A stretch of 64,000 nt of DNA. Origin: Caldilineaceae bacterium (lineage in GTDB: Bacteria; Chloroflexota; Anaerolineae; Caldilineales; Caldilineaceae). Every line of letters starts with the position of its first letter. The first letter of the stretch is position 1. Under the pieces are notes generated by a model. It did not search any database. It had not been told where the DNA came from and saw nothing but the letters and a program-made list of their open reading frames with translations. The position numbers were made by a program, and so were the translations under genes. The stretch is from positions 1-64,000 of the forward strand of contig JAGRCP010000048.1 of the NCBI GenBank assembly GCA_020433455.1. Reading direction: 5' to 3'. Shown here in pieces: positions 1 through 64,000 of this stretch.

Positions 1-530
1 GTGCTTCCGCCCATGGGGAACTCATCTGGAATCTTCGCCTCCTTGCGCCGTTGGAGATCGTCACACCAACTTTCCGGCAGATAGAGCCGCCGGTCCAAGA
101 AGGTGTGGCCCTGCTCCGTCGCATAGGTCAGAAAGACGCCGATCTGATAGTTCTCCGTCTTACCGGCGGTCCCGCTGTATTGACGTTGTACTCCGGCCGA
201 CTTGGTTCCTTTCTTGAGAAACCCCGTCTCATCGACGACTCCGATCCCTTCCGGGTCACCGAAAACTTCGGTGACGAAGCGTTGCAACTCATCACGGGCT
301 GCATCCGCATCCCATTTTGTGCTATAGAGCAGTCTTTGGGTTGCATCCGGCGTCGCATCGCCGATCGCTTCGGCCAATTGCCAGCCGTTCTTACGTTCAA
401 TCGGCGACAGCAGCCCGTGAAGGTACTTGCCCGACTGTGTTCGACCTTCGCTTCGTCCAAAGAGTGGCGCAAAGCGACTATGAAATGCTTCAAAGTCTTC
501 GGCCCATTCGTCCAATTCAGTGAGTTCCAT
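1..530 (-). CDS. IS701 family transposase, N-terminal part (partial)
   Basis: My translation from the ATG at 528-530 is open to the edge and gives about 176 residues starting MELTELDEWAEDFEAF. It contains a VVDETGF segment (Asp about residue 100), typical of the first catalytic Asp of the DDE domain in IS701-family transposases. The following stretch contains KKGTKSAGVQRQYSG and LYLPESWC, which are also characteristic. Family members are roughly 400-450 residues, so more than half of the protein, with the remaining catalytic residues, is outside the window. The visible frame has no stop or frameshift. The start follows a GGAG-like ribosome site. Whether the element is complete cannot be told. 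Confidence 0.85.
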   Translation of the reverse strand, partial: MELTELDEWAEDFEAFHSRFAPLFGRSEGRTQSGKYLHGLLSPIERKNGWQLAEAIGDATPDATQRLLYSTKWDADAARDELQRFVTEVFGDPEGIGVVDETGFLKKGTKSAGVQRQYSGTAGKTENYQIGVFLTYATEQGHTFLDRRLYLPESWCDDLQRRKEAKIPDEFPMGGS

Positions 531-600
531 AGCTCCTCCAGCGTACTTGTTCCCCCCTTCATTATCGCTGGATACGCTAATTTTTCAAATGCGGTTGTAG
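1..600 (-). mobile_element. IS701-type insertion sequence, one end, cut by window edge
   Basis: The transposase reading frame beginning at 530 runs off the left edge, so only the 5' part of the element is present. Its outer end must lie between 530 and the radical SAM stop at 622. The terminal inverted repeat cannot be identified because the other end is outside the window, so the right boundary given here is a guess. No target duplication can be tested. Confidence 0.5.
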
Positions 601-621
601 TATTAGCAACGTGCGTTTCGT

Positions 622-2469
622 TTAGGCGCCGTGCTGATCGCGCTTGAGGCGAGTCCACGGCTGCCAGTCCTGGGCGCGCCAGGGCCCGCCCCTGGCGCCC
701 GGCACGGGCCGCGCGTCATTCTCGCCGTAGCGGAAGGCCCACTCCGCATCACAGGCCCGGCAGCTCAGGCAGCCCGCGCTGTCAGGCGGGCAGCTCAGGC
801 CCGTCTCGCTGCGCGCAGCCAGCTTCAGCTCGTAGTGAAAGTAATTCTCGCTTACGCCGCTCTCAACCACATCCCAGGGCAGGGGCGCGCCGATTTCCCC
901 TGGGCCGGTGTATTGCTCCCGCTCCAGCCCGCACGCCTCCATGGCCGCAAAGAAGCTGCGCACGCTCAGCCCGCCCGGCTCCATGGTCAGCAGCACATCA
1001 GCCAGCCGCCGGTCGCCCCGGCTCAGGACGGCCTGCACCTCGGCCCAGTCGGGCGAATCGGCGCGTACGTCCACGCCGTGACGAGCCAGAGCCTTGTGGA
1101 TGCTCTTTTGGCGGGTGCGAATGGTCCTGGCCGGGGCCATGCCCTCCCATTGGAAAGGCGTATGGGCCTTGGGCACAAAGGGCGTCGCGTTGATGGCGAT
1201 GCGCCGCTTAAAGCGTGTGCGTGCGGCCAGGGTAAAGTCGATAATGGCCTGAATGTCGTCGTCCGTCTCCGTGGGATGACCTACCATGAAGTAGAGCTTG
1301 AGCTGAGGAAAGTTGAATTCCTGGGCCAGGCTCACGGCCGTCATCATCTGGTCTTCGGTCTGGGTCTTGTTGATGACGTTGCGCAGCCGTTGGCTGCCCG
1401 CTTCCGGCGCGACGGTCAGGTTTCTGGCGCCCGTCTCGGCCATGGCCCGGATGAGGGGGACGCTGATGGGGTCCATGCGCATGGAGCTGGCGCTGATGCT
1501 CGCGCCCATACGCTGAAGCTCGGTCGCCAGCGCGTCGATTTGGGTATGGTCCGAGACCGCGGCGCTGACCAGGCCGACCTTGGTGTGGCCGGCCGCGACC
1601 GCGGCCTCGGCCGACGCCACGAGACGCTCCAAAGGCTGTTCACGAGCCGGACGATAGACGTAGCCGGCCAGGCAGAAGCGGCAGCCCCGCCCGCAGCCCC
1701 GCGCGATCTCCATGAGGTGCATGCCGGAGAATTCGGTATCCGGCGTGTAGAGCGTGCTGCTGGTGGCGTAGTCGGGCAGGTTGCGCACCCAGAGTCGCTT
1801 CACCGGACGGAAGCGCGGGTGATCGCGATGGGAAGGACGCAGTTGGGGGACGTACCAGCCCGGCGTCGCGTCCAGTGCGGCCAGAAGCTGATCATGTGCG
1901 TCCTGCTCTGCGCTGCGCAGCAGATCCAGCAAGCCGGGAATCGCGGCTTCGCCCTCACCGATGAGGATGGCGTCAAAGAAGGGGGCCATGGGCTCTGGGT
2001 TCATGGTCACGCCCGGCCCGCCGGCAATGAGGAGGGGCCAGGGGCTGCCGTCCCACCGGCGCGATGCGGCGCGGTCGGCGGCCAGGGGCGGGATGCCGGC
2101 CTGGCGCAACATTTCCACCACGTTGAAGTAGTCCATTTCCCATGAGATGGTGAAGGCCCACGCCTGAAAATCGGCGGCCGACCGCGCACTTTCCAACGCG
2201 AGGAGGGGGCGGCCGGCCTGGGCCGCGCCTTTTTCCCAGAAGATGCGCTCGCAGACCACATCCTCCGCCTGGTTGAAGGCGCGGTAGAGCAGTTGGAGCG
2301 CCAGGCTGCTCATGCCCACGTAATAGCTGTTGGGCATGGTCAGCGCGATGGGGATGCGGCCGCCCCATTCCTTGGCGACGGCTCCTTCTTCGCGCCGGGC
2401 TTCGCCGGGGGCGACTGCATTTCTTGCGTTGTTTGGGGTGCGGCGTTTTTTCATAGAGCGGGTTTTCAT
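622..2469 (-). CDS. radical SAM protein, B12-binding-type architecture
   Basis: About 615 residues. The cluster-binding motif CGRGCRFC (CxxxCxxC) lies near residues 259-266, as expected for radical SAM enzymes that bind a 4Fe-4S cluster. The N-terminal third has a Rossmann-like region (PNSYYVGMSSLALQLLY) seen in B12-binding or B12-like radical SAM proteins, and a GEGEAAIPGLLDLL segment typical of that fold. The C-terminal part is Cys-rich (CPPDSAGCLSCRACDAEW), possibly a second metal site. The substrate is unknown; it resembles the uncharacterised TIGR03960-like group. I prefer the ATG at 2469: the longer start (TTG at 2493) falls in the T-run of the upstream terminator. An IS end lies just beyond the stop codon. 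Confidence 0.75.
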   Translation of the reverse strand: MKTRSMKKRRTPNNARNAVAPGEARREEGAVAKEWGGRIPIALTMPNSYYVGMSSLALQLLYRAFNQAEDVVCERIFWEKGAAQAGRPLLALESARSAADFQAWAFTISWEMDYFNVVEMLRQAGIPPLAADRAASRRWDGSPWPLLIAGGPGVTMNPEPMAPFFDAILIGEGEAAIPGLLDLLRSAEQDAHDQLLAALDATPGWYVPQLRPSHRDHPRFRPVKRLWVRNLPDYATSSTLYTPDTEFSGMHLMEIARGCGRGCRFCLAGYVYRPAREQPLERLVASAEAAVAAGHTKVGLVSAAVSDHTQIDALATELQRMGASISASSMRMDPISVPLIRAMAETGARNLTVAPEAGSQRLRNVINKTQTEDQMMTAVSLAQEFNFPQLKLYFMVGHPTETDDDIQAIIDFTLAARTRFKRRIAINATPFVPKAHTPFQWEGMAPARTIRTRQKSIHKALARHGVDVRADSPDWAEVQAVLSRGDRRLADVLLTMEPGGLSVRSFFAAMEACGLEREQYTGPGEIGAPLPWDVVESGVSENYFHYELKLAARSETGLSCPPDSAGCLSCRACDAEWAFRYGENDARPVPGARGGPWRAQDWQPWTRLKRDQHGA

Positions 2470-2491
2470 GGCGCGGGCGGGAAACTCCAAC

Positions 2492-2540
2492 AAAAAGCAC
2501 TACAGGCGCCCTTCTCCGTGCAGGCGAATCTGTAGTGCTT
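2492..2540 (-). terminator. intrinsic terminator downstream of carD
   Basis: A perfect 11-bp inverted repeat, AAGCACTACAG (2495-2505) and CTGTAGTGCTT (2530-2540), has a 24-nt loop. Read on the minus strand it is followed by TTTTT at 2492-2496. It lies between the carD stop and the radical SAM start, so it should end the carD transcript. Confidence 0.75.
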
Positions 2541-2574
2541 GCTCAGCCTATCTGTTCGGTCGGCGACGTTATCC

Positions 2575-2614
2575 GTCGTTTTACTCGTCGTTTTATTCGT
2601 CGTTTTATTCGTCG
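2575..2614 (-). repeat. 12-bp tandem repeat spanning the carD stop codon
   Basis: Three units of about GTCGTTTTATTC (2575-2586, 2587-2598, 2599-2610; one base differs in the first) plus a partial fourth unit. On the minus strand each unit reads Asp-Glu-stop-Asn in the carD frame, so the carD stop (2605-2607) is followed by repeated in-frame stops. The repeat probably arose by slippage. Confidence 0.85.
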
Positions 2615-3147
2615 CTATCGTCTTCTTCTTCCTCTGCTTCTTCGATTGCCTCGCGTTTTGCTGCAACCGCTCGCTCCAGCGCGTCATCAATTTTGGCGTG
2701 AATTTCGCTGGGGTCCTCATCGGTGGCTAACGCGATTTCCTGGACGAGCTTGCTGCGGGCTTCGCTCATGAGGCGTGAATCGGCGTTGTTGAGGGGCTTT
2801 TTTTCCTGTTGCCAGGTTAACTCGCGTAAGGCGCGGGCCACTTCGGCCGGCGCGCCAGAATTGACCATTTCTTCCACCTGCTGGCGCCGCTGCTTATAGT
2901 CGTTGGGTAATTTTTGCGGCTCTTCGCTCAAAATCGCCAAAACATTGTCAAATTTTGCCTCCGTCATCACCTTGCGGAGACCGATCTCGTCCGTCCGCTC
3001 AACGGGCAAATGGATCGTCATGCGCTGCTCGGGAAATTCAATTACATAATATTGAGAAAAACCGGTTGACATCTCTTGCTCAACAATGTCGATGATCGTA
3101 CCGGCCCCATGGGCGGGATGAACAATATGCTGACCAGGTTCGAACAA
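2605..3147 (-). CDS. carD: CarD/CdnL family transcriptional regulator
   Basis: About 180 residues. The N-terminus (FEPGQHIVHPAHGAGTI) matches the RNA-polymerase-interacting domain of CarD/CdnL/TRCF proteins, which bind the polymerase beta subunit and stabilise open promoter complexes. The remainder is the helical DNA-contacting part, followed by a very acidic tail (EEAEEEEDDSDE). I choose a TTG start at 3145-3147: it follows GAGGAGG by about 7 nt, gives the usual family N-terminus, and lies downstream of a good promoter. An in-frame ATG at 3195 would add 16 unconserved residues and lies at or upstream of the predicted transcript start. Confidence 0.9.
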   Translation of the reverse strand: MFEPGQHIVHPAHGAGTIIDIVEQEMSTGFSQYYVIEFPEQRMTIHLPVERTDEIGLRKVMTEAKFDNVLAILSEEPQKLPNDYKQRRQQVEEMVNSGAPAEVARALRELTWQQEKKPLNNADSRLMSEARSKLVQEIALATDEDPSEIHAKIDDALERAVAAKREAIEEAEEEEDDSDE

Positions 3148-3195
3148 TGTACAACCTCCTCTGCTATCTGCCGGAATGCTGCTCGCCAAGCCCAT

Positions 3196-3224
3196 AGTTT
3201 ATCATCATTTGGCCCTTTTGTCAC
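3196..3224 (-). promoter_or_regulatory. sigma70-type promoter of carD
   Basis: On the minus strand GTGACA (3219-3224) is followed after 17 bp by TAAACT (3196-3201). Transcription would begin near 3189 and give a leader of about 40 nt before the TTG start. It lies in the 113-bp gap after mrpG, so carD can be transcribed independently of the Mrp operon. Confidence 0.55.
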
Positions 3225-3260
3225 GGAGGCGTAAATGCGTACGGCTTACTGCGTTACGCT

Positions 3261-3626
3261 TTACTCCATCTCAATAATCTCGCGGTCGGTCAGGGGCTGA
3301 TAGCGGGGATCTCTGATGTCGTTGTGCTTCAGGCGATGGCTGGGGCGCGGATTGCGGTAGTAGGCGGCCCGGGCCATGGCCGTGGTGGCCACGGGTGAGG
3401 TAAAGAAGAAGAGCAGCACCAACGCGCCCATGCGCCAGATTTCACCTGTGCCGAAGTAGAAGCCCGCGGCCATGAGCAGCAGCCCCACGCCCAGGGTGGC
3501 TGCTTTCCCCACGGCGTGCATGCGCGCATAGATGCCGGGCATGCGCAGAATCCCCACTGCGCTGATCAGCATAAAGAGGGTTCCGGCCGTGGCCAACACG
3601 ATGATGCCCCATTCGTTCATGGTCAC
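3261..3626 (-). CDS. mrpG: Mrp antiporter subunit G (MnhG/PhaG family)
   Basis: 121 residues with three hydrophobic segments and the conserved GILRMPGIYARMHAVGKAATLGVGLLL block of the MnhG/PhaG/YufB family, so it should be a membrane subunit of the monovalent cation/H+ antiporter. Its ATG overlaps the stop of the CBS gene by 4 nt. It is therefore the last gene of the operon but is separated from mrpF by three non-Mrp genes. Confidence 0.9.
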   Translation of the reverse strand: MTMNEWGIIVLATAGTLFMLISAVGILRMPGIYARMHAVGKAATLGVGLLLMAAGFYFGTGEIWRMGALVLLFFFTSPVATTAMARAAYYRNPRPSHRLKHNDIRDPRYQPLTDREIIEME

Positions 3627-4099
3627 GGTTGTTGCCTCTGTTGTTGACGCGCGTGCAGGGCGAAGGAGAGAATTTCGCTCAGGCGCAGATCGTTGACGAT
3701 GCGACTCTCTTCGTCAATCACTGCAATATCTTCCAGATTATAGCGCTCCATCTTTTCCAGCGCGGCGGCCAGGGTTTCGTCCTGGCGGATAGCCATGCGC
3801 CAGCTTTCCTGTACGGCCAGGTCGCCGATGGTTTGGGCGCCCAGCAGTCGGCGCACTTTGCCTACAGGAAGTGGGACGTTGCCTGGAACCAGATCAAACT
3901 GAAGGCGCGCCCAGTCCAGCAGGTCCGCGTTGTTGACGATGCCGGACAGCCGTTGATCGTGCCCCAGAAGAAAGATGCCGTCATGCGTGGTATTCGATGC
4001 GTAGCGATCGATAGCTTCTTCGATGGGTGTCTCCTGGGGCAGGAGCAGGGCTTTCATCGTGGAAAGTTTGCTGACCTCGCTCACCTGCGTGTGGCGCAT
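3623..4099 (-). CDS. tandem CBS-domain protein in Mrp operon
   Basis: 158 residues with two CBS-type halves: residues about 12-65 (STMKALLLPQETPIEEAIDRY, then HDGIFLLGHDQRLSGIVNNADLL) and about 90-150 (IRQDETLAAALEKM, then EDIAVIDEESRIVNDLRLSEIL). CBS pairs commonly bind AMP, ATP or related nucleotides and regulate partner transporters or enzymes. There is no membrane segment, so it is probably cytosolic. It overlaps the PII-like gene by 1 nt and mrpG by 4 nt, indicating translational coupling. A role as energy sensor for one of the two antiporters is inference. Confidence 0.8.
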   Translation of the reverse strand: MRHTQVSEVSKLSTMKALLLPQETPIEEAIDRYASNTTHDGIFLLGHDQRLSGIVNNADLLDWARLQFDLVPGNVPLPVGKVRRLLGAQTIGDLAVQESWRMAIRQDETLAAALEKMERYNLEDIAVIDEESRIVNDLRLSEILSFALHARQQQRQQP

Positions 4100-4482
4100 T
4101 ATCCGTCTCCCTCTTCAAAATTGCCTTCAGTCCGCGTGCGAATGCCCACGGCGCGGCTCACGGGCAGGACAAAAAAGATGCCCCGGTTGGGGCCGTTCAG
4201 ATCCCCCGTGACCGCGGTGGTGACGTCAATGAGCTTGTCCACCATTTCATCGCTATCTACCAGCGAGAAGAGGGTGCGATGCTCTTCTTCCCGAGTTTGT
4301 AAAAGGCGCTCAATACTGGGCATGAAGGGAATGTCGTCGCGAATGCCTCGATTTTGGCGGACGCGGCCCAGGCCGGTGCTTTCCAGGATCGTGACGCCCG
4401 AGACGCCTGCGCCTTCCCACGCGTCCAGAACGTCGGAGACGACCTCCAGCTCGTCCAGCACCAAAACTACCATCTGATACAT
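4099..4482 (-). CDS. PII-like signalling protein in Mrp operon
   Basis: 127 residues from an ATG preceded by GGAGG. The stretch GVSGVTILESTGLGRVRQNRG (about residues 25-45) matches the PII pattern before the T-loop, and FVLPVSRAVGIRT near residues 102-114 matches the PII C-terminal strand (FVLPVEEVVRIRT in GlnB). The canonical T-loop with its uridylylated Tyr is not visible; the middle is acidic (TREEEHRTLFSLVDSDEM). It probably forms a trimeric ferredoxin-like ring binding an adenine nucleotide. It lies 19 bp after the CPA2 antiporter and overlaps the CBS gene, so regulation of that transporter is likely. The PII-like assignment is my reading of motifs. Confidence 0.7.
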   Translation of the reverse strand: MYQMVVLVLDELEVVSDVLDAWEGAGVSGVTILESTGLGRVRQNRGIRDDIPFMPSIERLLQTREEEHRTLFSLVDSDEMVDKLIDVTTAVTGDLNGPNRGIFFVLPVSRAVGIRTRTEGNFEEGDG

Positions 4483-4501
4483 AGCAACCTCCTTGTCGCG
4501 G

Positions 4502-5731
4502 TTAGGCCGGTGCGGGCGTCTGATCGCCCTTGGTCGGCTCCTGGTTGTTTGAATAGACGGCACGCAGCATGGGCGGCGTGACCAGCGTAGCGATAATCAC
4601 CATGAAGATGACAATCGAGAAATTTTCGTGGGAGAGCAGCCCCTGGCTCACGGCGAAGGAGGCGACAATGAGCCCTACCTCCCCCCGGGAGACCATGCCG
4701 ATGCCCAGGCGCAGGCTGTCCATGCGGCTGAAGCCGGTCAGCAGGGCCCCGCCGCCGCAACCGATAATTTTGGTGAGCACGGCTGCAATGGTCAGGGCGA
4801 TGGCAAACCACCAGAGATTACCGGTAATGCCCCGCATGTTGACTTCCAGGCCGATATTGACGAAAAAGATGGGCACGAAGAAGCCGAAGGCCAGGGCCGA
4901 GACGCCTTCCTCAATGCGGTTCTTGTAGGGCGTGCGGGCCAGGAAGAGCCCTACGAGAAAGGCTCCTGTGATGGCTGCCATGCCGCCGATTACCTCGGCC
5001 GCCCAGGATGAAAGGAGGGTGATGACGATCACGAAGGCAATGATGCTCTGGCTGACGGGCAGACGATTGGCCAGGCGAATCACCGTGGGCAAGACGAAGA
5101 GGCCGATGAGGGACGCGCCGACCAGATAGGCGACCATCCAGAAGATCGTCATGCCGATGGCGCCCAGGCCGCCCACTGCGCCGCCGAAGAGAATCGCGGC
5201 AATCGAGAGGAGCAGAATGACCAGGATGTCGTCAAAGACGGCCGCGCCCAGCAGTGCCAGGCCTACGGGACTGCGCAATACGTTCAGCTCCATAAGCGTC
5301 TGGGCCGAGATGCTCACGCTGGTGGCAGAGAGGGCCAGCCCGATGAAGACGGCTTCGGCCAGTCCCGCGCCAAAGGCCATGGCCAGCCCCATGCCAACCA
5401 GGAGCGGCGTGATGACGCCCAGGGTGCCGGAGACGGCCGCGACCTTGCCCGAGTCGAGCAGTTCGTTGAGGTGCAGTTCCAGCCCGGCCAGCATCATGAG
5501 AAAGATAACGCCCAGCTCGGCCATCATTTTGATCACTTCCGCCAACATTTCGTCATGGGCGAAAGTGGGCCAGTGATACATGTTGAGCAGCGTCGGGCCC
5601 AGGATCAGCCCGGCCAGTAGTTCGCCGAGCACAGACGGCTGGCCGATGCGAATGCTGAGATAGCCGCTGAGCTTGGCCGCTACGATGATCAATGCCACGG
5701 CCAAAATAAAACTTAAAAATTCATGGGACAT
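4502..5731 (-). CDS. CPA2 family Na+/H+ (cation/proton) antiporter
   Basis: About 409 residues and around a dozen hydrophobic helices, matching the Na_H_Exchanger domain (NapA/KefB-like, CPA2). Conserved pieces are GQPSVLGELLAGLILGP in the first helices and LALSATSVSISAQTL followed by FDDILVILLL, where the Asp pair forms the ion site of this family. No RCK/TrkA domain follows the membrane domain, which ends with a short hydrophilic tail. The ATG at 5731 is preferred over a TTG at 5767 because it begins the conserved N-terminus. It lies 47 bp after mrpF, inside the Mrp operon, which is unusual. Confidence 0.88.
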   Translation of the reverse strand: MSHEFLSFILAVALIIVAAKLSGYLSIRIGQPSVLGELLAGLILGPTLLNMYHWPTFAHDEMLAEVIKMMAELGVIFLMMLAGLELHLNELLDSGKVAAVSGTLGVITPLLVGMGLAMAFGAGLAEAVFIGLALSATSVSISAQTLMELNVLRSPVGLALLGAAVFDDILVILLLSIAAILFGGAVGGLGAIGMTIFWMVAYLVGASLIGLFVLPTVIRLANRLPVSQSIIAFVIVITLLSSWAAEVIGGMAAITGAFLVGLFLARTPYKNRIEEGVSALAFGFFVPIFFVNIGLEVNMRGITGNLWWFAIALTIAAVLTKIIGCGGGALLTGFSRMDSLRLGIGMVSRGEVGLIVASFAVSQGLLSHENFSIVIFMVIIATLVTPPMLRAVYSNNQEPTKGDQTPAPA

Positions 5732-5778
5732 ATTGTTATGCCTATTTAATGTGCCAGGATTCGTCAATCCCGATTGTA

Positions 5779-6078
5779 TTAGTCGTCGCGCATATCCCGC
5801 CAGTCGGAACCGTCCGATTTTTCCAGAAAGTAGGAGAGCATGACTGTACCCAGAAAACCGAGGACTGCCGTGACGATGGTTGCATCCAGCAATACCTGCG
5901 CCTCATTGCGAATGGCGAAGAGGGCGATGATGCCCACGGCATGAATGGCAATGAGATCGAATGCCACCACCCGATTGGGCGGATTGGGGCCGATGGAGAG
6001 CCGGATGAAGCAGAAGACCAGGGAAATGCAGAGCAGGATGATCAATATTTCCAGCGCAAGGCTAAAGGTAATGGTCAT
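5779..6078 (-). CDS. mrpF: Mrp antiporter subunit F (MnhF/PhaF)
   Basis: 99 residues with three membrane helices. The block RLSIGPNPPNRVVAFDLIAIHAVGIIAL is typical of MnhF/PhaF, including the conserved Asp in the second helix. It overlaps mrpE by 4 nt. This small subunit is required for assembly and activity of Mrp complexes in studied bacteria. Confidence 0.93.
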   Translation of the reverse strand: MTITFSLALEILIILLCISLVFCFIRLSIGPNPPNRVVAFDLIAIHAVGIIALFAIRNEAQVLLDATIVTAVLGFLGTVMLSYFLEKSDGSDWRDMRDD

Positions 6079-6572
6079 GCCGGTCCGCCTCCCCGGGTGA
6101 TCTGCAAGATCTGCTTCTCAAAACCGTTTTTGATTTTCGCGGTCAGTGCATGCGGATCGTCAATGTTGAGCGCGTGCACAAAGAGGACCCGCCTACCGTC
6201 TTCCGCTTCATCCTTGCCGATTTCTACAGTCAGCGTTCCCGGCGTCAGGGTGATGACTGAGGCCAGCGTGGCAATTTCCATGGGGTTCGTCACGTCCATG
6301 GGCACAGCCACGATCCCCTGGCGCACGTTTATGTTGCGGCGGAGGATATAGCCTGCCACCACCAGGCTGCTGAGAATCACTTCCCACAGAACGTAGAGAA
6401 CGAATACCGGGACACGTCCGCCCCGGCTGCCGTATCCCGGTTCCAGAATAGAGATGATAATCAACCCGATGACAAAACCGATGAGGGCATCTACCAGATT
6501 GAGGGATTGCATCAGGACAAGCCAGAGCGCGGCCAGAGCAACATTGATGACAAAGAGCAGACGAATGGACAT
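6075..6572 (-). CDS. mrpE: Mrp antiporter subunit E (MnhE/PhaE)
   Basis: 165 residues from an ATG behind GGGAGAG. Two or three N-terminal membrane segments are followed by a cytoplasmic domain with SVITLTPGTLTVEI, the hallmark of the MNHE family. It overlaps mrpF by 4 nt and lies 14 bp after mrpD. A longer frame upstream of 6572 only overlaps mrpD and is not conserved. Confidence 0.93.
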   Translation of the reverse strand: MSIRLLFVINVALAALWLVLMQSLNLVDALIGFVIGLIIISILEPGYGSRGGRVPVFVLYVLWEVILSSLVVAGYILRRNINVRQGIVAVPMDVTNPMEIATLASVITLTPGTLTVEIGKDEAEDGRRVLFVHALNIDDPHALTAKIKNGFEKQILQITRGGGPA

Positions 6573-6586
6573 GAGTAACTCTCCCT

Positions 6587-8161
6587 TTATCTGGCCGCGG
6601 TCTGTTCCGGCTGGGCGACAAGCTTCTGGGGTGCGACGGCCTGGATGTAGCCGTCGCGATCCAGCGCCTGCCGCGCGGCCACGGAGGCAAGCCGCAAACT
6701 CGGCCCAAAGAAGATGCCCATGAGCAGGCTCAGGGCTACCAGCACGGTCATGGGGGCCAGGATCATGCGTCGGCGGCGCGAGTTCTCCAGCGGGGGCGCG
6801 GTTGCACGGCTGCCCGGGTACTTGCCCCAAAACGAATATTGCCATATACGGATCATGCTCATGGTCGTGAGCAGGCTGACGAAAATGCTGACCCCCGCAA
6901 TCGTAAAGTGGTGGGTGTCAAAGGTGACTTGCAGCAGGCTGAGCTTGCCGCCGAAGCCGCTGGAGGGCGGAATGCCCGCCAGGGAGAAAGCGGCGATAAA
7001 GAAGATGGTCGCTAGCCACGGATAGCGTCGCGCCAGGCCGCCGATGGCGCTTAGGTTTCCGCTGCCCATCTCCAACTCCACTGCCCCGCCGCCCATCATC
7101 AGGGCCGTCTTGACCAGCATGTTGTGGACCATGAACAAGATTGCCGCGGCCAGGGCAAAGCCCGCGCCGAAGCGGCTGTCGGCCGTGGCCAAACCCAACC
7201 CCATGATCATGTAGCCCACCTGGCTGATGATGTGGAAACTGAGCAGGCGGCGGATGGTCGGTTGGGCGAACGCGCCCAACACGCCGATGGTCATGGTAAG
7301 GCCGGCGATAACGAAGAACATAGGCCGCCACGTCACCAGCAAAGTCGGATAGAGCAGGGGGAAGATGCGGAAGAGCGTGTAGACGCCTACTTTGGTCAGC
7401 AATCCGCCGAAGAGCGCCGTCACCGCGGGGTGGGGCGTGTGGTAACTGGCCGGCAGCCAGAAGAAGAGCGGAAAGATGGCGGCTTTGCTGCCGAAGGCGA
7501 TAAACATGAGGCCGGCCAGTACCCAACGAATGCTGTCGGGCGCAAGGTCCATGCGCTGGGCCATTTGGGCCAGGTTGAGCGTGCCCAGCGACCCGTAGGC
7601 CACGCCTGCCGCGGTCAGCAGCAGCATGGAGGCGAGGAGGTTGAGGATAACGTAGCGAATGCCGCCGTTGATCTGGCTGGGCGTTCCGCCCAGAGTCATG
7701 AGCACGAAGCTGGCCATGAGCAGCACTTCAATGAAGACGTAAATGTTGAACAGATCGCCTGCGAGCAGGACGCCGTTAACGCCCATCATGAGGATCAGCA
7801 TGAGGGGATAAAAGCCCAGCCGCTCCCGGTGCAGGTCCAACGTGGCCACGGCGAAGGGCAGGATGCAGAGCGCCAGGATCGAGCCGATGGTGAGCATGAG
7901 GGCCGAAAGCGTGTCGGCCAGAACGGTGATGCCGTACGGCGCGGGCCAGGCGCCCATCTGCAAGACTAGGCGCTTTCCCGTGAGCGTGTAGGCCAGGAGC
8001 AGCAGGGCAACGATGAGGTTGCCGCTCAGGGCAATGCCCGTGAGCCATTGTTGAAGTCGCAGGCTGCTGTAGCGTCCCCACCGCGAGATGCTCAGCATGA
8101 GCGCCGCAAAGATAAGCGGGAGCGCCACGGGTGCAGCCAGAAAATTAGGATTCAGGTTCAT
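6587..8161 (-). CDS. mrpD: Mrp antiporter subunit D (NuoN-like)
   Basis: 524 residues and about 14 membrane helices, of the proton-conducting membrane transporter family shared with complex I subunits NuoL/M/N. The core contains the HTPHPAVTALFGGLLTKVGVYTLFR block with the conserved channel Lys. The ATG at 8161 overlaps mrpC by 17 bp. Together with MrpA it should provide ion translocation. Confidence 0.93.
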   Translation of the reverse strand: MNLNPNFLAAPVALPLIFAALMLSISRWGRYSSLRLQQWLTGIALSGNLIVALLLLAYTLTGKRLVLQMGAWPAPYGITVLADTLSALMLTIGSILALCILPFAVATLDLHRERLGFYPLMLILMMGVNGVLLAGDLFNIYVFIEVLLMASFVLMTLGGTPSQINGGIRYVILNLLASMLLLTAAGVAYGSLGTLNLAQMAQRMDLAPDSIRWVLAGLMFIAFGSKAAIFPLFFWLPASYHTPHPAVTALFGGLLTKVGVYTLFRIFPLLYPTLLVTWRPMFFVIAGLTMTIGVLGAFAQPTIRRLLSFHIISQVGYMIMGLGLATADSRFGAGFALAAAILFMVHNMLVKTALMMGGGAVELEMGSGNLSAIGGLARRYPWLATIFFIAAFSLAGIPPSSGFGGKLSLLQVTFDTHHFTIAGVSIFVSLLTTMSMIRIWQYSFWGKYPGSRATAPPLENSRRRRMILAPMTVLVALSLLMGIFFGPSLRLASVAARQALDRDGYIQAVAPQKLVAQPEQTAAR

Positions 8162-8699
8162 CTGCGTAGATTCCGGGGTCTTCCTGGAATGGCAGCTCCA
8201 CGTCCGGGCTGTCGTAGACTTCGTCCAGCTCGTGTTGAAGCAGATCGTAATCCTCATCTGCGCTGCTGCGTAGACGTGATTGAATTTGATAGGGCGAGGC
8301 GAAGGGATCCACTGCGCTCAGGTAGGGAGCCAATTCGCCGGGGACAACGTCCAGGCCGGTGAGCGCGTCCCGCCGCGCCACCAGCACGATGATAAAGGCC
8401 GTAATGCCGAAGCTGATGACGATAGCCGTCAGGATGAGCGCCTGGGGCAGGGGATCGGCCATCTGCCCTATCTGCTCGGCAATGCTCCGGCTTTCGTCGA
8501 AGATGGGCGGATTGCCCCGGGTAAGCAGCCCGGAACCGAAGAGAAGGAGATTGACGCCGTGGCTGAAGAGTGCCAGCCCCAGAACCAGTTGAATCTGGCT
8601 GCGGCGCAAAATCATATACGCGCCGGACGCCATAAGTACGCCCACCATGACGGCCAGAAGAATCGAGGTGGCCGGGATGGTGATGATCGTCGAGGTCAT
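8145..8699 (-). CDS. mrpC: Mrp antiporter subunit C (NuoK-like) with acidic C-terminal extension
   Basis: 184 residues. The first 110 or so form the NuoK-like three-helix unit (QIQLVLGLALFSHGVNLLLF, then DPLPQALILTAIVISFGITAF), which matches MnhC/MrpC. Usual MrpC proteins are about 110-125 residues; here another 60-70 residues follow, rich in Asp/Glu (SSADEDYDLLQHELDEVYDS) and without a membrane helix. Ends overlap mrpB by 4 nt and mrpD by 17 nt. The tail's function is unknown; it could contact other operon products. Confidence 0.9.
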   Translation of the reverse strand: MTSTIITIPATSILLAVMVGVLMASGAYMILRRSQIQLVLGLALFSHGVNLLLFGSGLLTRGNPPIFDESRSIAEQIGQMADPLPQALILTAIVISFGITAFIIVLVARRDALTGLDVVPGELAPYLSAVDPFASPYQIQSRLRSSADEDYDLLQHELDEVYDSPDVELPFQEDPGIYADEPES

Positions 8700-9175
8700 G
8701 CCGCGCCTCCGTCTTGTTGCGATGGTGCAGGGGCCGGGCCGGGCTCCTCTTCAAAAAACTCGGGCGCGGCTTCGCTCAGGCCCAGGAGATACGAGACGCT
8801 GAATCCCAGTACGGTGAAGAAAACGCCGGCGTCAAAAAAGAGGGGCGTACTGATCTTGACATCCAGCGAACCCAGATAGAATGACGGCCCCCACATGCCC
8901 CGGAAGAAATTGTTGGACAAAAGGCCTACGCATGCGCTGCCTACGGCCAGCAGCAATCCTACGCCAATACCGGGCTGGACATAGCGTCCGATTGCCTTCC
9001 GTACGACATCGCTGCCCCGGGACATGATCTGGAGTTGGAACGCCGTCGCGGCCATGAGCGCGGCAATAAAACCGCCGCCGGGCTGGTTATGGCCGCGTAA
9101 CATGAGATAGATAGCCAGGACAAGCAGCACGGGCGTCAACACCCGGTCCAGCAAGCGCAGATAGAGTTCTGTCAT
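8696..9175 (-). CDS. mrpB: Mrp antiporter subunit B (MnhB)
   Basis: 159 residues with four predicted helices and the MnhB block LRGHNQPGGGFIAALMAATAFQLQ. The motif YLGSLDVKISTPLFFDAGVFFTVLG is also typical. Overlaps mrpA and mrpC by 4 nt each, showing translational coupling. A short acidic/proline-rich C-terminus follows the last helix. Confidence 0.93.
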   Translation of the reverse strand: MTELYLRLLDRVLTPVLLVLAIYLMLRGHNQPGGGFIAALMAATAFQLQIMSRGSDVVRKAIGRYVQPGIGVGLLLAVGSACVGLLSNNFFRGMWGPSFYLGSLDVKISTPLFFDAGVFFTVLGFSVSYLLGLSEAAPEFFEEEPGPAPAPSQQDGGAA

Positions 9176-11571
9176 GCGCGTCCTTCTCCCTTATCTGCGT
9201 CGGTGTCTGTGTCCAGTTCAGGATGACGCGCCAGAAAGCGTCGGCGCAGGCTGGTCAGGCGGGGCGCGCGCAGCAGGGCAAAGCCGCCCAAAGCCGCCGT
9301 GGCCAAGACCACGATTTCGCCCAGCGTGTCAAAGCCGCGGAAGTCCACCAGGATAACGTTGACGACATTGGCGCCGTGTCCGAGCGGGATAGCGTTATAC
9401 AGGAAATAGCTGCTGATGGAATCGCCCATCTGAATGCCGCTGCTCAGTAAGACCAGCATAAAGCCTGCGATGCCTACCGAACCGGCAACCAGCAAATTGC
9501 GCACTTGGCGCGCCGTGGAGATATCCGGCAGATTGTCCGGCTTGATGCGGAAGAAGACCAGGACCAGCAGCACTACCGTCAGCACCTCGATGAGCAACTG
9601 GGTCAGCGCGAGGTCCGGCGCACTGAAGAAGATGAAAAAGAGCGTTACCATGACGCCGACTACGCCCAGGCTGATGATAGCGCCCAGTCGTGACGGAACC
9701 CGCACCGTAACAATGGCCGCCATGATCAGCAGCAGCGCAATGATTGTTTCCGGCGCGAGGGGCGACTGGGACCAGTCGATGACGATGCGCGTGGCGGGCG
9801 AGATGCGGGTGAATGCGGCAATCAGCGCAACGACCGCGGCCGTAAAGGTGATCGCTGCCTGGGAGGACATAGTCGCGCCCTGAATGTGGCGCGTCACCCA
9901 GTTGGCCAGGCCGTAAACGGCATCATTGATTTGGTTGAAAATGACCACACCGTTCAGCTCGGCCGGTAGTCTGCGCAGGACCTTGCGTATGGCGCTTCGG
10001 ACAAAAAAGAGGCCGGTGCCCGCGGCAATAGCCGTCAGGCTGATCATGAGGACCGGCGTGAAGCCGTGCCAGAGCGCCAGCTTGACTTCCGTTGGTTCGC
10101 CGGCTATTGCGCTGACCGGAGCGGTGAAAAGCAACTTGTTAAGCGATCCCAGCATAAAGGGAATGGCGCTGCCCGTGAGTACAAGAATCAGGGGCGCAGC
10201 CGTAAAGGCAAGCGAGGGCGCGTGATGCACTGCAGCCGGCTCATCCGCCGGCGCCTGGGCGCGAAAGAAGGCGTCCCACATTAACATCAGCGCTATGGCC
10301 ACGAAGAGCGCGCCCGTGAGCGCCGAGGCCGTCAAGCCGAGCATGGCTCCGCCCTGATTCAGGTTGTCGGCATGCAGCCAGGCGTCCAGCAGCGTCTCTT
10401 TGGCCAGGAAGCCCAGGGTGGGCGGAATTCCCGCCATGGAAAGGGCCGCCAGGCCCGCGGCAACGGCAACCCAGGGCATGGCTCGGGCCAGGCCGGCCAG
10501 GCGCCGCAGGTCCCGGGAACCGGTGGCGTGATCCACGATGCCGGCGATGAGAAAGAGGGGGCCCTTGTAGAGGGCGTGACCCAGAATCCCCACTATCACC
10601 GCTTTGTATGCCAGGCTGCTGTCAAACGCCAGCAGCATAACCAGGATGCCCAACTGGCTGACGGTGGCGTAAGCCAGGACGGCTTTCAGATCGTAGTAAC
10701 GCAGCGCGCTGACCGCGCCCAGCAGCATGGTGACGCCGCCCGTGATGAGGAGCGTCCAAAACCAGAGGGACGTGCCGCTCAGGGCCGGATGGAGGCGCGC
10801 CAGCAGAAAGACGCCGGCCTTGACCATGGTCGCCGAGTGGAGATAGGCGCTGGCGGGCGTGGGCGCGGCCATGGCCCCCGGCAGCCAGAAGTGAAAGGGG
10901 AATTGGGCGGATTTGGTAAACGCGCCGATCAAAACGAGAATCAGCGCGGCGGGATAGAGCGGACTGTCCGTCAGGCCGGGCGTGGCGATGATGCCGCTGA
11001 TGGAGTAGTCGCCTGCGGCCATGCCCAGAAGCAGCACGCCTGCCAGCAGGGCCAATCCGCCCATCCCCGTGACGATGAAGGCCCGGCGGCCGCCCTCCTT
11101 GGCATCCGGATATTGATACTTGAAGGCAATGAGCAGATAGCTGGTGATGCTCGTTCCTTCCCAAAAGACGAAGAGCGTCAGCAGGTTGTCGGACCAAACC
11201 AGGCCCAGCATGGCCGTCATGAAGAGAAAGAGCAGGCCGTAAAAGCGTCCCTGTTCCTCCTCGTTTTCAAAATAGTAGTGGGTATAAAAGGCGACGGCCG
11301 CGCCGATGCCGGTGACGATGAGGCCGAAGAAGAGGGCCAAGCCGTCCAGCCGCAGCGCGATTTCCAATCCGACTTGGGGCGCCCAGGCGTACCGTTCAGC
11401 CGTGAAGTCGCCCGCTGCCGTGGGCCCCAATTGGGTGATCTGCCAGATTGTCACCGCCAACGGCGGCAGTGCGGCCGACACGCCGGCGAGGCGAAAGCGG
11501 TGGGGGCGGATCAGCCATAGTGTGGGACTTGTCAACGCCAGTAAAAGAAGGCAGGCAAGCAGAGATGGCAC
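9172..11571 (-). CDS. mrpA: Mrp antiporter subunit A (NuoL-like, fused MnhB-type C-terminus)
   Basis: 799 residues, the usual size of MrpA. The first 500 or so form the NuoL-like proton/cation channel (LFVFWEGTSITSYLLI, GAFTKSAQFPFHFWLPGAMAAPTPASAYLHSATMV region with channel Lys and His). The last 200 or so hold the DUF4040/MnhB-like helices, with SAPDLALTQLLIEVLTVVLLVL typical. Start is GTG at 11571 behind AGGA. It is the first gene of the operon; the upstream region to 11840 carries palindromes that may bind a regulator and is shared with the divergent DMT transporter gene. Confidence 0.94.
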   Translation of the reverse strand: MPSLLACLLLLALTSPTLWLIRPHRFRLAGVSAALPPLAVTIWQITQLGPTAAGDFTAERYAWAPQVGLEIALRLDGLALFFGLIVTGIGAAVAFYTHYYFENEEEQGRFYGLLFLFMTAMLGLVWSDNLLTLFVFWEGTSITSYLLIAFKYQYPDAKEGGRRAFIVTGMGGLALLAGVLLLGMAAGDYSISGIIATPGLTDSPLYPAALILVLIGAFTKSAQFPFHFWLPGAMAAPTPASAYLHSATMVKAGVFLLARLHPALSGTSLWFWTLLITGGVTMLLGAVSALRYYDLKAVLAYATVSQLGILVMLLAFDSSLAYKAVIVGILGHALYKGPLFLIAGIVDHATGSRDLRRLAGLARAMPWVAVAAGLAALSMAGIPPTLGFLAKETLLDAWLHADNLNQGGAMLGLTASALTGALFVAIALMLMWDAFFRAQAPADEPAAVHHAPSLAFTAAPLILVLTGSAIPFMLGSLNKLLFTAPVSAIAGEPTEVKLALWHGFTPVLMISLTAIAAGTGLFFVRSAIRKVLRRLPAELNGVVIFNQINDAVYGLANWVTRHIQGATMSSQAAITFTAAVVALIAAFTRISPATRIVIDWSQSPLAPETIIALLLIMAAIVTVRVPSRLGAIISLGVVGVMVTLFFIFFSAPDLALTQLLIEVLTVVLLVLVFFRIKPDNLPDISTARQVRNLLVAGSVGIAGFMLVLLSSGIQMGDSISSYFLYNAIPLGHGANVVNVILVDFRGFDTLGEIVVLATAALGGFALLRAPRLTSLRRRFLARHPELDTDTDADKGEGRA

Positions 11572-11647
11572 GTTTTATCCTGTTTCGTAATGAACCTTGT
11601 TGGTCGGAGGCAGTCCAAAATTGCCCGTTGATCATCGCCCGATGGTA

Positions 11648-11664
11648 CGATAGCTATCGATAGC
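11648..11664. promoter_or_regulatory. overlapping palindromes in mrpA/DMT divergent region
   Basis: CGATAGCTATCG (11648-11659) and GCTATCGATAGC (11653-11664) are two overlapping perfect 12-bp palindromes. They lie in the intergenic region between the divergent mrpA and DMT genes, about 80 bp from the mrpA start. This is a plausible operator for a dimeric regulator, but no regulator gene is adjacent. Confidence 0.4.
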
Positions 11665-11740
11665 CGGCACGCTGTGCGAAGGATACAATAGCCATGAATT
11701 TCCCGCAAAAAAAACCGGTCCAACGCGTCCGTCATCACTC

Positions 11741-11820
11741 AGTAAACCCCGGAGGAAACTCACATACAGATTTTATCAGGAACGAACCTGTCGGATTTTC
11801 GTTGTGGTATTCACGCCGGA
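11741..11820 (+). repeat. dispersed leader element, copy 1
   Basis: Columns 11751-11820 align without gaps to 32611-32680 at about 53 of 70 identical positions, and the similarity extends about 10 bp further left. The shared 3' end reads GTGGTATTCACGCCG. The copy lies about 20 bp 5' of the preferred DMT start and is included in the longest possible DMT reading frame, which argues against that frame's upstream ATG. Confidence 0.8.
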
Positions 11821-11840
11821 CTCTCCTGCGCGGAAGTGCG

Positions 11841-12728
11841 TTGCCGTACGTGATTTTGCTGGGTTTTTTCTATGGCTCCAGTCTGGTCGCGTCCCGCTTT
11901 AGCGTGGGGCAATATGATCCCCGAACCTATATCGCCCTGCGCTTGCTCTTGGCATCGGCTGCGCATCTGGTCATCTATGGATTGATGCGACGCCGGCTGC
12001 CCGGCTCCGGGCAACTGTGGCGCTACGCCGCGGTGCTGGGCATTGTGGGCACGGCTATTTCCATGACGTCGATTGTGACTTCGCTCAAGTATCAGAGCAG
12101 CGGCGTAACCTCTCTTTTGCTGACCCTCAATCCCGCGGTAACGATTTTGCTGGCTCAGATTTTTTTGCCCGATGAGCTGCTGACCCCGCGCAAGGCGCTG
12201 GGCGTGACCGTGGCGCTTTCAGGCGCCGGACTTCTCTTTCTGCGCGGCGGGACGGGCCTGGCTGATTTCGGCCGGGCGGATTGGCGGGGGTATGCCTGGG
12301 CGATTCTGGGCGTGTTGTGCAGTGCGGGCGGCTCGGTTTTTGCCCGACGCTGCATGCGCCAAATGGACGCGTGGGACGTGGCCAGCGTGCGCATGTTTAC
12401 GGCTGCGCTGGCACTCTTGCCCGTGGCGTGGCTGGGCGACGGGTTTGACCTGAGCCAGGTGACCTGGGTCGGTTATGCTGCCCTCTTTTATGCCGCGCTG
12501 ATCGGTACCTTTGGCGGCATGTGGCTGAATTTTTATATTATTAAGAACTATGGTGCGACTCCTGCTTCCCAGACCGCCTACGTGATTCCCTTGGTGACGA
12601 CCGTGCTGGGCGCGGCTTTGCTGGGCGAAACGGTGACGTCGGGCATGTTGGCCGGCATGGCCGTCATTTTTGTGGGCATTTCTCTGCTGAATTTCCGGCC
12701 GCGATTTCCCCGGTCTTACTTCAGATAG
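11841..12728 (+). CDS. DMT superfamily (EamA) transporter
   Basis: About 295 residues and ten hydrophobic helices in two EamA repeats, with the second repeat starting near GYAWAILGVLCSAGGSVFARR. These proteins export or import small metabolites or drugs; the substrate cannot be read. I place the start at TTG 11841 (then PYVILLGFFYGSSLVASRF), which gives the normal family length and N-terminus. An ATG at 11694 with a weak AAGGA site would add 49 residues encoded by the dispersed repeat and remains possible. It is divergent from mrpA. Confidence 0.8.
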   Translation: MPYVILLGFFYGSSLVASRFSVGQYDPRTYIALRLLLASAAHLVIYGLMRRRLPGSGQLWRYAAVLGIVGTAISMTSIVTSLKYQSSGVTSLLLTLNPAVTILLAQIFLPDELLTPRKALGVTVALSGAGLLFLRGGTGLADFGRADWRGYAWAILGVLCSAGGSVFARRCMRQMDAWDVASVRMFTAALALLPVAWLGDGFDLSQVTWVGYAALFYAALIGTFGGMWLNFYIIKNYGATPASQTAYVIPLVTTVLGAALLGETVTSGMLAGMAVIFVGISLLNFRPRFPRSYFR

Positions 12729-12756
12729 ATAGGCTTCAGGCAGATAAGGAGTTTTT

Positions 12757-13353
12757 ATGCGCGCCGTCATCTTTGATCTGGGCAACGTATTGATTCATTA
12801 TGATCACCGCGCCACGCTGCACGCGCTCGCTGCGGTGAGCGCGGCCGATGAAGCCGCGTTGGGCGCGCTGCTGTCTGAGTTTGAGGCCGAATACGGTACG
12901 GGCTCCATGAGCAGCGCGGATCTGCATGAGGCGCTGACGGCGCGCGCGGGCGCGTCCCGGGACTTTGCGCGTTTTGCCCAGGCCTTCAGCGCGGGCCTGG
13001 CGCCTGATGAAGAAGCGCTGGCTTATGCCCTGGCCCTGCAGGCCCGGCCCGATATGACCGTGGCCGTCATCAGCAACACCAACGCGCTCCATGTGGCCTG
13101 GCTCGACGCCCATGTGGCCGCGCTGGCCGAGTTTGATCTGGTGATCATGAGCAACGAAGTCGGCATGCTCAAGCCCGACCCCGGGATTTTTGCCCTGGCC
13201 CTGGAGTTGCTGAACCTCCCGCCCGAGGGCGCCCTCTTTGTGGATGATGCGGTCGTCAATGTAGAAGCCGCCCGCTCTCTGGGAATGGCCGGGATCGTGC
13301 ACCGCGACTGGACGGAAACCCGGGTCCAATTGGCCGCCTGGCTGGGCGATTGA
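12757..13353 (+). CDS. HAD-superfamily hydrolase, YihX-like
   Basis: 198 residues. HAD motifs are all visible: FDLGN near residue 6 (nucleophile Asp, with the DxGN form of YihX-like phosphatases), SNTN (motif II), KPDPGIF (motif III Lys) and DDAVVN (motif IV). YihX is an alpha-D-glucose-1-phosphate phosphatase, so a sugar phosphate is a reasonable substrate, also given the ROK kinase and GalT that follow. The ATG follows AAGGAG and is 28 bp after the DMT gene. Confidence 0.85.
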   Translation: MRAVIFDLGNVLIHYDHRATLHALAAVSAADEAALGALLSEFEAEYGTGSMSSADLHEALTARAGASRDFARFAQAFSAGLAPDEEALAYALALQARPDMTVAVISNTNALHVAWLDAHVAALAEFDLVIMSNEVGMLKPDPGIFALALELLNLPPEGALFVDDAVVNVEAARSLGMAGIVHRDWTETRVQLAAWLGD

Positions 13354-13396
13354 TCACCCTTTTCCCTCCACCCGAATCTGCGCGATAATCCACCCA

Positions 13397-13441
13397 ATCA
13401 ACCAGTCACATATCAACCAGCCACAAATCAACCAGTCAACC
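13397..13441. repeat. three 15-bp tandem repeats (ATCAACCAG type)
   Basis: ATCAACCAGTCACAT, ATCAACCAGCCACAA and ATCAACCAGTCAACC lie head to tail at 13397-13411, 13412-13426 and 13427-13441. They fill much of the 102-bp gap between the HAD gene and the ROK gene, just before the latter's ribosome site. They are related in sequence to the repeats near 30360, 37875 and 52760. Confidence 0.8.
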
Positions 13442-13455
13442 ATAAGGAGAACCTC

Positions 13456-14367
13456 GTGACGCTCTACGGCGGTATTGAAGCCGGCGGAACCAAGTTTGTT
13501 TGTGCGGTAGCCGGCGGCCCCGGCGATGTGCGCGATGAGATTCGCTTTCCCACCACCACGCCCCAGGAGACCATCGGTCAGGCCGTGGACTTCTTCGCCG
13601 CCCATCACGCACGCACGCCCCTGGCCGCCATGGGCATTGCGTCTTTCGGCCCGGTGGACCCGAATCCTTCTTCGCCGACCTGGGGCTACATCACCACCAC
13701 GCCCAAGCCCCACTGGCACAACACGGACCTGGTCGGTCCCCTGGCCGCGGCATTGGGCGTGCCCGTGGGGTTCGACACCGACGTCAACGGTGCGGCCCTG
13801 GGCGAACATCGCTGGGGCGCGGGCCGGGGCGTGGACAATCTGGTCTACCTGACGGTGGGGACCGGGCTGGGCGGCGGCGCGGTCGTCAACGGCAAGCTGC
13901 TCAACGGCATGATGCATCCGGAAATGGGCCATATGCGCCTGCCCCACGATTGGGAACAGGACCCTTATCCCGGCCACTGCCCCTATCACGGCGACTGTTT
14001 TGAAGGCCTGGTCTGCGGCCCGGCCATTATCGAGCGCTGGCAGCAGGATTCCCGCACCCTGCCGCCCGATCACCCGGCCTGGAAGCTGGAGGCCCGCTAT
14101 CTGGCCTTGGGCCTGGTCAACATCATTACCATCCTCTCGCCCCAGCGCATCATCATGGGCGGCGGCATCATGGACCAGGAGCAACTCCTGCCCATGGTGC
14201 GGGCAGACGTGCAAACAATTCTCAACGGCTATCTGCAGACGCCTGAAATTCTCACGGAAATCGACGCTTATATTGTCCCGCCCAAGCTGGGCAGCATGGC
14301 CGGCGTTTTGGGCGCGATCGCCCTGGCCCAGGATGCTGCGGGAACAGATGAAGGAATAAATTCATGA
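13456..14367 (+). CDS. ROK family sugar kinase (fructokinase-like)
   Basis: 303 residues from a GTG behind AAGGAG. The N-terminus has the ATP-binding motif [14 protein letters not shown] and the middle has [18 protein letters not shown]. The [28 protein letters not shown] region carries the His/Cys zinc site (H..C..H..C) of ROK kinases; the catalytic Asp is in [12 protein letters not shown]. Fructokinases/mannokinases of this group are closest in appearance. Its TGA overlaps the galT ATG (ATGA), so the two are translated together. The exact sugar is unknown. Confidence 0.88.
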
Positions 14368-15422
14368 TTCCGTACGACCCGACCGAACATCCCCATCGCC
14401 GCTACAATCCTCTGATGGACGAGTGGGTGCTGGTTTCGCCCCACCGCACCAAGCGTCCGTGGCAGGGCCAGGTGGAAAAGGCCCTTCCGGATGAGCGCCC
14501 GGCCTATGATCCCGCGTGCTACCTTTGCCCCGGCAATGCCCGGGCCGGCAATGCCCATAACCCTGAATACGCGAGCACGTTTGTGTTTGAGAACGACTTT
14601 GCCGCGCTTCTGCCCGATGGTCCCCACGGGCGGGTAGACGCAAGCCGCTTCTTTCACACCGAGGCCGAGACGGGCGTCTGCCGAGTAATGTGCTTTAGCC
14701 CGCGCCACGATCTCACCCTACCGCGCATGACCGTAGACGAGATTCGCGCGGTTGTGGACATGTGGGCCGCCCAGGTCGCTGAGCTGGGCGCGCGGGATGA
14801 TATCGGCTATGTGCAGGTCTTTGAAAACAAGGGCGCGATGATGGGCTGCTCCAATCCCCATCCCCACGGACAAATCTGGGCCAATCGCACCGTCCCCATG
14901 TACCCGGCCCGGGAGGACGTCAGTCAGCGCCGCTATGCAGAGGAGCACGGCGGCGTCATGCTCCTCGATTATCTGGCAGACGAGGTTGCCGCGGGGGAGC
15001 GCATTGTGGTGGAGAATGAAAATTGGGTGGCGCTTGCGCCTTTTTGGGCCGTCTGGCCGTTCGAGCTGATGCTGCTGCCCCGACAGCACGTCACGACGCT
15101 GCCGGATTTGTCCGCCTCGCAACGGGAGAGTTTAGCGTCCATCCTCAAGCGCCTGCTCACGCGTTACGATAACCTCTTCGAGACCAGCTTCCCTTATTCC
15201 ATGGGCTGGCATGGCGCGCCCGCCGACGGCCGGGACGGCAGTCACTGGCAGCTTCACGCGCACTTTTATCCGCCGCTTCTGCGTTCGGCGACGGTGAAAA
15301 AGTTTATGGTCGGTTATGAACTATTGGGGATGCCCCAGCGGGACATTACCGCCGAGCAGGCGGCGGCACGGCTCCGCGCGCTGAGCGAGGTACATTACAT
15401 GGAGTCTGCGCGCGAGCCGTAG
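14364..15422 (+). CDS. galT: galactose-1-phosphate uridylyltransferase
   Basis: 352 residues. The active-site signature [11 protein letters not shown] (His-Pro-His) is at about residues 164-174, and the zinc-binding Cys pair is in [12 protein letters not shown] near residue 50. It transfers UMP between UDP-glucose and galactose-1-phosphate in the Leloir pathway. The N-terminus [23 protein letters not shown] is typical. It is coupled to the ROK gene by ATGA. No galK or galE is in the window. Its 3' end overlaps the convergent coiled-coil gene by 28 bp. Confidence 0.93.
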
Positions 15423-16221
15423 ACCTCGTCTACCGCAGCCGCCAGGTCGTTCAGCTGTGCAACCTGTTCTTTGATATCGGCTTGAAGACGCGCCGCGCTG
15501 CCGCCGTCCAGGTCCCGGCTTTGAATAAGCTGTATCTGACTGTAGAGGGTGGCCAGCGCAGTGGTGCTCTGCTCAAGCTGTTGTGCGGCCTGATCCATGC
15601 GCGCATCCAGCGCGCGCAGGGCCGCCAGCTGCTGTTCTTTGCCCGCCAGGGTGAGATCCGGCGAGGCGGGGGAAATCAGCTCCGTCTGCGCTGCCGTCGG
15701 CGCCTCAAGTTCGTGGCGCAGACGGTCCCGCTCCCGGGCCAGGAGATCGTCCCGGCGGTAGCGGTCCAAGCGCAGCGCCATGGTATAGATATGGTCGATC
15801 CATTGGGTGACCTGGAGATTGGTCTCCACCAGCCGGTCGCGCAGGAGACCTGGTTGCTGACGACGGACCTGTTCGTCGATGCGCCGCTCATATTCCAGCG
15901 CTTCTTCCAGCGCCATGCGCAGTTCCGGATCGCGGATTTGCGCCGGATCGAGCTGCTTGCGGACGCGCTTGCTTTCCCGCTCGGTCCGGCTTGCGACGTC
16001 GGTCAGGCCGGCGTAAATCATGGCCGCCAGGCCCAGCCCGCCCAGCAAGAGCCAGCCAAAAGGCGGCCACCAGGCGAAGGGCCGGGGAAAGAGGAGCGTG
16101 AGCAGAAGCGCCATAACGACAACGGCGATGCTCTCCCAGCGCGAGAGGACGCCGCGCACCAATTGCCGCCGCGCGCCGGCTTGCTTCGTTTCGCTTGCGT
16201 GTTTATCTCCCAGTATGCCCA

Positions 16222-16222
<1 letters not shown>
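15395..16222 (-). CDS. membrane protein with long coiled coil, PspA partner
   Basis: 275 residues, not assigned to a named family. Two adjacent hydrophobic segments lie at about residues 31-47 and 54-72, followed by a long, charged, heptad-rich helical region to the C-terminus (for example [24 protein letters not shown]). Its ATG overlaps the PspA stop as TAATG, so it is co-translated with PspA and may be its membrane anchor or partner; that is inference. The last 28 bp lie antisense to the end of galT. Confidence 0.7.
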
Positions 16223-16905
<683 letters not shown>

Positions 16906-16925
16906 AGAAATGCTCCTCGTACTTT

Positions 16926-17017
16926 TTGGCGTGAATACCATGACGGAAAGGGGACGCTTCCGTTGATTGTCCGGTCGTATCTGTATCGCCTCTGGGAGGT
17001 TTCTCTCCGGGGACGAC
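16926..17017 (-). repeat. dispersed leader element, diverged copy 3
   Basis: On the minus strand this matches copies 1 and 2: 22 of 25 bases at the TGGTATTCACGCC end (16926-16950), then ATCTGTAT and GTTTC-TCCGGGG stretches with small insertions. It lies about 20 bp 5' of the pspA start, in the same orientation relative to the gene as copy 1 relative to the DMT gene. Alignment outside the first 25 bases is by eye. Confidence 0.55.
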
Positions 17018-17127
17018 GTATTTCCCACAGAGCCTCCCGGAGGAACCTGTATGATTACGTCCGGTCATTATAACCGCCCCCTTGCGCCCCCACAATGACG
17101 CGGGCCTGACAGCCAGGTGACTATTGT

Positions 17128-17147
17128 CGCCGGACTCCAGTCCGGCG
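17128..17147. repeat. short GC-rich hairpin (REP-like)
   Basis: CGCCGGACT (17128-17136) and AGTCCGGCG (17139-17147) form a perfect 9-bp stem with a 2-nt loop. It lies between pspA and the end of the dienelactone-hydrolase gene, so it may end that transcript, but no T-run follows. The rest of 16906-17189 shows only the dispersed element and no gene. Confidence 0.5.
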
Positions 17148-17189
17148 CTCCCGGGGGGCGCGCTACCGCATGGAACCCGATTAAATCGC

Positions 17190-18089
17190 TTATTCCATGA
17201 GGTGCTTGGTAAACCACTCCAGCGTGGCCGGCCAGGCCTGATTGGCGGCCGCCTGGTTATAGCTGGCCCGGGTGTCATTGAAGAAAGCGTGTTCGGCCCC
17301 GGCATAGATGTAGATTTCGTTTTCAATCCCGGCCTGATTGAGCGCCGCTTCCATGGCCTGAACGCTCTCTACCGGAATGCCGCCGTCTTCCGCGCCGTAG
17401 TGGCCCATAATCGGAGCCAGGACGCCGCCGGCCTCCTGGGGCGTAAGGGGCGTGCCGTAGAAGGCCACGGCCGCGCCCAGGTCTTCTTCAGCCAGCGCAG
17501 TCATGAGGGCCAGACGGCCGCCCATGCAGAAACCGACGACGCCTACCTTTACGCCGGCAACGAAGTCCTGGGTTTGCAGGTAATCGACTGCGCTGCGAAT
17601 CTCATCGACTGCGGCCGCCATGTCCAGCTCCATGACCAGCTTACGCGCTTCATTCGGCTCAGTTGTAACCACGCCTTTGTAGAGATCCGGCGCCAGCGCC
17701 ACAAAGCCCGCGGCCGCGAAACGATCCGTCACATCCCGAATATGATCGGTCAGCCCCCACCACTCCTGGATGACGATGACCGCGGGCTTGGGCGCATCGG
17801 CATCCGGTCGGGCCAGGTAGCCGGAGAGGGGCCCGTCCTGGAACGAATCGGGATACGCGACCATGCTGCCCGCGCCCGGCGGCGGAACTGCGCCGTCCGC
17901 TCCCTCATCAACCACGGGCGGCGGAACGGTCCCTCCGCCGGGCGCGGTGACGGGCGTACAAGCGGCCAGCAGGGCATTGGCGGCGGCCAGGCTGCCCAGG
18001 GCTATGGTTGCCCGACGCAGGAAGGCGCGGCGGTTCAGTTCGCCGACCTGGAAAGAACGAACCAGCTGCATGACGTAGATGCGATCCAT
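17190..18089 (-). CDS. dienelactone hydrolase family protein, TAT-exported lipoprotein
   Basis: 299 residues from an ATG behind AAGGAG. The N-terminus has a twin-arginine signal ([14 protein letters not shown]) followed by a lipobox (LLAAC, Cys about residue 44), so the protein should be exported folded and lipid-anchored. A Gly/Pro linker precedes the DLH domain, with IQEWWGL, GFCMGG (nucleophile Cys), the YGAEDGGIP Asp region and AEHAFFND (His). The family hydrolyses dienelactones and related esters; the true substrate is unknown. Confidence 0.88.
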
Positions 18090-18150
18090 GGCGATCTCCT
18101 TTGTGTAAGCGGGGGAAGATAGAACTTCAGAAATTGCGGCGTAGGCGGTA

Positions 18151-18190
18151 ATGGTAGGAGCGGGACTTGCCCGCCCGGAGGCGCTGCCTG
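18151..18190. repeat. GC-rich stem downstream of hisC
   Basis: GCGGG (18160-18164) and CCCGC (18170-18174) form a short stem, within sequence reminiscent of the hairpin near 58482. It lies between the hisC stop at 18198 and the next gene's start at 18089, where a terminator is expected. No T-run is present, so function is uncertain. Confidence 0.3.
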
Positions 18191-18197
18191 CTGGAGT

Positions 18198-19313
18198 TTA
18201 CTGCAGGCTTGTCATAACCGCCATGAGCCGCTCGGTCTGATCGGGGCGGCCTACTGAGATGCGGATGCAGTTTTCCAATCCCGGCTTTTTGTAATAACGC
18301 ACGAGGATCCCTTGCTCTTCCAGCGCCGCCTTGAGCCGGGCCGCGTCCCGATCCACTACGCGGCAGAGGATAAAGTTGGCTTGGGAAGGAACCGGGTCCA
18401 GATAAGGGACGCTTTGCAGCGCGGCAAAGAGCCGCGTGCGTTCCTGCTTGAGGGTTTCAACGACGGCGCGGATTTCATCTGCCGCACGCAGGCTGGCCAG
18501 ACCGGCTACGCTCGCGGCCACATTGACGTTGTAGGGCTGCTTGAAGGTCCACAGCCGTTCCATGAGCCAGTTGGGAGCCAGGGCGTATCCCAGGCGCAGC
18601 CCGGCAATGCCCGCGGCCTTGCTGAAGGTGCGTAGAATGACCAGGTTTTCCCGCTCCGTGACCCATGCCGCCCGGCTTGGGTGGTCGGCAAAATCCACAT
18701 ACGCTTCATCCAGCGCCACCAGCACCGGCAAGGCCAACAGGCGCGCCAGCGCGTCATCGGGCAGCCACGTACCCGACGGATTGTTGGGCGAGGTGAGGAA
18801 AAGGAGCTTGATGCGTGAATCGTCCGGCTGCGCCCGCACCCGGGCCATGACGGCTTCCACGTCCACGCTGTAATCTTCCCGCCGGGGGACATCGATCACC
18901 CGCGCGCCCGCCAGGCCCGCGTCAAAGCTGTACATGCCGAATGTGGGCGGGCAGTTGATGACGGCGTCGCCCGATCCCAGAAAGAGGCGACAGAGGTAAT
19001 CCAGCATCTCATCCGCGCCGTGGGTGGGCAGGATGTTCTGGACCGGGACGCCGGTGAATTCGCTCAACGCGGCGCGCAGTTCGCCCTGTTGGGGATCGGG
19101 GTAAATGTGATAGTAGGGGTATTCGGCCAGGGCCTCGACTACGCCCGCCACGGGCCCGTAGGGGTTTTCGTTGGCGTCCAGCTTGACGATGTCCCGCGCG
19201 TCCATTCCCAGCCGCTCGCTCAGGACTTCAAACGGCTGAATCGGCGTGTATTCTTCCAGCTTCTCAATGTGGGGCAGCAACAATTCCCGTGCCGCAAACT
19301 TATCCTGATCCAT
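18198..19313 (-). CDS. hisC: histidinol-phosphate aminotransferase
   Basis: About 371 residues, fold-type I PLP aminotransferase. The PLP Lys lies in [30 protein letters not shown] near the N-terminus and the C-terminal NCIRISVG are HisC-like. It catalyses the imidazole-acetol phosphate/glutamate step of histidine synthesis. The ATG at 19313 lies 10 bp after the hisD stop, consistent with an operon. Confidence 0.92.
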
Positions 19314-19323
19314 GATCCACTCG

Positions 19324-20680
<1,357 letters not shown>

Positions 20681-20688
<8 letters not shown>

Positions 20689-21589
20689 CGATCCGCTCCG
20701 CATCTTCCAGGCGGCCCATGACGACGAGTATGTCGCCTTCCAGAATGCGGAAGGAAGCGCTGGGGCTGACGAAGAGCTCATCGTTTCGCCGTACGGCCAT
20801 GGCGGTGAGGCCAAAGCGCTGGCGCATGTCGCTTTCGGCCAGGGTGTGGTTCACCAGCGCGGGCGGCGCCACCATCTCCACCACGCCGATGTCGTCGCTG
20901 ACTTCCAGATAGTCTACCAGATTCCCCGCCTCCAGCCTGCGACCCAGGCGTACGCCTGCTTCATGTTCGGGCAGGATGACTTCCTCCACGCCGATGCGCA
21001 GGAGAATATCTCTCTGGGTGCGGGTCCGAGCCTTGGCTACGATCCGCTTCACGCCCAGTCGCTGAAGCAATACACAGGCCAGCAGGCCGCTCTCGAAATC
21101 GGTGCCGATGCAGACAACGCCCGTCTCAAATGAGTCAACGCCCGCCTGGAGAAGCGCATCCATGTTGGTGGCGTCGAGCTGAGCCACGTGGGGTAAAGTC
21201 GTACTCAGATGCTGCACCCGGGTGGCGTCAATATCCAGCGCCAGCACATTATGGCCGTAGTCCACCAGCGTCTGGGCCACCGACGCGCCGAAACGCCCCA
21301 AACCGATCACGACGAATTCCTTCTTTTTGCTCTTGCGCCGCACGCGATTGATGGCCCGGCTTGATGTTTTGGTCACACTTTCCACGGTTGATGTGCGCTC
21401 GGTGATTGTCTGGGCGCTTTCGATTTCGGCCTCACCGCTTTCTTCCGGCGCGGAGGGAACGCGTTCAGCCGGCCGCGCGTCCGGATTGGATGCGGCCAAT
21501 TCCAAGACTTCCTGGCTGGGCAATTCGACTTCTATGGGGTTCTCTCTGCGGCGCAGAAAGCTGAGCCATCCGCCACTGTTTCCGACCAA
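20681..21589 (-). CDS. TrkA/RCK-type potassium transport regulator
   Basis: 302 residues. After an N-terminal 88-residue low-complexity, Glu/Ser-rich segment comes an RCK_N Rossmann domain ([17 protein letters not shown]) and a TrkA_C domain at the end (residues about 225-302, [22 protein letters not shown]). Such proteins bind NAD(H) or ATP/ADP and gate Trk/Ktr potassium transporters. No trkH/ktrB is in the window. It overlaps hisD, an unusual association. Confidence 0.85.
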
Positions 21590-21620
21590 TTTTGCCGATC
21601 CTTTCCTCTTTGACTGGTAA

Positions 21621-22130
21621 TCACCTGCTCAATTCATCTTCAACACACCCAAAAGAATAGAACGCAACGTCATGTCCGGTCAACTCTCCATCCACGTAAT
21701 CGAAGCGACCGGAGAAGAAGCGCTCTCCGTCCAGCCAGGGCAAGAAGATGCGGTCTCCGGGCCACAGCGCCAGGTCCGGCAGCTTTTGATTGTCGATCCA
21801 GGCCAGCACGCCTTCCGGTGGGTCGATGATTTCGCCGCCGGCGTAATCCGCGGTAAAGACGAACGCGATCCAGTCTACCTCCTCATCAAAGGCAGGAAAG
21901 GTGAGAACGCCGCGCAGTTGCAGATTGGCGACGGCGAGTCCGCTCTCTTCCTGGATCTCTCTTCGGGCGCATGCTTCAGGCGTTTCGCCCGGCTCAAATT
22001 TGCCGCCCAGCCCGTTCCACTTGCCTGCGTGGATGTCATTCGGGCGCTTGATGCGATGGAGCATCAGCGTCTGATCGCCGCGGCGGATGTAGCAGAGGGT
22101 TGCGAGTTGTTGCATAGTGATTGGTCGCAT
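21621..22130 (-). CDS. NUDIX hydrolase (MutT-like)
   Basis: 169 residues. The Nudix box is complete: GKFEPGETPEACARREIQEESGL (GX5EX7REUXEEXGU). The following PPEGVLAWIDNQKLPDLALWPGD is typical of 8-oxo-dGTP/dATP diphosphatase-like members. It likely cleans damaged nucleotides, but NUDIX substrates cannot be read from the box. A 66-bp gap separates it from the E1-beta gene upstream. Confidence 0.87.
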   Translation of the reverse strand: MRPITMQQLATLCYIRRGDQTLMLHRIKRPNDIHAGKWNGLGGKFEPGETPEACARREIQEESGLAVANLQLRGVLTFPAFDEEVDWIAFVFTADYAGGEIIDPPEGVLAWIDNQKLPDLALWPGDRIFLPWLDGERFFSGRFDYVDGELTGHDVAFYSFGCVEDELSR

Positions 22131-22196
22131 GTGGTTAGCGTCGGTTGTCGGGTTGCGGCGGGTGCGTCTCGCTGCTCCGCCCTCTTATCGCTTCGT

Positions 22197-23231
<1,035 letters not shown>

Positions 23232-23295
23232 GTCAATCGCCTTTGATTGCAGTTTGCCGGTTCTGTCAAACCATCCCGGCAAATGTCAACGAAAC

Positions 23296-24288
23296 TTACC
23301 CCGTGCCGCTCATAAAGCGGCAGCCCGCCTCTTCGGGTGAAAAACCCTCCGGCCAACGGGTGTGTTCATTATAGCGTGCCAGGGAAAGGCGCGCGTCCGT
23401 CAAATCCGCCCCCCGCAGATCGCTCCAGCCCAGCATCGCGAATTGGAGATTGGCCTCCCGCAGATCTGCTCCTCTGAGGTCAGCCCAGTGGAGGTCCGCC
23501 CCGCTCAGATCGGCCCCATACAGCACGGCTTGGGTCAGCGTGCTGCCGTTCAGGATCGCATAGCGCAGAACCGCGCCGGTGAGATCGGCCCCGGTCAGGT
23601 TCGCGCCGATGAGGTTGGCGCCTTCCAGCAGCGCGCCGCGCAGGTCTGCCTGGGGCATCTGCGTCCAGAAGAATTCTCCTGGCGCCCGGCCGCTTTCGTC
23701 CGCCGCCTTCTCGTATTCCGGCGTGACGGGCCACGCGTCCGCTTCATCCTGGAAGGCGTTATCCTGAGTGGCGTTCGCGTCCGGAGCGGGAGCGGTGCGG
23801 AGGACCTCGCCCAGAGACGCGGCCCAGCGGCGGATGGCCGCCCAGTCCCGATGATCGCCGTACGGCCCGACCTCAGCGGGGATGAGCTGCTGCAACGTGG
23901 GATTCAGGGAGCCGGCGAAGAGGCCGACGGCAATGGGCTTTACCCGGGGCGCAAGGGCCAGGATCGGCTCCATGTAGGCCATGACCGTGGCCCGATTTTC
24001 GGGCGTATCTTCGATCATGGTCAGGCAGGTTGTGAAGTAGGCGACGGGCAGATCTCCCAGGGCCTGGCTGAAATCACTGATGAACGCGACGGCCTCGGGC
24101 AGCCAGCGCCCCAGGCGGATGGAACTGCCCGCGATGACCGCGCGGTAGCCCTGGAGCGATTCCACTTCGTTCACTCCACGCACGTCCGTCTCTATGTCTT
24201 GCTCGTTCAGGGTTGCACCCATGGCAGCGGCCACTTCCCCGGTGGAGCCGCTGCCGCTGGCGTAAGCAATCAGAACGGGTTGCGTCAT
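23296..24288 (-). CDS. flavodoxin-domain protein fused to pentapeptide repeats
   Basis: 330 residues. Residues 1-170 form a flavodoxin-like domain of the HemG (protoporphyrinogen oxidase-like) type: LIAYASGSGSTGEVAAAMG and VIAGSSIRLGRWLP match FMN-binding positions, and YGDHRDWAAIRRWA is a usual end of this group. After a linker, about residues 200-310 form a pentapeptide-repeat solenoid (ADLRG, ANLIG, ANLTG, ADLTG, ADLSG). It lies between the two E1 genes, 17 bp after E1-alpha. Fusion of these domains is unusual; the function is not known. Confidence 0.85.
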   Translation of the reverse strand: MTQPVLIAYASGSGSTGEVAAAMGATLNEQDIETDVRGVNEVESLQGYRAVIAGSSIRLGRWLPEAVAFISDFSQALGDLPVAYFTTCLTMIEDTPENRATVMAYMEPILALAPRVKPIAVGLFAGSLNPTLQQLIPAEVGPYGDHRDWAAIRRWAASLGEVLRTAPAPDANATQDNAFQDEADAWPVTPEYEKAADESGRAPGEFFWTQMPQADLRGALLEGANLIGANLTGADLTGAVLRYAILNGSTLTQAVLYGADLSGADLHWADLRGADLREANLQFAMLGWSDLRGADLTDARLSLARYNEHTRWPEGFSPEEAGCRFMSGTG

Positions 24289-24304
24289 CGTGGCGCCCGG
24301 TCGG

Positions 24305-25276
24305 TTATGCAGCATAAACGCGCTCGGTGACTGTGTCCGCTTGGGGCAGGGGCATCTGTTCGGCCCACTCTATGGCGTCGAGCATTTCGACTTCGCAACG
24401 CCGATCAATCTCCGCCAGCTCCTGTGCGTCAGCGACGTCGCGTTCCAGCAGCAGTCGCGTGTAGCGCCGGATGGGGTCTTTCTCTTCCCAGGCGGCCAGC
24501 AGCTCGGCCGGCACGTACTCGGCCCCGTCGTGAACGGCGTGGCCTAACATGCGCATGGTCTTGGCTTCGATGAGGGTTGGACCATCGCCTGCCCGCGCCC
24601 GATCCACGGCTTCCCGCACCCCCGCGTAGACGGCTTCCACGTCGTTGCCGTCCAGCATGACGCCGGGCATGCCGTAGCCGGACGCCCGCTCGGCAATGTC
24701 CGGCACTGCCGTCTGCTGGGCCAGGGGCGTGGAGTAGGCATACTGGTTGTTCTCCACGATGACCACGATGGGGGCCCGCTGGACCGCGGCCAGGTTGAGG
24801 GATTCGTGGAAGAGTCCGGTGCTGCTTGCGCCGTCGCCGGTAAAGGTAAGCGCGACGCGCGGTTCCTTGCGGTAGGTGAAGCTCATGGCCGCGCCCACGG
24901 CAACGGGCAGCGAATGGGGCAGGTGGCTGACAAAGCCGATAATGTTCCGCTCCAGATCGCCCATGCCGTGGAGGTTGGCGTCGCGGCCGCGGCTCACGCC
25001 CGCCTCCCGGCCCAGGAGGTTGGCGAAAATGCGCCGGGGCGACAGGCCCCGCAGAAGATAGGCTCCCAAATCCCGGTGCATGGGGGCAATCACGTCATCC
25101 GGCTCCAGGGCGTAGGCCGCGCTCACGGAGATGGCCTCATGGCCGCGCTGGCTGAACGTGCCGCCGATGCCTTTGCCCTGTTTCCAGTAGGCGATCATCG
25201 ATTCGTCGAACGCGCGCGTCAAGCGCATCCAATAATAGAGTTCAAGCTGCTGATCTGGTGCGAGATGATGCGTCAT
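24305..25276 (-). CDS. pdhA: 2-oxoacid (pyruvate) dehydrogenase E1 component, alpha subunit
   Basis: 323 residues. The thiamine diphosphate motif GDGASSTGLFHESLNLAAVQRAPIVVIVENNQYA (GDG...N) is present, with RGHEAISVSAAYAL and ANLHGMGDLERNIIG. Acts with pdhB as alpha2beta2 E1. The ATG at 25276 begins the conserved N-terminus; a further M at 25303 adds nine residues. The gene lies about 50 bp after cmk. Confidence 0.9.
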   Translation of the reverse strand: MTHHLAPDQQLELYYWMRLTRAFDESMIAYWKQGKGIGGTFSQRGHEAISVSAAYALEPDDVIAPMHRDLGAYLLRGLSPRRIFANLLGREAGVSRGRDANLHGMGDLERNIIGFVSHLPHSLPVAVGAAMSFTYRKEPRVALTFTGDGASSTGLFHESLNLAAVQRAPIVVIVENNQYAYSTPLAQQTAVPDIAERASGYGMPGVMLDGNDVEAVYAGVREAVDRARAGDGPTLIEAKTMRMLGHAVHDGAEYVPAELLAAWEEKDPIRRYTRLLLERDVADAQELAEIDRRCEVEMLDAIEWAEQMPLPQADTVTERVYAA

Positions 25277-25326
25277 TGCCTTCTCCCGTGAAATATAGAC
25301 CATAGCGAAATGTGTGGGGGTATCGA

Positions 25327-26067
25327 TTATCCGGATTGCGGGATTTCCGCTGCCGGTTGCCCTGCTGCCAGCGCCATCAAATAGTCCAGCACTTCATCCG
25401 GCAGCATGTGAGACGTGTCGACGATGAGGGCGTCATCGGCCGGGCGCATGGGCGCGTGGATCCGACCGCTGTCCCGCTCGTCCCGGCGGACCATGTCGCG
25501 CAGGATTTGTCCGTAATCGCCCGGCTCCGCGCGCTCCGCCTGCTGGGCCAGACGCCGCTCCGCCCGCTCCTCGGGCGAGGCGTTGAGGTAGATCTTCAGC
25601 GGCGCATCGGGGAAGACGACCGTGCCGATGTCGCGCCCGACCATGATGACGCCCGCCTTGTCCCCGCGTCCCGCGCCGTAGCGGATGCCGATGGCCCGCT
25701 GCTTGGGATTCAGGGCTGCGCGTACGCCGGGATAGGCCGCGATCAGCGAAATGGTCTGGTCGATCTGAGGCGCACGAATGCTCCACGTTTGATCCTGCCC
25801 GTTGATGAGGACGGTGGCTTGACGACCGTCCTGCTCTTCCGCGCGGGGCAGGCGAATGTCGATCTCCAGGCCGCGGGCCAGGGTCGTCACCGCGTCTTCG
25901 TCGTCCGGATTCAGCCCTTGATCGAGGACGGCCCGGGTCACAGCCCGGTACATAATGCCCGTATCAAAGAAAAAGTAGTTCAGCTTTTCGGCCAGGGCGT
26001 GGCCGATGGTGCTCTTGCCTGACGCCGCGGGGCCGTCAATGGCGATAATGGCGAGCCGGTTGCTCAT
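25327..26067 (-). CDS. cmk: cytidylate kinase
   Basis: 246 residues. P-loop IAIDGPAASGKSTIG at the N-terminus, DTGIMYRAVT of the CMP-binding region, VGRDIGTVVFPDA, and the RDxxDSGR lid (RRDERDSGRIHAP). It phosphorylates CMP and dCMP to the diphosphates. MSNRLAIIAIDGP fits the family; the ATG at 26073 would add Met-Leu. No conserved partner such as rpsA is adjacent. Confidence 0.92.
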   Translation of the reverse strand: MSNRLAIIAIDGPAASGKSTIGHALAEKLNYFFFDTGIMYRAVTRAVLDQGLNPDDEDAVTTLARGLEIDIRLPRAEEQDGRQATVLINGQDQTWSIRAPQIDQTISLIAAYPGVRAALNPKQRAIGIRYGAGRGDKAGVIMVGRDIGTVVFPDAPLKIYLNASPEERAERRLAQQAERAEPGDYGQILRDMVRRDERDSGRIHAPMRPADDALIVDTSHMLPDEVLDYLMALAAGQPAAEIPQSG

Positions 26068-26281
26068 CAACATTTGTCCGTGTGTAGTCCAAAAAGGTTC
26101 TGCTGGAATCGCGCTTCTTCGCTGCTTCCCGGCGGCACCATTGTACATGAACGGGACGACAGAAGCCAGAATGTGAAGAATGCGTAACCGCGTGCATCAA
26201 GGGGGTCTCCCGCTGCGCAAATATCCGGCGATAGGCTACAATGGCGCAGTGGCTTTTTTATTGAACTGATAAGGAATTTTT

Positions 26282-27517
26282 ATGACAACCGCAGCCGGCG
26301 AGACAACACGAAAGCAATCCGCCATCGGCGCAGGCGAATTTATTGCCCTCATGGCAGCTATGACCTCTCTGGCCGCCCTTTCCACCGATGCAATGCTGCC
26401 TGCCCTTTCCACCATTGGCCTTGATCTTCATTCCCCGGACGCCAACGCAAACCAGCTTATCGTTACCTTCCTCTTTTTTGGCATGGCCGTTGGGCAGTTT
26501 GTTTTTGGCCCCCTTTCCGACAGCACCGGCCGCAAGCCGAGCATCTACCTCGGCTATGCGGTCTTTGGCGCAGGCTCTTTGCTGACGATTTTTGCCGGCT
26601 CGTTCAACGTCATGCTGGCGGGACGATTGCTGCAGGGCTTTGGCATTGCCGGCCCCCGGGGCGTGACCATGGCCCTGGTGCGGGATCGCTTTAGCGGGCG
26701 GGAGATGGCGCGCGTTATGTCTTTCGTGATGATGGTGTTTATCATCGCGCCCATTATCGCGCCCAGCATCGGGCAGTTGATTTTTATCGCGGCGGGTTGG
26801 CGCGCTATCTTTGTCTTTCTGCTGATCATGGCCGCGGTTACCTGTATCTGGTTCGCCTTGCGTCAGAATGAAACCCTGCCCCCGGAACGCCGCATGCCTT
26901 TTTCGTTTTCCCGCATCCTGCGCGCGTTTCAGGAGGTCCTGCGCAACCGCATCACCCTGGGCTACACGCTTTCGGCCGGGTTAATATCCGGTGCGTTCCT
27001 CGGTTATCTCAATTCCTCCCAGCAGATTTTCCAGGTTCAGTACGGCCTGGGCGGGCGTTTCCCCCTCTTTTTTGCGGCCATGGCCCTCTCCATGGGCACG
27101 GCTTCCTTTTTGAACAGTCGCCTGGTCATGCGTTACGGCATGCGCAGAATGGCCCACACCGCGGCCATCGTTCAGAGCGCATTGAGCATTCCCTTCCTGA
27201 TTCTGACTTTTACCATGCAGGGACATCCGCCGCTGGCTCTCTTTACCCTCTATCTGGCGGCCACGCTCTTCTGTACCGGCATTCTTTTTGGCAACCAGAA
27301 TGCCTTGGCCATGGAGCCGTTGGGCCACGTCGCGGGCGTAGGATCGGCCGTTGTGGGCGCGCTTTCCCTTCTGCTGGGAACGCCCCTGGGCATGGTCATC
27401 GGCCAGAGCTATAACGACACCGTCCTGCCGGTTGTAACGGGATTCGCTCTGTTGGGGACGGCGGCGATTGTGCTCATGCGCTGGGCTGAACGGGGACAGA
27501 CTAAGAGCGGGGCGTAA
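26282..27517 (+). CDS. Bcr/CflA family MFS multidrug transporter
   Basis: 411 residues, twelve helices. The N-terminal motif DAMLPALSTIGLDL and the loop FGPLSDSTGRKPSIYLGYAVF (MFS motif A) are typical of Bcr/CflA drug efflux pumps, as is GRLLQGFGIAGPRGVTMALVRDRF. It follows AAGGAA. Substrate is not predictable. It ends 3 bp before the convergent oxidoreductase stop. Confidence 0.87.
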   Translation: MTTAAGETTRKQSAIGAGEFIALMAAMTSLAALSTDAMLPALSTIGLDLHSPDANANQLIVTFLFFGMAVGQFVFGPLSDSTGRKPSIYLGYAVFGAGSLLTIFAGSFNVMLAGRLLQGFGIAGPRGVTMALVRDRFSGREMARVMSFVMMVFIIAPIIAPSIGQLIFIAAGWRAIFVFLLIMAAVTCIWFALRQNETLPPERRMPFSFSRILRAFQEVLRNRITLGYTLSAGLISGAFLGYLNSSQQIFQVQYGLGGRFPLFFAAMALSMGTASFLNSRLVMRYGMRRMAHTAAIVQSALSIPFLILTFTMQGHPPLALFTLYLAATLFCTGILFGNQNALAMEPLGHVAGVGSAVVGALSLLLGTPLGMVIGQSYNDTVLPVVTGFALLGTAAIVLMRWAERGQTKSGA

Positions 27518-27520
27518 CCC

Positions 27521-29071
27521 TCACAAGTCCCGCGCTATGACACGGGCCGCGTTGCGCCCGGCCGCGCCCATAATGCCGCCGCCGGGATGAGTGCTCGCCC
27601 CGGTGAGATAGAGGCCCTTGACGGGACCCCGATAGTGGGCCATGGTGAGGGCGGGGCGCAGCATAAACATTTGGTCGATGGACATCTCCAGGTGCATGAC
27701 GTTGCCGCGCAGCAGCCCCAACTCCCGCTCCAGATAAAGGGGATGCTCCACCAGGCGGTCAATCACCGCACCGGGAACATTGGGCGCGTATTCCGCCAGC
27801 TTTTCCAGCATCCGATCCGCTACCCGATCCCCGATCGCGTCCCATGATTCGCCCGAAGCCAACTCATACGGGTAATACTGTCCCCAGACGAAAAGCGTGT
27901 GCTTGCCTGGCGGCGCCAGGGTCGGGTCGACGGCCGAAAAGGTCATAGCGATTAAGGCGGGGTCGTCCGACGGTTTGCCGCCCAGATAATCGCCGTACGC
28001 CCGCTCCAGATAGGCAAGATCGGGGCAGATAAACTGCAAGGCCCGGTGCTGGTGTCCGGGCGCGCCGTCCGGCGGCGAAGGCAGGGCCCGGTAGTCGGGC
28101 AGCTCGTCCATGGCGCAGCGGATGACCATGCCGAACCCGTTGCCGATGCGCGCGGTCCCGGCCAGCTTGCGCCTTTCTGCGGGCACGACCGCCCCGTCCA
28201 GCATCTGCATGGTGGTGCGGATGTGCGCACCCGAAACCACCGCCCGCGCAGTGATGCGCATGCCGCCCTCGGTCTCCGCGCCTATCGCCCTGCCGTTGCG
28301 GGTAAGGATCCGGGTCACGGGCGCGCCGGCAATGATGAGCCCGCCGTGTTCCTGGATCATGCGCGCCAGGGCCTGGGTCAACATGCCCGAGCCGCCCCGG
28401 GGGCGCTTCATGCCGCTGGTATGGTACATGGGCTGCCAGAGGGCGAAAGGCGCGGACATGGGTTCGCCGGGCGGCGGGCCGGATTGCGCGGCCATCCACC
28501 CGATGGCGGCCTGCACCCGGGGATCGACGAAGCTCTGCCGCAGCACCTGGCCATAGCCGCGCAGGATATCGTTGAGGCGCAGAAAGCGCTCTTGTCCCCC
28601 CGTTTTCATGATGAGGTTTCTGAAAAGATTCGGCGCGGTGGGAGGCTCCTGAAAGCTCCTGACCATCCCTTCGGCTAAGGGCTGCCAACGTTGGATGAAG
28701 CGGCGGTAATTTTCGGCATCGGCAGGTGAAACGGCGGCGATGCTCTCGCACGTCTTGTCCAAATCCCGCCAGATGGTAAAGTGGCTGCCGTCGGGAAAAG
28801 GCGCAAAGAAGAGGGGATCGATGTCGATATATTCCAGCCCGTAGCGGGCAAGCTGTAGCTCCGCGACGATGGGCGTGTGGTTGATGAGGATGTGGGCTGA
28901 GCCGCCCAAATCAAAGCGAAAGCCGGGAACGATTTCCTCGGTCACCACCGCGCCGCCCACCGTATGGCGGCGCTCCAGCACGATGACCTTGTAGCCGGCC
29001 TGGGCCAGATACCCGGCGCAGACCAGCCCATTGTGCCCCGCGCCGATGACCAGCACATCACAATCTGCCAT
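27521..29071 (-). CDS. phytoene-desaturase-like FAD oxidoreductase (PYROXD2-like)
   Basis: About 516 residues. Dinucleotide-binding motif DVLVIGAGHNGLVCAGYLAQAGYKVIVLERR at the N-terminus, and the C-terminal YLTGASTHPGGGIMGAAGRNAARV motif of CrtI-type desaturases and the PYROXD2 group. It has no carotenoid neighbours, so a desaturase or oxidase of an unknown lipid is possible. I prefer the ATG at 29071 behind GGAAG; the ATG at 29086 adds five residues. Confidence 0.8.
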   Translation of the reverse strand: MADCDVLVIGAGHNGLVCAGYLAQAGYKVIVLERRHTVGGAVVTEEIVPGFRFDLGGSAHILINHTPIVAELQLARYGLEYIDIDPLFFAPFPDGSHFTIWRDLDKTCESIAAVSPADAENYRRFIQRWQPLAEGMVRSFQEPPTAPNLFRNLIMKTGGQERFLRLNDILRGYGQVLRQSFVDPRVQAAIGWMAAQSGPPPGEPMSAPFALWQPMYHTSGMKRPRGGSGMLTQALARMIQEHGGLIIAGAPVTRILTRNGRAIGAETEGGMRITARAVVSGAHIRTTMQMLDGAVVPAERRKLAGTARIGNGFGMVIRCAMDELPDYRALPSPPDGAPGHQHRALQFICPDLAYLERAYGDYLGGKPSDDPALIAMTFSAVDPTLAPPGKHTLFVWGQYYPYELASGESWDAIGDRVADRMLEKLAEYAPNVPGAVIDRLVEHPLYLERELGLLRGNVMHLEMSIDQMFMLRPALTMAHYRGPVKGLYLTGASTHPGGGIMGAAGRNAARVIARDL

Positions 29072-29121
29072 TGTTTTCTTCCGCATCCTATCTGACTGTT
29101 GCGTTGGGTGAACTTCTCTTC

Positions 29122-29127
29122 AGTATA
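29122..29127 (-). promoter_or_regulatory. extended -10 element upstream of oxidoreductase
   Basis: TGCTATACT on the minus strand fits an extended -10 (TGnTATAAT, one mismatch), about 50 bp upstream of the oxidoreductase start. No good -35 is seen. The rest of 29087-29281 holds no gene. Confidence 0.35.
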
Positions 29128-29281
29128 GCACGGCGCTTTCCGCCGCAGGAAGGAGAGGCTAATCCGTGACCGATTCCCGAACCGCCCTTTTTGCAGGATT
29201 CCCCTTTGCTCTGCTTTAATTAGCCGCGAAGATCCCCTTTGAATGAACCCTGCTTCAGCGCAAGTACAGGAGTAATCTGCT

Positions 29282-30301
29282 ATGAATTATTGGACAATTT
29301 TCTTTTTAGGCGTCTTTGTGGGCTGGTTGGTTGAATGGATTATCGATTGGCTTTTCTGGCGACGGACGCTGCGCAAAATTTATGATAACGAAACCTATCT
29401 GGAGCGTGAATTGGCTCTTGCCCGTTCTCAGTTGGGCGACGCCGACGCCGACGAGTCATACGTGAGCAAGCTCCAAACCCAGCTGAATATGGCCCGCATT
29501 GAAACGGCTTCCATCCGTCAGCAGCGGGACGCGCTACAGGCGGAGATGGATGCGCTCCACGCAGGAGCGGATCTCTCCGGGCTGGATGTGCGTTCCGGCC
29601 TGCTGGTCGATCTCGGTCCGGATGCGGCGGAAGTCGGGACCCCGGAGCAAGACAGCCCGACCTCTGATGCGGAGTCCCGCATCTACGTGCAGCGGGATGA
29701 TCTGGAGGTAATCAACGGAATTGGTCCGGTGTACGAAAAACGCCTCTATGCCGCGGGCGTTGAGACGTACGCACAGCTGGCGGCTTTATCGATCCAGGAA
29801 CTGGCCGAGTTGGTCCAGGCTGAGGATTGGCAGGAACTCGATTATGCAGGCTGGATTGCCCAGGCCGGCCAATTTGCCCAGGTGGCGCATCACGAACTGC
29901 TGCCCGACCGCCTGGAGGACATCTCGGGCATCGGCCCGGCCTATGCCAAGCGCCTGCGCGCGGCGGACATTCGCTCCTTTGAACAACTCTCCGCCTCATC
30001 GACCCGACAACTTGAAGAGATTCTCGGCAAGGGTCGCCTGGCCGATTATGCAAGCTGGATTGAGCAGGCCAAGCGGTATGCGCAACTGCTCAGTAACGAA
30101 CGCGTCCCCTCGGAGCTTGAGCGCATCAAGGGGATCGGCCCCGTTTTTGCCGCGCGCCTGGAACTGGCCGGCATTCACACTTTCCAGTCCCTTAGTCAAT
30201 TATCGGAAGCGCAGTTGCGTGAGATCATTGGTGAAGCGGGCTGGCCCTTGGTGAATTACGCCGGCTGGATGGCCCAGGCCCGCCGGTTGACCGAGAGGTA
30301 G
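29282..30301 (+). CDS. membrane-anchored triple helix-hairpin-helix protein
   Basis: 339 residues from an ATG behind AGGAG. The N-terminal WTIFFLGVFVGWLVEWIIDWLFW is a membrane anchor, followed by a short coiled coil (residues about 40-90) and a Pro/Glu/Asp linker. Three HhH-type repeats follow, each starting xIxGIGPxxxxRL and then xxFxxLxxLS: about residues 138-195, 208-265 and 277-335. Such domains bind DNA or proteins without sequence specificity. It may tether DNA or complexes to the membrane; function unknown. Confidence 0.78.
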   Translation: MNYWTIFFLGVFVGWLVEWIIDWLFWRRTLRKIYDNETYLERELALARSQLGDADADESYVSKLQTQLNMARIETASIRQQRDALQAEMDALHAGADLSGLDVRSGLLVDLGPDAAEVGTPEQDSPTSDAESRIYVQRDDLEVINGIGPVYEKRLYAAGVETYAQLAALSIQELAELVQAEDWQELDYAGWIAQAGQFAQVAHHELLPDRLEDISGIGPAYAKRLRAADIRSFEQLSASSTRQLEEILGKGRLADYASWIEQAKRYAQLLSNERVPSELERIKGIGPVFAARLELAGIHTFQSLSQLSEAQLREIIGEAGWPLVNYAGWMAQARRLTER

Positions 30302-30351
30302 CGAATGGTTGGCTTGATGATTTGATGACTGGTTGGCAGGTCGTCGAGTAA

Positions 30352-30388
30352 CAAGTCAACCAATCAACCAATAAACCATTCACCCAAT
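30352..30388. repeat. CAACCAATC-type repeat at convergent junction
   Basis: CAACCAATCAACCAATAAAC and flanking bases form roughly 8-bp repeats. They lie between the stop of the HhH gene and the stop of the PA14 gene (convergent). Related repeats occur near 13397, 37868 and 52756. Confidence 0.6.
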
Positions 30389-32584
30389 CTACTCCCCGAC
30401 CATGACCTGCCAGACGTTGTTCACGGCTCCAACGCCGTTGTCTACGTTGATGGTCACCTCGTAAGTCCCTGCCGTCGTGTAGACGTGCTCGATCACCGGT
30501 CCGATGAGGGGCGGACTGTCGTCCCCCATTTGCCAGGTAAATGTGAGCGCCGGGTCCGACGCGGCCGCGTCGCCGGCATCGATACGGATGCGTTGATTGA
30601 TGCGCGCGGCTATGGTAAAGACGCCATCGATAATTTGGGGTTGCTGCATGACGCCGTCCACCGTGACGACGACCGGCGACTCGGGGTCGGTCTGCGCAGG
30701 ATCCTCTCTGGCTGGCGTAGGCTCGACAACGGAATTGGTCGCGGTGGGCAGCGCGGAGGTCCTTCCAGGCGTGGGCGTATTGGCGGCGCTGTCGGCTTCC
30801 TGGGCGGTCTGCACCGCAATCTGATGCTGGATTTCGCTCCGCTCACCCTGATCGTCCGTAATTGTTAATTGCACGGCATAAAAGCCGGCCGTCGCGTAGG
30901 CCTTCTGTACGCTGGCTGCATTGGCCTGGGCTCCGTCGCCAAAATCCCACTCGAATCGGACGATGGGCGCGCTCGATTGGGAATTGCCGGCATAAAAGGG
31001 AATTGTTTCACCGACCTGTGCCTGACTTGGTGCGTCAATAATGGCGGCCGGCGCAGCGAACAGAGTTTGCTCCTCCCCCTCATCCTCAATGCGAATCTGC
31101 TGGGTGACGCTGTCGCTCATGCCCCGGGCGTCGGTAATTGTGAGCGTGACGTTGTAAATGTCGGGCCGGCTGTAGGTGTGTATCGTATCAAAGCCCCTGG
31201 TGCTGGCTCCGTCGCCAAAATCCCATACAGCCTGAGACGCCTGGTTGTCCGGAATGAACCCGGAAATAAAGCCCGAGTCGTAGGCGGAAAAGGCGATTTC
31301 CTGGCCGACTTTACCCCGACTTTCGGCCTGAATCAGCGCCATGGGCGGAACGGCCTCGCCGCCTTGCTTCCAGCCCGTCAGGGTCAGCCCTCCCTCCGGT
31401 CCGGACTTGGCATATTCTACGCGCACGCTGTGACGCCCCGCCTCCAGCAACCCCGTTTGTACGCTGATGGTGCGCTGCTTTCGGGTCTCCCAATCGTCAA
31501 TCAGCAGCCGCCCGTCCAGCCATAGCCGCAGGGATCCCTCTACATCGGCGGTGATAATGTAGTCGTCCGGCTTTACCCGATAGGACTGAGTCCAGCGCGC
31601 GGACCAGCCGCTGGGGGGCAGTTCGGGTATAGGCGGTTCGGTGCTCCACTCTCCGGAGATGATCCGCTCGTTGCGCGTCAACACGGGGGGCTCGCCCAAC
31701 GTTAGGTTGTCATAATATTCGGCCCGCCAATCGGGATATCCCGGGCTGTAGCTTGCATCCAGCCGGATGAGCGCCGCACCCTTGCCCTGAAAATAATCGA
31801 CCCGAATGGTGTGGAGCCCCGCGGCCAAATTGATGTTGGCGCTGTACGTGCGCACTTCGCCTGCTTGCCAGCCGTCGATGATGAGGCGATCGTCGATATA
31901 GAGGCGCGCGCCGTCATCGGCCCATAGCTCGAAAGAATAGAGGCCGTCGGTCAGCACGCGGCTTAATGTCCAACGCGCCGACCAATCCGTCGCGGGCATT
32001 TCCGGAGCCGGCGCTGTCTCTTCCCACTGGTAGTCGATGTGCTCATCGGCGCGGACGAGGACCGGTTCGCCCTGAAGCGAACGATTGGAGAAATATTCGG
32101 CCCGCCAGGCGGTGAGGGATAGCGGCGGCCCTCGGGTGGGCGCGGGGAGGAGCGGCGCATCCTCTACCGGCATGAGGCGCGGATCGGCCCCCGTGATGGC
32201 GCTTACGGATATCCAGCCGGCGGTTCCTGCGTCGTCCAGGGCCACGACCGCCCAATCGCCGTCGCTGCTGCTGCCGGTAACGCGGATGCTTTTTCCTGCC
32301 GGCAGCATATCGATGATGGGATAGCCGTCTCCCGGACCGGCTAACACCTGGGCGATACTGCTTGTGGCAAATTGGGGGCTATCGAGTCCGCCTGGGTTGC
32401 TTGCGTCTGTTTCATCGGACTGCCCATTTTCAGACGGCGCGGCCTCGGTTGCGTGGTTGTTTTCCTCTGATGCTGGTTGCCTGGTCCAGCGTGCTGTAAG
32501 TCCAATCATCAGGAGGAGGAGCAATCCGCCCAGGCCGGCAAGAAGCATGCTTTTTGCCGGCGAACGATTCGTCCGATCATTCAT
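30389..32584 (-). CDS. SH3/PA14/PKD multi-domain surface protein
   Basis: 731 residues. An N-terminal membrane anchor (residues about 11-29) and Ser/Glu-rich stretch are followed by a bacterial SH3-like segment (about 80-135), two PA14 domains (about 157-280 and 283-410, each with DGxxLYIDDRLIIDGW or LRLWLDGRLLIDDW), and PKD domains at about 425-505 (DFGDGAST), 520-600 (DFGDGAQANA) and 640-730. PA14 and PKD domains often bind glycans or proteins outside the cell. It shares its PA14-PKD architecture with the next gene. Confidence 0.8.
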   Translation of the reverse strand: MNDRTNRSPAKSMLLAGLGGLLLLLMIGLTARWTRQPASEENNHATEAAPSENGQSDETDASNPGGLDSPQFATSSIAQVLAGPGDGYPIIDMLPAGKSIRVTGSSSDGDWAVVALDDAGTAGWISVSAITGADPRLMPVEDAPLLPAPTRGPPLSLTAWRAEYFSNRSLQGEPVLVRADEHIDYQWEETAPAPEMPATDWSARWTLSRVLTDGLYSFELWADDGARLYIDDRLIIDGWQAGEVRTYSANINLAAGLHTIRVDYFQGKGAALIRLDASYSPGYPDWRAEYYDNLTLGEPPVLTRNERIISGEWSTEPPIPELPPSGWSARWTQSYRVKPDDYIITADVEGSLRLWLDGRLLIDDWETRKQRTISVQTGLLEAGRHSVRVEYAKSGPEGGLTLTGWKQGGEAVPPMALIQAESRGKVGQEIAFSAYDSGFISGFIPDNQASQAVWDFGDGASTRGFDTIHTYSRPDIYNVTLTITDARGMSDSVTQQIRIEDEGEEQTLFAAPAAIIDAPSQAQVGETIPFYAGNSQSSAPIVRFEWDFGDGAQANAASVQKAYATAGFYAVQLTITDDQGERSEIQHQIAVQTAQEADSAANTPTPGRTSALPTATNSVVEPTPAREDPAQTDPESPVVVTVDGVMQQPQIIDGVFTIAARINQRIRIDAGDAAASDPALTFTWQMGDDSPPLIGPVIEHVYTTAGTYEVTINVDNGVGAVNNVWQVMVGE

Positions 32585-32600
32585 AACGCCTCAAGCTTCT

Positions 32601-32680
32601 AGTGAAACTCGGCGGAAATTCACATGCAGGTTCTATCAGGGATAAACTCAGCGAATTTCCGCCGTGGTATTCACGCCGAA
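32601..32680 (+). repeat. dispersed leader element, copy 2 with 12-bp stem
   Basis: CGGCGGAAATTC (32610-32621) and GAATTTCCGCCG (32653-32664) form a perfect 12-bp stem with a 31-nt loop, followed by GTGGTATTCACGCCG. It aligns gaplessly over 70 columns with 11751-11820 (about 76 per cent). It occupies the gap between the two PA14 genes. No T-run follows the stem, so it is not an ordinary terminator. Confidence 0.85.
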
Positions 32681-32685
32681 TTGTA

Positions 32686-35600
32686 TTAGGGGACGGAGAC
32701 GGTCCAGTTCGTCGTGTCGCTCTGCCCGTTCTGGTTGGTTACGGTAAGTTGAATGGTGTATTCGCCCGCCGCAGGAAATTGCAGGGTGATCTCCGGCTCG
32801 TTGTACACAGTGCCCGACGCAATCCATTGATACCCGTTCTCTGCCAGTGGGGCTCCGCCCGTTCCGGACATCAACGCACTAAAGACTATCTGCTGATTTG
32901 CCTGCACCTGGACAATTTCGCCGCGCTCATCATTGCCGATTACCTGCACAGGCGCGCCGTTGATCGTCGCCTGGATGACTGCCGTGGGCGGATTGCCCGT
33001 GACGGGCACTTCACCGGGCAGGGTCGGCGTGGGCGTCGGCTGGGGCGACTCGCCTGTTACAGGCGTAAAGGTCGGCGTGGGCGTCATCTCTCCCACCGGC
33101 GTTGCTTCACCTCCCGGCGGCGCTTCCTGCTGAGCGGGCGCAGGCGTGGGCGTCGCGGGGAGAGGCGTAGGAGCCACCGGCGTTGCCGTGGGGATCAGCT
33201 GCTCGCTGGATGGGACGGGCGGCGGAGCCTGGCCGATAAGAATTAGCCTGCTGTCAGTGCCCTGTAGCCCCTGATCATCCGTGACGGTGAGGGTGACATT
33301 GTAGACCCCCGGTACGCTGTAGCTTTTGGTGACCTGCGCCGCACCGGCTGTGGTGTCATCACCGAAGTCCCAGGCAAAAGTGATGATCGGATTGGTGCTG
33401 TCGGATTGCCGGGCGTCGAAGTTCATCACATTGCCCACCGTACCCAGCCGCAGAGAGTCAATCGCGGCATCGGGCGCACTGAGAGGATTGGGCGCGGTCG
33501 GTTCTTCATCCACTCGAATCTGGCCGGATGTGGCGTTGGTTCTGCCCTGATCGTCCGTCACGGTGAGGGTGACGCTGTAGATGCCCGCCTCCTCGTAGAC
33601 GTGTTCGGCCTGAATGCCTGCGCCCGTGGCGCCGTCGCCCCATTCCCAGGCATAATCGACCAGCTCGCTCTGGTCCGCTACGGATTCTCCCGCGTTCAGC
33701 AAAACGTTCTGCCCAATTCGGGCCCGGGTCGGGCCGCGGAAGACGGCCTGAGGCGTTCTGCCGGGGATGGCGGGCTGCCAGCCAAGCTGGACGCGACCGG
33801 CCAGATCTGTTTTGGCGTAATCGATTCGCAGGTCGTGCTCGCCTGCTTCCATCACCTGGGAGCGTGCGCTCAGCGTGCGCATTTCCTGCTCGTTCCAGCT
33901 GTCGATGAGCAGCACGCCGTCCAGCCACAGGCGTACGCCGCCTGCTGCCTGGATGGTGAAGCGATACGCCATTTGATCGAAAGCGGTCCGGCTACTCCAG
34001 CGTACCGACCAGTTATTGGCAGGAATGCCGGGAATCGGCTCGTTCTGGCCCCACGTATAGTTGAGCGATTCCTCATTGCGCACCACGGCCGGCTCGCCCT
34101 GGATGTCGGGATTGGTGAAATATTCCGCCTTCCAGTCGGGGTAGCGGCTAGTCAGGACCATATTTGCGCGTACGGCGGCATTTCCTTCGCCCGGGCGATA
34201 CTCAACCTGGATGGTATGCGGTCCCCGCCCCAGATTTAACGGAACGCTGTGAGCGGTTGGAATCTCCATATCCCAATAGTCCAACACGGGCACTTCGTTG
34301 ATCCAGACGCGTATGCCGCCGTCGCCAAAGACGTTGAGGTGATAGGTTCCGGCCGGGAGTTCGCGTACGATTGTCCAGCGCACGGAGAAGTTGTCGGCTG
34401 TAACCTCGGGCGCAGGCGCTTCCGTGCCCCAGGAAAAGTCGATCATGCTGTCCTGGCGGGTTAAGGCCGGCGGGCCGGCGACTTCATCGTTGTTGAAGTA
34501 CTCGCCTTCCCAATTGAGCAACGCGTTGACCGGCTCGATGCCGACGGGCTCTAATGTAAACGCAGCCGTGACGGGCTGTTCGGCCGATGCAATGCCCTCG
34601 CTATAGAAAAACTCAGTCAGGAGGAGCGCTAATTGGGGCAGCGCTTCATCCAGCATTTCATGGGATGCGCCGTCTATCACGACCTCCCGGCCGTTCTCCA
34701 GCCCCGTCAGCATGGCTTCCGCATTGGCAGCCGGCGCCAGGGCGTCCATGCTGCCGCTGACCAGGAGGATGGGAATATCGCTTGTCAGCGGGTTCCGAAA
34801 AGCCTCATCCAGCGCGGGATCGCCTACCCGGGGGCAAAGCTCCGCCCAGACGCCGTTGATGGCATTGCCCAGCAGCGCCTCTTCGGCCTGGGTCGTAATC
34901 GCTTCCTGGCGCGCGGGGCCGGCGGATGAAGCGCAACGCACCATAACGGGCGTCAGGTTGTCGCCTGCCTGACGACGGTAGGTCAAGGCCTGGCGGGCGG
35001 CCCAGGAATAGTCGCCCTGAGCCATTTCGGCATAGCGGGCGGGCAGGCTCCGCTGGGTAGAGTTCGCCAGGGCCTGCGCCGTGACGTACTGGATATCGCC
35101 TCGGCTGATGGGAACCTGGACGGGCAGACCGCTGACGGGATCATCGGTGAAGACGGTTATGGGCCCTGCCGAGAGGCGATCCAGCACGGCCGCGACCGTG
35201 GCGCGGAAGTCAGGCATTTGCGGCCCCAGAACGGGATCCGCGTTGATGCGGCTCTCCAGGAGGGCCAGTTGATTTTCCACATCGGCAGGCAACACGGTTA
35301 GCTGATCCGGCCCCTGTACCAACAGTAGGGCGGCCCGGGCGATGGACTCGGGCGCGGCTTTGATGAGGGCTGCGCCCACATGGCTGCCGTATCCAATGCC
35401 CAGCAGGTTGATCTCCTCGTATCCCAGGGCCCGGCGCATGGCGTCCACATCGTTCGCCATCTCTTGCGCGTTGTAGGCGGCCGGATCAATGCCCGCATCC
35501 TGCCACTGCTGATAACAATGCGCGTAGTAATCGCCCAGTCGGGTTGCAATGCGCCTGTAGGTGGGCGGATTGGTGAAAAAGTTGCCGAAGCGCTGGGAGC

Positions 35601-36042
35601 AGCTCAGGCGGGGCCGGGCGTCGCCCATGCCCCGGGGCTCCATCATAATGATGTCCGACTGGCCGCCGAAGATGGCGGAAAGTGCCAGAAATTGTTCGCC
35701 CATCTCCGTCAGCGTGCGGCCGTTAAGGGGGGAATCGGTCAGAACGATTACCGGTAAGTCGGGCTCGTCGGCCGCGGTGCGATAGCGGAGCGCCGAGACT
35801 TCAATCGCCGCGTCATTAGCGCTTTCCTCGGCGGTCAGGCGCAGCCACTCGACCATGATTGTGGGCTGATCGTCATTCTCCAGCAGGAAGGGCGCAACCA
35901 GCACGGCCGGCGTGTCGGAAGGCGCGGCGCGCTGAGCCGTCAGCGGGCGCGGCGCAACAGCTATGATCAGCGCGCCCATGAGCAGGATGACAAGCGTGGC
36001 TTGCAGCGCGGATCGGGTTGTAAAACGTATGCCGCTGGGCAT
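32686..36042 (-). CDS. alpha/beta-hydrolase-like domain with PA14 and PKD domains, nucleophile Ser missing
   Basis: 1118 residues. A signal or anchor helix (about 13-30) is followed by a TAP-like alpha/beta-hydrolase region (about 60-480). The elbow, normally GxSYG, reads GIGYGS, so the nucleophile Ser is Gly217 (codon GGA, 35392-35394). The acid (SGSMDALAP) and His (GASHEM) positions are kept. Two PA14 domains follow (about 510-635 and 640-765), then PKD domains (about 775-850 and 870-945, DFGDDTTAG), a long Thr-Pro linker, and a final Ig-like/PKD domain (about 1025-1118). ATG behind AGAGG. The Ser loss suggests a binding rather than enzymatic role, unless a nearby Ser takes over. Confidence 0.82.
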   Translation of the reverse strand: MPSGIRFTTRSALQATLVILLMGALIIAVAPRPLTAQRAAPSDTPAVLVAPFLLENDDQPTIMVEWLRLTAEESANDAAIEVSALRYRTAADEPDLPVIVLTDSPLNGRTLTEMGEQFLALSAIFGGQSDIIMMEPRGMGDARPRLSCSQRFGNFFTNPPTYRRIATRLGDYYAHCYQQWQDAGIDPAAYNAQEMANDVDAMRRALGYEEINLLGIGYGSHVGAALIKAAPESIARAALLLVQGPDQLTVLPADVENQLALLESRINADPVLGPQMPDFRATVAAVLDRLSAGPITVFTDDPVSGLPVQVPISRGDIQYVTAQALANSTQRSLPARYAEMAQGDYSWAARQALTYRRQAGDNLTPVMVRCASSAGPARQEAITTQAEEALLGNAINGVWAELCPRVGDPALDEAFRNPLTSDIPILLVSGSMDALAPAANAEAMLTGLENGREVVIDGASHEMLDEALPQLALLLTEFFYSEGIASAEQPVTAAFTLEPVGIEPVNALLNWEGEYFNNDEVAGPPALTRQDSMIDFSWGTEAPAPEVTADNFSVRWTIVRELPAGTYHLNVFGDGGIRVWINEVPVLDYWDMEIPTAHSVPLNLGRGPHTIQVEYRPGEGNAAVRANMVLTSRYPDWKAEYFTNPDIQGEPAVVRNEESLNYTWGQNEPIPGIPANNWSVRWSSRTAFDQMAYRFTIQAAGGVRLWLDGVLLIDSWNEQEMRTLSARSQVMEAGEHDLRIDYAKTDLAGRVQLGWQPAIPGRTPQAVFRGPTRARIGQNVLLNAGESVADQSELVDYAWEWGDGATGAGIQAEHVYEEAGIYSVTLTVTDDQGRTNATSGQIRVDEEPTAPNPLSAPDAAIDSLRLGTVGNVMNFDARQSDSTNPIITFAWDFGDDTTAGAAQVTKSYSVPGVYNVTLTVTDDQGLQGTDSRLILIGQAPPPVPSSEQLIPTATPVAPTPLPATPTPAPAQQEAPPGGEATPVGEMTPTPTFTPVTGESPQPTPTPTLPGEVPVTGNPPTAVIQATINGAPVQVIGNDERGEIVQVQANQQIVFSALMSGTGGAPLAENGYQWIASGTVYNEPEITLQFPAAGEYTIQLTVTNQNGQSDTTNWTVSVP

Positions 36043-36149
36043 TCACATTACCTCTTGAATTGGTTGGGAAAGTGGGGTTCGCAACGCGGCAAGTCAGGAT
36101 CGCGCAGTAGCATTTGCCGCCTTAAGTTCGGCTGATTGTAGCGAGTCAT

Positions 36150-36177
36150 AGTATAGCATAGCCCCAATGTGGGCCAA
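36150..36177 (-). promoter_or_regulatory. promoter of hydrolase/PA14 gene
   Basis: Minus strand TTGGCC (36172-36177), 16-bp spacer and TATACT (36150-36155), about 107 bp upstream of the ATG. The rest of the 36043-36336 region holds no gene beyond the MFS leader. Confidence 0.4.
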
Positions 36178-36336
36178 ATGCTGCCGGGAGGCTCGCTGCA
36201 CGATATTTTCGTAATTTTATCGTCCCGCTTCGGATCGCTTTCGATTGGCTTTTATAGACGGCAGCCATTACCATATAAGGATAGCTCTGTCGTTGCGGCC
36301 GTTTATCGACCGCGTCCTGTCGCCCTGAGGTCTATC

Positions 36337-37803
36337 ATGCCTGCTAAGTGTGCTCCCGCTCCCGACGTTCCAGCCGTCGGAGTCTCCGCTTACCCTGCTG
36401 CGCAACCCAAACAGAATATTGACATAAGTCAAGACTCTGCCAAGCAGGGCATCGGCGATCGGCGTCTGGTCTTTTTCCTCATGGCGCCGACCCTCCTCAT
36501 GGTGCTGACCGCCTCGAGCTTTGGCGTGGCGTTGCCCGCGATTCGCACCCACTTCGCGATGGGCGCTGATGCTGCGGCCTGGATGGTGACGGCCTACACC
36601 CTGCCCTTCATGATGTTTATGCCCCTGTACGGCCGCTTGGGAGACGCACTGGGCAAGCGCAACCTCCTGGTGGCGGGCATGGGTTTGTTCTTTGCCGGCA
36701 CGCTGCTGCTCTTTCAGGCTCAGCGTTTGCCCCTCTTTGTTGCGGGGCGCGTGATCCAGGGCGTGGGGTTGGCGGCCGTTTCGCCGTTGAGCATGGCCAT
36801 CATCTCGCAACGTTTTCCGCCCCATCGACGCGGGCAGGCGCTGGGCTTGTGGAATTCAGCCGGGCCGTTGACGGGAATTCTGGCCCCGCTTATCGCCGGG
36901 CTGCTGATCGACGCCGTGGGCTGGCGGATGACTTTTTTGCCGCTCTTGATTGTTGCGCCCCTGGCCTCAGCCGTGATTTTTTGGGGAATTCCCTCATCTG
37001 GGCGGACCGTGAGGCTGAGCTATTTGCGCCGTTTCGATTGGCCCGGCGTGCTGCTCCTGGCCGCGACGCTTACCTTGTTTGTCTTTTTTCTCTCCAGCCG
37101 GGTGATTACCGGCGTGGCGCCCCTGCACGACATGCGCTTGCTGACCGCCACGCTCGTTGCCGGCGTGCTGCTGGTCGTTTACGAGCAGCGAAAGGCCGAT
37201 CCCTTCCTCAACCTGGGGCTTTTTCGCACGCGCAGCCTGCGCATGGCCTCTATCATCGCCTGTACGCGTATGTTCGCCATGAGCGGCATCAATTTTCTCA
37301 TGCCCCTCTTCCTGGCGGATGTGCATCACCTACGCGCCTCGACCATTGGCCTCTTGGTCATGCTCGGTGCGACAACGCTCTTTATCACCATGTATTGGGG
37401 CGGACGCGGCGCTGATCGAGGGGGCACCCGCCGCCTGATTACCATGGGGCTGGGTATTCAGGCATTGGCCTTGCTCTCCTTCGGCTTTCTGCCCGCGGGC
37501 GCGCCCATTGCCCTGATTGCGGCGGGGTTGATGCTTCACGGCTTTGGCGCGGGCTTTCCCCTTGCGCCTCTTCACCGGGCCGCCATGAGCCAGGTGGAAG
37601 CCGCCCAGGCCGGCGCAGCCGCGGGCATTTACAGCATGATCCGCTTTAGCGGCACCCTGCTGGGCGCGACATTGGGCGGCGTGCTGCTGGAGCAGATGCT
37701 CAGCAATCACGTTCCTCCGGCCGGCGCCTACCGCACGGTTTTTTGCGTCATCGCGGCCGCGGCCGTAACCGGCGCGCTTCTGGGCCGGGTGATCGACAAT
37801 TAG
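36337..37803 (+). CDS. DHA2-type MFS transporter
   Basis: 488 residues and about 13-14 helices. LMVLTASSFGVALPAIRTHF and the loop GRLGDALGKRNLL (motif A), then GRVIQGVGLAAVSPLSMAII, match drug:H+ antiporter-2 transporters such as EmrB/QacA. The ATG at 36337 follows TGAGG and gives a normal length; the upstream ATG at 36169 would add a hydrophilic leader that does not look like coding sequence. Confidence 0.83.
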   Translation: MPAKCAPAPDVPAVGVSAYPAAQPKQNIDISQDSAKQGIGDRRLVFFLMAPTLLMVLTASSFGVALPAIRTHFAMGADAAAWMVTAYTLPFMMFMPLYGRLGDALGKRNLLVAGMGLFFAGTLLLFQAQRLPLFVAGRVIQGVGLAAVSPLSMAIISQRFPPHRRGQALGLWNSAGPLTGILAPLIAGLLIDAVGWRMTFLPLLIVAPLASAVIFWGIPSSGRTVRLSYLRRFDWPGVLLLAATLTLFVFFLSSRVITGVAPLHDMRLLTATLVAGVLLVVYEQRKADPFLNLGLFRTRSLRMASIIACTRMFAMSGINFLMPLFLADVHHLRASTIGLLVMLGATTLFITMYWGGRGADRGGTRRLITMGLGIQALALLSFGFLPAGAPIALIAAGLMLHGFGAGFPLAPLHRAAMSQVEAAQAGAAAGIYSMIRFSGTLLGATLGGVLLEQMLSNHVPPAGAYRTVFCVIAAAAVTGALLGRVIDN

Positions 37804-37867
37804 AGGGCAGCGGGAATCCCTGTGGCGGGATGATGCATGACACGTGAGGCGTGCTCAACTCCGTTAC

Positions 37868-37887
37868 CCAATCAACAAGTCAACAAG
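37868..37887. repeat. CAACAAGTC repeat at convergent junction
   Basis: Bases near 37868-37887 read CAATCAACAAGTCAACAAGT, a roughly 8-bp repeat that ends at the stop of the isomerase-like gene, in the gap after the convergent MFS gene. It is similar to those near 30352 and 52756. Confidence 0.55.
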
Positions 37888-38730
37888 TCACCCCTCCCCT
37901 GCCTGCTCCAGCTTCTCCTGCAGGAATGCCACGCAACCGGGAACCTGCGCCTCGCTCAAGCTGTGCAGCACCAGCGGGCCGTCATAGCTGCTCTGCAACA
38001 TCAATTTGACATAATAATTATAGTCGAGCAGACCGGTTCCGGCTGCTTCATGGCCCGCGTCGCCGTCGCGGCTGGTATCCTTGGCGTGGGCCAGAACGAT
38101 GTCGTCGCCCAGGAGCGCAAAGGCATTATCCAGAATCTCATGTTGCCGGCTGAGTCCGCCCTTGGGAAAAACGTTCGCCCCATCCATGATGATGCCCAGA
38201 TGGGAAGATTGAATCGTATCCAGCAATTGGCGCGCTTTGGTCGGGGAGGAGACCACGTTGTTGACTTCCGGCTCTACGCCCAGCACGACGCCTATCTCTT
38301 CGGCTTTTGCCACGGCGGGGGCCATGACCGTCAGCAGATCGGTCCAGGCCGCGTCGGTGGCGTTATCGGGATGATTACGCCACATGTCAACAGGGTCCCG
38401 GGTGCCTGTGCAGAGGGTCACCACCGGCGAGCCCAGCTTGCGCGCCGACTCCATGACCGCGGTTAGCCGATCCATCCCGTCCACGCGTACGGCCGGGTCG
38501 GGATGGATCATGTTGAAGGTGCCGCTGACGGAGGCGATCTGCAAGTTGCGGTCGGCTGCGGCTTGGCGTACTTGTTGGATTATCCTGTCATCTATCGACC
38601 CGGGCAAGGGATCGAGCCCAGCGCTGAGCCAGTTAAACTGGATGGCCGGAATTCCGGCGGCAACGACCGCGTCAAAGACTTCTTCCGCGGTCGGACGTGC
38701 GAAAGTACGGGCAAAGATTCCAATCTCCAT
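37888..38730 (-). CDS. sugar phosphate isomerase/epimerase (AP endonuclease family 2 fold)
   Basis: 280 residues with a TIM barrel of the xylose-isomerase-like family. Metal-binding positions are apparent in GVEPEVNN (Glu), LGIIMDGANVF (Asp) and LAHAKDT (His). It starts MEIGIFARTFARPTAEEVFDAV, behind GAGAGG. Members isomerise or epimerise sugars or act on inositols; the substrate is unknown. It is alone, divergent from the sensor kinase. Confidence 0.8.
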   Translation of the reverse strand: MEIGIFARTFARPTAEEVFDAVVAAGIPAIQFNWLSAGLDPLPGSIDDRIIQQVRQAAADRNLQIASVSGTFNMIHPDPAVRVDGMDRLTAVMESARKLGSPVVTLCTGTRDPVDMWRNHPDNATDAAWTDLLTVMAPAVAKAEEIGVVLGVEPEVNNVVSSPTKARQLLDTIQSSHLGIIMDGANVFPKGGLSRQHEILDNAFALLGDDIVLAHAKDTSRDGDAGHEAAGTGLLDYNYYVKLMLQSSYDGPLVLHSLSEAQVPGCVAFLQEKLEQAGEG

Positions 38731-38850
38731 GTTAGGTTTTCCTCTCGTTGTGGTGAAAGTTGGGTTAACGGGACCTTATATATTATGTGGCTGCATTTCA
38801 GACGGCGACCGGCATGAATTTTCAAAGGACTGGATGCACTTTTTACGCCC

Positions 38851-38879
38851 TTGACATAGAGGTCAATTATATCTATCCT
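38851..38879 (+). promoter_or_regulatory. promoter of hybrid sensor kinase
   Basis: TTGACA (38851-38856), 17-bp spacer, TATCCT (38874-38879), on the plus strand about 110 bp before the kinase start. A second possible extended -10 (TGGTATACT, 38938-38946) is closer to the gene. No gene is seen in 38731-38983. Confidence 0.55.
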
Positions 38880-38989
38880 GTTGTGGAAGCCCCTAAATCC
38901 CGTCACTCGTTATTGTTCATGCGTTCCTCCTGCCTTTTGGTATACTATTAGATCTGCTAAGTGATTGCAGGATACAATCCGAGTTGAAG

Positions 38990-41900
38990 ATGAGAGCTAC
39001 CGGGATGCCCCAAATAGTAAAGATGGTATTTTTCTCCTGTCTGATTATTTGGTTGCTGTTTTCTGCCGATGTGGGTTACGCTCAGGAAAATAGTCCCCAT
39101 TCGGACCTCGTATTCACGCACCTTACGAAAGACAATGGATTGCCCTCCCTGGATGTCATCGACATCATTGAGGATAGCCAGGGATTTATGTGGTTTGGTA
39201 CGTCAGGCGGATTGGTCCGTTACGACGGCTATGAGATGAAGCTTTACGTCTATGATGAATTGGATGAGACGTCCATTTCCCATAATGCTGTTTGGTTTTT
39301 GTTTATAGACCAAAGCGACAACTTATGGGTCGGCACCATCAGGGGGGGGCTCAACCGTTACAATCGGGCAACGGATGACTTTACCCGCTTTTTTCATGAT
39401 CCTACTGATCCCACATCGTTGCCGGATGATGACCTGAAGTCCATGTACCAGACGTTGGACGGCATATTGTGGGTAGGCACCTCCAATGGGCTGGGGCGTT
39501 TCGATCCAGACGCAGGCTCCTTTGTGACCTATTATCACGACCCCGACGATCCCAACAGCATTGCCGACAATAGCATTCGCTCCATTTACGAAGACCCGGA
39601 AACAGGGGCTCTGTGGCTGGGGACGCGCCGCGGCGGTCTCTCTGTTTTTGATCCTGTAACGGAACGAGCCACTAATTATCAACACGATCCCGAAGACCCA
39701 ACCAGCCTCAGTGACAACTCGGTTGATGTCGTGTACGCAGCAGAAGACGGCACTATGTGGATCGGTACGCGTGACGGACTGAATCGATTTTTGCCTGAAA
39801 GCGAAACGTTCGTCCGCTATTATCACGATCCTGAAGATGACACCACGGTCGGAAGCAATACAATCGCCGCCTTACACGAAGATCATAAGGGGCGTTTTTG
39901 GGTGGGAACAAATATTGGCGCGGATATTTTTGACCCCGCAGCAGGGACGTTTACCCACTACGTCTACCGTGAAGATATTGCCACCAGCCTGGCAACGGGC
40001 TATATTCGTACAATCTACGAAGATCGGGTCGGGGCTATTTGGATTAGCACCCAAACCGGCGGCATAAGTCGCCTCTCAAGCCTCCCCGTCAATTTCATCA
40101 CCTATCTCCACAATTCAGACAATCCCCGGACTATCAGTAGCAACAACGTATCTTCTATCATGCCAGCCCCTCAGGGCGGCTATTGGGTGATTGCCCAAAA
40201 TGCCCTGAATTATTTCGACGGGCGGCAATTTACTCGCTATCCCCATGATCCCGATGATCCTAACGGATTGCCTGCCCAGATTGTCACGGTTCTGCCGGAT
40301 CAGCAGGGCAATCTCTGGATCGGCACCGAAGCCGGAAAATTTGGCTACTATGATTTAGAAACGGAAATATTTACGGCTTATCCCATTCCCCTGCCTGGCG
40401 GAACGGGCGTTGTGTCGTTGAAAACTCTGGATGCTCACGGCAATGTGTGGTTCGGCCATGAAGGCCGCGGCCTGGTGCGTTTTGATGGGGAAGAATTCAC
40501 CTTCTTTATGCCCGATGCCTCAAATTCGGATCCGAATAGTTTCCCCGATTTCTACGTGTCGGATGTCTACTACGATGTACAGCAGGATACCCTGTGGATA
40601 GGTACATCTACTCTGGTAAAATTGAATGAAGACGGCGAAACATTCACCCGCTACCCCTTGGACCCGAATAATCCCCTGTCTCTGGAAAATCGGATTCGCT
40701 ATATTTATCAATCCAGAAACGGGCAACTTTGGCTCAGTTCCCAAAATGGCCTGTATCGTTTTGATCCCGACACAGGGCTATATACCGCTCGCTATACGGC
40801 GGCAGACGGATTCCCGCATTTTCCGATCAATCAAATTGAAGAGGATGATGACGGTGTTTTGTGGATGAACGCAGTAGGCATGATCGTCCGGTTTAATCCA
40901 GATACATCCGCCGTTACGGCCTATGATATCGATGATGATCTGCCTTCTGAAAGCTTGCATGCGCTAACGGGGGGGGTACGCGGGGAGATGCTGGCCGGCG
41001 GTCTGGATGCGGGGCTAACTGTATTCTATCCTGATCGCATCGTTGATAACGTCAATATCCCGCCGGTTGTGTTGACCGAATTGGAACTCTTTAACCTGCC
41101 GGTGGAGATCGGCGCGGAAGACGGCATTTTGCCGGCGAACATAAACGTTCTAGATAAATTAGTCCTGCGTTTTGATCAAACCTTCCTGACGCTTGGATTT
41201 GCTGCGCTCAACTATGATCGGCCTGAAAAGAATCAGTACGCCTACATGTTGGAAGGCTTTGACAATACTTGGCGCGTAACGACAGTTGAGCGGCGCTTTG
41301 CCTCCTATACCAATATTCCTCCCGGCCACTATACGTTTCGCGTAAAGGCGTCGAACAACAGCGGGGTCTGGAATGAGGAGGGCGTTTCGCTGCTGCTGGA
41401 GGTCAAACCGCCTTGGTGGCAGACTCCCTGGGCTTATATTCTGTACACGTTAGGCGCTGTCGGCGCTATTCTCGGCCTTCTTCAATGGCGCACCTATTCC
41501 GTTGAGAAGCGGCACAAAGCGCTACAGTTGCAAGCGGAACGGGACGAGAATATTTTGGCGACGATTCCTACCGGGCTCATTTTAGTCAACCCGGAGCACC
41601 GGGTCGTTATGGGAAATCCTATTGCCAGAGAAGAATTGCCGATTCTTGCAGGCGTTGAAATTGGGGAAACGCTCGCTCATTTTGGCAGCAAGCCGATTGA
41701 ACAACTTTTGAACTCGCCGGACGACGGCTTGTGGCATGAGGTTTGCGTTGAAAACGGCTCGGGTGAACGCTATTTTGCTGTGCTGGCCCGGGCAATTATT
41801 GGTGAAGGCGCCCCGCATGATTGGCTTGTGGCCTTCCGGGATATTACGCTGGAGCGGAGCGTCCAGGAAAAAGCAATGACGCAGCAGCGATTAGCCTCCA

Positions 41901-43057
41901 TCGGGAATTTCACAGCGGGTATTGCCCATGATTTTAATAACATGCTTGCGGTCATTTTGTTGAACGCACAACTCCTGAAGAACACGATTGAGATGAATAC
42001 AGCGGCCGAAGCCCGCTGCGAGGCGTCTAAAACCCAACTTGAGCGCATATCGCATCAGGCTAATGCGGCCCATCAACTTATTAGCCAAATTCTGGACTAT
42101 AGCCGCCAAACCGTTATGGAGCGGCAGGCCATCGATCTCTCCACAGTCATTACGGAACAAGGGGATTTGTTGTCTAAATTGCTCACCAGCGATTTTACAT
42201 TAACCGTGAATCTGGATGGAGCAGAGGATTACTATATTTACGGTGATACGACTCAAATTCAACAGGTTTTGATGAATTTGGTGGCAAACGCGCGCGATGC
42301 CATGCCCCACGGGGGCGATATTGACGTACGCCTCTCGGTTTCCTACATGACGGAATCGGGCGGAACCGCTGAATCAAGCTTGCCGCGTGAATGGGTTGCG
42401 CTGGCGGTTCAGGATAAGGGGACCGGGATAACCGATGAAATGTTGCCCAGAATTTTTGAGCCTTTTGTTACGACAAAGCCCATTGGGAAAGGAACCGGCT
42501 TAGGCCTGGCCCAGGTTTCCGGCATTGTGAAGCAGCATGACGGTTACATTGATGTCCAAACAGAAATGGGGCGGGGCAGCACGTTTACGCTTTATTTTCC
42601 CAGATACGATGCGCCCATTGTGCACTTCCCCTCCCGGCCTGATTCAACCGACATTATGCTGGGGAATGGCGAAACGATTCTCCTGGTTGAGGACAATTCT
42701 GACTTGATGGAGACGCTGGGAGAGAGCCTGAAGATCATCAATTACCGGGTTTTATCCGCTTCAGACGGCGAAATGGCCTACCATATCTGGCAGGAACGCA
42801 ATGAAGAAATCGATATTGTTGTGACCGATATCGTGATGCCGAATATGAACGGTATCGATCTTTTTCATGCGGTGGACAAGGCTGGCGCAAAACAACCCTT
42901 CATTTTTATCGCTGGTCATCTTTTGAAGTCCGAGACAGAAGCGCAGTTTGACATGCTGCGGGCAAAAGGAAGGGTAGACTGGCTGCGCAAGCCGATTCAT
43001 CTAGGCGAGTTGTCAAGTATTTTGGCTATAGCGCTGCGTAACCAAAACATGGGCTAA
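38990..43057 (+). CDS. hybrid histidine kinase with two seven-bladed propellers
   Basis: About 1355 residues. A signal peptide or anchor is followed by 14 reg_prop blades (WVGT/WIGT-x-GLxRFDP units, about residues 55-690), enough for two seven-bladed beta-propellers, then a Y_Y_Y domain (about 715-805) and a membrane helix. Inside the cell come a PAS-like region, HisKA with HDFNN (His about 980), HATPase_c ([24 protein letters not shown]), and a C-terminal receiver with TDIVMP (Asp about 1280) and RKPI. There is no output domain or Hpt. The gene is visibly richer in A/T than its neighbours. A TTG at 38984 is an alternative start. Confidence 0.9.
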
Positions 43058-43144
43058 CCAATCCCGGCGGCAATAATCATGGAAACCAATAAGTATGTGA
43101 CATTGGGGCAGAAACATAAGGCGCGGCGGCCGGCCGAGTGTACG

Positions 43145-44434
43145 CTAACGCACCCGATCCAGAATGCGAAACCAGGCGGAAACGAAGGGCAGGTAGAGCG
43201 AATCGTAGCGGGTGAAAAAGTAGCGCTGCTGGCGAATGTCGGCGAAGGTGACGGAAGCGCGCTCGCCGCTTAGCATCCGGCCGATTTCGTGGCCCAAATA
43301 GCTTGCGACGGCCACGCCGTGGCCGGCATAGCCGTAAGCGTAGGCAATGCCTGCATGGGGGCCGGATGCAATACGCCCGGCGTGAGGCATGAGATCAAAC
43401 GTAAGCCCCAGGTTGCCGGACCACGTGTGGCTGACGGCCGCATCGGCCAGTTGCGGGAAGACCTCCAGCATGCGCCTGCGCATCATGTGGGCGCTCTCCG
43501 TCACGTCCAGATTGGGCGAGAGGTTGTGGCGACCGCCGAAGAGCATGCGTCCGTCTGGCGTGAGGCGGAAATAATTCAGAAAATTTTTGCTGTCCACAAA
43601 CATGCGCCCCCGAGGGCTGAGTTCGGCTTGCAGGGCCGGGGAGAGCGGTTCCGTGGTGATGATATAGCTGCCTACGGGAAAGACGCCGTTGCGAATATAG
43701 GGCAGCACGTCGGTGGTATAGCCGTTAGTGGCGATGAAGATCTGGCTTGCGTATAGGCTTCTCTTGCTGCTGGTCTCCAGCCGCCATTCCTCGCCCGCCT
43801 TGTCGATAGCGGTGACGGGGCTCTGTTCTGCCAGCCGTACGCCCTCTTCGGCGGCAATACGGGCCAACCCAAAGACATATTTAGCCGGATGCAAGCCCGC
43901 GGCCCGGCTATCCACCACCCCGCCGAAATAAGCCGCGGTCCCGATCTCCTCGCTTAACTCTTCTCTGGGCACGAAATGCATATCATGGTAATCGAGCTGC
44001 CGCGCGTGCCAGGCAACGCTTTCCTGCATCGCCTCAACGTGGCCCGGCTTGTACGCCAGGTAGAGGTAGCCGCGTCGGGCGAAATCACAGTCGATGCCGG
44101 CTTCGCCCACGCTCTTTTCCACAAAGTCCACTGCATCCAGCGACCATTCCCACAGGCGTCTGCCCAGCTCATTTCCATACTGTTTGCATATGTGCTGCGC
44201 GTCGTCTTTGAGGCCCGTGGTCATCATGCCGCCGTTGCGGCTGCTTGCCCCCCAGCCGATAGTCTCGGCGTCCAGCACGGTTACGTCATACCCGGCCCGG
44301 GCGAGCACGCGCGCCGCACTCAAGCCCGTGTAGCCGCTGCCCACGATCGCCACATCCGTGCGTTCGGGCGGGGCCTGTACGGGCAGATCGGTCGGGCGGG
44401 GGAAATCATCGGTCCAAAAAGGTGCGGTTTGCAT
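43145..44434 (-). CDS. FAD-dependent oxidoreductase (DAO/PuuB-like)
   Basis: 429 residues. N-terminal VAIVGSGYTGLSAARVLARAGYDVTVLD (FAD-binding) and GWGASSRNGGMM of the DAO family, with AYGYAGHGVAVASYLG near the C-terminus. This group includes gamma-glutamylputrescine oxidase and sarcosine/glycine oxidases. It stands alone, convergent to the kinase. Substrate unknown. Confidence 0.85.
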   Translation of the reverse strand: MQTAPFWTDDFPRPTDLPVQAPPERTDVAIVGSGYTGLSAARVLARAGYDVTVLDAETIGWGASSRNGGMMTTGLKDDAQHICKQYGNELGRRLWEWSLDAVDFVEKSVGEAGIDCDFARRGYLYLAYKPGHVEAMQESVAWHARQLDYHDMHFVPREELSEEIGTAAYFGGVVDSRAAGLHPAKYVFGLARIAAEEGVRLAEQSPVTAIDKAGEEWRLETSSKRSLYASQIFIATNGYTTDVLPYIRNGVFPVGSYIITTEPLSPALQAELSPRGRMFVDSKNFLNYFRLTPDGRMLFGGRHNLSPNLDVTESAHMMRRRMLEVFPQLADAAVSHTWSGNLGLTFDLMPHAGRIASGPHAGIAYAYGYAGHGVAVASYLGHEIGRMLSGERASVTFADIRQQRYFFTRYDSLYLPFVSAWFRILDRVR

Positions 44435-44473
44435 AGAGATATCTGCTCGATTGTAGAGTTGCCCCGCGGTTTG

Positions 44474-46108
44474 TCACGGCAGCAAAATCAGCGTGCCCCA
44501 CTGGGTCGGATTGTCATGCCGGCTGCGCGCGGGCGATGTGGCGATGATAGTCTCCTGGGCAGGGTTGTCGCCGTCGTTGTCATTGACGGCCAGAACGAAG
44601 CCCAGGGCCGCCTCGGCCGGCAGCGTTGCGCCGTCGATATCAAAGAGGCTCCACGGCAGCAGCGTTTCCAGGTTATAGCCCCGCTGCGCGCCGTCTTCCC
44701 GCTGCTCGGTGACCGCGCCGGCCGGCTGAAACGCGCCCTCTTCGCTGTAGGGGAGCCAGCGATAGCCGCTAAGCTGATTGCCTTCCGCGCCGAATGCCAG
44801 GCCAATCTGGTAATCATCACCGTCGGCCTGATCCGCATCAAAATCCGCCGCCAGCAAGCGATCAATGTTGATCTCCATGCTGTCGCCCTGCCAGAGGTCA
44901 GAGCCCGCCGGCCCGGGGCGATAGCGCTCGTCGCGCACGCGCAGGGCCACATAAAGACCGGCATCGCTCCAGGCGAACTGGGCCCGGGCCGAGAGATCCT
45001 CGCCGCCGCTGTAGGCTGCGTCGCCGTAGACGACGGTCTCTATGGGAATCCAGTCGCTGGACCAGTCGCTAAAAGAGCCGTCCAGCGCGATGGCGCCGGC
45101 CCGGGAGGCAAAGAAGCGCCCCTGTTCACGGGGGCGGGTTGCATCGGCCGCGGTGGAGACGCCGCCGGACTGGGCCGGCGGGGCGGTCACGCTGGCGGCG
45201 GGCAGGGCGGTGGGGGAGGTCGTCGCGCCGGGTGTCATCGTTTCGCCCGGCGCAGGCAGAGCGTCGGGTGAGCGGCTGCCGCTGCCGATGGAGCCGCTCC
45301 AGCTTCCGTCGGCAGCGGCCAGGAAGCGAATCGTCGGCCAGTTCCCGCCCGCGGCATGGTTATAAAGGTTGTCCGACGTACACGAGGGAACCGCCTCGCT
45401 CTGGAGCATGAAGCCGTTTTCAAAATCCTGGATCCGGGCGCAAAAGCCCTTTTCCGTATCGGTCGCCCAGCCCAGGCCGGCAAAGATATCATCCCGGGAG
45501 CCCCAGACATAGCCGAAGCCCCGTTCCGGCGCAAAGAGGCCGGCCGGCGGCACCCCGCGTGAGGGGACTTCCTGACCGCCCCATCCCTCCTCGATGTGGC
45601 TCCAGCCGCCGCTGTTCAGAAAATAGCCGGCCTGGTCGTTGTCGCTGCGCCAGAACATGGCGCCCCGCTCAAAGGGCTCCCACGCCGCCCATATAATCTG
45701 TCCCGGCGGCGATGCCGGGCAGCCCAGCAGCGCGTCCGCGCCGCCAAACGCGGGATCAACGTCTATGGCGCAGGCCATCGGCGTGGCTGAAGCCGGCGCA
45801 GTTGCCGTGGATGGCCCTGCGGTAGGCGTTTGAGGCGTTGCATCGCCACTGCCGGGCCCGGTTGCGCTTGTCTCCATGGGCGGGGGCGTGGCCGTATTGC
45901 CGCCGATGACCAGCGCCTGGGTCGGCGTGTAGGTAGCAACAGCCGTGTCCGGCTCATTGCTCAGTCGGTTGTTAAGCGTGGCAAAAGCCAGCCCCACCAT
46001 AAACCCGAAGATCAGCAGGAGGGCAATGCCCAGCAGCCAATAAATAAGCCGGGAGCGACCGCCGGGCCCTTCTTCATCAATGAGATCAAAGTCATCGTGA
46101 TTGTTCAC
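44474..46108 (-). CDS. membrane-anchored protein with CBM9-like domain
   Basis: 544 residues. A transmembrane segment (about residues 23-45) is preceded by an acidic cytoplasmic stretch. After a Thr/Pro linker comes a domain of about 150 residues with repeated aromatic/Gly motifs (WEPFERGAMFWRSD, FAPERGFGYVWG) of unknown type, then a second linker, and a C-terminal carbohydrate-family-9-like sandwich (about 350-544, GSFSDWSSDWIPIE...LYVALRVRDERY...DSMEINID). It probably faces the outside and binds carbohydrate or other polymers; this is inference. Start is GTG at 46108. Confidence 0.72.
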   Translation of the reverse strand: MNNHDDFDLIDEEGPGGRSRLIYWLLGIALLLIFGFMVGLAFATLNNRLSNEPDTAVATYTPTQALVIGGNTATPPPMETSATGPGSGDATPQTPTAGPSTATAPASATPMACAIDVDPAFGGADALLGCPASPPGQIIWAAWEPFERGAMFWRSDNDQAGYFLNSGGWSHIEEGWGGQEVPSRGVPPAGLFAPERGFGYVWGSRDDIFAGLGWATDTEKGFCARIQDFENGFMLQSEAVPSCTSDNLYNHAAGGNWPTIRFLAAADGSWSGSIGSGSRSPDALPAPGETMTPGATTSPTALPAASVTAPPAQSGGVSTAADATRPREQGRFFASRAGAIALDGSFSDWSSDWIPIETVVYGDAAYSGGEDLSARAQFAWSDAGLYVALRVRDERYRPGPAGSDLWQGDSMEINIDRLLAADFDADQADGDDYQIGLAFGAEGNQLSGYRWLPYSEEGAFQPAGAVTEQREDGAQRGYNLETLLPWSLFDIDGATLPAEAALGFVLAVNDNDGDNPAQETIIATSPARSRHDNPTQWGTLILLP

Positions 46109-46292
46109 GGTTAAAATGCCTTACTTGCTATGGAGACGGGACGCATGGGGAAATGATAGAGGTTCAACCGGATTTCATATGGTTGACTGATGGGTCCGCC
46201 ATGAGCCATGTTCCAGACGACGCCCACATAAATTCCGCAGGCATCATTATAGAGTTGAGCGGCTTGCCCGGTCAATTTTGCCGTTTATCCGG
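46109..46292. other. 184-bp intergenic stretch, nothing recognised
   Basis: Holds no convincing gene, hairpin or promoter on either strand beyond the leader of the downstream minus-strand gene. Confidence 0.5.
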
Positions 46293-46760
46293 CTACTCGA
46301 TGGCGGTCAGGAGTTGTTGGATATCCAGCCAGAGCTGCGCGCCGTTGTCCAGCAGGTAGACGGCGAAGTAGGCGAGAGCGAGGAGCAGGATCAGCAAGAG
46401 CGGCTGACGCCATGACCACCGCGCCTCTGCGCGCACGGCCGGGAGCCCGGCGCTCTCGGTTGCGGCGGCGTCGGGTGCGGTAATGCGGATGGTCGGGCCG
46501 TCGCCGCCCGCTTCCGGCGTGAGGGTGATGCGCCGACCGATCCATGCTTCCAGGATCGCTTGCCCGGTGCTGCGGGCCATGGCGTCGCACTGTTCGTCAT
46601 CCAGCGGCAGCCGCTTGTCGATGCGGGTGAAGTGGAGGACGGGCTGCATTTGCTCCAGGCCCTGGAGGGTTACATTGCTCACCGTGGCCGTAAGGCTGCG
46701 TCCGCCCAAATCCTCGGGCCGCAGACGATAACGCTGATCGACAACGGGGGCGCGGGTCAT
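46293..46760 (-). CDS. small membrane protein, unrecognised
   Basis: 155 residues, not assigned. A soluble N-terminal two thirds (about 1-110) is followed by a single hydrophobic segment (PLLLILLLALAYFAVYLL) and a short tail, so it looks C-terminally anchored with the soluble part outside or inside the cell. It is third in a row with the metalloprotease and TlpA genes (41-bp gap to TlpA). Confidence 0.6.
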   Translation of the reverse strand: MTRAPVVDQRYRLRPEDLGGRSLTATVSNVTLQGLEQMQPVLHFTRIDKRLPLDDEQCDAMARSTGQAILEAWIGRRITLTPEAGGDGPTIRITAPDAAATESAGLPAVRAEARWSWRQPLLLILLLALAYFAVYLLDNGAQLWLDIQQLLTAIE

Positions 46761-46801
46761 ACAGTGGGGGACGACGCACGGTTATTCATCGCCGCCGCTC
46801 C

Positions 46802-47470
46802 TCACTCTTCGTTGATAACCGCCAGCGATTGGCGCAACGTGTTTTCGTTGATCAATCCGCTCCAGATCGTGTAGATGGTCCCGTCAGGGCGGATGAAAAC
46901 GCTGGCGGGCAGTCCCCGGACCGCGTAGGCGTCCATCACCTCGCCTTTGGTATCCCGTACGATGGGCATGGTCATATTGAACTCCTGGGCAAACGGCTCG
47001 ATCACGTCCATCCCTTCGTGCGCGTTGATGGCCAGCACCACCAGGTCGCCGTTCCCATTGGCGACGTTGACGATGTCCGGCATTTCCATCCGGCACGGTC
47101 CGCACCACGTGGCCCAGAAATTGAGGAGGACCGGGCGGCCCTGGAGATCGGCCAGGGTGAGGACGCGGCCGTCATCCAGTTGTAGACCGAAATTGGGCGC
47201 GGGCGCGCCCGGCTGCAGGCTGCCGCCCGTCTGGTCAAGCCCGTCAATGATCGCTATGCCGTAGCCGTGCCCTGTTGTTTGGGGCAGTTCCGCCAGGGTA
47301 ACCGACGGGGCGTCGGCCGTTGATGACGAAGTCGCGCCATCGCTGCATGCGGCCGGCATGATGAGTATGAGCAATACCAGCAGACCGGATAAGCGCGTTC
47401 CGGCCGATTGTTTCCATCCACGCATCGCGTTCACGAACTTTCGGCGTATCGTTTTGGGTTGTTCAGACAT
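46802..47470 (-). CDS. TlpA-family thioredoxin-like lipoprotein
   Basis: 222 residues. Signal with a lipobox (LIMPAACSDG) and TlpA/redoxin fold containing FWATWCGPCRMEMPD (CxxC active site). It should act outside the membrane as a disulfide reductant or oxidant; the target is unknown. It starts 6 bp after the stop of the metalloprotease gene, so they are likely co-expressed. Confidence 0.88.
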   Translation of the reverse strand: MSEQPKTIRRKFVNAMRGWKQSAGTRLSGLLVLLILIMPAACSDGATSSSTADAPSVTLAELPQTTGHGYGIAIIDGLDQTGGSLQPGAPAPNFGLQLDDGRVLTLADLQGRPVLLNFWATWCGPCRMEMPDIVNVANGNGDLVVLAINAHEGMDVIEPFAQEFNMTMPIVRDTKGEVMDAYAVRGLPASVFIRPDGTIYTIWSGLINENTLRQSLAVINEE

Positions 47471-47476
47471 TCCCGC

Positions 47477-48529
47477 TCACTCTGTTACGGTCGAGACCCC
47501 GATTTGGTAATCGCCGGTACGCTCGCGGCTGAAGTGCTGAATGCGCACCGTGTAGAGGCCCCAATCCAGCTCTTTCACCAAGCGGGGATTAAGGCGGCGG
47601 CCGCTGTCATCGTCGAGATCGATGAATTGGGTGTCATTGTCCGGGCCATAGAGCGTCATAACCAGGTCGGTGCGCCCGTGGGTTTCGATGGCGTAGGTTC
47701 CCGGCTCGAAGATCAGAAAGGTAAATGTGTCGATCTCGCCCAATTGGCTGATGGCTTCGCTGCGGGGCGGCGCATCGAGTAATATCTCATTGCTCGGCTT
47801 GGGATACATGCGGCCGATGAAGTCGGCGTCCATGGTGGAAATGTTGCGATTCCAGCCGACCTCGAAGTCGCCGATGGTGAATTCATTGGGAACGGGGTAG
47901 AGCATGATCGATTGGGTATCGAAGCCGGTAAAGCGGACCAGATTCTCCGCATACTTCTGGAACAGATTGATGTCAACCTGTTCCCGGGTCCAGTTGTTAG
48001 GCGGTCCCTGATAATAATCGTAGACCGCGTCTTTGTCCCACGGGATGCCTTTGGATGGGTTCTGATGTTCGTGTATCAGCCCCAACGCGTGACCGAATTC
48101 GTGGATCACAACCCGATCATACTCATCGTTGTGGGTATTAGGGTAGAGCCAGCCGAAGTTCATGGTGGGCTCGTCCGCGGGAATTTCCTGCGCATCCGTT
48201 CCGATATAGGACCAGGATCCCTGCTGCTGAAATGAGATGCGAATATCCGCATCAGGAGTATCGACAAACTTGAAGCGGATGTTGCCGTACCGGCTCCACA
48301 CATGGGCCCGGGCAGCTACTTTGCGCTGTACGACCTCTTCTCCGTCCATGAAGGTGCAGGTGAGCACTCGGCCCGTCGGCCACTTTTTGCTGATGACCAG
48401 CGCCGCTTCCAACGCTTCGGGCGGTATTCTTGTGGGCGTAGGAATTGCAGCAGGAATCAGTTCGCCCAGAGCAAACGGGAGACGTTCAGGGCGGCGGTCA
48501 ACACAGGCTTTGACGAGCTTATCAGGCAT
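47477..48529 (-). CDS. astacin-like zinc metalloprotease without visible signal peptide
   Basis: 350 residues from an ATG behind AGGAG. HEFGHALGLIHEHQNP matches the astacin consensus HExxHxxGxxHE (three zinc His plus Glu), and SIMLYP is a good Met-turn. Astacins are secreted in most organisms, yet the N-terminus (MPDKLVKACVDRRPERLPFAL) has no clear signal. The last 100 residues resemble a bacterial pre-peptidase C-terminal domain (IDTFTFLIFEPGTYAIETHGRTDLVM), which also belongs to exported proteins. It leads the TlpA and small-membrane-protein genes. Confidence 0.85.
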   Translation of the reverse strand: MPDKLVKACVDRRPERLPFALGELIPAAIPTPTRIPPEALEAALVISKKWPTGRVLTCTFMDGEEVVQRKVAARAHVWSRYGNIRFKFVDTPDADIRISFQQQGSWSYIGTDAQEIPADEPTMNFGWLYPNTHNDEYDRVVIHEFGHALGLIHEHQNPSKGIPWDKDAVYDYYQGPPNNWTREQVDINLFQKYAENLVRFTGFDTQSIMLYPVPNEFTIGDFEVGWNRNISTMDADFIGRMYPKPSNEILLDAPPRSEAISQLGEIDTFTFLIFEPGTYAIETHGRTDLVMTLYGPDNDTQFIDLDDDSGRRLNPRLVKELDWGLYTVRIQHFSRERTGDYQIGVSTVTE

Positions 48530-48689
48530 AACCGGCTCCTTTTGGAGTTGCGTTGCGTACAGAAAAACTGGAATTGCTGACATTTTTGCACTTTACTTAA
48601 CGCGATTATAGCCAGCCCACCCCAAGCCTGTCAACGAACGCTATCTGTGCGGCAGCCGTTCCCCATGCGCCGCAATCTCAACATAAGCA

Positions 48690-48726
48690 AACGCCCCGGT
48701 TTGCATCCATGGCAAACCGGGGCGTT
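48690..48726 (-). terminator. terminator of RNase J gene
   Basis: Perfect 15-bp stem AACGCCCCGGTTTGC (48690-48704) and GCAAACCGGGGCGTT (48712-48726), 7-nt loop, 33 bp after the rnj stop on the minus strand. The T-run is short (TTTGCTT). Confidence 0.8.
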
Positions 48727-48759
48727 GTAAGACTTTACGTTCGTCCCGCGTGCTTTGGT

Positions 48760-50466
<1,707 letters not shown>

Positions 50467-50892
50467 CTACAATTCGTTCTCCTTGTATAGTTGGACTTGT
50501 TGTTTTATGTATGATCTGGGTGCGCGCTGTCACCCTCTCTAAACCTTATTTAGGGCTGCCGCCCATGCGTTATTTATAGACGCACGCGCTCAATTTGCTG
50601 TGCCGCCGGCACACATACGCCACACTGTGCGACTGTCCAAAAGGGAAATGGTCGATCATCAAGCGAAGCATATTCTCTGCGGCCCTGTTTCGGCCAAGCT
50701 GTCTGCCTGCAACGGTTTGTCTCCTGCCGCCAAAGAGCGGGCAAAGCTTGGCTATCCGCAGCCCATCAGATATTATACCATTCCTGAGCCGACACGTAAA
50801 TTTTTGCGCTTGGACTATTCATCATTCTTTCAGACGCCGGAGGTCAATGATCCCCTGATGGCTCGCCAGACAGACGGCCGGTATTATACTCC
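50467..50892. other. 426-bp intergenic region with leader/promoter
   Basis: Divergent region between rnj and the HTH-TPR gene. It holds the rnj leader with ribosome site (50467-50490), a short inverted repeat TGTGCCGCCGGCACA near 50598, and the promoter candidate listed next. Small frames here are not gene-like. Confidence 0.6.
50748..50776 (+). promoter_or_regulatory. promoter of HTH-TPR gene
   Basis: TTGGCT (50748-50753), 17-bp spacer, TATTAT (50771-50776), plus strand. Gives a leader of about 110 nt before the ATG at 50893. No Shine-Dalgarno sequence is seen at that ATG. Confidence 0.45.
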
Positions 50893-52746
50893 ATGCTGAC
50901 TTTTGCTCAATTGCTTTGCCAATACATGGAACGGAGCGGCATCTCGGATGCGGAACTGGCGCGCTCGGTCGGCGTGCGTCGCCAAACCATCTTTCGCTGG
51001 AAGCAGGGGTTGGTCAAGCGGCCGCGCTTCCGCGAGGATGTCCTCGCTGTGGCCGCGCGCCTGCGCCTGACCTCTCCCGAGCGCGATGCCCTTTTGCTGT
51101 CAGTCGGCTTTCAGCCCGAAGACCCGGATGGACTTGTAGCGGAGGCGGAGGCGGGAACTGAGGGGGAGACAGGCGTGACGCCCGCGGCCGATTCCCCCTC
51201 AGACGCGGCGCCTGATTTGGCATCAGACCCGGCTGGGACGCCGTCGGAGCTGTCAAGCGGACTTGAGCCTGTAAGCGACTCGGCCGGGCAGCCGGAAGCG
51301 GAGGACGTGACAGGCGCGCCCGGGCAGGAAGATACGCCGGATAAGCGGTCGGCGCGTCGCCTTTTGGGTATGGCTGGGGTGGTCCTGCTTGTCCTGCTGA
51401 TCGGCTTTGCCGGCCTGCGCTTCTTGAATCGGCCAACGCCTTCGCCGTCTCCTTCCGCTACCGCCTCAGCCACGGAAGTCGCTTCGCCCACCGACGCTGC
51501 AAGCGGGCAATCCGTCCTGGTCGCCGGGCCGGATGAGACCCTGCTTCTGGTGGCCGAGTTCTCCAATTACGGCGTGGAGCAGGGCTTTAACGTGGCCGGC
51601 CGCATCAGCGAAGCGCTCATGGGCGAGATCAACCAGGCCGCGCTGGAGCGAACCCGGGTGGCCGTCTGGCCTCAGCCGGTGGACGATGGGGCGGACGCCG
51701 CAGCCGCCCTGGCCGAGAGCGGCGCGGCCGCGTTGGTCTGGGGCGAATATGACAGCGGCCGGGTGCGGGTCAACATCGCCCAACCCGGCTCCGATGAAGG
51801 GCCCGGCTGGGTGCGTTTTCTCTCCTCGCCCGGCGACCTGGCTTCCATTATCAACATCGATTTGCCCAACGAAACGCGTTTGCTGGCGCTTACAACCCTG
51901 GGCCAACTCTTCCGGGAACAGGGTGAGTACGTATCGGCCCGCAGCGCGTTTAAGCGTGCGCTGGATCTCCATCCCGACGAGGCGGATACAGAGGCCCTGC
52001 TCCACTTTCTTCTGGCCACCGTGCTGGAGCGGGGCGAAGACGGCGATCCGGCCGCGGCCATCAGCGAATACAGCCGGGTGATTCCCCTGCGTCCCGAGTG
52101 GGTGAACGCGCGCTATAACCGGGGCAGCGCCTATCTTCAGCGCTACTACAGCGGCGGCGAGCCGGACCTGCTGGACGCGGCCATTGCGGATTTCGGCTGG
52201 GTGTTGGAGCGGGAGCCCGCGTTCAGCGACGCGTTCCTCAACCGGGGCATCGCCTATTATGAACGCAACCAGCCCGGCGATCTGGATCATGCGAACGCGG
52301 ACATGACCGCGGCCCTGGCCCGCTCGCCCAACTCATACCGGGTTTACTTCAACCGCGGCCTGCTCAACATCCGCCGCGACGATCCCCAGTGGCAGAGCGA
52401 CCTGACCCGGGCCTTGCAGCGCAATCCCGGTTATGCGCCCATCCACAGCGCCCTGTGCTGGGGCTATGCGTTGGATGAGGAGCCCGAGGAAGCTCTCCCC
52501 CACTGCCAGGAGGCGCTGAGCCTGGACCCCGCCGCTAACGTGCATGACTCGTTGGGTATCGTCTATGCCCAGTTGGGGCGCAGGCAAGCAGCGCTGGCCG
52601 AATTTGAGGCGTATCTGACCTGGTTGCGCACGCTTCCGCCCCAGGCCCTTGCCCTCCTGAACGGACCGCTGGTGGAAGCGTGGATTGACGCGCTGGAGGC
52701 GGGCGACATGCCCTTCAATCAGGCCGCGCTGGACAAATTGCGCTGA
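50893..52746 (+). CDS. HTH-TM-TPR regulatory membrane protein
   Basis: 617 residues. An XRE-type HTH (SDAELARSVGVRRQTIFRWKQG, residues about 17-38) is followed by a disordered acidic/Pro/Thr-rich stretch (about 80-155), a membrane helix (about 157-177), a globular region of unknown type (about 205-310), and TPR repeats (about 330-590, for example ALDLHPDEADTEALLHFLL). The layout resembles RodZ (cytoplasmic HTH, one membrane helix, outside domain) but with TPRs outside. May couple an extracytoplasmic TPR sensor to DNA or cytoskeleton binding. Confidence 0.8.
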   Translation: MLTFAQLLCQYMERSGISDAELARSVGVRRQTIFRWKQGLVKRPRFREDVLAVAARLRLTSPERDALLLSVGFQPEDPDGLVAEAEAGTEGETGVTPAADSPSDAAPDLASDPAGTPSELSSGLEPVSDSAGQPEAEDVTGAPGQEDTPDKRSARRLLGMAGVVLLVLLIGFAGLRFLNRPTPSPSPSATASATEVASPTDAASGQSVLVAGPDETLLLVAEFSNYGVEQGFNVAGRISEALMGEINQAALERTRVAVWPQPVDDGADAAAALAESGAAALVWGEYDSGRVRVNIAQPGSDEGPGWVRFLSSPGDLASIINIDLPNETRLLALTTLGQLFREQGEYVSARSAFKRALDLHPDEADTEALLHFLLATVLERGEDGDPAAAISEYSRVIPLRPEWVNARYNRGSAYLQRYYSGGEPDLLDAAIADFGWVLEREPAFSDAFLNRGIAYYERNQPGDLDHANADMTAALARSPNSYRVYFNRGLLNIRRDDPQWQSDLTRALQRNPGYAPIHSALCWGYALDEEPEEALPHCQEALSLDPAANVHDSLGIVYAQLGRRQAALAEFEAYLTWLRTLPPQALALLNGPLVEAWIDALEAGDMPFNQAALDKLR

Positions 52747-52755
52747 TAGTGCAAG

Positions 52756-52775
52756 CCAACCAATCAACAAATAAA
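52756..52775. repeat. CCAACCAATCAAC repeat at convergent junction
   Basis: CCAACCAATCAACAAATAAA, a roughly 8-bp A/C-rich repeat in the 40-bp gap between the HTH-TPR and azlD stops (convergent). Related to those near 30352 and 37868. Confidence 0.55.
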
Positions 52776-52786
52776 CGAGTTTTCCC

Positions 52787-53122
52787 TCACCCCATCGCCC
52801 CAATCAACACCCGCCACGCCAGGAAGGCGATCATCCCCACGACAATCGTGAGCAGCAGGTTCTTTGTGCGCCACGAGGTCAGCCCTGCAATGATTCCCGC
52901 GGCCAGATAGGCGTTCGTGTAGTCAAAATCAACGGAGCCGCCAGGCATGAGCAATGCCGGCGCGATAATCGCCGTAAGGACGGCCGGCGGAATGAACCGC
53001 ATGGCCTCCATGAGTCTATGGGGAAGCTCAAAGCGCCCCACCAGCGCCAGCACAGGATAGCGAACGCCGAAGGTCACAGCCGTCATGCCCAGGATCAACC
53101 AAAATTCTTGCTGCGACGTCAT
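52787..53122 (-). CDS. azlD: AzlD family branched-chain amino acid transport protein
   Basis: 111 residues and four helices of the AzlD type ([41 protein letters not shown]). Overlaps azlC by 4 nt. With AzlC it should export branched-chain amino acids or related compounds. A longer frame to 53377 is a shadow of azlC. Confidence 0.88.
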
Positions 53123-53856
53123 GCTTTTGCCTTTCGTTTTTGCAGGAGTGCGCCTGTGGCCACGCCCAATAGGGTAGCGATGATAAGGCCGAGTTGATTG
53201 GGCAGGCTGTGGAAGAGCACGGCGCTGACGCCCGCAACCAGGACGCAAGCCACGACCGGGCGACTGCGCAGCATGGGGACCAGCATCCCGATGAAGGTAA
53301 CGGGCAGCGCGAAATCCAGTCCCCACGACGCGGGATCGGCAATGGCCTGCCCGGCGCGGATGCCGATGTACGTGCACAGTTGCCAGTTTGTGTACATGAA
53401 GAGGGCCGAACCCAGAAAGAACCAGTGCTTGTCGCGCGAATCGTCCGCCTGGGCGTAGCGGTCAATCACCACCAGATAACTTTCATCCGTGAGCCAGAAG
53501 CCCAGAAGCGCAAGCCAGCGCTGGGGCAGATGTTTCATATGGGGGGCGAGGGACGCGGCATAGAGGGCATGGCGCAGGTTAACGACGAAAGTTGTGAGCA
53601 CGATGATGGCTACGCCTGCGCCCGCCGCGGCCAGGCCCGCGGCCACAAACTGGGCCGATCCGGCGAAGACGAAGAGGGACATGGCCATCGTCGCCTGGGG
53701 TGACAGTCCGCCGTTCACCGCGACCGCGCCGAAGATGATGCCGAAGGGAATCGCGCCCACCACCAGGGGAAAGGTGGCGCGTACGCCCCGGCGAAATTCT
53801 TGCGCCCGATTGGCGGACCGGCTGTGTTCAGTTGTGGCAGAAGATGCGTGGGGCAT
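53119..53856 (-). CDS. azlC: AzlC family branched-chain amino acid exporter
   Basis: 245 residues and about six to seven helices. Motifs [38 protein letters not shown] and [11 protein letters not shown] are typical of AzlC. It is 36 bp after menD. Its start follows a hydrophilic N-terminus of about 25 residues; a later start is possible. Confidence 0.88.
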
Positions 53857-53892
53857 GGAAGAAGATGCGCTCTGCTGTCTGATGCGCGGGGC

Positions 53893-55659
53893 TCAACGGC
53901 GATCCGCGCGGGTTTGTCCGCGGCCAATCCGGCTGACCAGCGTTCGCTGCATGCGGATATCCCGCGCGCTGTCGCTCTGCACTTCCAGGAGCGTGGTTTG
54001 CTTCCGGACCAACGCTTCGCTAAGCGCGCGGCGGAAGGCCGTCACGTCGTTTTGGGCTGCCTGGAAGCGGATATGCTTGAGCCCGTAGAGGGCCGCCGCG
54101 TGACTGAAATCCAGGCCATGGGGCGTGAGGAACAGTTCGGTAAAGAGCGGATCCAGCCGGGCTACGGGCAGGCGGCGAAAGATGCCGCCGCCGTTGTTGT
54201 TGAGGAGCGCAATGGTCATATTTTCCACCTTGTGCATCTGCAGGGCAAGCAGTCCGTTCATGTCGTGGTAAAACGAAATGTCACCGATGAGCAGGACTAC
54301 GGGCTGGTCCGGCACGGCCGCGGCTACGCCCAGCGCGCTGGAAATCACGCCGTCGATGCCGCTTGCGCCGCGATTCGCATAGACATACAGAGGCTTGGCC
54401 GCGGCTAGGGCAAATTGATCGACGTGACGAATGGGCAGGCTGTTGCCTACAAAAAGATGCGCGCCCGGCGGCAACTCTTCCGCCAGCGCGGCCACATACG
54501 CGGCGTCAAACGCTTCCTCGCTGAACGTAATTTCGGCTGCGGTCCGGGCCGCCGCGTCGGCCGTTTGCCATGGGTGCAGCCAATTTTCCGCGTCCGATGC
54601 AGGGGTCGGGCACGCGTCCAGCAGCGCCCGGCAGAGGGATGCTTCATCGCTCTGAAGAAAGTAGGTGGTCCGGTGGCTGTCATCGGCCCAGACGCCGTTG
54701 GCGCGTACGTGGATCTGCACATCAGGTTTGCTGCGAATGAGATATTCGTTGAGCCACTTTGAGGTCGGTACAGAGCCGAAGCGCAGTGTCAGCGTCGCAC
54801 GCGGCAAGGATTGGGCTGCGGCCGGGTTGAGGAAACCCTCATAGGCTGAGACGACCATCCCCGTTTCCGCCTGGGGGCCAAAGCGTACGCCGGAAATGGG
54901 ATCGGCCAGGAGCGGGTAGTGCAGCTTCCGCGCCAGTTCGGCTACGCCAAGCGGGAAATCGCCGCCGGGAGAGCGGGGCCCGCAGATAATGAGGCCCTGG
55001 GGATGTGCGGCGAGCAGCGCGGCGATATGGTTGATCTGATCAGGGGTCGGCTGGATAACGCCCTTGGCAATGGTTACCGCGGCGGAGGCTGTCGGCGTAT
55101 GGGCAAGTTCGTCCAGCGTCTCCGGCTCCAGAGGCTTGCGGAAGGGCAGGTTAAGGTGGACCGGACCTTTGACGATGCCGTTGGCCGTAGCGTAGGCGCG
55201 TGCGGCCAGGGTGCGTAGATTATTGCGCGCCACGGCCGGCGGATCCGCTTCCGGCAGCGCCACGTCCACCGCCCACAGAACCTGATCGCCGTAGAGCTTG
55301 ACCTGATCGATGGTTTGGTTGGCTCCGCTGTGGCGCAGTTCCGGCGGCCGATCCGATGTGAGGACAATGAGGGGTGCGTGAGATTGGCGCGCTTCGATGA
55401 CAGCGGCGAAAAACTCCGCCGCGGCCGTGCCCGACGTGCAGACCAATGCGACCGGTCGATCCTCAGCTAAGGCCATGCCCAGCGCGGCGAAGCCAGCGCT
55501 CCGCTCGTCGAGATGGAGGTAATGACGAATGCGGGGATGGCCGGCAAAAGCCAGGGTCAGCGGCGTTGAGCGGGAGCCGGGCGCGATCCAGACTGCATCC
55601 AGCCCGCACGCCGCCAGCTCCTCTACCAGGATAGCGGCCCAATGGTTATTTGCATTCAT
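53893..55659 (-). CDS. menD: SEPHCHC synthase (menaquinone biosynthesis)
   Basis: 588 residues, thiamine diphosphate enzyme. WIAPGSRSTPLTLAF and LVCTSGTAAAEFFAAV are MenD motifs; the catalytic Mg/ThDP motif is GDISFYHDMNGLL (GDx...N), preceded by YANRGASGIDGVISSALG. It condenses isochorismate with 2-oxoglutarate. menF is two genes upstream. A 44-bp palindrome is found in the gap to the LURP-one-like gene. Confidence 0.94.
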   Translation of the reverse strand: MNANNHWAAILVEELAACGLDAVWIAPGSRSTPLTLAFAGHPRIRHYLHLDERSAGFAALGMALAEDRPVALVCTSGTAAAEFFAAVIEARQSHAPLIVLTSDRPPELRHSGANQTIDQVKLYGDQVLWAVDVALPEADPPAVARNNLRTLAARAYATANGIVKGPVHLNLPFRKPLEPETLDELAHTPTASAAVTIAKGVIQPTPDQINHIAALLAAHPQGLIICGPRSPGGDFPLGVAELARKLHYPLLADPISGVRFGPQAETGMVVSAYEGFLNPAAAQSLPRATLTLRFGSVPTSKWLNEYLIRSKPDVQIHVRANGVWADDSHRTTYFLQSDEASLCRALLDACPTPASDAENWLHPWQTADAAARTAAEITFSEEAFDAAYVAALAEELPPGAHLFVGNSLPIRHVDQFALAAAKPLYVYANRGASGIDGVISSALGVAAAVPDQPVVLLIGDISFYHDMNGLLALQMHKVENMTIALLNNNGGGIFRRLPVARLDPLFTELFLTPHGLDFSHAAALYGLKHIRFQAAQNDVTAFRRALSEALVRKQTTLLEVQSDSARDIRMQRTLVSRIGRGQTRADRR

Positions 55660-55693
55660 GAAGGGTTTTCAATCGGAGTATTCGGGATGATTG

Positions 55694-55737
55694 ACGGATT
55701 CACGCTGATCTTTTGCAAAAGATCAGCGTGAATCCGT
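55694..55737. repeat. perfect 44-bp palindrome
   Basis: Arms of 22 bp (55694-55715 and 55716-55737) without a loop; the left arm begins ACGGATTCACGCTGATC and the centre reads TTTTGCAAAA. It sits 7 bp beyond the stop of the LURP-one-like gene and 34 bp upstream of the menD start. It could be a terminator or operator; no T-run follows on the minus strand. Confidence 0.92.
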
Positions 55738-55744
55738 TTGGGCG

Positions 55745-56248
55745 TCAGTCTTTTGTCGCCAGGGCATCAATGACGACGGTGACGGCCAGGGCCAATGCCG
55801 CGTCTTCACCCGGCTTCACGTCAACGCCATAGGTGTCGGTGAGGCGGAACCAGCGCTTTGAAACTTCGGCGACTACGTCAAGGCCCCGCTGGATGATATA
55901 TTCATGGGCCAATAGATCGCCCTGCGCGACCCAGTTATGGCCGCCGGCGATATCGATATGCCATTTGCTGCCCAGCGGCGAAATGAGCGCCTTGTGAACC
56001 GTGGCGGCAGTATGGCCGGATGCACTCTCGATGGCCATTGTTTTGCGCACGTTCATGAGCTTTTCCTGGATCTTGTACAACTCCTGACCTTCGGCATTCG
56101 CAAAGATCAATGTTTCCCGGACCCTCAGTAATTTTCCCGTGACGGAAAAGGCGCGCTGTCCATGCTGATCCTCGATCCAATAGCGCTCTCGAATGGTGAG
56201 AAGGCCCTGCTTCATGCGGTAACGGTTGTCCTGATTCAAGAGTCCCAT
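55745..56248 (-). CDS. LURP-one-related (LOR/scramblase-like) protein
   Basis: 167 residues from an ATG behind AGAGGAG. YRMKQGLLTIRERYWIEDQHGQRAFSVTGKLLRVRETLIFANAEGQELYKIQEKLMNVRKTMAIE matches the LOR/Tubby-like beta-barrel fold found in bacteria and plants; no membrane helix. Function unknown. Lies between menF and menD, same strand. Confidence 0.8.
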   Translation of the reverse strand: MGLLNQDNRYRMKQGLLTIRERYWIEDQHGQRAFSVTGKLLRVRETLIFANAEGQELYKIQEKLMNVRKTMAIESASGHTAATVHKALISPLGSKWHIDIAGGHNWVAQGDLLAHEYIIQRGLDVVAEVSKRWFRLTDTYGVDVKPGEDAALALAVTVVIDALATKD

Positions 56249-56322
56249 TTTTTTTGTCTCCTCTAATCGTTGGATGAGCAAGATCTGATCTGTTGACCAC
56301 AAATTACATCAAAAGCCGGAAA

Positions 56323-57723
56323 TCAGCGAATATCCGCCACGCCTATCGCCTCCAGCATGGGGCGAAATTTCCAGCCGGTCTCGTCCCACTCTTTTTCGGC
56401 GATGGACCCGGCGACAATGCCCGCGCCCGCATAGAGCCAGGCCCGACTTTGCTGGGCCACGGCCGAACGGATGGCTACGGCAAAGGTTCCGTCCAGCTCG
56501 GCGTTGATCCAGCCTACGGGGGCGGCGTACCAGCCCCGGGGCGCCGGTTCTACGGTACGTATGAAGGGGAGCGCAATGTTCCGCGGCGTACCGCCCAAAG
56601 CGGGCGTAGGGTGGAGCAGGTTCACCATGGGCAGGATGCCGTGCGGCGCTTGCAGCACGCCCTGAACCGGCGTATAGAGATGCTGAATGTTGTTTAGGCG
56701 CAGGATGGTCGGCGCGTCGGCCGCCGTCAGCTCCGCGGTGACGGGCGCAAGCCGCTTGCGCAATGCGCTGACTACCAGTTGATGTTCGCGCCGATCCTTG
56801 GCGGAATTGAGCAGCGCCGCCGCCAGCGCTTCATCCTCCGCCCTTGTTGCGCCCCGCTGAATTGACCCGGCCAGCGCCATGGATTCAAGTTCGACGCCGT
56901 GGGTGGCGGCCAACAGTTCAGGCGTTGCCCCAAAGAACGCATGATAGGGCCGGGGCTCAAAGAGGAAGACGAAGCAGTCCGGGTAGCGGGTCAACAGGCG
57001 GTCAAGCGCAGGCGTGACCGCGATGCGTTGGGCCTGCCGCACTTCGCAGATGCGGGAGAGGACGACTTTTTCCAACGGCGTCGTCGCAAACTGTTCCAGC
57101 GCCTGATCGATCATCGCGGTCCAGCTTGCCTGATCCAGGGGATAGCGCAGTTCGGAGGCTGGATCATGATCCGGGTCGGGCCTGGAAACGGCCGCGCGCA
57201 ACTCGTCCAGCCAGATGGACAGGGCCGCGTCCAACTGCTCCACGGCGTCGTCAAGCGCCTCATCGGCGGCAACGAGCGCGCTGAGGGTGAGCCGACTCGT
57301 TGCGTCGGCGCGGGTAAGCTGCAGGTGGGGCAAAATAAAGTGGCCCGGATTGAAGCCCGTCCACGCTTCATCGGGCACGAAGTCATCCCGGAAGGCGAAG
57401 CCGCCAAAGAGGCGCGGTTGCGCGTTCGGATCGTCCACGCGGGAGAGTTCGGCGTGCTGAAAAAGCGCTCGGGCCTGGCGCTCAATCGCCCCGACCCGGG
57501 CTTCACCCCACCCCATCAACTCTACGGCCACGCCCATGCCGGCCAGCGTCTCTCCCGTGCGTCCGTCATGCCAGAAAAAGCGCTCCCGTCCTTGCGCATG
57601 ACGGAGAAAGTCCAGGGGCGCAAGGTTCGGGGCCGCCTTACTCACGCTGACCAGGCGGCCGTTCAGGCGGAAGTCATACTCGTTGGGGGCAAGATGGCGC
57701 ATGGGCGGCGCGGGATCGGGCAT
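56323..57723 (-). CDS. menF: isochorismate synthase
   Basis: 466 residues of the chorismate-binding family. Signatures are EKVVLSRICEVRQ, ALAGSIQRGATRAEDE, and the C-terminal HPTPALGGTPRNIAL...EPAPRGWYAAPVGW. It converts chorismate to isochorismate, the first menaquinone step. The ATG at 57723 lies 2 bp after the TetR stop; a longer frame overlaps TetR and is not used. Confidence 0.92.
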   Translation of the reverse strand: MPDPAPPMRHLAPNEYDFRLNGRLVSVSKAAPNLAPLDFLRHAQGRERFFWHDGRTGETLAGMGVAVELMGWGEARVGAIERQARALFQHAELSRVDDPNAQPRLFGGFAFRDDFVPDEAWTGFNPGHFILPHLQLTRADATSRLTLSALVAADEALDDAVEQLDAALSIWLDELRAAVSRPDPDHDPASELRYPLDQASWTAMIDQALEQFATTPLEKVVLSRICEVRQAQRIAVTPALDRLLTRYPDCFVFLFEPRPYHAFFGATPELLAATHGVELESMALAGSIQRGATRAEDEALAAALLNSAKDRREHQLVVSALRKRLAPVTAELTAADAPTILRLNNIQHLYTPVQGVLQAPHGILPMVNLLHPTPALGGTPRNIALPFIRTVEPAPRGWYAAPVGWINAELDGTFAVAIRSAVAQQSRAWLYAGAGIVAGSIAEKEWDETGWKFRPMLEAIGVADIR

Positions 57724-57725
57724 GG

Positions 57726-58358
57726 TTACGGCGTCTCTGCCGGCGCTTGGCCGCGTACGTATCCCACGCTGCGCAAGAGGGTGGGCACCAACGTGTTGAC
57801 GATGCGCTGCGGTTCCGGATCGCCTGTATAGACCCAGCGGATGACCAGGTTGTAGATCGCGCCCATCCACGCGTGGGCGACGATGGCCGTGTCGATGGGC
57901 GCGATCTCGCCTTGTTCCACCGCCTCTTGCAGATATTGCTCGATGAGGCCGGCGAAGCGCTCATTTATATCAATGCGCTTCATTTCAAAGGTGTTGCCCA
58001 ATCCCGATGCCTGGACCAGGAGCACCTTGGCCTGGCGTCGATATTTGCCGAAGGTGGCCAGACACGCCTCCAGCGCGGCCTCCACCTTGGCCATGGCCGT
58101 CTCTTCGCCGCTGATGGCCTCGGTAATGCGCCGCTCCAGCAGATTGGCGAATTGGTCCACCAGCGCCAGGAATAGGCGCTCTTTGTTGGGAAAGTAGAAG
58201 TAGATGGAGCCTTTGGACGTGTGAGATTCGTCGGCGATCTCGTCCAGCCGCGTGTCGTGATAGCCTTTGCGCGCAAAGGCGTTGAGCGCCGCGTCGAGGA
58301 TGCTGCTGCGGGTGCGCTCAGGATCCCGGGTTTTGGTGCGGGCGTTGTCGGTGGTCAT
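57726..58358 (-). CDS. TetR family regulator
   Basis: 211 residues from an ATG behind AAGGAG. N-terminal HTH (RSSILDAALNAFARKGYHDTRLDEIADESHTSKGSIYFYFPNKERLFLAL). The helical C-terminal part resembles FadR/QacR-type ligand binding domains. First gene in the men row and probably autoregulated through the site at 58413. Ligand unknown. Confidence 0.9.
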   Translation of the reverse strand: MTTDNARTKTRDPERTRSSILDAALNAFARKGYHDTRLDEIADESHTSKGSIYFYFPNKERLFLALVDQFANLLERRITEAISGEETAMAKVEAALEACLATFGKYRRQAKVLLVQASGLGNTFEMKRIDINERFAGLIEQYLQEAVEQGEIAPIDTAIVAHAWMGAIYNLVIRWVYTGDPEPQRIVNTLVPTLLRSVGYVRGQAPAETP

Positions 58359-58398
58359 GGCGGCGTCTTTCTCCTTAAATGAGGCGAATTTAGCGCAA

Positions 58399-58426
58399 AT
58401 TATACCATACAAACCGACCGGTCAGT
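58399..58426 (-). promoter_or_regulatory. tetR promoter and likely TetR operator
   Basis: Minus strand extended -10 TGGTATAAT (TATAAT, 58399-58404). Just upstream of it ACCGACCGGTCAGT (58413-58426, core GACCGGTC) is a nearly perfect palindrome of the kind bound by TetR dimers; it covers the spacer and -35 region. Binding would block the promoter. Confidence 0.6.
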
Positions 58427-58481
58427 CTATTGTGTTTTCTACGATTTTTGAAGAGGGAACCGCACGGGCACCAGGCGTGGT

Positions 58482-58549
58482 GCAGGTCGGCGCTTCCTCG
58501 CCCGACCGGTTGCTGAACCGGAGCTGTCGGGCCGGAAGCGCCGACCTGC
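58482..58549. repeat. 68-nt nested hairpin (REP-like)
   Basis: Outer stem GCAGGTCGGCGCTTCC (58482-58497) with GGAAGCGCCGACCTGC (58534-58549), 16 bp perfect; middle stem CCCGA/TCGGG; inner CCGGTT-GCTG-AACCGG (58506-58521). Another stem, GCACCA/TGGTGC, lies at 58468-58483. Located between the dehydrogenase gene (minus, ends 58603) and tetR (minus, starts 58358). May be a terminator for the ABC operon or a repeated extragenic element. Confidence 0.75.
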
Positions 58550-58602
58550 TACACGAGATCCTGTTGAGCCGCACGGGACTCTGTAATCTGTAGCAGGTAA
58601 TG

Positions 58603-59493
58603 CTAGCGGCGCATTACCGTGACGCCCGCGTCCTCTTCCAGGGTCTTGATGAAGGCGGATGCATTTTCCTCGCCCCAGCCCTTGTTGACGCCGGCTTTGA
58701 TGTTCTCCCGGATCACCGCAACCGCGGGGATGGGCGCATTGAGGTCCTGGGCAAAGCTGCTGATGAGGTTGGCATCCTTGAGCATGAGCTTGAGTGCGAA
58801 GTTGGTGCTGAAGTCCCGGTCGATGAGGGCGGCGCCTACGCCGTCGAAGATGGGCGACTTGAAGTCGGTGACGTGAAGCACGCCCAGCACGTCCTCGGGA
58901 TCCAGTCCCGCTTTCGTGGCCAGGATCATGGCCTCGCCTATGGCTTCCAATTGCGAGGCGACGACCAGATTGCCCACCAGCTTCATGGACGCGCCCATGC
59001 CGTTTCCGCCCATATAATGGGTGGTTTCGCTCATGGCCTCGAGAATGGGAAGCATTTCGTCATAGAGCGTGCGATCGCCGCCTACCACAATCCACAGACC
59101 GCCTGCCGCGGCTTCGTTTTTGCTGCCGAAGACGGGCGCATCCAGAAAGCGTACGCCCCGCTCCGCATAGGCCGCGGCTTCGGCCCGGCTGGTGTCAGGG
59201 TGAAGCGTGGTGAGATCAATGACGATCTGCCCTTCGCGCACGTTCTCCAGCACGCCGCCCGCGCCGAAAACGAGATCCGTGACGGCCGCGTCATCGCTGA
59301 GGCAATAGAGGATCACGTCGGCGTCCGCCACCGCTGCGCCGATGTCTGCGGCCTGGCCGGCGCCCTGTTCCACCAGGGGGGCGCAGCGTTCGGCTGTGCG
59401 ATTCCACACCGTTACCGGGTAGCCGGCCTTGAGCAGGTTGGCGGCCATGCCCCGCCCCATGATGCCCATGCCCAGATAAGCAAGCTTTTGCAT
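58603..59493 (-). CDS. NAD(P)-dependent oxidoreductase, 3-hydroxyisobutyrate dehydrogenase family
   Basis: 296 residues. N-terminal [29 protein letters not shown] (Rossmann, GxGxxG), [14 protein letters not shown] substrate loop, and [13 protein letters not shown] with the catalytic Lys. These act on beta-hydroxyacids (hydroxyisobutyrate, tartronate semialdehyde, succinic semialdehyde). It follows the sugar ABC operon with a 126-bp gap, so a role in using the imported sugar or its breakdown product is possible. Confidence 0.88.
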
Positions 59494-59619
59494 AAAATTG
59501 ATTCCTTTCAGTGGCGCATCGAACGCGGATGCTATTTCAAGACGGCGTACATATGACGACGGAAATAGCGCCGTTCTGCCTCTGGCAGGAACCGGGGGGC
59601 TTCTTTCCGCCGGGATTTA
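59494..59619. other. 126-bp intergenic stretch, nothing recognised
   Basis: No gene or strong hairpin found; it holds the dehydrogenase leader. Confidence 0.5.
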
Positions 59620-60648
59620 CTATTGGCGGCTAATGCGCCGCTTTTTACGCTCTTCGATATAGTAGTTGATAACCATGACCAGGAGCAGGAGCGCGCCCCA
59701 GGCAAATTGACGAAAGAAGATAGCCGCGCTGGAGCCGGAAAGTTCCAGCATGAGCATATTGAGACCCGTGGAGAGAAACTGGATGGAAAGGATCGCCAGC
59801 ACCAGGCCCGTCACTGTGCCGAAGCCGCCCGTGTAGCTTACGCCGCCCAGAATCGCAATGAGCACAGTCAGCAGGATAAAGGAGGAGCCGTAATCGGGCT
59901 TGGCCGAGTTCGCCCGGGCCAGGAAGATAATGCCCGCAATCCCGCCGACCACGCCCGCCAGCCAATAGGTGCGGAGAATGACCCGATCAATGTTGATGCC
60001 CGAGAAGCGGGCGGCAACGGGATTGGTGCCCAGCATGTAGACGTTAAAGCCGAATGTGGTGCGGTTGAGCAAAATGGCAAAAAAGATGGTGAGAACGATG
60101 AATATAATCACGGGAATTGGCACGCCCAGGAGCGAGCCGTTGCCCAGAAAGGCAAACTGGGTCGTCGTAATGGCCGGGCCGCCGGTGACCACGTAGCCGA
60201 GACCCGTGTAGAGTGAGCCCGTCCCCAATGTCGCCAGAATGGGCGTAATGCCGATCCGCGCCACCAGCAGGCCGTTAAAGATGCCGCAGACGGAGCCGAC
60301 CGCCAGCGCAGCCAGCATGGCCAACGGGATGACGATGGATGCGGACATTCCGCCCTCGCCGCCTAATCCGGTCAAAATAGTGGCCGCGGTCAACGCAGCC
60401 AAATTGGCAATGCCCACGACCGAAAGATCGATGCCCCCCGTCAGCATGGTGATGAGCATGGCAAAGGCCAGGATGCCGAACTCGGGAAACTGGACGGCCA
60501 TTGACTGCATGTTGCGCACCGTAAAAAATTTGCCCGGCAGCAACAGGCTGAATGCGACAAATATGATCACAATGATGATCATCAGTCGCGCCGTGTGGCT
60601 GTCAAAGCTGAGCCGACGATACCAGGGTTGTGTGGATGCTTGTTCCAT
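59620..60648 (-). CDS. sugar ABC transporter permease (RbsC-like) 2
   Basis: 342 residues and eight to ten helices of the BPD_transp_2 family ([47 protein letters not shown]). Pairs with the other permease. ATG at 60648 behind AGAGAG; the alternative at 60657 adds three residues. Confidence 0.9.
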
Positions 60649-60699
60649 GCTGCGCACTCTCTTTTGAAAATGGTGCTGGTTGTTGGGGATTCGGTCCGC

Positions 60700-61698
60700 T
60701 TATTCGGCCAGCCCGAATGCGGCATTGCCGGCCCGCTTTGCTTGGATGGCAGGCGCCCCCGTACCGACAAGGATGATGATGCCGATAACGACTCGCTGCC
60801 AGACGGACGGAACGCCGATCAGGATAAGGCTGTTGTTGGCAATCACCACCAGGATGACGCCGAGCAACGTGCCGATGACTGTCCCCCGCCCGCCGGTAAG
60901 CTGAGCGCCGCCCAGCACCACCGCCGCAATAACGGATAGCTCTGTGCCCACCATATCCTGGGGGTTCGCCTGGCGGGCCAGCGAGCCGAAGGTCATCCCC
61001 GCAATGCCTGAGATCAAGCCTACAAAGCCGTAAATGAAGTATTGAATCCGGGCGATGTTAAATCCGGCCCGTTCGGCTGCTTCCCGGGAGCCGCCCAGCG
61101 CGTAGATGCTCCGCCCCAGCATGGTATAGCTCAGCAGAAGCCATACGAAGATCACGACGCCGATGGTGATCAGGATGCCTGGGTGCAGATTAGCCACGCC
61201 CCGGGTTTGGGGCACCGTGAGCAGCGTTGAGCGCGCAAAGGACGTCAACGCGGGCGGCACGTCCCGACGGATGGTTTGGTTGCCGATAGCGAAGAGCAGG
61301 AAGCCGTGGAACATGCTCAGCGTGCCCAGGGTAACGATCAGGGTGGGCAACTTGAAGCGGGCGATGAAGAAGGCGTTGATGAGGCCCAGCCCCAATCCGA
61401 TAAGGGCCGCGATCACAAAGGCGACGATGATGGGCGCTTCGGGCGAAAAGGCCAGGAGCAGCTTGGTCGTGGCATAAAGGGCGAAGACGGCGATGGCCGT
61501 AAAAGAAACGTCAATGCCGCCGGAGATGATGACGATGAGCACGCCCATGGCAAAGATGCCCATGACGATTGAGCTGCGCAGGAGATCGAACAGGTTGCCG
61601 ACAGTGAAGAAAACCGGATTGCGTAACCCGATGAAAAGACAAAGAAATACGATGGTAATGGCGACCAGCGCCTCGTTGCTGCGTAAAATTCGATTCAC
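60700..61698 (-). CDS. sugar ABC transporter permease (RbsC-like) 1
   Basis: 332 residues of the BPD_transp_2 family, with [46 protein letters not shown] and [26 protein letters not shown] start at 61698 behind GAGG, 4 bp after the ATPase stop. Forms a heterodimeric channel with the next gene. Confidence 0.9.
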
Positions 61699-61702
61699 GA
61701 CC

Positions 61703-63196
61703 CTATTCCTCAATCAACTTGGCGGCGAGTTCGTTTTCCGTCGTGGCCTCGGGCAGAATGACGTCCACAATGCGGCCGTCGCGCAGGAGCAAAATGCGGT
61801 TACAGGTCTGCAGCAGCTCCGGAATGTCATCGGAAATGACGAGCAGCCCCATCCCTTCGCCCGCCAACTGCTTGATCAGGTCGTGGAGCTCGTTTTTAGA
61901 ACCAATATCCACCCCCACGGTCGGCCCGTTCAGCACCATAATCTTTGGGCTGCTGGCCAGCCACTTGGCCAGCACCACGCGCTGCTGATTGCCGCCCGAC
62001 AAGGTTTTGACCGGCAGGTCCGGATCGGGCGTCTTGATGCGCAATCTGTCCACCCATTCAGTGATCTCGCCGTTTACCTGGGCCGGACTCGTGAGGCCCA
62101 GGGCGCCCCGCAACTGGTCGATTGTGCGTACAACGATATTGTTGCCAATCGCCTGCTCTAAAAAGAGCCCCTCCGTCAAGCGATCTTCGGGCACATAGCC
62201 AATCCCTGCCGCAACGGCCTTCTGGACTGAATCAATTTTGGCAGCTTTTCCCTCTACCTCGATATGGCCTGCATCCAGGGGCAGCATGCCGAAAAGGGCC
62301 AGCGCCAGCTCTGTGCGCCCAGACCCCAACAGGCCGGTGACGCCCACAATCTCCCCCTTGTAGAGGTCGAATGAAACGTCGTTCAGCGTCTCGTCCGCCT
62401 TCAGGTTGGACGCGCGCAACAGGGGCGTCGAACCCTCCTCCGGCGTGAAGCGATAGGATCTTTGCGCAATTTTCTGGCCCGTCATCTCGAAGATGAGCCG
62501 CGCCGTATCATACTCTTCCGCATCTCCCGTGCTGACAATGCGTCCGTTGCGCATGACGATCATCTTTTCTGAAACGGCCAGCACTTCGTTGAGCTTGTGG
62601 CTCACAAAAAGGAAGGCAATGCCCTGTTCCTGCAAGCCGTGGATGATCTCCAGCAGCGAGCGTATCTCTCGCTCGGTGAGTGCGCTGGTCGGTTCATCCA
62701 TGATGATCAGGCGCGCATTGTTGAGGAGCGCCTTGGAGATGGCAATCAGTTGCTTATTGGCGACCGAGACCTCTTCCACCCGCGCGTTCAGGGGAATCTT
62801 GACGTCAATTTTGGCCAGCGCTTCCTGCGCAATCTCCCGGACATGTCGCCAACTGACAAGCCTTCGCCCTTCGGCCAACTCTTCATTGAGCGCGATGTTC
62901 TCCGCCACGGTGAGATTGGGGAAGAGCGAAAAGTCCTGGTAAATGACCTGAATGCCGGCGCGGATGGCGTCAATGGGGTGAAGTTGGGGATAGGATTTGC
63001 CGCGGATCATAATATCGCCCTGATCGCGTTCATAGACGCCGGCGATGATTTTGATGAGGGTTGATTTTCCGCAGCCGTTCTCGCCCACGAGACAGTGAAT
63101 CTTGCCCGGCTCGATGACGATATCAACGCCGCGCAGGGCATGCACGCCCGCGAATGACTTATGAATATTGGTTAGACGGAGCAGTTCTTCGGCCAT
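61703..63196 (-). CDS. sugar ABC transporter ATP-binding protein (RbsA/MglA-like)
   Basis: 497 residues, two ATPase domains. First Walker [13 protein letters not shown], signature [13 protein letters not shown], Walker [16 protein letters not shown]; second [15 protein letters not shown] (degenerate Walker A), [16 protein letters not shown] and [17 protein letters not shown]. Energises the importer. ATG at 63196 at the family N-terminus. Confidence 0.93.
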
Positions 63197-63231
63197 ATGC
63201 AGTAGGGGTGGGTTTGACCACAGGCAAAATA

Positions 63232-63290
63232 AATGGGGCGGATGATGACGAATCGTCTTTTGAGAAAGATTCGGTCGAATCCGCCCCATT
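63232..63290 (-). terminator. hairpin between binding protein and ATPase genes
   Basis: Outer 12-bp perfect stem AATGGGGCGGAT (63232-63243)/ATCCGCCCCATT (63279-63290), middle CGAATC/GATTCG, inner TCTTT/AAAGA, then a T-rich tract (TTTATTTTG) on the minus strand. Suits a partial terminator or 3' stabiliser that raises binding protein over ATPase levels. Confidence 0.75.
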
Positions 63291-63313
63291 CACTCAGTCA
63301 GAGGCAGGTTGGT

Positions 63314-64000
<687 letters not shown>

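Follow-up and report, generated by a model that had tools for sequence, protein, structure and literature searches.

A short, hairpin-forming MITE-like element family in a Caldilineaceae bacterium and in a relative of another genus

We describe a new MITE-like family of short elements, real, abundant and ordinary in kind, in the genome of a Caldilineaceae bacterium from which a stretch of 64,000 nucleotides (hereafter the window) was analysed. An initial annotation of this DNA had proposed three copies of an element of about 80 bp, two of them about 20 bp before start codons, and had considered either a MITE-like repeat or a leader regulator. The MITE-like reading is supported by many dispersed copies with crisp ends, a flanking duplication of 4-5 bp, tandem copies joined through one target, recent amplification and a patchy distribution. 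We estimate a probability of roughly 85% that the family is non-autonomous and mobilised in trans by a transposase of the DDE class.

The 13-mer TGGTATTCACGCC, reported as common to the three proposed copies, is present exactly at all three places and occurs 15 times genome-wide, the reversed control pattern giving no occurrence. Tolerant end patterns matched the source genome 37 times for the right end and 69 times for the left end (controls 0), and a covariance model (R1) built from an alignment of 28 copies detected about 90 copies there at E<0.001. The window contains three full copies (Table 1): copies 1 and 2 of the annotation, both about 9 nt longer than had been drawn, and one that it had overlooked, its copy 3 at pspA being only a right-end remnant. 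The right flank of this remnant merges into a ribosome-binding-like GAGGAG, and the pspA site is a composite of the right end of a degenerate element copy and a different palindromic repeat upstream. This repeat represents a second palindromic family of about 78 nt (TAAYCATACAGGTTCCTCCGGGAGG...AACCTCCCGGAGGC..TACAG), for which local blastn gave at least six other copies in 0.64 Mb sampled (L126 3971-4048; L153, L183, L162, L146, L136), and one of its copies is inserted within a copy of the first element with AGTAAC on both sides. Also upstream of pspA, a short perfect-looking palindrome, GCGCCGGACTGGAGTCCGGCG, lies at 17128-17147 of the window and recurs at L161, L182 and L177.

Table 1. Element copies, target tetramers and the adjoining repeat in the window
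Feature	Position	Strand	Covariance-model match	Score or basis
Full element core, 83 nt (copy 2 of the annotation), between two PA14/PKD genes	32603..32685	+	32601-32689	96 bits
Left target tetramer CTAG of copy 2	32599..32602	+		sequence; target consensus YTAG
Right target tetramer TTAG of copy 2	32686..32689	+		sequence
Full element core (copy 1 of the annotation), within N-terminal part of DMT (EamA) open frame	11743..11825	+	11741-11829	71 bits
Full element core, not in the annotation	59536..59619	-	59532-59621	62 bits
Degenerate right-end remnant (copy 3 of the annotation), upstream of pspA start (16905)	16916..16950	-	16916-17006	21 bits
Unrelated palindromic repeat family adjoining the remnant	16981..17058	-		local blastn

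A search of 41 genomes, i.e. the window's own (G000) and 40 relatives (G013, G014, G018 and G020 among them), gave covariance-model matches in four: 89 in the source genome under stricter filters, at least 107 in G013, a member of another genus within this bacterial family, three in G020 and a single weak one in G018. The element was absent from the other 37 genomes searched. The end patterns matched G013 241 times for the left and 189 times for the right end, reversed controls giving none, and its more than 180 copies are near-identical and recent-looking; the copies of the source genome are diverged and their flanks often no longer equal. Viral contigs contained no exact end match and plasmids no similar sequence, and the scans of genome contigs, viral contigs and plasmids returned nothing beyond a single match of 19 nt to a Ruminococcus MAG, which we take as chance.

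The 83-nt core extends from TRAATCCCGGCRGAAAT to ATTTCYGCCGTGGTATTYACGCCRRACTGTA with imperfect ends. Its boundaries are plain in G013 because the copies are near-identical there, the core spanning TAAATCCCGGCAGAAATTCGCC to GGTATTTACGCCAGACTGTA and the flanks being unrelated beyond a short YTAG-like stretch. Among 95 good G013 copies, 34 carry the same tetramer on both sides, where 2000 shuffles gave a mean of 10.2 and a maximum of 20, and five carry the same pentamer (shuffles: mean 0.17, maximum 2), resulting in an exact 4- or 5-bp duplication in 39 of these recent copies compared to about 10 in shuffles, and none of the 95 showed identical flanks of three or six bases. Unusual tetramers also match themselves, i.e. 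GTAG/GTAG nine times and ATAG/ATAG four times, and further self-matching flanks are CTAG/CTAG, CCAG/CCAG, CTGG/CTGG, TTGAG/TTGAG and CGGAG/CGGAG. The majority of the recent copies have unequal flanking tetramers, differing by one base in 29/95 and by more in 32/95, which may reflect later change or exchange between copies. The older copies of G000 have identical flanking tetramers in 13 of 71 cases compared to 3.4 in shuffles. The element is flanked by a target-site duplication of four, sometimes five, bases with the consensus YTAG, not universally present. Where two or three G013 copies stand in tandem, one shared tetramer joins them; the head-to-tail arrays at L189 4067-4329 and L204 3263-3457 have a single GTCG at the joins. 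As for empty sites, comparing the G020 copy with G014 is not clean, the left flank not being homologous, the DMT orthologues without the element are too diverged for a base-level join, and no empty site was found within other repeats.

The fixed short length of the duplication indicates a DDE-type staggered cut. We propose a mechanism in which a transposase provided in trans would recognise both element ends and cut a YTAG-like target with a stagger of four, sometimes five, bases, the joining of the element into this cut resulting in duplication of the target. As YTAG includes TAG (or TAA/TAG on the other strand), such an insertion could hit a stop codon leaving the protein unaltered, and insertions within genes would be removed by selection. 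The transposase acting in trans is presumably of the DDE class and may belong to IS701 or to a comparable type targeting YTAR; we tentatively name such an enzyme as the likeliest driver, with a chance slightly below even. An autonomous parent with the ends TAAATCCCGGCAGAAAT and ...GGTATTTACGCCAGACTGTA was found neither among G013 loci with unpaired ends nor among 32 PF13546 loci, and no IS701-type (PF13546) transposase was detected in G013, where the element is most active. The longer G013 copies, considered as autonomous elements, were rejected as they carry no gene, their inserts being internal arrays of 28-nt palindromes or other short sequences. In some G013 copies a tandem array of the 28-nt palindromic unit (GATCGGGCCTCTGGCCCGCGGCTTCGCC) lengthens the core to 150-307 nt (L206 4572-4878, L222 5342-5620, L214 7780-7958, L208 4469-4619, L220 4676-4825). 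The window itself starts with a truncated IS701-type element (1-602, minus strand; DDE_5, PF13546) leaving the contig, with the left end TACTACAACCGCA and a CTAA flank, and a second IS701-type fragment lies at the end of contig C23. The family looks recently active in G013, and the transposase could therefore be sought there.

Folding of individual copies gives one long hairpin, with z-scores down to -4.5 (copy 2: -30.7 kcal/mol, z -4.1). The terminal inverted repeats, counted on the consensus at the exact ends, agree in 10-11 of 17 positions, i.e. the resemblance between the left and the right end is partial, and the stronger inverted repeat is subterminal, the right arm containing a further stretch that matches the left end more closely. 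Pairing of the left end 5'-TRAATCCCGGCRGAAAT with this subterminal stretch results in a stem of about 20-21 bp, variable towards its apex, and, as read from the consensus, an unpaired right tail of 13 nt ending in TGTA. Across 40 ungapped copies 89% of the cells of the 21-bp stem are paired, compared to at most 48% with the partner slid, and the stem shows 47 double-sided changes versus 21.4 in shuffled data (0/500). Since subfamilies of related copies inflate these counts, the covariation shows the arms changing together and does not tell for which molecule the stem is needed.

The hairpin might be needed for its own sake, in one of two ways: the folded strand would be excised and joined by an as yet undescribed enzyme, the 4-5 bp duplication being kept, or a transcript hairpin at operon stop codons would be kept as a regulator of the neighbouring mRNA. 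The latter would account for the stem covariation and for the excess of G013 copies on the same strand as the flanking genes (46:21, p=0.003); we consider both forms of this reading unlikely. We judge it very unlikely that the element is a hairpin of the REP/IS200-IS605 type moved single-stranded by a Y1 (RAYT) transposase. The hairpin with its 3' tail and conserved end, the stem covariation and two Y1_Tnp genes in the source genome fit such an element; to our knowledge, however, this mechanism makes no target duplication, and a duplication of 4-5 bp is present. Neither Y1 gene is near element ends, one lying within its own GTAG-type repeats, and both being unlinked to the element we ruled out the Y1 transposases as drivers. 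The source-genome locus L077 340-934 contains a Y1 (RAYT-like) transposase gene among GTAG-type GC-rich palindromes, forming a separate REP-like family.

The placement of the copies relative to genes was analysed with genes called by a simple hexamer-based finder of our own, for which reason single start positions are approximate. Intergenic copies amount to 69/71 in G000 and 99/105 in G013, in total 168/176, with about 87% of the sampled DNA being coding. A neighbouring stop codon falls exactly within the flanking tetramer, at either end, in 20/69 (G000) and 28/99 (G013) intergenic copies and in two of the three window copies: TTAG at the right side of copy 2 reads CTAA on the minus strand and contains the TAA with which the PA14 gene 32686-36042 ends, and the additional minus-strand copy has ATAG at both flanks, the left tetramer including the TAG stop of the gene 59620-60657 (minus strand). 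As 44% (G000) and 28% (G013) of the non-coding CTAG sites are on stop codons already, no special attraction to stop codons is needed. The flanking tetramer being a duplicate of the target, the stop would have been present before insertion and the protein would be unchanged. The initial annotation had stated that a low copy number in the genome or a random location with respect to genes would speak against its reading of conserved repeats next to start codons; the copies are many and their placement is strongly intergenic and rich in stop codons, but it is not specific for starts. The proposed distance of about 20 bp to the start codon applies loosely to copies 1 and 3 and is no genome-wide rule, the median distance being 81-86 nt to an adjacent start and 10-17 nt to an adjacent stop.

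These data also bear on the second possibility raised by the annotation, according to which the element would be a structured RNA leader, either riboswitch-like or binding a protein, located before starts and regulating the downstream gene. The compensatory changes in the stem, the same-strand excess in G013 and starts within 40 nt in 25/69 (G000) and 27/99 (G013) copies, compared to 16-17% when points are drawn at random in gaps lacking the element, are in line with this; the null is not matched for gap length, however, so the excess of starts may stem from short gaps, and the strand bias is not significant in G000 (30:21). The flanking duplication and mobility, the median distance to stops being much shorter than that to starts, the occurrence on either strand and the lack of a link to start codons in themselves or to a common class of genes argue against a leader. 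Within the window no Rfam family matched at gathering score, only chance-level matches being seen at copy 2. Comparing the flanking-gene pairs of 71 G000 copies with those of 39 G013 loci, we found both neighbours in common at one G013 array only, with 29-44% protein identity, a pair probably resembling paralogous transporter operons, which leaves no further positional conservation across the two genera. The element is also absent before DMT orthologues: in three genomes they begin directly with M/L-N-L-R-x-S-A-V-P-Y. Taken together, we regard a leader RNA as very unlikely. Least probable of all is an old immobile dispersed palindrome, for example one acting like a terminator or in chromosome organisation, that recombination alone had spread; this would agree with the diverged copies and many unequal flanks of the source genome but not with near-identical copies at more than 100 unrelated G013 places, exact duplications at unusual tetramers and a stem followed by no terminator-like T run.

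At the DMT locus the open frame 11694-12728 carries an EamA domain, and copy 1 lies between the upstream ATG at 11694 and the start point of the orthologues, its right end being at the place of the orthologues' start codon and its flanks, TCAG/CTGC, being no longer equal. The copy is open in frame with read-through over 11694-11846, and DMT may therefore have gained new N-terminal residues or a shifted start.

As a summary, the preferred reading as a MITE-like family moved in trans provides a described small mobile family for a poorly known bacterial family. It suggests a simple rule for harmless sites, the YTAG target often being a stop codon and the duplication keeping the protein intact, and it calls for caution, as a hairpin that looks conserved ahead of a gene can be a copy of a transposon and not a leader.

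Among known systems, IS701 is listed with a 4-bp direct repeat (PMC6352166), and the IS701-type elements occurring within this bacterial family show YTAR duplications of 4 bp (CTAA, TTAG, TTAA) and TACTACA... ends. The element resembles them in the duplication type and in an end starting with TAC; it differs in having the right end TACAGTYYGGCG and the left end TRAATCC and no transposase gene. As the ends agree in nothing but the terminal TAC on the right, we rejected IS701 as direct parent and do not assign the element as an IS701 member. With REP/RAYT repeats, which are GTAG-tagged (PMC3733652), it has in common being a short palindromic intergenic repeat in many copies; in contrast to these it is longer, shows a target duplication and has neither a GTAG tag in the REP position nor a linked RAYT gene. 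YPAL/RU-2 of Yersinia likewise combines internal inverted repeats, a target duplication and predicted recent mobility, but is 168 bp long with duplications of 3 to 26 bp and is unrelated in sequence (PMC2229807). Compared to the bacterial MITEs RUP, Correia/NEMIS and ERIC reviewed in the same article (PMC2229807), the element is, at 83 nt, below most in length, uses a YTAG target with a 4-5 bp duplication rather than TA, and forms its stem with the subterminal copy in the right arm, so that the right tail stays unpaired. It shares with them a size below 200 bp, the lack of coding capacity, inverted ends, which are imperfect here, a target duplication, a long stem-loop, many dispersed and mostly intergenic copies and, in the G013 copies, 5'-TA-3' ends.

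Follow-up and report, generated by a model that had tools for sequence, protein, structure and literature searches.

INTRODUCTION

Alpha/beta-hydrolase folds with other chemistries exist, and in the neuroligins the nucleophile serine of a hydrolase family has been exchanged for glycine. The catalytic machinery of the fold is described as including the nucleophile at the elbow and the oxyanion hole (PMC7034887). Among the cholinesterase-like proteins of animals, neuroligins, neurotactins and gliotactins were reported to be catalytically inactive, with neuroligins acting in synaptic cell-cell interaction (PMC3017765). A bacterial alpha/beta-hydrolase family, DUF3530, was described as devoid of the catalytic triad and as probably non-enzymatic (PMC11878206). 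As for accessory domains, the PA14 pair of the anti-sigma factor RsgI3 was reported as an extracytoplasmic module that binds pectin (PMC4711584). A limited search of open-licence literature yielded no paper on an inactive hydrolase fused to PA14 and PKD domains.

Here, we analysed a gene in which a TAP-like hydrolase domain is fused to these domain types, within a window of 64,000 nt (the whole stretch of DNA under analysis). We found that the domain lacks both its nucleophile and its oxyanion loop and that an orthologue in another genus shares these losses.

RESULTS

The gene lies at 32686-36042 on the minus strand and encodes 1118 aa; frame, strand and position are those given in an earlier note on this DNA. 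All features of the protein described below are accordingly on the minus strand, and their order is an apparent signal peptide, a putative pseudo-hydrolase, two PA14 domains, two PKD domains, a Thr/Pro linker and a PKD-like domain. Residues 1-37 (35932-36042) look by eye like a Sec signal peptide or an N-terminal anchor, and from this N-terminus we read the protein as probably exported. The hydrolase domain, catalytically degenerate as shown below, spans aa 45-480 (34603-35910) and was recognized by Pfam through Abhydrolase_1 (PF00561, 41.3 bits against a cut-off of 25.8) and Abhydrolase_4, 'TAP-like protein' (PF08386, 23.7 bits against a cut-off of 21), while a cholinesterase profile is absent among the Pfam matches listed for the protein. 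The nearest solved chains to this domain are Hip1/carboxylesterase A of M. tuberculosis (7sfm, 5ugq), the secreted hydrolase 8e18 and TnmK2 (8g5t).

Behind the hydrolase, Pfam, solved-chain matches and alignment place PA14 domain 1 at aa 509-632 (34147-34518) and PA14 domain 2 at aa 635-757 (33772-34140). PKD domain 1 (aa 762-846, 33505-33759) and PKD domain 2 (aa 853-938, 33229-33486) rest on Pfam and alignment, with boundaries set by eye, as are those of the Thr/Pro-rich linker (aa 939-1017, 32992-33228), which the orthologue also has, and of the C-terminal PKD-like domain (aa 1018-1118, 32689-32991), which combines a K319L-like_PKD match at aa 1081-1117 with a third PKD stretch. With two PA14 and three PKD_4 stretches found by Pfam and the linker visible in the sequence, the fusion to two PA14 domains, several PKD domains and a Thr-Pro linker that the earlier note had proposed is borne out.

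The nucleophile elbow of the focal protein reads NLLGIGYGSHVG, with the core GIGYGSH at aa 215-221 (35380-35400). Codon 217 is GGA (35392-35394), i.e. Gly217 stands where the nucleophile Ser would be expected. We aligned 79 distinct family members, the focal protein included, which derive from 107 ORF matches to a profile and include a few fragments; all loci except 15 from the PA14 search (L106-L120) were translated for this purpose, and the alignment leaves out many further class- and phylum-search matches without a retrieved locus. Column 217 is Ser in 76 of these members, Gly in two (the focal protein and its orthologue) and Glu in one (L013). The remaining two catalytic positions are kept: Asp433, at the place of the catalytic acid (34744-34746), and His461, at that of the catalytic base (34660-34662), are each found in 75 of 75 covered rows (4 gaps each). 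The Gly217 replacement and the retained Asp and His, as first read from the letters alone, thus both hold against the family.

The oxyanion loop is changed as well. The first Gly of the GGPG motif is conserved in 74 of the 76 covered members (3 gaps), and the only two with Asp are again the focal protein and its orthologue. GGPG has become DSPL at aa 103-106 of the focal protein and DGPK in the orthologue; with the preceding residue, the former loop of the focal protein now reads T-D-S-P-L (aa 102-106, 35725-35739). A third motif, DQRGxGxS, appears as EPRGMGDA, with Glu135 (35638-35640) at the Asp position. This position is more tolerant across the alignment (of the 77 members that cover it, 60 have Asp, 9 Asn, 5 Glu, 2 Gly and 1 Ala; 2 gaps), and Glu also occurs in three members with intact sites, so that it is not exclusive to the pair. 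Neither the loss of the oxyanion loop nor the altered DQRG motif had been mentioned in the earlier note. The domain is TAP-like by descent, yet it fails two defining features of that group's enzymes.

We searched 61 near genomes, 396 from the class and the 46 returned for the family, and obtained one close orthologue, from another genus (locus L002 in genome G012). Its hydrolase domain is 44-45% identical to the focal one, its elbow reads GVGFGSHVG, and its Gly codon at the nucleophile position is GGC, as opposed to GGA in the focal gene. The PA14-PA14-PKD fusion is common to both proteins, and by eye the N-terminal segments are similar, each ending in AQRA. The frame of the orthologue runs off its contig; a second contig of the same genome shares a 141-base end with it and carries a PKD domain, a Thr/Pro linker and a C-terminal PKD-like domain. 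At E <= 1e-60, a class search from another centre (395 genomes) gave no orthologue besides this one, and its listed matches came from genomes that the other searches had already covered. A scan of genome contigs produced no matches with the single focal protein as query and only the known orthologue with an alignment as query, and a scan of viral contigs with a different alignment as query produced no relatives. From the two genes compared, the loss of Ser is confirmed as real and as inherited by the one orthologue found. The conservation of Ser-to-Gly among homologues, which the earlier note had put forward as a check, therefore extends to the orthologue but not to the distant homologues, where Ser is kept (76/79).

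Where in the family did the loss occur? When 400 genomes from across the phylum were searched with a two-row alignment as query, two stand-alone relatives came up (G577, 478 aa, E 1.2e-112; G691, 475 aa, E 3.2e-103), both from one other class of the phylum. They are the nearest kin found outside the pair (33% identical over the domain) and possess an intact GGPG, GASYGSH, DQRG, Asp and His, but they show no visible signal peptide, no fusion and unrelated gene neighbours. In an unrooted tree of 76 rows of at least 300 aa, obtained with a short search, the two Gly proteins form one clade (SH-aLRT 99) that groups with the two stand-alone relatives (SH-aLRT 99), and the long-branched row L016 joins these four at 93. 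A Pfam scan of ten relatives, nine of them longer than the bare domain, detected no PA14/PKD fusion; three of the ten (L022, L032, L013) end at the edge of the retrieved stretch, and other long frames were left out of the scan. For these two genomes, the simplest reading would be that the loss arose once, in their common ancestor, along the branch that also acquired the fusion.

The focal protein and its orthologue are 45% identical in the hydrolase, 50% in PA14 domain 1, 58% in PA14 domain 2 and 42% in PKD domain 1, and 116 of 256 positions of the C-terminal part agree. We ranked stretches of 24 aa, a length of our choice, along the hydrolase domain by identity within the pair, with the oxyanion and elbow positions set by the alignment. 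Out of 447 stretches, the elbow takes rank 3 and the oxyanion loop is the lowest; a narrower range of 413 stretches gives the same ranks. For comparison, we used 17 hand-chosen pairs with intact sites, which are 45-69% identical, mostly closer to each other than the focal pair is, and not independent, as proteins were partly reused. Sixteen of these 17 pairs yielded a value for the oxyanion stretch, and in every one of them some other stretch ranked lower; the poorest rank, 326 of 418, came from the stand-alone pair. Most of the comparison pairs also have a well conserved elbow, with exceptions (rank 182 of 404 in one pair), so elbow conservation is usual for the fold and by itself no proof of a new function. 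What distinguishes the focal pair from pairs with intact sites is the freed oxyanion loop. An AlphaFold model from the two-row alignment was unusable (mean pLDDT 38.4).

Next to the focal gene lies a tandem paralogue (30389-32584, minus strand), which has an N-terminal hydrophobic segment, an SH3_3 match, two PA14 domains, PKDs and a Thr/Pro linker; the SH3_3 match, at 25.1 bits, is below its cut-off of 27, and no Pfam match to a hydrolase was found in this protein. It shares 35% identity with the focal protein over the PA14-PKD part of the latter and has a counterpart in the orthologue's genome, where the copy is interrupted by one TAG. A divergent MFS transporter (DHA2/EmrB-like; 36169-37803, plus strand) is a neighbour in both genomes, with 248 of 485 aligned positions identical (51%), and a helix-hairpin-helix protein with a hydrophobic N-terminus (29282-30301, plus strand) is likewise syntenic, with 79 of 213 aligned positions identical. 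The common order is helix-hairpin-helix gene (+), PA14-PKD paralogue (-), focal gene (-) and MFS transporter (+), and only in the other genome are two DUF1269 genes inserted between the paralogue and the focal gene. Further out from the focal gene, a flavin oxidoreductase gene is present in both genomes. No RNA family reached the gathering threshold within the window.

A profile of ten proteins with intact sites gave no other full-length TAP-like match in the window's genome; its sole extra match covers 56 positions of a 283-aa frame. A role of the focal protein in controlling an active paralogue of the same genome is thus unlikely.

The best solved matches of the focal PA14 pair are 6qdi, a 'PA14 domain-containing protein' (E 1.2e-29), and RsgI3 (6qe7, E 3.7e-29). 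PA14 domains that bind sugars typically carry an acidic pair, DcisD. By eye, this Asp-Asp pair is present in one of six aligned PA14 domains, which belongs to the paralogue, and in none of the focal protein; sugar binding by the focal domains is therefore not assured. Judging from the RsgI3 match, docking on a polysaccharide is nevertheless what the PA14 pair would most likely do. The large binding or scaffold protein envisaged in the earlier note is a reasonable inference that gains strength from this match, and the role is still a putative one.

DISCUSSION

Based on the shared losses and the domain context, we consider it probable that a conserved pseudo-hydrolase, seen here in two genomes, has been put to new use as the binding or structural head of an exported protein that probably binds glycans. 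The N-terminal domain would descend from a TAP-like (S33-type) serine hydrolase, which then would have lost its nucleophile (Ser to Gly) and its oxyanion-hole loop (GGPG to DSPL or DGPK). These losses and the fusion to the PA14 pair and the PKD repeats may fall on the same ancestral branch, in either order. In the present-day protein, the PA14 pair would dock on polysaccharide, the PKD and Thr/Pro parts would serve as spacers, and the tail as a whole would form a surface stalk. The paralogue has the same kind of tail with an SH3-like domain, and we therefore read the two heads as alternatives, of which the dead hydrolase is one: where the paralogue has its SH3-like domain, the focal protein would present a ligand-binding or protein-contact head. 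A pseudoenzyme is recognized by lost catalytic residues and by a loss that is shared; on the sequences at hand the residues are lost and the only orthologue found shares the loss, and a non-catalytic role may be read from the fusion and the conservation.

The retention of Asp433 and His461 hints at some residual chemistry and runs counter to the pseudo-hydrolase reading. The domain could still be an enzyme of a kind other than a serine hydrolase: a ligand would sit beneath the elbow, and Asp433 and His461 would perform acid-base chemistry on it, as a lyase, an isomerase or a hydration-type enzyme does. The two residues are retained in both proteins and the elbow stretch ranks third of 447, as this proposal would have it, but the oxyanion loop varies freely (lowest of 447), which makes a new conserved site there unlikely, and the immediate neighbours, the PA14-PKD paralogue and the MFS transporter, suggest no substrate. 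We give such an enzyme a small chance.

Could the domain instead be a weakly constrained vestige that persists because the PA14/PKD part is useful? Two catalytic elements are gone, and the tandem paralogue with the same type of tail manages without any hydrolase. However, both genera have preserved an open frame and the full length of the domain, its identity of 45% is about the level of the other domains, and the two proteins resemble each other around the elbow, Asp433 and His461, so that we see only a slim chance for a mere relic.

That the hydrolase is active through a nucleophile at a new position, for instance Ser220, three residues past the lost Ser, is very unlikely. This Ser is kept in the focal protein (GYGSH), the orthologue (GFGSH) and the two stand-alone relatives (SYGSH), but 67 of the 79 members have Thr at this position and 10 have Ser, in intact members alongside the normal Ser, so it is an ordinary elbow residue, and the oxyanion loop is lost too. 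Finally, the earlier note had named a sequence error or a recent mutation as what would overturn its reading. Single-base errors are possible in principle in a draft genome of 172 contigs, but faulty sequencing or assembly, like a recent inactivation confined to a single strain, is ruled out for practical purposes by the orthologue from another genus, which has Gly through a different codon (GGC vs GGA) and, like the focal protein, has lost the oxyanion loop.

The reading as a reused pseudo-hydrolase offers a fairly clear before-and-after comparison, with intact stand-alone relatives on one side and, on the other, two disarmed proteins that combine an apparent export signal with adhesion-type domains. 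Should the binding role prove true, the pair would be a simple system in which to ask why an old active site persists after its chemistry has been lost.

How does the focal protein relate to the systems described so far? With the TAP-like/S33-type hydrolases it shares the Pfam family, the solved-chain matches and the Asp and His positions, but it lacks their Ser and GGPG and is fused to PA14 and PKD domains. In RsgI3, an anti-sigma factor, the PA14 pair does the sensing, whereas the focal pair is flanked by a dead hydrolase on one side and PKD repeats on the other. DUF3530 differs in being another family in another genomic setting. The neuroligins and their relatives resemble the focal protein in carrying an inactive domain of a hydrolase family, a comparison of how the proteins work that claims no family kinship; theirs is a different hydrolase family, and the PA14 and PKD domains belong to the focal protein. 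We tentatively speculate, as a possibility with less than even prospects, that a Chloroflexota lineage may have arrived at a bacterial strategy like that of the neuroligins, in which a twice-disarmed, peptidase-type recognition head on a polysaccharide-binding surface stalk would read a peptide or acyl ligand in its old pocket.

Tandem paralogue and surrounding genes

Directly downstream of the gene for the Gly217 hydrolase-like protein, the tandem paralogue (window 30389-32584) carries an SH3-like domain, two PA14 domains and PKD domains. It was matched at E ≤ 1e-20 in 50 of the 61 genomes related to that of the window, and among the matches listed the majority cover its PA14 part. PA14-bearing proteins thus look widespread in the class to which the window's genome belongs.

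The spacer between the two genes contains a perfect 12-base inverted repeat (window 32610-32621 and 32653-32664, with a gap of 31 bases), which is possibly a terminator or a regulatory hairpin. In G012, the genome of another genus, two DUF1269 genes (L121:12797-13957) separate the paralogue from the focal gene, whereas the window is without them; the G012 counterpart of the paralogue is broken by one TAG codon. Elsewhere in the window, a hybrid two-component protein of 1357 aa (38984-43057) combines propeller repeats (Reg_prop, Y_Y_Y), a histidine kinase and a receiver domain.

Nucleophile replacement in a relative

In another TAP-like protein, found in genome G005 (L051:11511-14234, a frame of 907 aa with an NlpE-like match upstream) and also at locus L013, the nucleophile is replaced by Glu and the elbow reads GGEYGAAVA. 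This protein forms a long branch in the family tree, and its nucleophile loss was apparently an independent event.
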